33,133 bases of DNA from Candidatus Puniceispirillum sp. GTDB taxonomy: Bacteria; Electryoneota; RPQS01; DYHQ01. The notes below the pieces were generated by a model. It was not told where the DNA came from. It was given only the letters and a program-made list of their open reading frames with translations, and did no database searches. This document shows positions 1-33,133 of the stretch, piece by piece. The stretch lies in contig DYHQ01000001.1 in NCBI GenBank assembly GCA_020724065.1, forward strand, positions 90,782 to 123,914, read 5' to 3'. Within the stretch, counting starts at the first letter, position 1. Every line of letters starts with the position of its first letter. The translations under genes were made by a program, and so were the position numbers.

Positions 1-1
1 G

Positions 2-502
2 CACAATAGCTACCCCGATTCGGGAGCTTTGCGAATCTTTGAGATTGGACTGCATGGCCGAGTGATTCGGTTCATCTATGCGATGGCCGCCAATGATCCG
101 GAATCTTCTCTGGCGATCTGGCTGAAAACGAAGAGCCGAATCAGGGAGATGGGAGTGGTCATTGTTCTCCTGCACACTCGCGCCGACCGCTATGACCGAG
201 CGCTGCAGCTCTTGGAAATGATTCGCGACGGGATGGTGAATGAATTCGACTACCTCTTCTTGACCGGTGAGAAATGTTCCAGTGTATTTGCCGCGCTGCC
301 ACGCTATGGACTTGACCAGAGAAAGGCTCTGAAATTGGGTCATGCAACGCCGCCCCATATCTATCACGAAGCGTTGGAGCGTGTGCCGTCCGTGGGAACA
401 GTCTTTGGTATAGGTAATGTCGGAGCGGGGGGATTGGAAATTGTTCGCTATTTTCGAGACCAGCGTACCGACCTTGCTTCAGCCGGGAAGGGAACAACCT
501 GA
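2..502 (+). CDS. pgsB: Poly-gamma-glutamate synthase PgsB/CapB, C-terminal part
   Basis: The frame is open to the left edge, so the real start lies outside the window; about 166 C-terminal residues are present. PgsB is the ATP-dependent, Mur-ligase-like amide ligase that polymerises glutamate through its gamma-carboxyl at the inner face of the cytoplasmic membrane. Seen here: an AANDPESSLAIW stretch, a VIVLLHTRADRYDRA stretch, and near the end GIGNVGAGGLEIV, all at the places expected for the C-terminal domain of the family. Identity is reinforced by pgsC and pgsW directly downstream (50 nt to pgsC). The N-terminal P-loop cannot be checked. A TTG at 29 could be mistaken for a start but lies inside the domain. 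Confidence 0.88.
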   Translation, partial: HNSYPDSGALRIFEIGLHGRVIRFIYAMAANDPESSLAIWLKTKSRIREMGVVIVLLHTRADRYDRALQLLEMIRDGMVNEFDYLFLTGEKCSSVFAALPRYGLDQRKALKLGHATPPHIYHEALERVPSVGTVFGIGNVGAGGLEIVRYFRDQRTDLASAGKGTT

Positions 503-552
503 CCGTGCGATTCCAAGGGCGAAGGCCGTCATAAATCGGCGAAGGAAAACTG

Positions 553-1008
553 ATGATCGAGCTCTCGATTGGTTTGGGTGTTGTCTTTAGTCTCGTTTTC
601 AATGAGGTTTTTGGAGCGGCTGCCGGCGGCATCGTGGTGCCTGGATACATCGCGCTTCATCTTCATGAGCCGTTGCGGCTCATCGGAACTTTCGTTGTCA
701 GTTTTGTCACCTTCTTGGTCATACGATTCATTTCGCAATTTCTCTTCATCTATGGGCGCCGCAGGCTGGTGCTCGCAATTCTTCTGGGATTCATTTTCGG
801 CTACATCAGCCGCCAAATGATTTTCTATGAGATGTTTTCCATGGACATGCGCCTGCAAGCCATCGGCTTCATTGTTCCGGGGCTTATCGCCAATTGGTTC
901 GAGAGACAAGGGATCATAAAAACCATTACGGCTATGCTGATCGCCGCTTCCTTCGTTCGGTTGCTTGTGATTCTGCTCACGGGCGGGAGGATTTTTGGCA
1001 ATGTTTAG
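553..1008 (+). CDS. pgsC: Poly-gamma-glutamate biosynthesis protein PgsC/CapC
   Basis: A 151-residue, very hydrophobic protein with about four to five membrane segments, close to the usual size of PgsC. PgsC is the small integral-membrane partner of PgsB; together they form the catalytic core of PGA synthesis. The N-terminus (ELSIGLGVVFSLVFNE) followed by a GxAAGGIVVPGYIAL segment is characteristic of the family. The ATG at 553 follows a purine-rich GGCGAAGGAAAA stretch. The gene ends within the first codons of pgsW, which suggests translational coupling. Confidence 0.93.
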   Translation: MIELSIGLGVVFSLVFNEVFGAAAGGIVVPGYIALHLHEPLRLIGTFVVSFVTFLVIRFISQFLFIYGRRRLVLAILLGFIFGYISRQMIFYEMFSMDMRLQAIGFIVPGLIANWFERQGIIKTITAMLIAASFVRLLVILLTGGRIFGNV

Positions 1009-2119
1009 GCCTTCCAGACGCTCGATTTGGACTCTCATTATCCTGGCGGCTGCAAGTTTTGGGTTTTTCCAAATTGTGGAGCAGCGACGAACTCTCTATC
1101 GCCAGCCGTGGTATCCCGAGAAGATTCAGGCCGCCAGACTTGCCGCGCATGGCTTGGAGGCTTTGCGGGGAGAACGACTGCAAAAAGGCATCTTTTCGCG
1201 CGAATACGAAGATCCACGCTTGGCGGCAATCATTGGCCAACAGTTCTCGCTTGTTACAACGGATTTCGGAGTCTTCGAGGCGAAGGTGGCGGGTGCGAAT
1301 CCGAATTTCGCCGCCGTGGCAGTGGATCTACTCAAACAGGCAGACCTCAAGGCCGGGGATTTCGTGACGATTGGATGCAGTGGCTCGAATCCCGGCGTCA
1401 ATTTGGCGGTCTATGCGGCGTGTGAGGTGTTGGAGCTTCGCCCGCTTGTCATCACATCCATCGGGAGCTCCTGGTGGGGTGCGAACGACCCGGATTTCAC
1501 TTGGCTTGACATGGAAGCGATTTTGGAACGCCGCGAGCTCATCCATTTTCGGTCCTTGGCCGCTTCGATGGGAGGCGACAAGGACGATGCAAAGGGGCTC
1601 TCGCAAGTCGGTAAAAAAATGTTGCAGGACGCGGCGGACCGCAACGGCATTTCTCTTATCTCCGAGTCGAGACTTGAGAATTCGATTCAGAGGCGCATCG
1701 AGCTGTTCGAGAAGGCGGCGGCTGGGGCACGCATCAAAGCGTACATCAATATCGGGGGTGGCCTGGCAAGTCTCGGTCACTCCGAGAACGGAGCTCTGAT
1801 TCCCACCGGATTCAATCGGCATCTTCCTCTGAAGAATTACCCCGCTCGAGGTGTCGTTCATTACTTCGCCCGTCGGGGAACTCCGATTATCCATTTTTAC
1901 GATATTCTCCGTCTTGCACGCGAATATGGATTGGGTCCACCGCATGTTCGGCTGCCGGAAGTGGGCACAGGAGCCGTCTTCGTCGAAGAGCGCTACAATA
2001 TGCGGCTGGCGGGAATCGGAGCTGCAGCCATTCTTATCCTGCTGCTGGCTGTTATCAAACTGGACGAGCGCCTATTCCGCTTGAAGGAAGAGGGCGTTGA
2101 TCCAGATACTCTGATGTAA
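1001..2119 (+). CDS. pgsW: Poly-gamma-glutamate system protein PgsW
   Basis: About 372 residues. There is an N-terminal membrane segment near residues 12-28, a long extracytoplasmic region rich in short Gly/Ser turns (GCSGSNPGVNLAV, TSIGSSWWGANDP, INIGGGLASLGHSE), and a second membrane segment near the C-terminus (GIGAAAILILLLAVIKL). This layout and position match the PgsW family, which occurs in pgs loci of non-Firmicute bacteria; its exact activity is not established. ATG 1001 overlaps the end of pgsC by 8 nt, with a GGGAGG 10 nt upstream. An in-frame TTG at 995 is an alternative start. No pgsA/capA-like metallophosphoesterase follows, so PgsW and the next two genes occupy its usual place. 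Confidence 0.85.
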   Translation: MFRPSRRSIWTLIILAAASFGFFQIVEQRRTLYRQPWYPEKIQAARLAAHGLEALRGERLQKGIFSREYEDPRLAAIIGQQFSLVTTDFGVFEAKVAGANPNFAAVAVDLLKQADLKAGDFVTIGCSGSNPGVNLAVYAACEVLELRPLVITSIGSSWWGANDPDFTWLDMEAILERRELIHFRSLAASMGGDKDDAKGLSQVGKKMLQDAADRNGISLISESRLENSIQRRIELFEKAAAGARIKAYINIGGGLASLGHSENGALIPTGFNRHLPLKNYPARGVVHYFARRGTPIIHFYDILRLAREYGLGPPHVRLPEVGTGAVFVEERYNMRLAGIGAAAILILLLAVIKLDERLFRLKEEGVDPDTLM

Positions 2120-2164
2120 TTTGGAAGGGACTGGCTCAAACGGAGGCAATTGACTTGAGGAGCT

Positions 2165-3091
2165 ATGAATAGCATGATCACAAAGTGCTGGGTCAGACGA
2201 TTGTTGATGGGACTTCTCCTGCTAAGTGTCGCAGGGGGTCTCGGGGCCAAGGCATTCTGGCGGAGCCTCACGCCTCAGCAGTTTAAGAGGAAAATCACTC
2301 TCCGGATTTCGGAGAAGAATCGCACCTACTATGTTCTCGAAGACGATACCGAAATCACGATGAACATTTCGGGGCCGACGAAACTCCGGATCCTGTCGAG
2401 GATTGAGATTCCATCCTCAAAAAAGGAATCGCGTTACACATACTTGGTTCGCCGAGATGATGGCGAATGGGTCGAATTCAGCCGGCGCGGTGTCGCCTCG
2501 ACGCAGGCGCATGTCGAGCGCAGCAATTCAAAGAAAATATCGCTGGTAGAAAAGCACATTCTCAAGGTGCCCACAGGGTCTCACACCTATTCCTTCCGTC
2601 TTCCGAAAGAATCCTCTCCTCCCGTGTTTCTGCGTTTTCACCAAGAGGAAGGGGATATTGGTGCTCCGACGAACATGGTGGCCATTACTCCGCAGGTTTC
2701 GAGCGAAGCGATTGACCTTGTCATTCGGGAGGAGGTGACCACCTATTATCGCTTGGGAGAGGGTAACGAAATTGCTCTAAGACTGATTGGCCCTGCGACT
2801 CTGAAAGTCCTGGCACGCCTCGAGTTCTACCCTGACATGCGCGGGCAGCAAGATTTCCGGGTGCAGATCTTTGAAGATGGTCTTATCAAAGGAACTTATT
2901 CTTTGCCGACCATTGAGTCCGATGTCTGCCAATATCAGCAAACCTCAAGCCTTGTACCGGGGAAAGCCGAGACTTTCTATCTGGAAATTCCCAAGGGCGA
3001 ACACGACTATCGGTTCACCCTGCCCAACAGCTACCGTTCCGTCCTGCTAAAATTCCTGCTGCCAAAAGAGAATCTCAGCGGAAAGCCATGA
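2165..3091 (+). CDS. Secreted protein with two tandem beta-rich repeats, PGA-locus associated
   Basis: Not a family I recognise. 308 residues with a signal peptide (two Arg, then hydrophobic residues 13-25, cleavage near GLGAKA). The mature part is an internal duplication. Unit A spans about residues 44-159 and unit B about 183-298. Both run through the same order: a TYY strand, SGP/IGP-TLK-L-R-E, then VPTGSHTYSFRLP in A against IPKGEHDYRFTLP in B, and a final LRF/LKF strand. The offset of about 139 residues is constant. SD GAGGAG lies just ahead of ATG 2165. The gene overlaps the downstream barrel gene by 4 nt (ATGA). A periplasmic or outer-membrane-associated partner in PGA handling is inferred from location only. 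Confidence 0.7.
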   Translation: MNSMITKCWVRRLLMGLLLLSVAGGLGAKAFWRSLTPQQFKRKITLRISEKNRTYYVLEDDTEITMNISGPTKLRILSRIEIPSSKKESRYTYLVRRDDGEWVEFSRRGVASTQAHVERSNSKKISLVEKHILKVPTGSHTYSFRLPKESSPPVFLRFHQEEGDIGAPTNMVAITPQVSSEAIDLVIREEVTTYYRLGEGNEIALRLIGPATLKVLARLEFYPDMRGQQDFRVQIFEDGLIKGTYSLPTIESDVCQYQQTSSLVPGKAETFYLEIPKGEHDYRFTLPNSYRSVLLKFLLPKENLSGKP

Positions 3092-4194
3092 CGGGATTGG
3101 CGCGCTACGGTTATGTTGCTGTGGTCGTATTCCTGGCAGTCCTTCCGGGTTATGCTCGCCAGGAGACGCGAATTCTCGGGGCGAATTGGTCACTGTCCAC
3201 GGAGCTCTGGAGTGGCTATGTGGACAACGCCATTCGGCTTTCCGATGCGGACATTGACCGTTTTCAAGATGGGACTCAATCCTTCGAGTCGCCCCTTCAG
3301 ACCTACGATGACTGGAAAAACGAGCTGGTCATTCAACCCCGGCTGAGGTTTCGCCTGCCTCAACGCCAGCGGTTCGATATTGCCTATTCCTTCAAAGGGG
3401 CGCTCTTTCTGCGCAACGATTTCCTCAACTATCAAACCCACACACTCAATTTCTATTTGCGCCCCGCATCATCGCGTTATCCCTGGCTACTGAACTTCCG
3501 CGTTTTCACAATTCCCTCGTACTACCTGCGCCAACACTATGACCGCGATACTCAGGCATTTCATGCCGCCCGTTTTCAGAGTTGGCAATACCGCTTCGCT
3601 CCTCGGTTCCGCTTCTGGATGCCCCTGTGGATTGAACTGCGTGGTGAAATCGAGACGACCTACTACAATTCCAAGTTCACCGAATATGACAGCGACATGA
3701 GCAGCCTGGGCATTCGAGCGGAGTACCGCAGTCCGCGGCCGATAAGCCTTGCTCTTGGCTATTTGCGCAATCGCTCGGAGAACATCGGATACCAGCAGAC
3801 GGGCGCCGTTGAGTGGGGATTGGTGAACCTACCCGGAGTGGAGACGGAGTACGGTGATGCTTCTTTTGATGAGGATGAATTTCAAGCGGAAGTGTCCGGC
3901 CGCATTGCGATCATTGCGTCGGTTCCGGTGAGCGGCGGCGTGGACTGGCAACTTCGCCGACGCATCTACACAACAAAACGCTCCATGGATGAGGATCCAT
4001 TCCATCGCGGACGACTGGATAGGAGGTGGAAACTCGCTCCTTCGTTGACGATGACTCTCAGACCAAGAGTGAACTTGACCTTCGGGTACAGCTATGAGCA
4101 GAGGACGACCACAAGCGACATCTCCAGGGTCGAGGAGATTAAGAGTTTTCAGGTTCGTCAGATTTTCGGAGCCATAGAATATAGATTTGAATGA
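3088..4194 (+). CDS. Predicted outer-membrane beta-barrel protein of the PGA locus
   Basis: 368 residues with a signal peptide (hydrophobic residues 8-20, cleavage near PGYA-RQ). The mature chain has no long hydrophobic helix. It alternates polar and aromatic residues in strand-like blocks (RFRLPQRQRFDIAYSF, LNFYLRPASSRYPWLLNF, FRFWMPLWIELRGEIETTY) and ends with IFGAIEYRFE, close to the aromatic C-terminal strand typical of outer-membrane barrels. No family name is assigned. Its ATG overlaps the stop of the upstream duplicated protein, so the two are probably co-translated. By position it could be the outer-membrane conduit or anchor for PGA. It could also be a generic porin; no sequence feature proves substrate. 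Confidence 0.7.
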   Translation: MTGLARYGYVAVVVFLAVLPGYARQETRILGANWSLSTELWSGYVDNAIRLSDADIDRFQDGTQSFESPLQTYDDWKNELVIQPRLRFRLPQRQRFDIAYSFKGALFLRNDFLNYQTHTLNFYLRPASSRYPWLLNFRVFTIPSYYLRQHYDRDTQAFHAARFQSWQYRFAPRFRFWMPLWIELRGEIETTYYNSKFTEYDSDMSSLGIRAEYRSPRPISLALGYLRNRSENIGYQQTGAVEWGLVNLPGVETEYGDASFDEDEFQAEVSGRIAIIASVPVSGGVDWQLRRRIYTTKRSMDEDPFHRGRLDRRWKLAPSLTMTLRPRVNLTFGYSYEQRTTTSDISRVEEIKSFQVRQIFGAIEYRFE

Positions 4195-4290
4195 AGTCCT
4201 TGCTTTGGGCGGGAAGGAGAAAACCACAGATGCTAAGTCATGATCTTCTGCTTGGCGTGGGTAGACTTCTAAACACCTTTCGCTCAAGCG

Positions 4291-4316
4291 AAGCCCGAGC
4301 CGGTTAGCTCGGGCTT
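4291..4316 (+). terminator. Hairpin ending the pgs operon
   Basis: A perfect 10-bp stem (AAGCCCGAGC / GCTCGGGCTT) with a 6-nt loop lies 96 nt after the barrel gene, followed by GTCTTT. The U-tract is short. It lies between convergent operons, so it may also stop thyX transcription from the other side, although that side has no clear T-run. Confidence 0.6.
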
Positions 4317-4385
4317 GTCTTTGGGATCCCCTAAAGAGGGGCGGAGAAGAACTCTTGTCCATGACTACTCTTGTCGTGGATTCGT

Positions 4386-5936
4386 TCAGAAGTCTCCCTC
4401 TCCTCCTTCCATAAGTCGCTGGTATGTGGACTCAAATTTGTCTTTCCCGCATGCCAGACGCATCATGTTTGGCCACACCTTGCGCGCTTCATCCATCATG
4501 TGACAAACAAGCTGTCGAATCTCCCACTGGGCGTGAGAGTCCTGGCGGAGCCGTGCCATGTGATAGAGTTCACGGGCGTTCACTTGGAGCATGACACGCC
4601 GCATGTGCGAGTTGGTCAGGAGATACGGAGCGACGGCAGGCGTTTCCTCCACGAATTCCTCGCACACCGTGCTAACATGGCGCACCAATCTGACAAATTC
4701 GTCCGACAGCCCTGCCTCCACAATGGCGGGCGGAACAACCGCTCCGTCATGTGCCCTATACGGTGCGGGCACGAGAGTCATCATTCGATGGCGCTTGAGT
4801 TGGGCAAAGCATGATGCAGAAACCTTCACCTGGAACTGTAGGGTAGCCAGCTCAAACTCGCGGGGGGCCGGCTCGTGTAGACTCATTCCTCGGAGAACGC
4901 TCTTCCAGAAATCCGGCGGAAGTTGTTCCGGATTGAATTGAATTCCGTAGCGGAATGCGAGCCCCTCGGCAACCGTCCTTTCACCCTGCGGGGTTGCCCC
5001 GACGAAAACAACTTCCGGGCATGAATAAAATTGCAGCTCCTGCACGAAGTGCGTCGAGGAGTAGTCTCGTGCAGTACGGAGCTGATCTTGCCATCGGAAA
5101 TCGCTTGGCTGAACATATTTTATGAGTGACGGGGCGAGAGGGCGCACCGCCTTGCAGAGTTTTTCGCCCAAAAGTCTCATTTCGGCGAGCGCGTGTCCGT
5201 TGAATTCCCGCAGGATGTATTCAAGGTTGCGAGCGTTCAGCGTCAGTCCCATTTGAGTTGTCGTGGCCAGTGGGAGAAGATATCGAGCATCCTCCTTGGC
5301 TCGATTTTCCTGATCGCGCCGCGCGAGATTCTCCCGAGCTTCACCTTCCTTCTCGATAAGCTTTCGATGAAGCCTTTGATAGAAGTGGTGATAGGCCGAA
5401 AAGAGCGTTTGAACCTCGGCATGAAAGCGAGCCTCGCAAGAAATTGCCTTCAGCTCCTCAGGAACCACATAATCCTCCGAGGCCGTGACATAGCGCTGGG
5501 ATTTCTCAGTGAAGGAAAGAAGGCGATGAGACTGAAGCTCTTCGGTGGCAAGCCGTGATAAGCCCAGAATGTCCATATTGAAAACGGCATGTTCGGCTAC
5601 GGAGGCGTGACCAAGCCCGAAGATGATCGCCTCATTGCTCTTCCGAGCTCCGGTGATGCTTTCTCGCGCAGCGCGCCGAAGCTCCGGAACAGGTTTTGGA
5701 TCACGACTAATTCGTGCGTAGGCCGCCGAGAGCACTTCCGGCGTCAAGGGATGGCTCGCCAGAGATTCATAGGTGGCGCGGCAAAGATCCGCCAAGAGCC
5801 GTCGCAGGTCCTCATCACTCATTCGTTGAAGCTCATGGGGATCAACTTCTCGCTGGATAAAGTCCAGGATCTGTCGTGTCTCAGCGAGAGCTTCGGCGTC
5901 AACATTATATCCGGCAAGGAGAACTTGGAGAGGCAT
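4386..5936 (-). CDS. thyX: FAD-dependent thymidylate synthase ThyX, tandem two-domain form
   Basis: ThyX methylates dUMP to dTMP using methylenetetrahydrofolate and FADH2. This 516-residue protein is about twice the usual 210-250 and carries two ThyX-like halves. The first half has GHASVAEHAVFN (residues 109-120), SHRLLSFTEKSQRY (136-149; the canonical RHRxxSxxExSxRY with the first Arg changed to Ser) and LATTTQMGLTLNARNLE (223-239). The second half has LKRHRMMTL (380-388) without the ExSxRY continuation, then QVNARELYHMARL and SHAQWEIR (about 451-474). The signature residues are thus split between the halves, suggesting composite active sites within one chain. Its start lies 3 nt after the endonuclease V stop, so the two are co-transcribed. 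Confidence 0.85.
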   Translation of the reverse strand: MPLQVLLAGYNVDAEALAETRQILDFIQREVDPHELQRMSDEDLRRLLADLCRATYESLASHPLTPEVLSAAYARISRDPKPVPELRRAARESITGARKSNEAIIFGLGHASVAEHAVFNMDILGLSRLATEELQSHRLLSFTEKSQRYVTASEDYVVPEELKAISCEARFHAEVQTLFSAYHHFYQRLHRKLIEKEGEARENLARRDQENRAKEDARYLLPLATTTQMGLTLNARNLEYILREFNGHALAEMRLLGEKLCKAVRPLAPSLIKYVQPSDFRWQDQLRTARDYSSTHFVQELQFYSCPEVVFVGATPQGERTVAEGLAFRYGIQFNPEQLPPDFWKSVLRGMSLHEPAPREFELATLQFQVKVSASCFAQLKRHRMMTLVPAPYRAHDGAVVPPAIVEAGLSDEFVRLVRHVSTVCEEFVEETPAVAPYLLTNSHMRRVMLQVNARELYHMARLRQDSHAQWEIRQLVCHMMDEARKVWPNMMRLACGKDKFESTYQRLMEGGEGDF

Positions 5937-5939
5937 GAT

Positions 5940-6647
5940 TCAGTCGCTCTCTTTCACACGGACTTGATTCACCAACTTGTGCGCCCAACGAACCGGCTCG
6001 GGCACGCGGTAATAAGGGGTCGTCCGCATTACCCAATCCACAGCCTCGTCGAGAGTGATTCTGTGGCCGACGGAGACATAGAGTGGCGCAACACCTGTAC
6101 GCGTGCGCACAACGGCACCCACCACTTCGCTCTCGAGCGTCAGCGGCGCTCTTCCTCCTCGTTCATTTGCAGGTTCGACATGCTCGCCGACGAGTCGGCT
6201 CTTTGCACAGCCGATAGATGGGCAATCGAGAGCAACTCCCAAATGGCATGCGAGACCGAATCGCCGGGGATGCGCTATGCCCTGTGCATCGCAGATGACA
6301 AGGGCGGGTTTTCGAGAAAGTCTCTCAAAAGCAGGAAGAAGCAGCGGCAATTCTCGAAAACTCAGATAGCCTGGAACATAGGGAAAAGAGATCGAACCTC
6401 GGAAACTTGCCTGGTCAACGATCTTGTATGTGAGAGCATCGCATACGACCACTCCTCCAATTCCCCAGTCGGAATTCATATCACAAGAGACATCGGCCCC
6501 AGCAATCAAGCGTATTTCAGAGGATAGGGTGACAGACTGGACACGCTGCCTAAGATTTTCCTGCAATTTTTTTGCTTCCTGAACCGAAGAGGCATGAACA
6601 GGGCAAACAGAGGACATTTCAGGATATGGAACTGTTGAATTCGTCAT
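5940..6647 (-). CDS. nfi: Endonuclease V (deoxyinosine 3' endonuclease)
   Basis: 235 residues, the usual length. Endonuclease V nicks DNA, and in some organisms RNA, one nucleotide 3' to inosine, removing deaminated adenine. Family landmarks in order: AGADVSCD (Asp 52), FPYVPGYLSFREL (residues 88-100, wedge Tyr and catalytic Glu), ICDAQGIAHPRRFGL (Asp 120), IGCAKSRL (Lys 149), VSVGHRITLDEAV (His 195), VPEPVRWAH. The ATG at 6647 gives a slightly long N-terminus; Met 11 is an alternative. First gene of a minus-strand pair with thyX. Confidence 0.94.
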   Translation of the reverse strand: MTNSTVPYPEMSSVCPVHASSVQEAKKLQENLRQRVQSVTLSSEIRLIAGADVSCDMNSDWGIGGVVVCDALTYKIVDQASFRGSISFPYVPGYLSFRELPLLLPAFERLSRKPALVICDAQGIAHPRRFGLACHLGVALDCPSIGCAKSRLVGEHVEPANERGGRAPLTLESEVVGAVVRTRTGVAPLYVSVGHRITLDEAVDWVMRTTPYYRVPEPVRWAHKLVNQVRVKESD

Positions 6648-6873
6648 TTGGAACGCTCAAGAAGGAAGAATGGGGTCTCCTCATGCTCCAATCGAAGTGA
6701 ATGGTGGAAAATCCTGCACTGATTTTGAGGAAAACTAGCGCCACATGGTGCATTTCTATTAATAATAGATACTTACTGGTCGTTCGCGCGGCAAAAACCA
6801 TAATTAGACGCGTCCAAAATGCCCTCCAATTTGGCCCGGGAAGCTGGTGCAAGGAAAGGCTGCCACGGAGGAC
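6648..6873. other. AT-rich divergent intergenic region
   Basis: This stretch separates endonuclease V (-) from the tRNA-Leu/purM side (+). It should contain the nfi promoter reading leftward, but I see no convincing -35/-10 pair on the minus strand. It includes an AT-rich patch around 6750-6772. Short open frames here lack ribosome binding sites and protein-like composition. Confidence 0.5.
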
Positions 6874-6902
6874 TTGTTTTTTGGATTTTTTGTTTGTATA
6901 TT
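6874..6902 (+). promoter_or_regulatory. Sigma70-type promoter upstream of tRNA-Leu
   Basis: TTGTTT at 6874-6879, a 17-nt spacer, and TATATT at 6897-6902 inside a T-rich tract. The predicted start is near 6909, ahead of the nested hairpin at 6925-7001 and tRNA-Leu. The same TATATT box and spacing occur ahead of rimP and the MerR gene. Confidence 0.5.
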
Positions 6903-6924
6903 TATGTAGCGCGATAGGAAGTTT

Positions 6925-7006
6925 GGAAACCACCGGATTGCGTTTGCTTTGATAATTGGCCCCCCACGATTATCAAGCTCCGCCCTTTGCCGGTGGTTTT
7001 CTTTTG
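6925..7006 (+). ncRNA. Nested hairpin with T-tract: small RNA, terminator or tRNA leader
   Basis: Outer stem 6925-6936 with 6990-7001 (core AAACCACCGG / CCGGTGGTTT, extended by one G-T and one G-C pair). Inner stem TTGATAAT (6949-6956) with ATTATCAA (6969-6976), extended by GC/GC across one bulged T. The outer arm is followed by TCTTTT. With the promoter ending at 6902 this predicts a transcript of about 100 nt from near 6909. I do not recognise it as SRP RNA, 6S RNA, tmRNA or a known riboswitch. It may instead be the 5' leader of tRNA-Leu. Confidence 0.4.
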
Positions 7007-7020
7007 GCGGAAAGTCGCTC

Positions 7021-7106
7021 GCCGGGGTGGTGGAATTGGTAGACGCAGGAGACTCAAAATCTCCCGGGGTATAAGCCCCATGCCGGTTCGATTCCGGCCC
7101 TCGGCA
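7021..7106 (+). tRNA. tRNA-Leu(CAA)
   Basis: A complete class II tRNA. Acceptor GCCGGGG pairs with CCTCGGC (7099-7105), discriminator A at 7106, no encoded CCA. The anticodon arm is GGAGA-CTCAAAA-TCTCC, giving anticodon CAA (reads UUG). A long variable arm (CGGGG..CCCC) is typical of Leu. The T arm is GCCGG-TTCGATT-CCGGC. Confidence 0.97.
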
Positions 7107-7115
7107 CGATGCGCT

Positions 7116-7144
7116 TGCCTCGCGAAAATCCGCGGGGCATTTTT
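7116..7144 (+). terminator. Intrinsic terminator after tRNA-Leu
   Basis: A 9-bp stem, TGCCTCGCG with CGCGGGGCA (one G-U pair), with a 6-nt loop, directly followed by TTTTT. It lies 9 nt past the tRNA and separates it from the purM promoter. Confidence 0.85.
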
Positions 7145-7207
7145 GTTGCCGTGAGGTGTCAGTAATATAGCATATTTTCATGCAAATTCAAGGCAGCCTT
7201 TTTTTCC

Positions 7208-7236
7208 TTGACAATGGGGCGCAGATTTCGTATGAT
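7208..7236 (+). promoter_or_regulatory. Near-consensus sigma70 promoter of purM
   Basis: TTGACA (7208-7213), an exact 17-nt spacer, and TATGAT (7231-7236): the best promoter match in the window. The usual start distance puts +1 at about 7243-7245, on the purM start codons at 7242/7245, so the mRNA would have no 5' leader. Confidence 0.8.
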
Positions 7237-7241
7237 TGGGC

Positions 7242-8249
7242 ATGATGGTGGACTACCGACAGGCAGGGGTTGACATTGAGAGGGCATCGGCCGCAAAACA
7301 GCTTATTGCTGCCCATGCGAAAACGACATTCACTTCGTCAGTGCTGCGGGACGTTGGACATTTCGGCGGCTTCTTCCGATTGCCGCAAGACGGACCTGCG
7401 AAATCCGTGTTGGTCGCCAGCACCGATGGTGTCGGAACGAAACTTCTTCTTGCCAATACACTGGGCCGACTCGAAAACATCGGCGAAGATCTCGTTCATC
7501 ATTGTATCAATGACATTTTGACTTGCGGAGCGCTGCCACTCTTTTTTTTGGACTACATCGCTTTTGGCAAATTGGAGATTGCGAAGGTGGACGCCATCGC
7601 GGGAAGTCTGGCTCGCGCGTGTCGCACATACCACATGGCGCTCATCGGTGGTGAGACCGCCGAGATGCCCGATTTGTATGGCGATTCTGATTTTGACCTC
7701 GCGGGTACGATCGTGGGTTGGGTATCCGAGGATGCTATCCTCGATGGCAGCCGGGTCACTGATGGAGATGTGCTGCTCGGCTTGGCTTCAAATGGCTTGC
7801 ATACCAACGGTTATAGTCTGGCTCGAAAGGTCTTCGCCGCCGAGATTGGAAGTGGTGAGCTGAGCAGACACGACCCTGTGCTGAATGAATCTCTTGCGGA
7901 TGCTCTCTTGAAGTCTCATCGGTGTTACTTGAGTGTCGTCAAGCCATTCTTGGGAGAAGATTTCCTGCATGCCATGGCGCATATCACGGGGGGAGGCATC
8001 ATAGACAATATTCGTCGCGTTTTACCGAAAGGACTGAGAGCTGAGGTGGATTGGCAAGCATGGCAGCAGCCTCAAATTTTTCAGCGCCTGGCATTGAAAG
8101 GTACTATTAGCGAAGGCGAAATGCGCCGCGTTTTCAACCTCGGCATCGGCTTTGTCTTGATTGTGAGCGAGGAAGCAGAGACGGTCATTTCGTCATGCCT
8201 TCGACAGAACGGTGAGCAGGTCTATCGAATCGGACAGGTCATCGCGTGA
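7242..8249 (+). CDS. purM: Phosphoribosylformylglycinamidine cyclo-ligase (AIR synthetase)
   Basis: About 335 residues. PurM closes the imidazole ring in step five of purine synthesis (FGAM + ATP to AIR), in the cytosol. Motifs in order: an N-terminal DYRQAGVDIE, VASTDGVGTKLLLAN (nucleotide loop), INDILTCGALPLFFLDY, GGETAEMPDLY, LASNGLHTNGYSLARK, HITGGGIIDNIRRVLP. Start choice: ATG ATG GTG at 7242-7250; an in-frame TTG at 7236 overlaps the -10 box and is unlikely. No ribosome binding site precedes it, consistent with a leaderless message. It overlaps plsY by GTGA. Other pur genes are not in this window. Confidence 0.95.
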   Translation: MMVDYRQAGVDIERASAAKQLIAAHAKTTFTSSVLRDVGHFGGFFRLPQDGPAKSVLVASTDGVGTKLLLANTLGRLENIGEDLVHHCINDILTCGALPLFFLDYIAFGKLEIAKVDAIAGSLARACRTYHMALIGGETAEMPDLYGDSDFDLAGTIVGWVSEDAILDGSRVTDGDVLLGLASNGLHTNGYSLARKVFAAEIGSGELSRHDPVLNESLADALLKSHRCYLSVVKPFLGEDFLHAMAHITGGGIIDNIRRVLPKGLRAEVDWQAWQQPQIFQRLALKGTISEGEMRRVFNLGIGFVLIVSEEAETVISSCLRQNGEQVYRIGQVIA

Positions 8250-8863
8250 ATTTCTTCCTCCTGCTTTTTCTCGGCTATCTGATTGGGGCTCTACCGACTG
8301 GAGTCATCGTCTGCCGGATTCTCAAGAAGACAGATCCGCGCCGCATAGGCTCAGGAAGTACAGGAGCAACGAATGTCTCGCGCCTGTTGGGCACAAAGTG
8401 GGGTGTTCTCGTTCTCGGAGTGGATTGTCTTAAAGGCTACTTGCCAGTCGCTTTGTTGGCGCCTGCTTTGGTGGAGGTTGAGGGAGTTGAATTGGGGAGG
8501 GTGCTTGTGGGTGTTGCCGCGGTTCTCGGTCATGTATGGACTGTTTTTGGAGCGTTTCGCGGAGGCAAAGGCGTGGGAACTTCGGCAGGCGTTATGCTGG
8601 CTTTGGACGCGACGAATTTGGCTATATGTCTTGGAGTGTGGCTTGCTGTCTTCTTGGGCTTCCGGATCGTATCGCTTGCGTCTCTTTCGGTGGCTTTGGC
8701 ATTTTCAGTCCTTAGCTGGTTCTTGGCAGGACGATCTATGGAACTGAGAACAGCGAGCATCTTCTTTGCACTTCTTCTCTTCTACACGCATCGCCAGAAC
8801 ATCGGTCGCTTGCTTAAAGGAACAGAATTGCCTCCGGGGCGTGGAGGAATTACATGCGCATAG
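8246..8863 (+). CDS. plsY: Acyl-phosphate glycerol-3-phosphate acyltransferase PlsY
   Basis: 205 residues of integral membrane protein. PlsY transfers acyl chains from acyl-phosphate to the sn-1 position of glycerol-3-phosphate, the first committed step of phospholipid synthesis in most bacteria. Motifs: GYLIGALPTGVIV, GSGSTGATNVSRLLG (residues 32-46), and GHVWTVFGAFRGGKGVGTSAG, the conserved phosphate-binding loop. It starts with GTG overlapping the purM stop. The pairing with gpsA, which makes its glycerol-3-phosphate substrate, is a common arrangement. Its end overlaps gpsA by 10 nt. Confidence 0.94.
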   Translation: MNFFLLLFLGYLIGALPTGVIVCRILKKTDPRRIGSGSTGATNVSRLLGTKWGVLVLGVDCLKGYLPVALLAPALVEVEGVELGRVLVGVAAVLGHVWTVFGAFRGGKGVGTSAGVMLALDATNLAICLGVWLAVFLGFRIVSLASLSVALAFSVLSWFLAGRSMELRTASIFFALLLFYTHRQNIGRLLKGTELPPGRGGITCA

Positions 8864-9852
8864 CTTGTTTGGGTGCGGGCAATTGGGGGACAACACTGGC
8901 CATTCTGTTGGCCGAAAAAGGTCATTCTATCCGGCTTTGGGAATACCGCAGGGACTTGGCTGAAGAAATGGCCAAGCGGCGCGAAAATCGGTTGTATCTT
9001 CCATCATTTCGTTTGCCCGAATCCATTGCGGTCACTCATGACTTGAATACCGCCGTTGAGTCAGCAGAAATTCTGCTGCTGGCAGTGCCGTGCCAGACGG
9101 TGCGCTCGATTTGTCGTCAGTTAGGTGAATGCAAGTTGCAGGTGCGATATCTTGTGTCGGGCGTGAAGGGTATTGAAAAGGAGTCACTGCGTCGCGTTTC
9201 AGAGATCATCGGGGAAGAATTGCCGGTTTTGAGCGGTTCCAGCTACGCCACGCTGTCCGGGCCAAGTCTTGCTCTTGAAGTAGCATGGAGACGACCCACC
9301 TCTGTTGTGATAGCTTCGACATCTCTCGATATGGCAAGAGAAATGCAGGAGGTTTTTTCGGCCCCTTTCTTTCGCGTCTACGCCAGCGAAGATGTCGTGG
9401 GAGTTGAACTGGCGGGGGCGCTGAAGAACATCGTGGCGCTTGCTGCCGGCATTTGTGACGGTTTGGGGCTCGGAATGAATACAAAAGGAGCCCTGATTAC
9501 ACGGGGACTGGCCGAAATTGCTCGGTTGGGTGAAGCTCTGGGCGGGAAACGAATCACCTTTGCCGGTCTGTCCGGCATGGGCGACCTTATAACAACCTGC
9601 ACGAGTCCTCTAAGCCGGAATCGTCGTGTTGGCGAGGCTTTGGCAAGGGGGAAGCAATTGGAAGACATTTTGCGGGAGATGGTCATGGTCGCCGAGGGGG
9701 TGCCGACGGCGCAGGCGGGCCAAGAGCTTGCACGCCGACACGGCATTCCCATGCCAATCACCGACGCCGTGTGCAAAGTTTTGTTTGAGGGAAAGCCGCC
9801 AAGCCAGGCGGTGGAAGAGCTCATGATGCGAAAACTTAAAGTGGAAGATTAG
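8854..9852 (+). CDS. gpsA: Glycerol-3-phosphate dehydrogenase [NAD(P)+]
   Basis: 332 residues, full length. It reduces dihydroxyacetone phosphate to sn-glycerol-3-phosphate for phospholipid synthesis. An N-terminal Rossmann fold carries GAGNWGTTLA. Next come LLAVPCQTVR, VSGVKGIEKE, LSGPSLALEVA, then the catalytic Lys in ELAGALKNIVALAAG and GLSGMGDLITTCTSPLSRN. The ATG at 8854 follows GGAGG at close spacing and overlaps the end of plsY. Confidence 0.95.
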   Translation: MRIACLGAGNWGTTLAILLAEKGHSIRLWEYRRDLAEEMAKRRENRLYLPSFRLPESIAVTHDLNTAVESAEILLLAVPCQTVRSICRQLGECKLQVRYLVSGVKGIEKESLRRVSEIIGEELPVLSGSSYATLSGPSLALEVAWRRPTSVVIASTSLDMAREMQEVFSAPFFRVYASEDVVGVELAGALKNIVALAAGICDGLGLGMNTKGALITRGLAEIARLGEALGGKRITFAGLSGMGDLITTCTSPLSRNRRVGEALARGKQLEDILREMVMVAEGVPTAQAGQELARRHGIPMPITDAVCKVLFEGKPPSQAVEELMMRKLKVED

Positions 9853-9867
9853 AAAGCAACTTTACGA

Positions 9868-11157
9868 ATGCAAACCTATATTTCAGGCATCGCAGCGCAG
9901 GAAGGAAAAAGCGCCACACTCAAGGGCTGGCTCTATAATATCCGCTCCGGTGGCAAGATACGCTTCCTGCTCGTGCGTGATGGTACAGGGATTATCCAGT
10001 GTGTGGCGTCTCAGGCCGATGTCGGCGAAGAAACCTTTGAATTGATTGACACCCTCACTCAAGAATCCTCAATCGAGGTCACCGGCACTGTGCGTGCGGA
10101 CAAGCGTGCTCCCGGAGGATATGAGCTTGTGATGACCAAGCTCGAGCTTGTCGGTCGGGCTGCGGATTATCCCATCACACCCAAAGAACACGGCACGGCT
10201 TTTCTCATGGAGAATCGGCATCTCTGGGTGCGCAGCCGGCGACAGGCTGCGATTCTGCGTGTTCGCCACGAAATCGTCCGTGCGATTCGCGACTTCTTTG
10301 ATGACCGGGGTTTTGTTCTCTTCGATACGCCGATTTTCACACCCGCTGCGTGTGAAGGAACCTCGACGCTCTTCGAGACGGACTATTTCGGTGAGAAGGC
10401 ATATCTCACTCAATCGGGTCAGCTCTATGCCGAATCCGGGGCCATGGCGTTGGGTAAGGTCTATTGCTTTGGGCCTACTTTCCGCGCGGAAAAGAGCAAG
10501 ACGCGTCGCCATTTGATTGAATTCTGGATGGTCGAGCCGGAGGTCGCCTATCTCGATTTGGACGGCGACATGGAGCTTGCCGAGGATTTTGTTTTCTATG
10601 TCGTCGAGCAAGTGCTCGCGAATCGCAGGGAAGAGCTCGATATCATCGAGCGCGACACAAGTCCTCTGGAGAAAATCAAGAAACCTTTCCCGCGAATTTC
10701 CTACACCGAATGTGTGGACATTCTCAACAAAGCGGGGCATCCATTCCAATGGGGAAACGACTTGGGAGGCGATGAAGAAACCATCGTGTCGTCTCAATTC
10801 GAATCGCCGGTGATGGTGCATCATTTTCCCGCAGAAATCAAAGCTTTCTATATGAAAAACGATCCGCAAGATGAGCGGCTTGCGCTGGGATTTGACATGT
10901 TGGCCCCGGAGGGCAAGGGGGAGATTATCGGCGGCGGACAGCGCGAAGATGATTACGATATGCTCGTCAAGAAGATTCAGGCACATAATCTTCCTCTCGA
11001 AGCATTCGATTGGTATCTCGATTTGCGCAAGTATGGAACGGTTCCGCATGCGGGATTCGGACTCGGTCTGGAACGCACAGTCGGTTGGATATGTGGACTA
11101 TCGCATGTGCGAGAGACGATTCCCTTCCCGCGAATGCTGCATCGTCTGAAGCCCTGA
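9868..11157 (+). CDS. asnS: Asparaginyl-tRNA synthetase
   Basis: 429 residues, class IIb aminoacyl-tRNA synthetase charging tRNA-Asn. An N-terminal OB fold ([20 protein letters not shown]) binds the anticodon. The catalytic core follows, with [25 protein letters not shown], motif 2 [19 protein letters not shown] and motif 3 [17 protein letters not shown]. The motif 2 neighbourhood WMVEPE is typical of AsnS rather than AspS. ATG 9868 lies 15 nt after gpsA with no clear ribosome binding site. Confidence 0.94.
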
Positions 11158-11172
11158 GAGAGTCGTTGGCCA

Positions 11173-11457
11173 ATGAGCGAATCCACTGTGCGCGCACATA
11201 TTGTCGTTTCGGGATTGGTGCAGGGTGTCTGCTATCGCTATTTTGCGATGGAGGAAGCCGAGAGATTGGGTTTGGCAGGCTGGGTGAAGAATCTGCCGTC
11301 AGGGGATGTCGAGGCGGAAGTGGAAGGCGACCGGTCGGGAGTCGAAGCACTCATCAAGGCTCTGAAAATCGGCCCTCGGACTGCCCGCGTTACCGACGTC
11401 CATATCGGATGGATCGAGCCGAAGGGTGAACCTGGCGGTTTTCGCATTCGATACTGA
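11173..11457 (+). CDS. acyP: Acylphosphatase
   Basis: 94 residues, the normal size. It hydrolyses acyl-phosphates such as acetyl-phosphate or carbamoyl-phosphate. The signature VSGLVQGVCYRYFA supplies the phosphate-binding loop and catalytic Arg, and GWVKNLPSGDVE supplies the catalytic Asn. The C-terminus GFRIRY is usual for the family. It begins 15 nt after asnS. Confidence 0.93.
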   Translation: MSESTVRAHIVVSGLVQGVCYRYFAMEEAERLGLAGWVKNLPSGDVEAEVEGDRSGVEALIKALKIGPRTARVTDVHIGWIEPKGEPGGFRIRY

Positions 11458-11505
11458 ATCCTCCGGCTGAGGTGAGACAGAGGAGAATAGAATCAAAAAA
11501 TTGAT

Positions 11506-12078
11506 ATGAAAAAGGTTGATTTCCCGATTGATAAGAGAGAGTGGCATCCAGGTCTTATTCCAGGGCCTGTGGTTCTGATATCAACTTGCAACTCAAAAGG
11601 GGAACCAAATATCGCGCCGAAAAGCTGGCTTCAAATGGTCTCCTTTGAGCCTCCCATATTGATGTTCTCGGGCACCAAAGACAATGTGACGGAGAGGAAT
11701 ATTGTCGAGAATGAGGATTTTGGTGTTAATTTTGTGAATTCGTCCATGGCACCGAGGGTCTATGGATGCATCCAATGGTCCGGTCAGGAGCGAATTGAGA
11801 AGACAGGATTCACGCTTGTCAAAGCGACAAAGATTCGAGCACCGCTTGTAGATGAGTGCAACGCCCATCTTGAATGTCGTCTTCACAGTACTGCAGAAGT
11901 GGGTAGTGGCTTCATCATTTACGGAGAGATTGTTGTTGCCTCCATCTTGGAAGCCATACTTCAAGTCGGGTATGAAGAGAGATATAAGTTGTTGGATCAG
12001 ATTGTTTTTCTTGAGAACGCAATGTTTTCGAGGATCTGCAATGTCGAACAGATAGAACAAATCGCGGCGGCTTATTAG
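11506..12078 (+). CDS. Flavin reductase-like, FMN-binding split-barrel protein
   Basis: 190 residues. The N-terminal half shows the flavin reductase-like layout: a PGPVVLISTCNSKGEPNIAP segment, then SFEPPILMFSG, NVTERNIVENEDFGVNF, and a late ECRLHSTAEVGSGFIIYGEI. This fold binds FMN in a homodimer and in different members reduces flavin or acts as an oxidoreductase; the substrate cannot be read from sequence. Base composition appears more AT-rich than the neighbours, and a clear SD is absent ahead of ATG 11506, so lateral gain is possible. Confidence 0.8.
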   Translation: MKKVDFPIDKREWHPGLIPGPVVLISTCNSKGEPNIAPKSWLQMVSFEPPILMFSGTKDNVTERNIVENEDFGVNFVNSSMAPRVYGCIQWSGQERIEKTGFTLVKATKIRAPLVDECNAHLECRLHSTAEVGSGFIIYGEIVVASILEAILQVGYEERYKLLDQIVFLENAMFSRICNVEQIEQIAAAY

Positions 12079-12100
12079 ATTCTGATTGCGAAATTGACCA

Positions 12101-13519
12101 ATGGAAGTTCGCGTGACATCATCCGGAGAACTTGAGCGCGTCATTTCGGCGCTTGAATCCATCGTGACGCCCGCACAAGTGCTGCTTCAGGGACACGATG
12201 ATTTCGAGAAATACGGTTCCGACGAAACGGAAGATTTGGTTTTCCTTCCTGATGTTGTTGTGCGACCGGAAACGACCGAGCAGGTTTCTGAGATATTGAA
12301 GCTTTGTTACCGCGAGAGAGTGCCAGTGACGCCGCGAGGAGGCGGCACAGGACTTTCGGGGGGCGCGTTGCCTGTGCATGGCGGGGTCGTTTTGTCGCTC
12401 GAGCGAATGAATCAGATTCTGGAGATTGACAAAGAGAATTTTTTTGCGCGACTTCAGCCCGGAGTCATCACGCAAATCTTTCAAGAGACGGTCGAAGCGG
12501 AAGGGCTTTTCTATCCTCCGGATCCCGCGAGCCGGGGCACATGCACCATTGGCGGCAATCTTGCCGAAGGAGCGGGCGGTCCGCGAGCGCTGAAATACGG
12601 CGTGACGAAAGATTATGTCTATGGCGTCGAAGCCGTGCTGCCGCAGGGAGAAATCGTTCGCTTTGGAGGCAAACTCCTAAAAGATGTCGTCGGATACAAT
12701 CTCCTCGGACTTCTGATCGGCTCCGAAGGGACACTGGCGGTGATCACAGAAGCCACGATGAAACTGATTCCGCTGCCGCGCTTTCGCAACACTTTGCTGG
12801 TTCCGTTCAATGAGATGGCGGCGGCGGCGCGTACGGTGCCTGCGATTATGCGTCGTGGAATTATTCCTTGCGCGATGGAATTCATGGAGCGTGCGTGCAT
12901 CAAGGCGATTGAAACCCATCGAGAAATGAAAGTTCAGCACAGCGACGCCGCGGCTCAGCTTCTGATTGAAGTGGACGGCAATGACGAGATGCAGCTCGAG
13001 CACGAGATGGAAATCATCGCCGAGGAATGTGATAGGGAAGGTGCTCTGGGTGTCTATCTGGCTGAAACAACGGCAAAGCAGAATGAAATCTGGGAGATGC
13101 GCCGCAGTGCAGGGGAAGCCGTAAAATCTATTTCTCCATACAAAGAAGAAGATACGGTTGTGCCGCGCGCCCGATTGCCCGAGCTTGTTGCAGGAATCCA
13201 TGAAATTGCCGCTCGCTACGAAATTTCGATTATCAGTTACGGCCATGCGGGAGACGGAAACATCCATTGCAATATCTTGAAGAGAAATCTCGAAGACTCC
13301 TATTGGAAGGAAGTTCTGCCCAAGGCGATCGAAGAGATTTTCCGGCTGGCGGTTCATCTGGGAGGCACAATTTCCGGTGAGCACGGTATCGGCTATTCTC
13401 AAAAGCGATTTCTTTCCATTGCCTTGGGCCCAACCGAGATTGCTTTATTGCGTCGTATGAAAGAGGCTTTTGATCCATTGGGGCTGCTAAATCCAGGAAA
13501 GATTTTTTCTGATTCGTGA
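12101..13519 (+). CDS. glcD: FAD-linked oxidase, GlcD family (glycolate/D-lactate dehydrogenase type)
   Basis: 472 residues. The N-terminal PCMH-type FAD domain has VPVTPRGGGTGLSGGALP (FAD pyrophosphate site), FYPPDPASRGTCTIGGNLAE, and LKYGVTKDYVYGVEAVLP. The C-terminal half has ISYGHAGDGNIHCNIL and GGTISGEHGIGYSQKRFL, the substrate/metal-site signatures of the GlcD, D-lactate and D-2-hydroxyglutarate dehydrogenase family. Usual partners GlcE and the iron-sulfur subunit GlcF are not adjacent, so the exact substrate is open. It ends at TGA overlapping the ribosome binding site of the next gene. Confidence 0.85.
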   Translation: MEVRVTSSGELERVISALESIVTPAQVLLQGHDDFEKYGSDETEDLVFLPDVVVRPETTEQVSEILKLCYRERVPVTPRGGGTGLSGGALPVHGGVVLSLERMNQILEIDKENFFARLQPGVITQIFQETVEAEGLFYPPDPASRGTCTIGGNLAEGAGGPRALKYGVTKDYVYGVEAVLPQGEIVRFGGKLLKDVVGYNLLGLLIGSEGTLAVITEATMKLIPLPRFRNTLLVPFNEMAAAARTVPAIMRRGIIPCAMEFMERACIKAIETHREMKVQHSDAAAQLLIEVDGNDEMQLEHEMEIIAEECDREGALGVYLAETTAKQNEIWEMRRSAGEAVKSISPYKEEDTVVPRARLPELVAGIHEIAARYEISIISYGHAGDGNIHCNILKRNLEDSYWKEVLPKAIEEIFRLAVHLGGTISGEHGIGYSQKRFLSIALGPTEIALLRRMKEAFDPLGLLNPGKIFSDS

Positions 13520-13527
13520 GGTGTCGT

Positions 13528-16215
13528 ATGTTTTTGCGATGGTGGACTATTCTTGTAATAATTTTTGAGGTGACGATTTCGGGAGCGGCCATTGTGGAAG
13601 AGTCGGGGTCGTTGGAAGGCTTCGTGTTAGGAGACTGTCCAGGCTGTGCGTATGACAACTTTGTCAGCCATATCTCTGAGGCAATCGCCAATGAGGGTGT
13701 GAATGACTACGGGCCCTGGTTTCTGGATCCTCAGACGAATGGTTTTGGCGGCTATGTGAATATTGAAGAAGGCGCGGCGGGCGATTCGATTCTCGCCGTT
13801 TGGCGGCAGGTTTTCACCTATTGTCTTGCCGAGGATTGGAACGGCGCCGATGCATTATTGAGCCTCTTCGACAGTCTTTTTCTCTATGACCTTGTGCATC
13901 TGACGGATGGCGAACTCGAGTATTATCTTGTTCGAGAGCGCTTGGATAGCTCCTACTTTGACGAAAATGTGGACTCGATTGAGACGGACGATGTCATCGG
14001 GAGTTTTCACAATGGTTGGGGTCTTTATGTCTTTCGTCTGGATGCTCCTCTGAACAAGACGATTATTCAAATGCCCCATCCGGAAGACGATTTCATCTCC
14101 TTGCCTGTTGGGTTGCGGCTTTTCACGCAGCTCCAAGCGAGACTTCTGATGATTGCGGGTGCGGGTCGTGAGGTTTGCTGGGATTCATCCCATGGGCCGT
14201 ACGACAATTCGAAATCGCTGAGCGATCCCACTCGAAATGAACGGAGTCCTTTCCAGATGTGCCATGAGGCTGCCTTTGAAGCTCTGGATGGAGGCCCGAC
14301 TTCTTCATCGTTGACGGTTCAGGTACATTCGTATGATTCTCAGAGATACGGCAACATACCTGATATACAAATGTCCGCTTTCCGCGATGACGGAATGCCC
14401 AATCTCCCTGTGCGAGATCGTGCTGAGCACAAGGATATTGTCCATTACTTGGGGGCTTATCCTGTCAATGGATTGCCACAGTTCCCGGTTGACAGCATTC
14501 GCATTGATACATATCTTGGGCTCTACAGCACGCCTGCCTATGCCTATTACAATAGTAATCCTCCAATCTCTTTGATGAGCACAATAGAACTCTGCGGCTA
14601 TTCGGGCAATAAGCAGGCTTTGGTGTGTCACGCCGAGCATGACCGATATGTGGACCCTGAGAATTTCATTCATTTGGAGATGGACGAATTTCCGGATGTC
14701 ATAGATGAGGACATGACTTGGGCGGAATGGTTGCCGGGAGCCATGCCGGCAACGATGACAACTTATGGGAATGTCCTGGCGTATTTTGGAGCACTGATCG
14801 CGGGAATTGACAGTGCTCTCCTGTACAATGAGACTCATCCGGACACGATGCCTCCGGATACATCGTGGATGATGACGGCGAGACAAGTTGGCCCCGGAAG
14901 TGTGGCTCTGACATGGAGTCCGCAAGCGAAAGACCGCAATTTCGAGAGCTACTGGATCTACTATGATACGGCGGATGTTTCTATGAACTCGCCGGCTGTC
15001 TCACGCGCAGAAATCCCAGAGCTTTGGAACTTCGAGCTGCTGGAAACGACGCTCGAAGGTTTGGACGAGGCTCTGATCCTTCATTATCGTTTTTCGATAG
15101 CAGGGAAAGACATTTACGGCCGCAGCGCTCCGCTCACCCCGCCGATCGGACTTGTTTCAGCGTATGGCTGGCTCATGGGAACAGTGCGAGACAGCAGCAC
15201 AAATGATCCAATCCCGGCCGAGGTGGAAGTTGTGGGCGGTACGGAGCAAACGACCGCTTCCGAGTCCGGACAGTACACGCTCTTCTTGCTTGGCAATTCC
15301 ACCTACACCGTGCGCTACTCGCTGTGGGGCTATGTGAGCCAGGAACAAACGGTCTATGTTGCCGAGGACGATACGACCTTTCTGGATGTTGCTCTGGATC
15401 CACATCCTGTTATCACTCTGTTCTCGGATGACTTTGAAAGCGGCGCGCCGGGCTGGACCCATTCCAGTCCGCCGTCATGGGGCGATCAATGGCATATCTC
15501 GAGCGAAAGAGCACACGGAGGCACCCACTCTTGGAAGTGCGGTGCCACGGGAAATGGCGATTACGGTAACCTGCTCGATGCGCGGCTGATATCGCCCGTG
15601 ATTCCGGATATTCCCAATGAAGCGCGGCTCTATTTCTGGATGGAAATCGAAGGCGAGCTGTCTTGGGCATTTCCTGATTCAGCGTACGACGGTGGCATTC
15701 TTGAGATCTCCGCGGACGGTGGACCATTCCAGCAGGTGACGACGGTCGGTGGGTATCCGAAGACATTCCGCTGGCGGTCGGGAAGTGGCGGTCCGACTAC
15801 GGGCCCAATGCCGGGTCAACCATGCTGGGCCGACGGTCCGACCTGGGTGGAAGAGGCCATGGATTTGCAGGTGTACGCAGGCCAGTCGGTCCAGTTCCGC
15901 TTCCGGTTCGGCAGCGATGCCGGTGGGGGAAACGAAGGCTGGTATGTAGATGATGTGTCGGTTATCGCGCTCGACTTGCCTGACATCAGCGTGCTGGCCG
16001 GGCTGGTTATTGCCGTGGAAGGAGATGACCTCCATCTGAGTTGGCATTCCGACGCGAACTATGGCTACCGTGTCTACAGCGACGACAATCCCCAGGGCAG
16101 CTTCACCACCCTGGTTGGTGAGACCACCGAGACCGAGCTCCTCATCGTTGGAGGTGCGGCGGCCGCTGGCATCAAGTTCTACATGGTTCGAGGTTGGAAT
16201 GGCGCGTCTTACTGA
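13528..16215 (+). CDS. Large secreted multidomain protein with putative hydrolase head
   Basis: About 895 residues with an N-terminal signal peptide. ATG 13528 is chosen over GTG 13516 because TGAGGTG sits just ahead of it. Residues about 35-430 form an unassigned domain with possible metal/acid clusters: MPHPEDDF (182-189), IAGAGREV, SDPTRNERSPFQMCH and VQVHSYDSQRYG (264-275). Then come a fibronectin III-like domain (about 445-540), a carboxypeptidase-regulatory-like domain (about 547-622, GTVRDSSTNDPIPAEV), a jelly-roll/MAM-like adhesion domain (about 633-805, FSDDFESGAPGWT to GWYVDDVSV) and a final fibronectin-like module ending FYMVRGWN. An exported enzyme or adhesin is likely; the reaction is unknown. 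By eye the 3' third is richer in GC. Confidence 0.75.
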   Translation: MFLRWWTILVIIFEVTISGAAIVEESGSLEGFVLGDCPGCAYDNFVSHISEAIANEGVNDYGPWFLDPQTNGFGGYVNIEEGAAGDSILAVWRQVFTYCLAEDWNGADALLSLFDSLFLYDLVHLTDGELEYYLVRERLDSSYFDENVDSIETDDVIGSFHNGWGLYVFRLDAPLNKTIIQMPHPEDDFISLPVGLRLFTQLQARLLMIAGAGREVCWDSSHGPYDNSKSLSDPTRNERSPFQMCHEAAFEALDGGPTSSSLTVQVHSYDSQRYGNIPDIQMSAFRDDGMPNLPVRDRAEHKDIVHYLGAYPVNGLPQFPVDSIRIDTYLGLYSTPAYAYYNSNPPISLMSTIELCGYSGNKQALVCHAEHDRYVDPENFIHLEMDEFPDVIDEDMTWAEWLPGAMPATMTTYGNVLAYFGALIAGIDSALLYNETHPDTMPPDTSWMMTARQVGPGSVALTWSPQAKDRNFESYWIYYDTADVSMNSPAVSRAEIPELWNFELLETTLEGLDEALILHYRFSIAGKDIYGRSAPLTPPIGLVSAYGWLMGTVRDSSTNDPIPAEVEVVGGTEQTTASESGQYTLFLLGNSTYTVRYSLWGYVSQEQTVYVAEDDTTFLDVALDPHPVITLFSDDFESGAPGWTHSSPPSWGDQWHISSERAHGGTHSWKCGATGNGDYGNLLDARLISPVIPDIPNEARLYFWMEIEGELSWAFPDSAYDGGILEISADGGPFQQVTTVGGYPKTFRWRSGSGGPTTGPMPGQPCWADGPTWVEEAMDLQVYAGQSVQFRFRFGSDAGGGNEGWYVDDVSVIALDLPDISVLAGLVIAVEGDDLHLSWHSDANYGYRVYSDDNPQGSFTTLVGETTETELLIVGGAAAAGIKFYMVRGWNGASY

Positions 16216-16564
16216 CTGTATGGAAGATTGGAGTCTTCCCAAAATAGACAGCTGTTGCCTTCTCGAAGAAGTCATAGGCTGGCACACCGTCGATCAGGAT
16301 TTCTAATGCGCACAACGGACTGGAAATCGGGATTCCGATTGGCGACTCGCTCTGCGGCAGTTTTCAGGTGCGACGGATAGGGTGTCGGTGAAGGTGGTTG
16401 GGACATATGGGAAGGCTTGACAAAGTTCAAAAATTTTACGAAATTAGAAAATTGTGGAGAGGAGTTCTTCTCTCCTGAGTTTCACATTCCCCAGAGACGC
16501 ACAATTGCGGGGAAACCACGGCAACTGGCGGCCCAATTGTAGACCGATGTTACCAAACCAGCTT
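16216..16564 (+). other. Intergenic region before tRNA-Arg
   Basis: No convincing gene. It holds a 6-bp hairpin at 16222-16239 just after the secreted-protein stop, without a T-tract. TTGACA at 16417-16422 lacks a good -10 at 17 nt but precedes an AT-rich patch, and may drive tRNA-Arg. An 8-bp hairpin lies at 16456-16475 (GGAGAGGA / TTCTCTCC). Its function is not known. Confidence 0.4.
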
Positions 16565-16638
16565 GCCCCCGTAGCTCAGAAGGATAGAGCAGCGGTTTCC
16601 TAAACCGCGCGTCGGACGTTCGAATCGTCTCGGGGGCA
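16565..16638 (+). tRNA. tRNA-Arg(CCU)
   Basis: Acceptor GCCCCCG pairs with CGGGGGC, discriminator A at 16638, no encoded CCA. The anticodon arm GCGGT-TTCCTAA-ACCGC gives anticodon CCU (reads AGG). The D arm is GCTC/GAGC. The T arm is GGACG-TTCGAAT-CGTCT, with one G-U closing pair. Confidence 0.96.
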
Positions 16639-16678
16639 CAATGATCTTGCGAATCATCTAAATAAACACAGGAATCCA

Positions 16679-17362
16679 ATGGCGACCCAGCCCACAGCCA
16701 AGGCAAAAAAACGGCTGTCCCGCCGTGACATGAAAGAAGACAAGCTCATTGCCTGGGCTCAAAAAGTCGAGCTGTTTTACATTGAAAACCGCAAGATTTT
16801 TTGGGGAATAGGTTTAGGGGCTATTATTGTTCTTGCCGCCATTTTCCTGATTCGAGCGAATAGGCAGAAGGGTTTTGAAGAGGCGTCTCTAAGCCTTACG
16901 ATCGCTAAGCTGAAATTTGTGACAGGACTTGTCGAGGAAGCCGAACCGGAGTTCCGAACGCTGAAAGCCAGCTACGGAGGTCGCATCGCCGGAGAAGCAC
17001 AGTACTATCTGGCGCGGACGGCTTTTATGCGCGGCAATGTTGGCGAGGCCGAGGTGGGGTTTCGCGAGTATTTGGATAATTATAGTGTTGACAAATACTT
17101 AGATGTTGCCGCCATGGCTGGCCTGGCCGCTTCAATTGAGGCACAAGAGAGGTTCGCTGAGGCAGCCGAAATCTATATTTCGATTCCGCAGAAGTATCCA
17201 AAGCACCATTACAGTCCGGAGGCGATGTATCAGGCGGCTCGCTGCTATCTATGGGCTGGACAAAAGGATAAGGCCATAGAGACCTGCCAGGTGCTGCAAA
17301 GGCAGTATCCTACCTCGTCCCTCCGAAGCCGCGCCTCGAAATTGGTGGCACAATTCCCGTAG
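16679..17362 (+). CDS. Membrane-anchored TPR protein (YfgM/CpoB-like)
   Basis: 227 residues. A basic cytoplasmic N-terminus (KAKKRLSRRDMKEDK) is followed by a single membrane segment at about residues 41-58 (IFWGIGLGAIIVLAAIFLI) and an extracytoplasmic region of TPR-like helical pairs (EAQYYLARTAFMRGNVGEAE, PEAMYQAARCYLWAGQKDKA). The layout matches YfgM-like proteins, which work with the Sec/BAM periplasmic chaperone network, but TPR proteins are hard to assign. ATG follows AGGAATCCA, 40 nt after tRNA-Arg. Confidence 0.75.
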   Translation: MATQPTAKAKKRLSRRDMKEDKLIAWAQKVELFYIENRKIFWGIGLGAIIVLAAIFLIRANRQKGFEEASLSLTIAKLKFVTGLVEEAEPEFRTLKASYGGRIAGEAQYYLARTAFMRGNVGEAEVGFREYLDNYSVDKYLDVAAMAGLAASIEAQERFAEAAEIYISIPQKYPKHHYSPEAMYQAARCYLWAGQKDKAIETCQVLQRQYPTSSLRSRASKLVAQFP

Positions 17363-17375
17363 TGTGAGATTCCAC

Positions 17376-17404
17376 TTGCTTTTGCGGGAGAAGTTTCGTA
17401 TATT
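17376..17404 (+). promoter_or_regulatory. Promoter of the rimP-nusA-infB operon
   Basis: TTGCTT (17376-17381), a 17-nt spacer, and TATATT (17399-17404). The predicted start near 17411 is immediately before the hairpin at 17413-17434. Confidence 0.65.
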
Positions 17405-17412
17405 CCATGAGT

Positions 17413-17440
17413 AAGTGGGCAATAGTGCCCACTTTTTCTT
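17413..17440 (+). promoter_or_regulatory. rimP leader hairpin (attenuator-like)
   Basis: A perfect 9-bp stem AAGTGGGCA / TGCCCACTT with loop ATAG, followed by TTTCTTT. It has the form of an intrinsic terminator yet lies upstream of rimP, starting within about 2 nt of the predicted +1. A GUGGG..CCCAC hairpin ahead of rimP is known from other bacteria as a rimP leader. Early termination or protection of the 5' end are both possible. Confidence 0.7.
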
Positions 17441-17471
17441 TAAGTCAGTACTGCTTTGAGGATTTTCAGTC

Positions 17472-17948
17472 GTGGGGCACTTCTTGGAGAAGGAATTCCT
17501 GCCTCTGCTTGAGGAAGAAGGGGTCGAAGTCCTGGAATTTCGGGAAACCGGTTGGAAAAACCGTCCGACTTTCCGCCTCATCGTGGATCGCCGGGACCAG
17601 GAGCTTTCCATAGGTGATTGTGTTCTCTTGACGCGCAAGCTTCAACGCCATCTAAATGAGCATACCCTGGCGGCAGGGGATTGGCGCCTTGAGGTCAGCT
17701 CACCCGGCATCGGCTATCCCCTTCAGAGGCCGTGGCAATTCCGGAAGAATCAAGGGCGCCTCGTGAAAATCACTTACTTGGGGGAGACAGGGCCGCGCGA
17801 AGTGACGGGGAGGTTGATGACGGTTCAGGAAAGTGGAATAGAAGTTGAAACAGCCGAGGGTTTGATGCCCGTTGGTTATGGGAATATTGAGACGGCTCGT
17901 GTGTTACCTGAGATCCAATCTTCCATGAAGGGGACAAAGCAAAGATGA
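17472..17948 (+). CDS. rimP: Ribosome maturation factor RimP
   Basis: 158 residues, the usual length. RimP assists late 30S assembly around S12. Seen: an N-terminal EEGVEVLEFRETGW segment, FRLIVDRRD, SIGDCVLLTRKLQRHLNE, the hallmark LEVSSPGIGYPLQRPWQF, and a C-terminal SH3-like part. It starts with GTG 17472 preceded by a GAGG about 11 nt away. It overlaps nusA by 4 nt (ATGA). Confidence 0.92.
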   Translation: MGHFLEKEFLPLLEEEGVEVLEFRETGWKNRPTFRLIVDRRDQELSIGDCVLLTRKLQRHLNEHTLAAGDWRLEVSSPGIGYPLQRPWQFRKNQGRLVKITYLGETGPREVTGRLMTVQESGIEVETAEGLMPVGYGNIETARVLPEIQSSMKGTKQR

Positions 17949-19225
17949 ATCCGGCGATCGTTGAGGCCATTTCTCAGATTATTCGAGAAAAGAAGATCGA
18001 GCGCGAGGTATTCCAGGATATCATTCGCAATATCTTCTTGGCTATGATCAAGAAGAAGTACGGAACCTCGGATAACTTCGATGTGATTTTCAATCTTGAC
18101 AAAGGGGACATCGAAATCTTTTGCGAAAAGACCGTCGTCCTCGACGAGAATTTTGAGGATGAAGTGACGCAGATCCCGCTTTCGCGCGCCAAAGAGATTG
18201 ACGACGATTTGGAGGAAGGGGAGACCTTTGCCGAACAAATTGACTACAATACTTTTGGGCGCCGGCTCGTTACTTCAGCACGGCAGAATCTGACCCAGAA
18301 AATCAAAGAAATCGAGAAAGAGAATCTATATCAAGAGTTCTCGAGTCGGCTCGGAGAAATTGTCTCCGGCGAAATCCGGCAGATTAATCGCCGTGAAATC
18401 CGCATCAATGTCGACCGAACCGAAGTCTTGCTTCCCAAGGCGGAGCAGGTTTACAGCGAGAAATACCGTCGAGGAGATACGCTTCGAGCGATTATCAAAG
18501 AAGTCAATCGCACAACGAAGGAACCCGATATTATTGTGTCGCGAGCGGATACCTCATTCGTGCGCAGGCTGTTTGAGTTGGAGGTCCCTGAAATCTATGA
18601 CAACATCATCGAGATAAGGGGTATCGCCCGCGAGCCCGGTGACCGCACAAAAATTGCCGTAGCCTCGAATGATAAGCGGATCGATCCCGTCGGCGCCTGC
18701 GTTGGCATGAAAGGCGTGCGTATCCAAGCCATCGTTCGAGAGATCAACAATGAGAAGATTGATGTCGTTCACTGGCATCCGGACACGGAAACCTTCATCA
18801 AGCGGGCGATGGCTCCCGCCACGCCGCTCATGATTCTGCTGGACGAGAGCGCTCGCCGAGCCACCGCGATTGTTCCGGATGATATGATTCAATTCGCCAT
18901 TGGACGAAAGGGACAAAATGTCCGTTTGGCTTCGCAGTTGACGGGGTATCAAATCGAACCGATAAAAGAGTCGGAATATTCCGCCGCAGCGGAATTGGCC
19001 ATCGAGGAAGTGGACGGTCTCTCGCCGGAGGTCGTGGCGATTCTGAAAGGAGCAGGACTTGTCACCGCCGACGCGGTGCTGGATGCCGGTCGCGACCATT
19101 TGATGGAAATTCCCGGTATCGGCGAGGAGCGGGCGGACGAGATTCTCGCTCTCTTGGAGTCCTATTTCGAAGAAATGGACGAGAACGAGATGACGGAAGA
19201 GCCGTCGGGTGAAGTTGAGGCCTAA
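17945..19225 (+). CDS. nusA: Transcription termination/antitermination factor NusA
   Basis: 426 residues. The N-terminal RNA polymerase-binding domain (about 1-125) is followed by S1 (about 135-200, GEIVSGEIRQINRREIRINV), KH1 (about 245-280, DPVGACVGMKGVRIQAIV), KH2 (about 315-340, AIGRKGQNVRLASQLTG) and a C-terminal helix-hairpin-helix region (about 352-408, MEIPGIGEERADEIL). It lacks the two long acidic repeats of the E. coli protein. It modulates pausing, termination and antitermination. The rimP-nusA-infB order is widely conserved, and NusA could act on the operon's own leader hairpin. Confidence 0.96.
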   Translation: MNPAIVEAISQIIREKKIEREVFQDIIRNIFLAMIKKKYGTSDNFDVIFNLDKGDIEIFCEKTVVLDENFEDEVTQIPLSRAKEIDDDLEEGETFAEQIDYNTFGRRLVTSARQNLTQKIKEIEKENLYQEFSSRLGEIVSGEIRQINRREIRINVDRTEVLLPKAEQVYSEKYRRGDTLRAIIKEVNRTTKEPDIIVSRADTSFVRRLFELEVPEIYDNIIEIRGIAREPGDRTKIAVASNDKRIDPVGACVGMKGVRIQAIVREINNEKIDVVHWHPDTETFIKRAMAPATPLMILLDESARRATAIVPDDMIQFAIGRKGQNVRLASQLTGYQIEPIKESEYSAAAELAIEEVDGLSPEVVAILKGAGLVTADAVLDAGRDHLMEIPGIGEERADEILALLESYFEEMDENEMTEEPSGEVEA

Positions 19226-19228
19226 AAA

Positions 19229-21868
19229 GTGCCTGAGACGAAAAGAAAAATATTTCAAGTCGCCAAAGAACTGAATGTTGCCAGTCCGCGTATCATTGAG
19301 TACCTGGAAGGCATGGGATTTACCATTGCGAAAACTCCGAAGCATATGTCTCCGGTCACCAATGAGATGTATGAAGAAGCCCTGAAGAGATTCGACAAAC
19401 TCCGCTGGCAGCAACAGCAAGAGAGTCTGCTGCGCGAGGCCGAAGATACGAAGCGCCGGGAAGCGGATAAGGCGCGTACCGAGCAACTGCGCCGAATTCT
19501 GGATGAGAGCACCACGCCGATCCTCGAGGCTGCGGAGCAACTCATCCAGGAAGTTGAGGCCCAGAAGCAAGAGCGCGAAGAGAAGAAAAAGAAACGCAAG
19601 GCAAAGCCTGCTTTGCCCGAGGTGCCTCCTGAGGTTCCCGAGAAACCCGCGGCCGAAGCCCCTATGGCTGTGCAGCCACCCGAAGTGGAACTTCCGGTGG
19701 AGAAGGTGGCCGAAGAGCTTGCTCGCGTGCAACCTCCCGCTGAACCTGTTGTCGAACCAAAAATCGCCCCACCTGTAATACCTCCTGTTGCTGCCATCAA
19801 GAAAGAGGCTGAGGTACCGCAGCCGCCGAAGAAGGAGAAACCCAAGAAGCCGAAGATTCCCAAACCAACGAAGGCCGACCTTGAGCGTCTCGAAAAGCAA
19901 CGCAAGCTGCTGGCGGCTCAACGAAAAGAGAAATACAAGACTGAAGTTCATCAGTTGCCTGAGGTCCGATGGCGCAAGCGGGTCAGGAAGAAGAGAGTTG
20001 ACGCTGCGGAAGTGGCGGCGACTATCAAGGCAACGATGGCGGCAATGGAAGAGAAAAGGCGACGCCGACGCCCGCGCGAGCATGCGGCGGATATCGAAAT
20101 CGTGGAGGATGAAACGGTCCTTCATTTGACCGAGTTTGTCACCACCCAGGAGCTGGCGAATCTGATGGCCGTGCCCGTCAGTGAGGTGATTCGGAAATTC
20201 CTTTCGATGGGGAAACTCGTTTCCATCAATCAGCGACTGGAACGGGACACGATTGAACTTATGGCGGATGAATATGGCTTTCGAGTGGAATTCGTCAGCG
20301 AGATGGAACCCGTGAAAGAGGAACCGACCGAAGTCACCGACGAGCTTGACGAACGCGCGCCCGTGGTGACGGTTATGGGACATGTGGATCACGGGAAGAC
20401 CACGCTCTTGGATTACCTGCGGAAATCTTCGGTCGTCGCCGGCGAGGTTGGAGGGATTACGCAGCACATCGGAGCGTATGTCGTAAAATATAAGGATAAG
20501 AAGATTACTTTCCTCGATACTCCGGGTCACGAAGCGTTCACGGCCATGAGAGCGCGTGGCGCACAGGCGACGGATATCGTCGTCTTGGTGGTTGCTGCCG
20601 ATGATCAGGTGCGACCTCAGACCATCGAGGCGATTGATCATGCTCGAGCGGCGGGAGTCCCGATCGTTGTGGCTATTTCCAAGATAGACAAGCCCGGTGC
20701 TCATCCGGATGTGATTCGAAAACAACTGGCGGACAACAATGTCTTGGTGGAAGATTGGGGAGGCAAGTATCAGTTTGCCGAGATTTCTTCAAAGACCGGC
20801 CAAGGGGTTGACAAGCTCTTGAGTGAGATTCTGGTGGCGGCGGAGGTGTTGGAGCTGCGAGCGAATGCAAAGAGGCGAGGACGCGGAGCGGTGATTGAAT
20901 CGCGTCTTGACAGAGGCAGAGGTGTCGTGGCGACGGTTTTGGTGCAACATGGAACGCTTCACATCGGGGACAACTTCGTATGCGGTCAACATTACGGTAG
21001 GGTGAGAGCCATGTTGGATGAAGCGGGAAATCGAGTCGAGAGTGCCAGTTTGTCGCAGCCTGTTCAGATCATCGGTTTTTCCGGAGCGCCGCAGGCGGGA
21101 GACATCTTTGTTGCCTTTGAAAGCGAACGCGAAACGAAAGAGATTGCCATGCGGCGACAGCTTCTGCAGCGCGAGCAAACCTTCCGCCAAGTGCGCGCGC
21201 TCAGTCTTGATCAGGTATCCCAGGAAATTCGAAAAGGCGCCGCCAAAGAGCTGTCCCTTATTATCAAGGGGGATGCGGACGGTTCCGTTGAAGCGATCTG
21301 CGACTCCTTGCAGCGGCTGTCCACGGGGGAAGTCGCGGTGAATATTCTGCATCGGGGTGTTGGAATGATTTCTGAGTCGGATGTGCTTTTGGCTTCGACG
21401 ACCGGCGCGATCATCCTCGGATTCCATGTCTATCCGAATATCAAAGCACGTGAGACAGCGTTGCGAGAGAAAGTGGATATTCGCACTTACAAGATTATTT
21501 ATGAGATGATTGACGATATTCGCAACACCCTTGAGGGACTTCTCGAACCGGAGACCAGGGAAGAAGTCGTTGGTTTGATCGAAGTGCGCGAAGTTTTCCG
21601 AATTCCAAAAGTCGGGAATATCGCGGGATGTTTTGTCGTTTCCGGTCATATCGAGCGCTCGAATATCCTCCGCCTTCTTCGCGACGGAAGAGAAATCTGG
21701 AAAGGAGCCCTTGCTTCGCTTCGTCGTTTCAAGGAAGATGTGCGGGAAGTGAAAGCGGGGACGGAATGTGGTATCGGATTGGCTGAGTTTGATAATGTTG
21801 CGGTCAATGACACACTGGAAGTTCTTACTCGTGTCGAAATTAAGAGGAAACTGACAACCGCTTCATGA
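19229..21868 (+). CDS. infB: Translation initiation factor IF-2
   Basis: 879 residues. An N-terminal IF2 domain (FQVAKELNVASPRIIEYLEG) is followed by a charged Lys/Glu/Pro linker to about residue 285 and a second IF2_N-like domain (TTQELANLMAVPVSEVIRKF). The G domain has GHVDHGKTT (384-392), DTPGHEAFTAMRARGAQ (430-446) and AISKIDKPGAHP near 483. Three further beta-barrel/alpha domains end the protein. It is the GTPase that places initiator tRNA on the 30S subunit. Odd point: the G4 motif is SKID where most IF-2 have NKID. The GTG start at 19229 lies 3 nt after the nusA stop. Confidence 0.96.
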   Translation: MPETKRKIFQVAKELNVASPRIIEYLEGMGFTIAKTPKHMSPVTNEMYEEALKRFDKLRWQQQQESLLREAEDTKRREADKARTEQLRRILDESTTPILEAAEQLIQEVEAQKQEREEKKKKRKAKPALPEVPPEVPEKPAAEAPMAVQPPEVELPVEKVAEELARVQPPAEPVVEPKIAPPVIPPVAAIKKEAEVPQPPKKEKPKKPKIPKPTKADLERLEKQRKLLAAQRKEKYKTEVHQLPEVRWRKRVRKKRVDAAEVAATIKATMAAMEEKRRRRRPREHAADIEIVEDETVLHLTEFVTTQELANLMAVPVSEVIRKFLSMGKLVSINQRLERDTIELMADEYGFRVEFVSEMEPVKEEPTEVTDELDERAPVVTVMGHVDHGKTTLLDYLRKSSVVAGEVGGITQHIGAYVVKYKDKKITFLDTPGHEAFTAMRARGAQATDIVVLVVAADDQVRPQTIEAIDHARAAGVPIVVAISKIDKPGAHPDVIRKQLADNNVLVEDWGGKYQFAEISSKTGQGVDKLLSEILVAAEVLELRANAKRRGRGAVIESRLDRGRGVVATVLVQHGTLHIGDNFVCGQHYGRVRAMLDEAGNRVESASLSQPVQIIGFSGAPQAGDIFVAFESERETKEIAMRRQLLQREQTFRQVRALSLDQVSQEIRKGAAKELSLIIKGDADGSVEAICDSLQRLSTGEVAVNILHRGVGMISESDVLLASTTGAIILGFHVYPNIKARETALREKVDIRTYKIIYEMIDDIRNTLEGLLEPETREEVVGLIEVREVFRIPKVGNIAGCFVVSGHIERSNILRLLRDGREIWKGALASLRRFKEDVREVKAGTECGIGLAEFDNVAVNDTLEVLTRVEIKRKLTTAS

Positions 21869-22152
21869 GCTGCCTTGTAGGGCTGTTGACACTCGAGCTT
21901 CATCTCCTCGATAGCCATTCACTCAAAGACAAGCGCCGGGTCCTGAGTTCTTTGAAAGAGCGGTTACAGAAACGCTTCAATATTTCCGTGGCCGAAGTAG
22001 ATTTTCAGGATCAATGGCAGCATATTCGACTGGCGGCTGCATGCGTCAGCAACGACGGGCGCTTAATCGAAAGCACCTTCTCTCATATCTTGGATTTTCT
22101 GAATATGGATCCGCGAGTCGAGATTGCGGTTCATAATGTTGTTTTTCTTTGA
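21865..22152 (+). CDS. ylxP: DUF503 family protein (YlxP-like)
   Basis: 95 residues with the typical core LLTLELHLLDSHSLKDKRRVLSSLKERL, FNISVAEVDFQDQWQHIRLAAACVSND and a C-terminal VEIAVHNVVF. YlxP-type proteins sit between infB and rbfA in many bacteria and are linked to ribosome maturation, but their biochemistry is unclear. ATG overlaps the infB stop (ATGA). Confidence 0.9.
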   Translation: MSCLVGLLTLELHLLDSHSLKDKRRVLSSLKERLQKRFNISVAEVDFQDQWQHIRLAAACVSNDGRLIESTFSHILDFLNMDPRVEIAVHNVVFL

Positions 22153-22179
22153 TGATGTTTGGCCGATGGAAAGGGCAGA

Positions 22180-22548
22180 ATGACAGAGAACCGTCGGTCA
22201 CAGCGCGTGGCGAGGCTTCTGGAGCGGGAAATTTCCGTCCTGTTGGCATTGCTGCCGGATCTCCCGTCGCAGGACCTGATTACCGTGACGGGTGTCGAGG
22301 TCTCGTCGGATTTGCGCTATGCCAAAATCTATTACAGCATTCTGACAGATCAGGAAGAGGACTGGCATTTTGTGGCGAAGCTATTCGCTCGGCATGCAAA
22401 GGAACTGCGTCATCAGTTGGCTCAGCGCGTGACGCTGAAGTACCATCCTGAGATCCACTTCATCGCTGATCGAACGGCCTTGCACGCACATCGCATCGAA
22501 ACACTCCTGAGACAGGTTCATAAGGACAGCGACGAAGGAGCTTCATAG
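22180..22548 (+). CDS. rbfA: 30S ribosome-binding factor RbfA
   Basis: 122 residues. RbfA binds the 30S subunit during 16S rRNA 5'-end maturation. Motifs: RVARLLEREISVLLALLP, ITVTGVEVSSDLRYAKIYYSI, and a late HFIADRTALHAHRIETLL. ATG 22180 is preferred, with GGAAAGG ahead of it. An in-frame TTG at 22159 would add seven residues the family lacks. Confidence 0.92.
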   Translation: MTENRRSQRVARLLEREISVLLALLPDLPSQDLITVTGVEVSSDLRYAKIYYSILTDQEEDWHFVAKLFARHAKELRHQLAQRVTLKYHPEIHFIADRTALHAHRIETLLRQVHKDSDEGAS

Positions 22549-22549
22549 A

Positions 22550-23524
22550 GTGCAATTTCGCGCCCTATATGATTTTCTGCTGCGGCATTCGCCGATACTC
22601 TTGACAACCCATGTTCACCCGGATGGTGATGCCGTGAGTTCTCTTCTGGCTTTTGGTTTTCTCTGCCGGCGGTTGGGCAGGGATGCTGTCATGTACATGG
22701 CCGACCCTATTCCTGATCGTTTCCGTTTCCTGCCCAGGGCCGGAGATGTCGTGGTGGTGGGTGCCGGTTCATTGCCTCGAAAGTATGAGGGCGCTGTGAT
22801 CCTGGATGTCGGTAGCCGCGATCGAATTGGGAAAGTAGAGGACTTTCTTGCTCCGTCGGTCGAGATAGTGAATATTGACCATCATATCTCGAATGACCAG
22901 TTCGGCAACATCAATCTCCTTCATCTTGACGCCAGTGCGACGAGCCAAATTATCTATGACATTTTCTGTGATTTCGGCTTCACACCAACTCCGAGCGAAG
23001 CGACCTGCATCTACACTGGCATTCTGAGCGATACGGGGCGCTTTCGATTTTCAAATACCACTTCACGAGCTCTTGAAGTCGCTTCTTGCCTCGTGAACCT
23101 CGGTGCGAATCCCGCATATCTCGCAGATCGAATCTATTATGAGGTGCCTTTGGAAGCTGTGCAGGCGATGGGAAAGGCACTGACGACGCTGGAGATGTTT
23201 GGAGATGGTCAGGTCTGCACGCTGTTTCTCTCGGGGGATGACGAGGTGCAGGATTCGGATGCCCTGGTTGACCTTGCCCTCTCGATTCAGGGGGTGGAAG
23301 TGGCACTGCTCTTCTGCGAAATGGATGACGGTCGTGTCCGTATCTCACTGCGCTCGAAGAATCGGGTGAATGTCAGTGAATTGGCGGAGCACTTTGGCGG
23401 GGGCGGACACTTCAAGGCAGCGGGTGTTCGGATGCGCGGGACGCTCCAGAGTGCTCGCGACCGTCTTTTGCCGATGGTTTTGGACGCCGTGGAGATTCCT
23501 CAGCTCGGGGTAACACCTGCCTGA
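22550..23524 (+). CDS. nrnA: DHH-family phosphoesterase, NrnA-like (nanoRNase/pAp phosphatase)
   Basis: 324 residues. The DHH metal motifs are TTHVHPDGDAVSS, AVILDVGSRDR, VNIDHHISNDQFG, and a central GILSDTGRFRFSNTTS. The C-terminal DHHA1 domain carries HFGGGGHFKAAGVRM. NrnA degrades 2-5 nt RNAs and 3',5'-pAp; its place between rbfA and truB is conserved in Gram-positives and others, and fits RNA turnover with pnp downstream. The GTG start at 22550 follows the rbfA stop by one base. Confidence 0.92.
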   Translation: MQFRALYDFLLRHSPILLTTHVHPDGDAVSSLLAFGFLCRRLGRDAVMYMADPIPDRFRFLPRAGDVVVVGAGSLPRKYEGAVILDVGSRDRIGKVEDFLAPSVEIVNIDHHISNDQFGNINLLHLDASATSQIIYDIFCDFGFTPTPSEATCIYTGILSDTGRFRFSNTTSRALEVASCLVNLGANPAYLADRIYYEVPLEAVQAMGKALTTLEMFGDGQVCTLFLSGDDEVQDSDALVDLALSIQGVEVALLFCEMDDGRVRISLRSKNRVNVSELAEHFGGGGHFKAAGVRMRGTLQSARDRLLPMVLDAVEIPQLGVTPA

Positions 23525-23528
23525 CGAG

Positions 23529-24203
23529 ATGGCTCATCGTGCATTGCTGCTTTCCATCTCCAAACCGTCCGGTTTGACCTCCTTTGATGTTGTTCACCGA
23601 GTCCGTTCTCTTTTGGGATACAAGAGAGTCGGTCACGCAGGGACCTTGGATCCATCGGCGAGCGGCGTACTGGTCGTGCTTTGCGGGGCTGCCACGAAGT
23701 GGTCAGCGGAGTTTGCCGATTTGGAGAAGGAATATCAGGCCACGATCCGATTTGGCATCGAGACCACAACGGATGACCTCGCCGGTCAGGTCGTCAGAGA
23801 ATCTCCGGTTCATGATTGGGAAACCGAACGCATTCGGATGGCGTTGGCGGAGTTTGAGGGAGATATTTTGCAGGCACCGCCCATCGTCTCGGCGATAAAA
23901 GTCGGTGGCGAACGGAGCTACAGGAGAGCATGGCGAGGCGAAACGCGCGAGCTCTCCGTGCGAAGAGTGTCCATCTATCGGATTCAGCTTCTGGGGATAG
24001 AGAAACCCAAGATCCAAATTCAAGTGTTGTGTGGAAAGGGTACCTATATCAGGTCGTTGGCGCGTGATTTGGGAAGACGATTAGGTTGGGGAGCGACGCT
24101 CGAACGGCTCATCCGCCGTGCGGTCGGTCCCTACAGATTGGAATATGCGCTGTCGCTTGAGCGACTATCTCAGATGCGCGACGAGCTTGCCGGCCAGGGA
24201 TAG
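23529..24203 (+). CDS. truB: tRNA pseudouridine(55) synthase TruB, short form
   Basis: 224 residues. TruB makes pseudouridine 55 in the T loop of tRNAs. Motifs: SISKPSGLTSFDVVHRVR, GHAGTLDPSASGVLVV (catalytic Asp 41), EYQATIRFGIETTTDD, ISAI-like IVSAIKVGGERSYRRAW, and GTYIRSLARDLG. It ends about 80 residues before the end of long TruB proteins, so the C-terminal PUA-like RNA-binding domain is missing. Such short forms occur in FCB-group bacteria, so this is probably natural rather than a frameshift; ribF follows at once. Confidence 0.93.
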   Translation: MAHRALLLSISKPSGLTSFDVVHRVRSLLGYKRVGHAGTLDPSASGVLVVLCGAATKWSAEFADLEKEYQATIRFGIETTTDDLAGQVVRESPVHDWETERIRMALAEFEGDILQAPPIVSAIKVGGERSYRRAWRGETRELSVRRVSIYRIQLLGIEKPKIQIQVLCGKGTYIRSLARDLGRRLGWGATLERLIRRAVGPYRLEYALSLERLSQMRDELAGQG

Positions 24204-24206
24204 GAC

Positions 24207-25160
24207 ATGGAGATCTTTCAAGGACCTTGGTCAAATTTTCTTGATTACCGGGATTCCGCGATAACCGTCGGGTCCTTCGATGGCATTCATCTTGGCCATC
24301 AGCAGATTCTGCAGCGGCTGATCGACGGTGCGAAAGGACAACGCCTGCGCAGTGTCCTGGTGACCTTTGAACCGCACCCACGCCTGGTCTTGGCGGACTC
24401 AAGGGAACCCATACACTTGCTGACGACAACGGATGAGAAAATCGTGCTCCTTCGCCACTGGCCCATTGATCTTCTGTGCATTCTACAGTTTGACCGGACG
24501 GCCTCGGAGCTCTCTCCGTTGGATTTCGTGCAGATTGTGCTCAAGGGAAGAATGGGTCTGAAGCGTATTGTCATCGGATATAATCATGCCTTCGGGAAGA
24601 ATCGCGGAGGAGACAGAGAAAGCCTGATTACCTTCTCCCGGGAACTTGATTTCCAAGTGGATGTCCTGAATCCGGTGGAGATTGGTGGTGTGATTGTCTC
24701 CAGCTCGAAAGTGCGGTCGCTATTGAGGCAGGGAGATGTTGCCCGCGCTGCGGAACTTCTCGGTCGCCGGTATTCCCTTAAGGGAAAAGTGGTGCAGGGG
24801 TACGCACGCGGCAAAAGATTGAGTTTTCCAACGGCAAATCTCGCCCTGTCGAGTGCCGTCAAGCTGATTCCCGCCAACGGCGTCTACTGTGGCTTGGTTC
24901 ACGCTCGAGGTGAAATCTTTCCGGCGGCGATTTCGGTCGGAACCAATCCGACTTTTGCGGATGCGCGACATTCGATCGAAGCCCATCTGATCAGCTTCAA
25001 TGGCAATCTCTATGGCGAAATCCTGGAGATCGAATTCGTGCATTGGCTTCGTGAGGAGCGGAAGTTTGCAGACGAGAGAGAGCTGGCCGACCAAATTGGC
25101 AAGGATGTGCAGCAGTCGCTTGCGACCCTCGAAGAATACGCTCTCTTGAATAAGGTATGA
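24207..25160 (+). CDS. ribF: Bifunctional riboflavin kinase / FAD synthetase
   Basis: 317 residues. The N-terminal nucleotidyltransferase domain makes FAD from FMN: ITVGSFDGIHLGHQQIL, LVTFEPHPRLVL, RIVIGYNHAFGKNRGGD, VIVSSSKVRSLLRQGDV. The C-terminal riboflavin kinase domain starts near residue 185, with GKVVQGYARGKRLSFPTANL containing the PTAN metal/ATP motif. It supplies FAD that the ThyX and GlcD proteins in this window need. It begins 3 nt after truB. Confidence 0.95.
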   Translation: MEIFQGPWSNFLDYRDSAITVGSFDGIHLGHQQILQRLIDGAKGQRLRSVLVTFEPHPRLVLADSREPIHLLTTTDEKIVLLRHWPIDLLCILQFDRTASELSPLDFVQIVLKGRMGLKRIVIGYNHAFGKNRGGDRESLITFSRELDFQVDVLNPVEIGGVIVSSSKVRSLLRQGDVARAAELLGRRYSLKGKVVQGYARGKRLSFPTANLALSSAVKLIPANGVYCGLVHARGEIFPAAISVGTNPTFADARHSIEAHLISFNGNLYGEILEIEFVHWLREERKFADERELADQIGKDVQQSLATLEEYALLNKV

Positions 25161-25161
25161 A

Positions 25162-25192
25162 AGAGGTAGTCCGCGATTCGTCGCGAACCTCT
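25162..25192 (+). promoter_or_regulatory. Hairpin in the rpsO leader
   Basis: Outer stem AGAGGT / ACCTCT and inner stem CGCGA-TTCG-TCGCG, with a small internal loop, directly after the ribF stop and 46 nt ahead of rpsO. S15 represses its own mRNA through leader structures in several bacteria; whether this one does is unknown. It could also be a weak terminator (GGCGGTTTT follows). Confidence 0.35.
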
Positions 25193-25238
25193 GGCGGTTT
25201 TCCAATAGGTTTTAGAATAGCTCGAACGAGAGGAGACC

Positions 25239-25508
25239 ATGAGGAGAAATCCAGAAGCGAGACAGGCCGTTATCGAGAAATATGCCCGTCAGCCCGGCGA
25301 CACCGGCTCACCGGAGGTTCAGATTGCGTTGCTGACGCACCGCATCAATGATCTGACGGAACATCTGAGAATCCACAAAAAGGACAACCACTCTCTGCGA
25401 GGTCTTCTGCTTCTTGTTGGCCGACGAAAGAGATTGCTCAATTATCTTTCGCATATCAACATTGAGCGTTTCAGATCCCTGACAGACGAATTGGATCTCC
25501 GCCGATAG
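25239..25508 (+). CDS. rpsO: 30S ribosomal protein S15
   Basis: 89 residues, exactly the family length. Motifs: [38 protein letters not shown], and [11 protein letters not shown]15 binds the central domain of 16S rRNA early in 30S assembly. ATG follows GAGAGGAGACC, a strong ribosome binding site. The classic rpsO-pnp order follows. Confidence 0.97.
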
Positions 25509-25517
25509 AACTCGGCG
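25500..25517 (+). promoter_or_regulatory. Short hairpin between rpsO and pnp
   Basis: A 6-bp stem CGCCGA / TCGGCG whose loop contains the rpsO stop codon TAG, followed by AAAGGA, the pnp ribosome binding site. In E. coli the rpsO-pnp junction is an RNase III and PNPase autoregulation site; this structure is much smaller, so a role is only possible. Confidence 0.3.
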
Positions 25518-25533
25518 AAAGGAAAAAACCAAG

Positions 25534-27630
25534 ATGACACACAAGAAAACGGTTGAGCTGGGACGATTTCCCCTGACTCTGGAGACAGGACGCGTGGCCA
25601 AGCAGGCCAACGGAGCATGTTGGCTGACCTATGGCGATACGGTTGTTTTGGCGACCGCTGTTACGAATCTGGAAACCCAGCAAGAACTCGATTTTCTCCC
25701 TCTATCAGTAGATTATCGAGAGAAACTTTCGGCGGTCGGGCGCATTCCGGGCAGCTTCTTCCGAAGGGAAGGGCGCCCGTCGGAGAAGGAAGTTCTCTCG
25801 GCGCGTCTCATTGATCGTCCCATTCGTCCGCTGTTTCCGGACGGATTTCACAGTGAAATCCAAGTGATGGTGACCGTGCTCTCTTCGGACGGCCAAGCCG
25901 ACCCCGATGTGCTTGGAGCCATCGCCGCCTCGGCGGCGCTCTCGGTCTCTGAGATTCCTTTCTTGGGGCCGATTGCCTCCGTTCGTATGGGTTTTGTGAA
26001 CGGACAATACATTATTAATCCAACCTACAGCGAACTTCGGGAGAGTCTTCTCGACCTCGTGGTCGCGGGTTCCGATACCTCGATTATCATGGTCGAGGGT
26101 GAGGCGCGTGAAGTTTCGGATGATGTGATGGTTGAGGCGATCGGCAAGGCTCATGAGGAGGTACGCAGAGTGGTCGCTCTTCAACGAGAGCTTGCGATAG
26201 AAGCGGGTAAGCCGAAGATTGATGTGGCACCGGAGCCGTGCAACGCCGAGCTTGACAAGAAACTCAGCAGCCTCTATGGCAGCCTCATTGTCGAGACCGC
26301 TCGTACAACGGAAAAGCAGGGGCGCCGCGGAAAATTGCGCGATGTGGAGGACCTTGCCGTCGCCACTTTGGCCGAGGAGTACGCTGATAGTGCAAAATAC
26401 ATCTCCGACTGGTTTCACGCTCGTTTCCGCGACGAAATGCGCAGAAAGTCATTGCGCGAGCAAGTACGATTGGACGGGCGAAGGCCCTCGGATATTCGGG
26501 AGATTGACGCGGCTGTCGGTCTGCTTCCTCGGGTTCATGGATCCGCGCTCTTCACGCGAGGCCAAACTCAAGCCCTGGGCATGGTCACCTTAGGGACGAA
26601 ATTCGACGAGCAGAAGGTTGATGGCTTGGACGGCGTTTACACAAGACCGTACATGCTCCATTACAATTTTCCACCCTTTTCTGTCGGCGAGATTCGGAAA
26701 TTTCTGGGACAATCCCGCCGCGAAATTGGGCACGGAAACTTGGCATGGCGAGCTTTGCACGCTGTCTTGCCGCCCTGGGAGGAGTTTCCCTATACCATTC
26801 GCATCATTTCGGATATTCTCGAATCGAACGGGTCCTCGTCTATGGCGACCGTTTGCGCGGGGGCTCTGGCGCTAATGGACGCCGGAGTGCCACTTCGAGA
26901 GTCCGTGGCGGGAATCGCGATGGGTCTTATCAAAGAAGGCGATGGGATTGCGATTCTCTCGGACATTCTCGGTGATGAAGATCATTTGGGTGATATGGAT
27001 TTCAAGGTCGCGGGGACTCGACATGGCATCACCGCTTGCCAAATGGATATCAAGATTGAGGGGATTTCACTCGACCTGATGCGTCAAGTTTTGGCTCAAG
27101 CTCGCAAGGGGATTGATCTTATTTTGGACAAAATGGCGCAAACGCTTCCCGCGCCGCGACCTGAAATCTCACCCTATGCTCCTCGAATCATCTTTCTTAA
27201 GATTGAGCCTGACAGGATCGGCCTGATTATTGGCCCGGGAGGCAAGACGATCCGCGACATCATTGAACGAACCGGCGCGACGATTGACATTGAGGATGAC
27301 GGAACGGTCTGCATTGCTTCTGCGGACATGGCAAAAGCCAAAGCCGCCGCCGAGATCATTCAAGGAATGCTCGAGGTGCCGGAAGTCGGAAAGGTTTATC
27401 GCGGCACGGTGAAGCGAATTATGGAATTTGGCGCTTTTGTTGAGATCCTGCCGGGACGCGAGGGTTTGCTTCACATCTCACAGATCGAACACCAACGCAT
27501 TCGCAAGGTCGAGGATCATCTTCAAATTGGCGACGAGGTGGAAGTGAAGCTCCTCAAAGTGGACACCCAAGGCAAACTGGATTTGTCTCGAAAAGCACTT
27601 CTGCCCAATCAACAGCCTGTTTCAAAATGA
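25534..27630 (+). CDS. pnp: Polyribonucleotide nucleotidyltransferase (PNPase)
   Basis: 698 residues. PNPase is a trimeric 3'-5' phosphorolytic exoribonuclease. The first RNase PH-like domain shows PGSFFRREGRPSEKEVLSAR and LIDRPIRPLFP. A helical linker follows, then the catalytic second RNase PH domain (GRRPSDIREID, SSSMATVCAGALALMDAGV, GDMDFKVAGT). A KH domain begins near residue 563 (IIGPGGKTIRDIIERTGA), and an S1 domain near 619 (YRGTVKRIMEFGAFVEIL). It ends shortly after S1 without the acidic tail seen elsewhere. Confidence 0.97.
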   Translation: MTHKKTVELGRFPLTLETGRVAKQANGACWLTYGDTVVLATAVTNLETQQELDFLPLSVDYREKLSAVGRIPGSFFRREGRPSEKEVLSARLIDRPIRPLFPDGFHSEIQVMVTVLSSDGQADPDVLGAIAASAALSVSEIPFLGPIASVRMGFVNGQYIINPTYSELRESLLDLVVAGSDTSIIMVEGEAREVSDDVMVEAIGKAHEEVRRVVALQRELAIEAGKPKIDVAPEPCNAELDKKLSSLYGSLIVETARTTEKQGRRGKLRDVEDLAVATLAEEYADSAKYISDWFHARFRDEMRRKSLREQVRLDGRRPSDIREIDAAVGLLPRVHGSALFTRGQTQALGMVTLGTKFDEQKVDGLDGVYTRPYMLHYNFPPFSVGEIRKFLGQSRREIGHGNLAWRALHAVLPPWEEFPYTIRIISDILESNGSSSMATVCAGALALMDAGVPLRESVAGIAMGLIKEGDGIAILSDILGDEDHLGDMDFKVAGTRHGITACQMDIKIEGISLDLMRQVLAQARKGIDLILDKMAQTLPAPRPEISPYAPRIIFLKIEPDRIGLIIGPGGKTIRDIIERTGATIDIEDDGTVCIASADMAKAKAAAEIIQGMLEVPEVGKVYRGTVKRIMEFGAFVEILPGREGLLHISQIEHQRIRKVEDHLQIGDEVEVKLLKVDTQGKLDLSRKALLPNQQPVSK

Positions 27631-27632
27631 CG

Positions 27633-27655
27633 ACGCGACCTTTTCCGAGTCGCGT
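27633..27655 (+). other. Hairpin after pnp without T-tract
   Basis: Stem ACGCGAC / GTCGCGT with a 9-nt loop, 3 nt after the pnp stop. The following bases are GGAAAGG, so it is not an intrinsic terminator. It may be a 3'-end stabiliser or processing site. Confidence 0.35.
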
Positions 27656-27724
27656 GGAAAGGGCCGCAACGAAATCTGACGGAAACCGACACCGTCCCCC
27701 AAAATCGCGAACCAAAGACAAACC

Positions 27725-29002
27725 TTGACCACTTCATCTCTCTTCCACAAAACAGAGCTTCCCGGAGGGGTGCGCGTCGTCACAGAGCGCATGCCTTGGG
27801 TTCGCTCAGTCGCTCTCGGTGTCTGGATCACCGTTGGATCCCGCCATGAGACTCAGGAAACAAGCGGCATCTCCCATTTTATCGAGCACATGGCGTTCAA
27901 GGGAACCCGGAACCGCACCGCCCTCGACATTGCGCGAACGATTGAGCAGGGTGGAGGCTATGTCAATGCCTTCACAAGCAAGGAGCTGACCTGTTTCTAT
28001 GTTCATGTGTTGGACGAGCAGCTCCCGACAGCCGTGGATATCTTGTCCGATATTATGGCCAATTCTCTATTCGAGGCCGAAGCGATGGAGAAAGAGAAGC
28101 GTGTTATCTTGGATGAAATCCGAGATATCGAAGACAATCCGGATGAATTGGCCCACGAATTGTTCACTCAAGCTGTTTTCGAGCCTCACTCGTTGGCCCG
28201 ACCGATTCTGGGCTCACCCGACAATATCACAAGATTCTTCCGCGGTGACCTGCTCCGTTTTATTGCAACCCATTATTCTCCAGACCGAGTTTTGGTTGCG
28301 GCGGCGGGCCGTGTGGATCACCGCACGCTGACGCGACTCGTCCGCGAAAAGCTGCAATTTCCAGCGGGGGCACCTTTTTCCAATGGAGGAACGCCCGCTC
28401 CGGCTATGCCGCGGAGAATATCCCAGCAGCGGGCGATTCAACAAGCGCATGTTTGCATGGGCGGCTTGGGGCTTCGATTCAGTGACAAGCGGCGCTATGC
28501 CCTTTCCGTGCTCAACACGGTCCTTGGGGGTGGCATGTCATCGCGCCTTTTTCAGAACATCCGGGAAAAGCATGGCATCGCCTATTCCATCTACTCCTTT
28601 GCGGACTTGCTGTCGGACACAGGGATCGTCGGCGTTTATTTCGCCACGGATGCCACGCGGGTTGAACAGGCTCTCGACCTGGTGACACGGGAGTTGCGCT
28701 CACTGCGTGAAGTTCCCATGAAACCAACGGAGCTGCATGGGATTAAAACGCAACTCAAGGGAAACATCATGCTGGGTCTTGAGCAAGTCTCCAATCGAAT
28801 GAATCGGGTAGCCAAGATGGAAATTCATCTCGGAGAATTCATTGACCTGGCGGAGATAAGTCGCCAAATTGACACCGTCACAAGCCGTCAAGTCCGCAAC
28901 CTCACGAATGAACTATTCGACGAAAAAAAATTCATTACAATGATATTGGAACCTAATCATGAAGAACAGAATCATGAGAGCGTTCAGGAGGAACATTCGT
29001 GA
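27725..29002 (+). CDS. M16 family zinc peptidase (processing-peptidase-like)
   Basis: 425 residues. The inverted zinc motif HFIEHM (HxxEH at 51-55) follows GSRHETQETSGIS, and the third ligand Glu lies in EKEKRVILDEI near 131. The C-terminal half has the M16C-like substrate domain (SVLNTVLGGGMSSRLFQNIR, HGIAYSIYSF). Members of this group often follow pnp. The start is taken as TTG 27725 because family similarity begins at FHKTELPGGVRVV; no ATG upstream and no clear ribosome binding site are present. Its target is unknown. The stop overlaps the ald start. Confidence 0.9.
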   Translation: MTTSSLFHKTELPGGVRVVTERMPWVRSVALGVWITVGSRHETQETSGISHFIEHMAFKGTRNRTALDIARTIEQGGGYVNAFTSKELTCFYVHVLDEQLPTAVDILSDIMANSLFEAEAMEKEKRVILDEIRDIEDNPDELAHELFTQAVFEPHSLARPILGSPDNITRFFRGDLLRFIATHYSPDRVLVAAAGRVDHRTLTRLVREKLQFPAGAPFSNGGTPAPAMPRRISQQRAIQQAHVCMGGLGLRFSDKRRYALSVLNTVLGGGMSSRLFQNIREKHGIAYSIYSFADLLSDTGIVGVYFATDATRVEQALDLVTRELRSLREVPMKPTELHGIKTQLKGNIMLGLEQVSNRMNRVAKMEIHLGEFIDLAEISRQIDTVTSRQVRNLTNELFDEKKFITMILEPNHEEQNHESVQEEHS

Positions 29003-30114
29003 TCATCGGAGTACCTAAGGAAGTCAAATCCAACGAGAATCGCGTTGCAGTGACCCCCGTTGGAGTCGAAACCCTGACGAAGCACGGTCACACGGTTCTC
29101 GTGGAGAAATCGGCGGGGGCGGGCAGCGGCTTCGAAGATGCCCACTATGAGAAAAGTGGAGCCAAACTGGTTGGCGCAGCCGAGGAAATCTTCGCCAAAG
29201 CCGAGATGATCATCAAGGTGAAAGAGCCTTTGCCCGTGGAGTACGGACTGATTCGCCCGGGGCAGGTGGTCTTCACCTACTTCCATTTCGCTTCCTCTCG
29301 CGACCTGACGGAAGCGATGGTGAATTCCAAATGCGTCGCGATCGCTTACGAAACGGTACAAACGGAGAAAGGCGACCTGCCGCTGCTCATCCCTATGAGC
29401 GAGGTAGCGGGGCGAATGGCGGTTCAGGAAGGCGCGAAATATTTAGAAGAGAGTACCGGAGGGCGAGGCATTCTTCTGGGCGGGGTACCCGGAGTCGAGC
29501 CTGCCCATGTCGTCATCCTCGGCGGAGGAGTTGTAGGAACCAATGCAGCCAAAATGGCTGCGGGACTTGGTGCGAAGGTAGCCATCCTTGATATTTCGCT
29601 GGAACGCTTGCGTTACCTCGATGATATCATGCCGAAGAATGTGACGACGCTCATGTCCAATCCGCACAATATCCGCGAGTGCCTCAAGACAGCCGACCTG
29701 CTCGTTGGAGCTGTTCTCATTCCGGGAGCGAAAGCTCCGCACCTCGTCACTCGTGCTATGCTCAAACTCATGAAGAAGCGTTCTGTCATTGTGGATGTGG
29801 CGGTGGATCAAGGGGGATGTGTCGAGACCTGTCGTCCGACGACGCATGAAGACCCAACCTATTTCGTTGATGATGTCTTGCATTACTGTGTAGCCAATAT
29901 GCCTGGAGCGGTGCCCTTTACCTCGACACTTGCCCTGACGAATGCCACCTTGCCTTATGCGGTCGAAATCGCGAATAAGGGATATGTCAAATCCGCCAAG
30001 GAAAACAGGGAAGTGCTTCTCGGCCTCAACATTGTCGGCGGCAAAGTTGTCTATGAAGGAGTCGCCCAAGCGTTTGGACTTCCCTATGTTCCTGTAGAAC
30101 GAGTGCTTCCCTGA
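28999..30114 (+). CDS. ald: Alanine dehydrogenase
   Basis: 371 residues. It catalyses reversible NAD-dependent oxidative deamination of L-alanine to pyruvate. Motifs: IGVPKEVKSNENRVAVTP, MIIKVKEP (substrate Lys), FTYFHFASS (catalytic His), then the NAD-binding stretch VVILGGGVVGTNAAKMAAGL with AILD, and VDVAVDQGGC. GTG start at 28999 follows AGGAGG at good spacing and overlaps the M16 stop, implying coupled translation. Confidence 0.96.
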   Translation: MIIGVPKEVKSNENRVAVTPVGVETLTKHGHTVLVEKSAGAGSGFEDAHYEKSGAKLVGAAEEIFAKAEMIIKVKEPLPVEYGLIRPGQVVFTYFHFASSRDLTEAMVNSKCVAIAYETVQTEKGDLPLLIPMSEVAGRMAVQEGAKYLEESTGGRGILLGGVPGVEPAHVVILGGGVVGTNAAKMAAGLGAKVAILDISLERLRYLDDIMPKNVTTLMSNPHNIRECLKTADLLVGAVLIPGAKAPHLVTRAMLKLMKKRSVIVDVAVDQGGCVETCRPTTHEDPTYFVDDVLHYCVANMPGAVPFTSTLALTNATLPYAVEIANKGYVKSAKENREVLLGLNIVGGKVVYEGVAQAFGLPYVPVERVLP

Positions 30115-30118
30115 GATA

Positions 30119-30565
30119 TTGGAACTCCGCGTCGCCATACGGCGTTTTCCTCACGCCTGCCCTGATTTGCCGAGCTATGCTTCTGCCGGCGCCGCTGGTA
30201 TGGATCTTCGCGTTGCAACGCGAGGCCCGGTGGCGGTTGAGGCAGGCGGGCGGGCGATAATTCCGACGGGCTTTGCACTGGCAATTCCGAGCGGTTTCGA
30301 GGGCCAGATACGCATGCGGTCAGGAGTCGCCCTCGAAAAAGGCCTTCTGATGCCGAATGCGCCTGCCACGATTGACTCGGACTATCGAGGCGAGGTGCAG
30401 GTGATCGTGGCAAATATCAGTACGGAGACCGTGACGCTTCTACCTGGAGAACGGTTTGCGCAGCTCATCATCGTACCCGTCGCGCATGTGCGATGGGAAG
30501 AAGTCGCCGAGCTGCCTGAATCGCCACGGGGAGAAGGAGGCCTGGGGAGTACAGGCCGGAGCTAA
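30119..30565 (+). CDS. dut: dUTP diphosphatase
   Basis: 148 residues, homotrimeric dUTPase type; it hydrolyses dUTP to dUMP, the substrate of ThyX, and keeps uracil out of DNA. The five family motifs are visible: AGAAGMDLRV, RMRSGVALEKG, NAPATIDSDYRGEVQV (catalytic Asp), GERFAQLII and RGEGGLGSTG. Motif 5 has Leu where Phe is usual. TTG 30119 is the only start upstream of motif 1 that leaves a normal N-terminus; no ribosome binding site is evident, and ald ends 4 nt before. Confidence 0.93.
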   Translation: MELRVAIRRFPHACPDLPSYASAGAAGMDLRVATRGPVAVEAGGRAIIPTGFALAIPSGFEGQIRMRSGVALEKGLLMPNAPATIDSDYRGEVQVIVANISTETVTLLPGERFAQLIIVPVAHVRWEEVAELPESPRGEGGLGSTGRS

Positions 30566-30570
30566 AAAGC

Positions 30571-30599
30571 TTGCAACACCGCCCCTATTTTGTTATATT
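30571..30599 (+). promoter_or_regulatory. Promoter of the MerR-type regulator gene
   Basis: TTGCAA (30571-30576), a 17-nt spacer, and TATATT (30594-30599). The predicted start is near 30606, about 50 nt before the gene. Confidence 0.6.
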
Positions 30600-30652
30600 T
30601 ATATAAGTTCTGTCTTTGCTTTTCCCGCTGTTCATTTTTCGTGCGCTGAAGT

Positions 30653-31009
30653 ATGGGACAAGAGATGAGCACAGGTCTGCGACGGCTATACTATTCCATA
30701 GGCGAAGTTGCCGAAATAGCCGGGATTCCAGCACATGTCTTAAGGTATTGGGAGAGCGAGTTTCCGGAACTGAGCCCGCACAAAGGCAGGGCGGGCAATC
30801 GTCTGTACCAAGAGAAGGATATTGAGCTCGTCCTGCGCATCAAGAAGCTCCTTTATGAGGAGAAGTACACAATTGCCGGGGCGCGGGCCTATTTGGCAAA
30901 AAAAGAAGAGAAGCATTTGGAGAATAAGGTATTAGGCGAGTTGAGAGCAGGACTTCAGGAGATTTTGGACATCCTAAACGATAACACGGGGCGTAGCGCA
31001 GTCCGGTAG
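30653..31009 (+). CDS. MerR-family transcriptional regulator (short)
   Basis: 118 residues from ATG 30653, or 114 from ATG 30665, which has a closer purine-rich GGGACAAGAG. The winged helix-turn-helix is clear: YYSIGEVAEIAGIPAHVLRY, WESEFPELSP, NRLYQEKDIELVLRIKKLL, followed by a helical EKYTIAGARAYL region and a short dimerisation helix. No Cys-based metal site or ligand domain is present. The last seven codons (TGRSAVR) and the stop lie inside a tRNA-Pro-like 5' fragment, so the present C-terminus may be secondary. Confidence 0.88.
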   Translation: MGQEMSTGLRRLYYSIGEVAEIAGIPAHVLRYWESEFPELSPHKGRAGNRLYQEKDIELVLRIKKLLYEEKYTIAGARAYLAKKEEKHLENKVLGELRAGLQEILDILNDNTGRSAVR

Positions 31010-31010
31010 C
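30987..31010 (+). repeat. Left copy of 24-nt direct repeat: tRNA-Pro 5' remnant
   Basis: These 24 nt match 31727-31750, the 5' acceptor strand and D arm of the intact tRNA-Pro, at 23 of 24 positions (A instead of G at 30995). After 31010 similarity stops: no anticodon arm or T arm follows, so this is not a functional tRNA. The distance between copies is 740 nt, exactly enclosing the MNT-HEPN pair. Confidence 0.85.
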
Positions 31011-31059
31011 CTGCCTATCCTGCTTAGGATGTGGGAGCGCGCGGAAAGGGGAGTGAAAA

Positions 31060-31347
31060 ATGGCCTCGCAGATTGAAGAAATAAGAGGGAAGATACTGCC
31101 AATTCTTCGACGCTATGGCGTGCGGAAAGCAAGCTTGTTTGGCTCATCCGTCCGAGGGAGCAGAAGAGAAGGTAGCGACATCGATTTGTTGGTGGAGATC
31201 GAGAAGGACATAAGTCTTTTCGATTTCGTCGGTCTTAAGTTGGAAATCGAAGAAGCGTTGTGTAATAAGGTGGACTTGGTGGAATTCGAAACCCTCAAAC
31301 CGCTTCTTAGAGAGAAAGTCCTCGGTGAGCAAGTAGTCATCCTATGA
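31060..31347 (+). CDS. mntA: MNT-type nucleotidyltransferase antitoxin (MntA-like)
   Basis: 95 residues of a minimal polymerase-beta-like nucleotidyltransferase. The motif GSSVRG (28-33) with SDIDLLVEI (39-47) gives two metal-binding Asp (40, 42), and NKVDLVEF supplies a third (72). In studied pairs the MNT protein AMPylates a Tyr of the HEPN toxin and so neutralises it. Good ribosome binding site (GGGGAG) before ATG 31060. It overlaps the HEPN gene by 4 nt. Confidence 0.9.
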
Positions 31348-31715
31348 AAAGAGACATCAGAGTCTATGTCGAGGATATTCTCGAGAGCATAGCAAAAATC
31401 GAACAGTACACGGACGGCATTTCGGAAAACGATTTCAGCGAGAACACGCAAGTTCAGGACGCTGTCCTGAGGCGCCTGGAAATCATAGGGGAAGCGGCAA
31501 AGAATATACCTCAAGAATTCAGAGATGAGCACCCAGAAGTCCCGTGGAGGAAAATGGCGGGAATGAGGGATATTCTTGTTCATGCGTACTTTGGAGTGAA
31601 TTTGAAGCGTGCTTGGAAGGCCATGAAAGAGGATCTTCCTGGTCTCAGGGACAGGATTCTTGGAATTCGGACAGATTTGGGAGGCAATATCGAAACTGAG
31701 TCGAATAGAGATTGA
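31344..31715 (+). CDS. hepT: HEPN-domain RNase toxin (HepT-like, DUF86)
   Basis: 123 residues, all-helical. The catalytic RX4HXY motif is intact: RDILVHAY, residues 75-82 (Arg 75, His 80, Tyr 82), with the usual preceding [15 protein letters not shown]. HepT toxins are RNases, some acting on tRNA, and Tyr 82 is the expected AMPylation target of the upstream MNT protein. Translationally coupled to it (ATGA). The motif is complete, so the toxin is probably active. The gene ends 11 nt before the intact tRNA-Pro. Confidence 0.92.
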
Positions 31716-31726
31716 GAGAGAAGTCG

Positions 31727-31750
31727 CGGGGCGTGGCGCAGTCCGGTAGC
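31727..31750 (+). repeat. Right copy of 24-nt direct repeat inside tRNA-Pro
   Basis: This is the partner of the remnant at 30987-31010, and forms the acceptor 5' strand and D arm of the functional tRNA. If the MNT-HEPN cassette was inserted here, this copy restored the tRNA. Confidence 0.8.
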
Positions 31751-31800
31751 GCACCTGAATGGGGTTCAGGGGGTCGCTGGTTCGAATCCAGTCGCCCCGA
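31727..31800 (+). tRNA. tRNA-Pro(GGG)
   Basis: Acceptor CGGGGCG pairs with CGCCCCG (31793-31799), discriminator A at 31800, no encoded CCA. The anticodon arm CCTGA-ATGGGGT-TCAGG gives anticodon GGG (reads CCC). T arm GCTGG-TTCGAAT-CCAGT. Its first 24 nt are repeated at 30987-31010. Confidence 0.96.
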
Positions 31801-31843
31801 CAAGTAAGATCTGTATTGTTGCTCAACGAGGGGAATCGCGAGG

Positions 31844-32014
31844 ATGAAACCGCTTGACTTAACGGGCAGCCTCACTGTGGATAAGCAAGGACTCAAGGAG
31901 TTGCGGAAATTGCTTTCGGCGACTTTTTTTCTCCAGAAAAGTCGCGCCGGTTCTCGAGAGGATGTCGGGTTCATCAATTCGTGCTGCTTGCTTGCGAAAA
32001 CGTATGCTTGTTGA
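31844..32014 (+). CDS. Possible small ORF or gene remnant
   Basis: A 56-codon frame with ATG 31844 and GGGGA about 9 nt upstream. The first part (LTVDKQGLKELRKLLS) looks protein-like and helical; the second part is less so (FINSCCLLAKTYAC). No family is recognised. It contains a 9-bp inverted repeat (31919-31927 / 31937-31945). It may be a fragment of a lost gene or chance. Confidence 0.2.
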   Translation: MKPLDLTGSLTVDKQGLKELRKLLSATFFLQKSRAGSREDVGFINSCCLLAKTYAC

Positions 32015-32020
32015 GCCGTC

Positions 32021-32092
32021 GTAGCGTCCAGCTTGCTGGGCCATGAAGCTGCATTGTCGAAAGATTTCGTAGCCCAGCAAGCTGGACGCTAC
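32021..32092. repeat. REP/BIME-like inverted palindrome pair
   Basis: Perfect 21-bp inverted repeat: arm 1 at 32021-32041 and arm 2 at 32072-32092, spacer 30 nt. Each arm begins, on its own strand, with GTAG, and contains its own small palindrome (CCAGCTTGCTGG in arm 1). GTAG plus palindrome, in inverted pairs, is the form of REP/BIME elements moved by RAYT (REP-associated tyrosine) transposases. A further hairpin GGCTGC-CAGC-GCAGCC lies at 32103-32118. No transposase gene is in the window. Confidence 0.65.
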
Positions 32093-32146
32093 AAGCTTGA
32101 AGGGCTGCCAGCGCAGCCGTAGGCCACAAGAATAGAGGAGGTGACA

Positions 32147-33133
32147 ATGTTGAGAGTACTCGTCTGTGTCAGTTTTCTGCTGCTCTTGGCAGGATTAGCA
32201 TCTGCTCAGCCAACCGTTACATGGACAGGCGATGGTGGGGATAACATATGGAATAATCCTGCCAATTGGGACGCTGGCAGGGTGCCGACAGAGGCGGATA
32301 ATGTGTACATTCCGGCAGGGACTCCCGAGTGTGTCATTTCCACGGGTGTCCATGTAAACAACTTGACCAACGACGGAACAATAGCATCTCAGCCTGGAGC
32401 ACCGGGAGGAACGTACATTACCGCTCATGAAAATATCCTCAACTATGGCACGATGGGAAACAGTCAGGGAGCATTCCAGCTCTGGTCCGAGTCGGGCACT
32501 GTAGTGAATAACGGGGTCATTCAGGGAGACAGGGTAGGCATTTCCGCCGGTTATCTCTTCAATGAGAGCGACGGCACGATCGAAACCAACGCCGGCGGAC
32601 AAGGAATTCATATCTATGCGGCGGATGTGGTGTCGAATCAGGGCTTGGTTCACGCGGGCCTTTCCGCTCCGCGACCGTCTCCCGCAAACGGCGTCGCTGT
32701 TGTGACAGGGTCAGAAGGCAGTGTCATAAATAGCGGATACATGAGGGGCGGAGATGGCGTAGGCAACGGCGGATACCTTTCCGTTTGGACAGGTACGCTG
32801 AATAACTCAGGAACAATGAAGCCGGGCGATGGTCTCCCTGAGCCTGACGGCGAGGTGACTATCGTCGCCCAAAAGATCAACAACACTGGCGCCATAGGAG
32901 GCACAAGCGGCATGGGGGATAGGCAAATGCTTGGCAATACAACCCTTGTCGCGGACACCATTATCCTTCCTGCGGATAGCGGAATCGTCATTGATGGGAA
33001 TGAGCTGCGTATTATGGGTCGCGCCATTACGATATCGTATATCACGGGATGGATCTTCTTTGAAGGTTCGCTTGATTTCTACACTACGGCTGACGGCTGG
33101 ATTGATTTCTCAGGAACCCACGCATATGCTAGT
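32147..33133 (+). CDS. Secreted repeat-rich protein, 5' part
   Basis: ATG 32147 follows GAGGAGGTGAC, a near-perfect ribosome binding site. The frame stays open for 329 codons to the window edge. A signal peptide (LRVLVCVSFLLLLAGLASA-Q) is followed by TWTGDGGDNIWNNPANWDAG and VPTEADNVYIPAG, a motif common at the start of large exported proteins in Planctomycetes and FCB bacteria. After that come Asn/Gly/Thr-rich turns typical of a beta-helix (LTNDGTI, LNYGTM, VVNNGVI, LNNSGTM, INNTGAI). A surface or extracellular adhesin-like protein is inferred. The C-terminus, including any sorting signal, is outside. Confidence 0.8.
   Translation, partial: MLRVLVCVSFLLLLAGLASAQPTVTWTGDGGDNIWNNPANWDAGRVPTEADNVYIPAGTPECVISTGVHVNNLTNDGTIASQPGAPGGTYITAHENILNYGTMGNSQGAFQLWSESGTVVNNGVIQGDRVGISAGYLFNESDGTIETNAGGQGIHIYAADVVSNQGLVHAGLSAPRPSPANGVAVVTGSEGSVINSGYMRGGDGVGNGGYLSVWTGTLNNSGTMKPGDGLPEPDGEVTIVAQKINNTGAIGGTSGMGDRQMLGNTTLVADTIILPADSGIVIDGNELRIMGRAITISYITGWIFFEGSLDFYTTADGWIDFSGTHAYAS

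Follow-up and report, generated by a model that had tools for sequence, protein, structure and literature searches.

A conserved five-gene cassette as a candidate route for poly-gamma-glutamate across the outer membrane of FCB-group diderms

How does a poly-gamma-glutamate (PGA) chain leave a cell that is enclosed by two membranes? The question is raised by a pgs locus at the beginning of a 33,133-nucleotide stretch of DNA (the window) from a 2.33 Mb draft genome of the phylum Electryoneota, in which two further genes directly follow those for PGA synthesis. Many diderm phyla are known to carry genes for PGA synthesis, and no outer-membrane component for the polymer was found described in the literature searched, which lay mostly outside subscription journals.

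The 3′ part of pgsB, the gene of the poly-gamma-glutamate synthase ATP-dependent amide ligase (TIGR04012), occupies positions 2..502 of the + strand. It is cut by the window edge and starts upstream; in the assembly, the full gene (L002:6085-7284) encodes 399 residues that score 382.8 bits against TIGR04012 (NCBIfam curated cut-off of 222.7). It is followed on the same strand by pgsC/capC (553..1008), encoding the inner-membrane subunit of the synthase (TIGR04011, 131.5 bits, cut-off of 96.45; Pfam CapC, 7.8e-36), and by pgsW (995..2119, starting at TTG 995 or ATG 1001), whose product, beside PgsBC, reaches 294.9 bits against TIGR04332 (cut-off of 100) and has no Pfam match. PgsW comprises an N-terminal hydrophobic segment, an extracytoplasmic domain and a C-terminal hydrophobic segment, the hydrophobic ends being conserved in the sequences of the family. 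After a gap of 45 nt come, again on the + strand, genes X (2165..3091; 308 residues) and Y (3088..4194; 368 residues), which overlap by 4 nt (ATGA). The earlier note had described pgsB-pgsC-pgsW followed by two genes with a 4-nt overlap, and the open reading frames and their coordinates confirm this layout. All families of the phylum, and other phyla too, retain the B-C-W-X-Y order, which is not due to chance.

About 100 nt after Y, a G+C-rich hairpin with a weak T tail (4291..4316, + strand) possibly marks the operon end; the region 4280-4330 folds with -24.7 kcal/mol (z of -3.1), and a consensus terminator scan did not call the hairpin. The genes in the following part of the window (4386-9852) are ordinary, comprising a convergent thyX (4386-5936, - strand), endonuclease V (- strand), a purM-like AIR synthase, plsY and gpsA. 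Upstream of the window, a RodZ-like protein, recognised by eye from a helix-turn-helix and a membrane segment, is encoded directly before pgsB (L002:5037-5936), and the sister genome (L054) has a comparable gene before its pgsB.

Neither X nor Y matched a Pfam or NCBIfam family above cut-off, and profiles of the two families revealed no solved relative in the PDB. Assignments of X to Arrestin_N (0.004) or AMPK1_CBM and of Y to BBP2_2 (0.013; below the Pfam cut-off) were rejected, since all were below cut-off and inconsistent among homologues. In X, a signal peptide precedes what the model, the half-to-half homology and the family alignment indicate to be a tandem-duplicated β-sandwich. The two halves align to each other with an hhalign probability of 99.7 (E of 2.8e-25), and the model displays two β-sandwiches (pLDDT of 91.3) whose mutual orientation is uncertain (pTM of 0.54). 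As judged from sequence and model, a β-sandwich domain has been duplicated in tandem to give X, and the “two beta-rich units” of the earlier note are homologous. Structural search with Foldseek matched X to tandem carbohydrate-binding modules and, further down the list, to BcsB (PDB code 7l2z). The Y protein combines a signal peptide with a predicted outer-membrane β-barrel, as read from the model, Foldseek and the family alignment. The model contains 14 transmembrane strands (mean pLDDT of 89.8); the barrel that had been predicted earlier was thus obtained, and both hallmarks of outer-membrane β-barrel proteins, a signal peptide and a closed antiparallel barrel, are found in sequence and model. 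An N-terminal hydrophobic stretch is present in 60/62 homologues, and a C-terminal aromatic residue lies within the last three positions in 43/62. The best structural matches of Y were CymA, OmpG (TM of ~0.48 for these two) and other porins, with PgaA (PDB code 4y25) also among the matches.

To describe the pore, the usual orientation with a periplasmic N terminus was assumed, and lumen-facing residues were assigned by strand parity, not by coordinates. On this basis the lumen-facing net charge of the window protein is +5, and the family averages +1.6, ranging from -7 to +10. It had been asked whether the pore is cationic: no strongly cationic lumen emerged from this count across the family, and what it supports is a group of conserved basic residues near the outer mouth. 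Near-invariant R148, R292 and R339 are predicted to point inwards; they sit at the outer end of the barrel, as do R309, H306 and K352. The extracellular loops L1, L4, L6 and L7 and the adjoining strand ends hold most of the conservation, the conserved residues of the outer side being N47, S52, R148, F197-D201, R292, D303, H306, R309, R339 and K352; the periplasmic turns are variable (mean conservation of 0.19-0.43). A single-protein scan of the genome contigs with Y gave no matches, because sequences within the family differ too much (mean distance of 0.75) for short patterns to work.

The association of X and Y with PGA synthesis was followed through 39 genomes of Electryoneota and near relatives (Candidatus Electryonea, LCP-89, Tariuqbacter; PMC10439189). 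TIGR04332 is present in 39/39 of these. Gene maps reveal a constant B-C-W-X-Y block in all eight families of the phylum, surrounded by varying genes; beside pgsBCW, 36 X and 35 Y homologues were located, with X and Y mostly spaced within ~10 nt. Whole-genome searches placed X and Y in the same 37/39 genomes, each with a single Y and only two with a second X, and homologues were almost never found away from the pgs locus. The additional X copies are unlinked (G018:C95:47745-48656 and G006:C130:28578-29462). PgsC is present in exactly the same 37 genomes, and the other two (G030 and G036) lack X, Y and PgsC, and their only PgsW is of a second type, described below. The distribution of X and Y across genomes therefore follows that of the synthase. 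Compared with one another, the distance matrices of the five proteins (B, C, W, X and Y) give correlations of 0.78-0.90, values uncorrected for species phylogeny.

The cassette extends far beyond the phylum. A pattern from the alignment of type-1 PgsW (an alignment mixing both types yielded none) was used to scan GTDB, identifying 237 PgsW loci; the 80 that most resembled type-1 PgsW were read. The full five-gene set is found in 62 of these best 80, the remainder being mostly ends at contig edges or fusions; by their record titles, the best 80 of the 237 come from Bacteroidota, Cloacimonadota, Neomarinimicrobiota, KSB1 and others. In an independent sample of 154 bacterial genomes outside the phylum, PgsW was detected in 15, and PgsC in the same 15. 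Both X and Y were present in 11/15 genomes with PgsW and in 0/139 without it (Fisher p of 6.8e-14), a contrast to be read with the X and Y profiles built largely from pgsW-adjacent sequences, which tilts detection mildly towards such genomes; single weak matches were to Y in G135 and to X in G051. Two outgroup genomes (G041 and G189) have W, X and Y dispersed and keep them all, so that co-occurrence is independent of linkage. Four further PgsW-bearing diderms (G044, G062, G068 and G192) are without X and Y, which are thus not obligatory for every PgsBCW; in G192 (L173), pgsBCW is followed by a permease and a hydrolase resembling the second PgsW locus, so another arrangement exists. The adjacency of X and Y to pgsBCW that the earlier note wished to see examined across phyla is borne out, and almost no homologues occur in genomes without pgs genes. 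Its diderm setting also held; its restriction to a single diderm did not, the module being widespread in FCB-group bacteria.

Fusions bring the same proteins together. PgsW and X form a single protein of 670-686 residues in L149, L167 and L168, and an X-type domain precedes the Y barrel in L149, L161, L167 and L168, with similar X+Y proteins in G095, G106 and G142. X is thereby linked to both membranes. Omp85 is encoded in 18/18 genomes checked, that of the window included, and these genomes are therefore diderm. PgsW-bearing genomes without X and Y all carry Omp85 as well, and an explanation of them as monoderms was rejected. In the window genome, no match to PgsA/CapA (PF09587) was found.

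The second type of PgsW has a signal peptide and no C-terminal membrane segment. In the locus at L059:6594-10714 (- strand), and in L071, L052 and L057 (of the same order as the window), its gene lies between those of a gamma-glutamyltransferase (TIGR00066, 436 bits, cut-off of 358) and a TRAP-like permease, and in L071 a gene for a deacylase-like hydrolase follows the locus. No X or Y was found at the second PgsW loci of the phylum. From its gene content, this locus is likely catabolic and a candidate for PGA breakdown or recycling.

Taken together, these observations suggest, with a probability of about 60%, that pgsB-C-W-X-Y encodes a dedicated trans-envelope secretion route for PGA, or for a close gamma-linked acidic polyamide, in FCB diderms. 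The gene order, the single-copy co-occurrence, the fusions, the duplication within X, the confident models and the diderm host carry this proposal; we infer the identity of the polymer, the direction of transport, the physical contacts and conduction by Y. The chain would be made at the inner membrane by PgsB and PgsC and handed over by PgsW, which, anchored in the inner membrane with a large extracytoplasmic domain, would fill the place of Bacillus PgsA/CapA. X is proposed to act as an adaptor in the periplasm: it would receive or shield the chain and connect PgsW with the barrel in the outer membrane. Y, proposed as the PGA exit channel, would release it through the 14-strand barrel, past the conserved basic residues near the outer mouth. 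Counting against this reading are the four PgsW-bearing diderms that lack X and Y, the weak and variable charge of the lumen, the focus of conservation on outer loops, with His, Asp and Ser among the residues, which would equally suit an enzyme, and the modest number of strands. Passage or attachment of PGA at the outer membrane had been suggested earlier for the two genes; co-occurrence, fusions and the barrel model support such a role. The closest experimental hint to the identity of the polymer comes from Cloacimonadota, where cells were seen to be surrounded by a DAPI-stained matrix interpreted as PGA and only CapB, CapC and CapA were named (PMC13082233); we found that Cloacimonadota carry the B-C-W-X-Y cassette.

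The chief rival to export, and a live one although we consider it unlikely, is that Y acts on the cell surface as an enzyme or anchor, an omptin- or PagL-like barrel with a CapD-like function, which cuts, trims or attaches PGA presented by X. The pattern of conservation would suit such a protein, with near-invariant N47, S52, D201, D257, D303, H306, R309 and K352 in predicted extracellular loops or outer strand ends and unconserved periplasmic turns. Surface processing is also suggested by the neighbours of the cassette outside the phylum, where a gene for a C25 gingipain-like peptidase, often with a T9SS sorting tail for export, lies near 42/59 pgs loci and an LVIVD-repeat protein is encoded directly after Y in 30/46 loci with Y (for example L098:796-4593 and 9710-10741; also L102, L105, L132, L133, L161 and others). 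However, searches of Pfam and PDB profiles gave no consistent match of Y to omptin, PagL or any enzyme family, its best Foldseek matches are transport porins, and the polymer would need some other exit, of which none is co-encoded. The C25 peptidase and the LVIVD protein, a surface-type lipoprotein, are possible surface-side partners. In the window genome there are ten C25 matches, one of them on the contig that carries pgsB, ~15 kb upstream of that gene; as none of these roughly ten copies lies in the stretch around the pgs genes, the peptidase was rejected as a cassette member in this phylum. There is a slim chance that, throughout the FCB group, PGA exported by X-Y is coupled by these partner enzymes to proteins or lipids on the cell surface, in which case it would be a covalent surface tether, not a free capsule.

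Other readings leave the route in place and change its cargo, or take X and Y out of it. That a different gamma- or amide-linked polymer is exported, built from another amino acid or consisting of a peptide conjugated to another molecule, is improbable: the specificity of PgsB is unreadable from sequence here and PgsW replaces PgsA, but PgsB and PgsC lie well over the curated PGA cut-offs and a PGA-like matrix has been reported for Cloacimonadota (PMC13082233). We regard it as very improbable that Y is a channel through which gamma-glutamyl oligomers are taken up as nutrients. The phylum does possess a locus with a permease, a gamma-glutamyltransferase and the second PgsW, yet X and Y are missing from this catabolic-looking locus and stay beside the synthase genes, which argues against uptake and for outward transport; in addition, the Y model has no plug domain of the TonB-dependent type. 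A general role in the envelope for X and Y, as a porin and a binder of lipids or glycans that lie in the operon by coincidence, is most improbable. Their Foldseek matches are indeed generic porins and carbohydrate-binding modules, but single-copy, near-perfect co-occurrence with PgsC and PgsW that persists when the genes are unlinked, the fusions, the joint loss in G030 and G036 and the complete lack of X+Y pairs among outgroups without PgsW all speak against it.

Under the export reading, X and Y are concrete and widely conserved candidates for the crossing of the outer membrane by PGA, a step that becomes testable through two genes. They also serve as markers by which complete PGA-export loci can be annotated in Electryoneota, Bacteroidota, Cloacimonadota, Neomarinimicrobiota and their relatives, many of them uncultured.

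The cassette shares with Bacillus pgsBCA(E)/capBCA(DE) a compact operon and PgsB and PgsC homologues above curated cut-offs, and differs in having PgsW for PgsA/CapA, two added envelope genes and a diderm host; in profile searches, Bacillus subtilis gave a match to PgsC and none to PgsW. With the omptin and PagL barrels, which are smaller than the 14-strand Y, Y has in common conserved polar and acidic residues plus a histidine on the extracellular side, without any sequence relation. CymA and OmpG, its best Foldseek matches, have the same number of strands, whereas Y has ~10% identity to them, no profile match, an operon shared with a synthase and other conserved loops. PgaABCD, AlgK-AlgE and BcsB-BcsC each combine an inner-membrane synthase, a periplasmic adaptor and an outer-membrane barrel in one operon. 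The present cassette resembles these in its combination of synthase, proposed adaptor and barrel and in the fold matches of Y to PgaA and of X to BcsB. In contrast, it has no sequence homology to them and no TPR in the models of X or Y, its adaptor is a tandem β-sandwich and its polymer a polyamide. Known polysaccharide exporter barrels have 16-18 strands, so that Y, with 14 and with an open state that is only presumed, is smaller. Homology and TPR thus place the cassette outside those families, and it would work like synthase-dependent polymer secretion.
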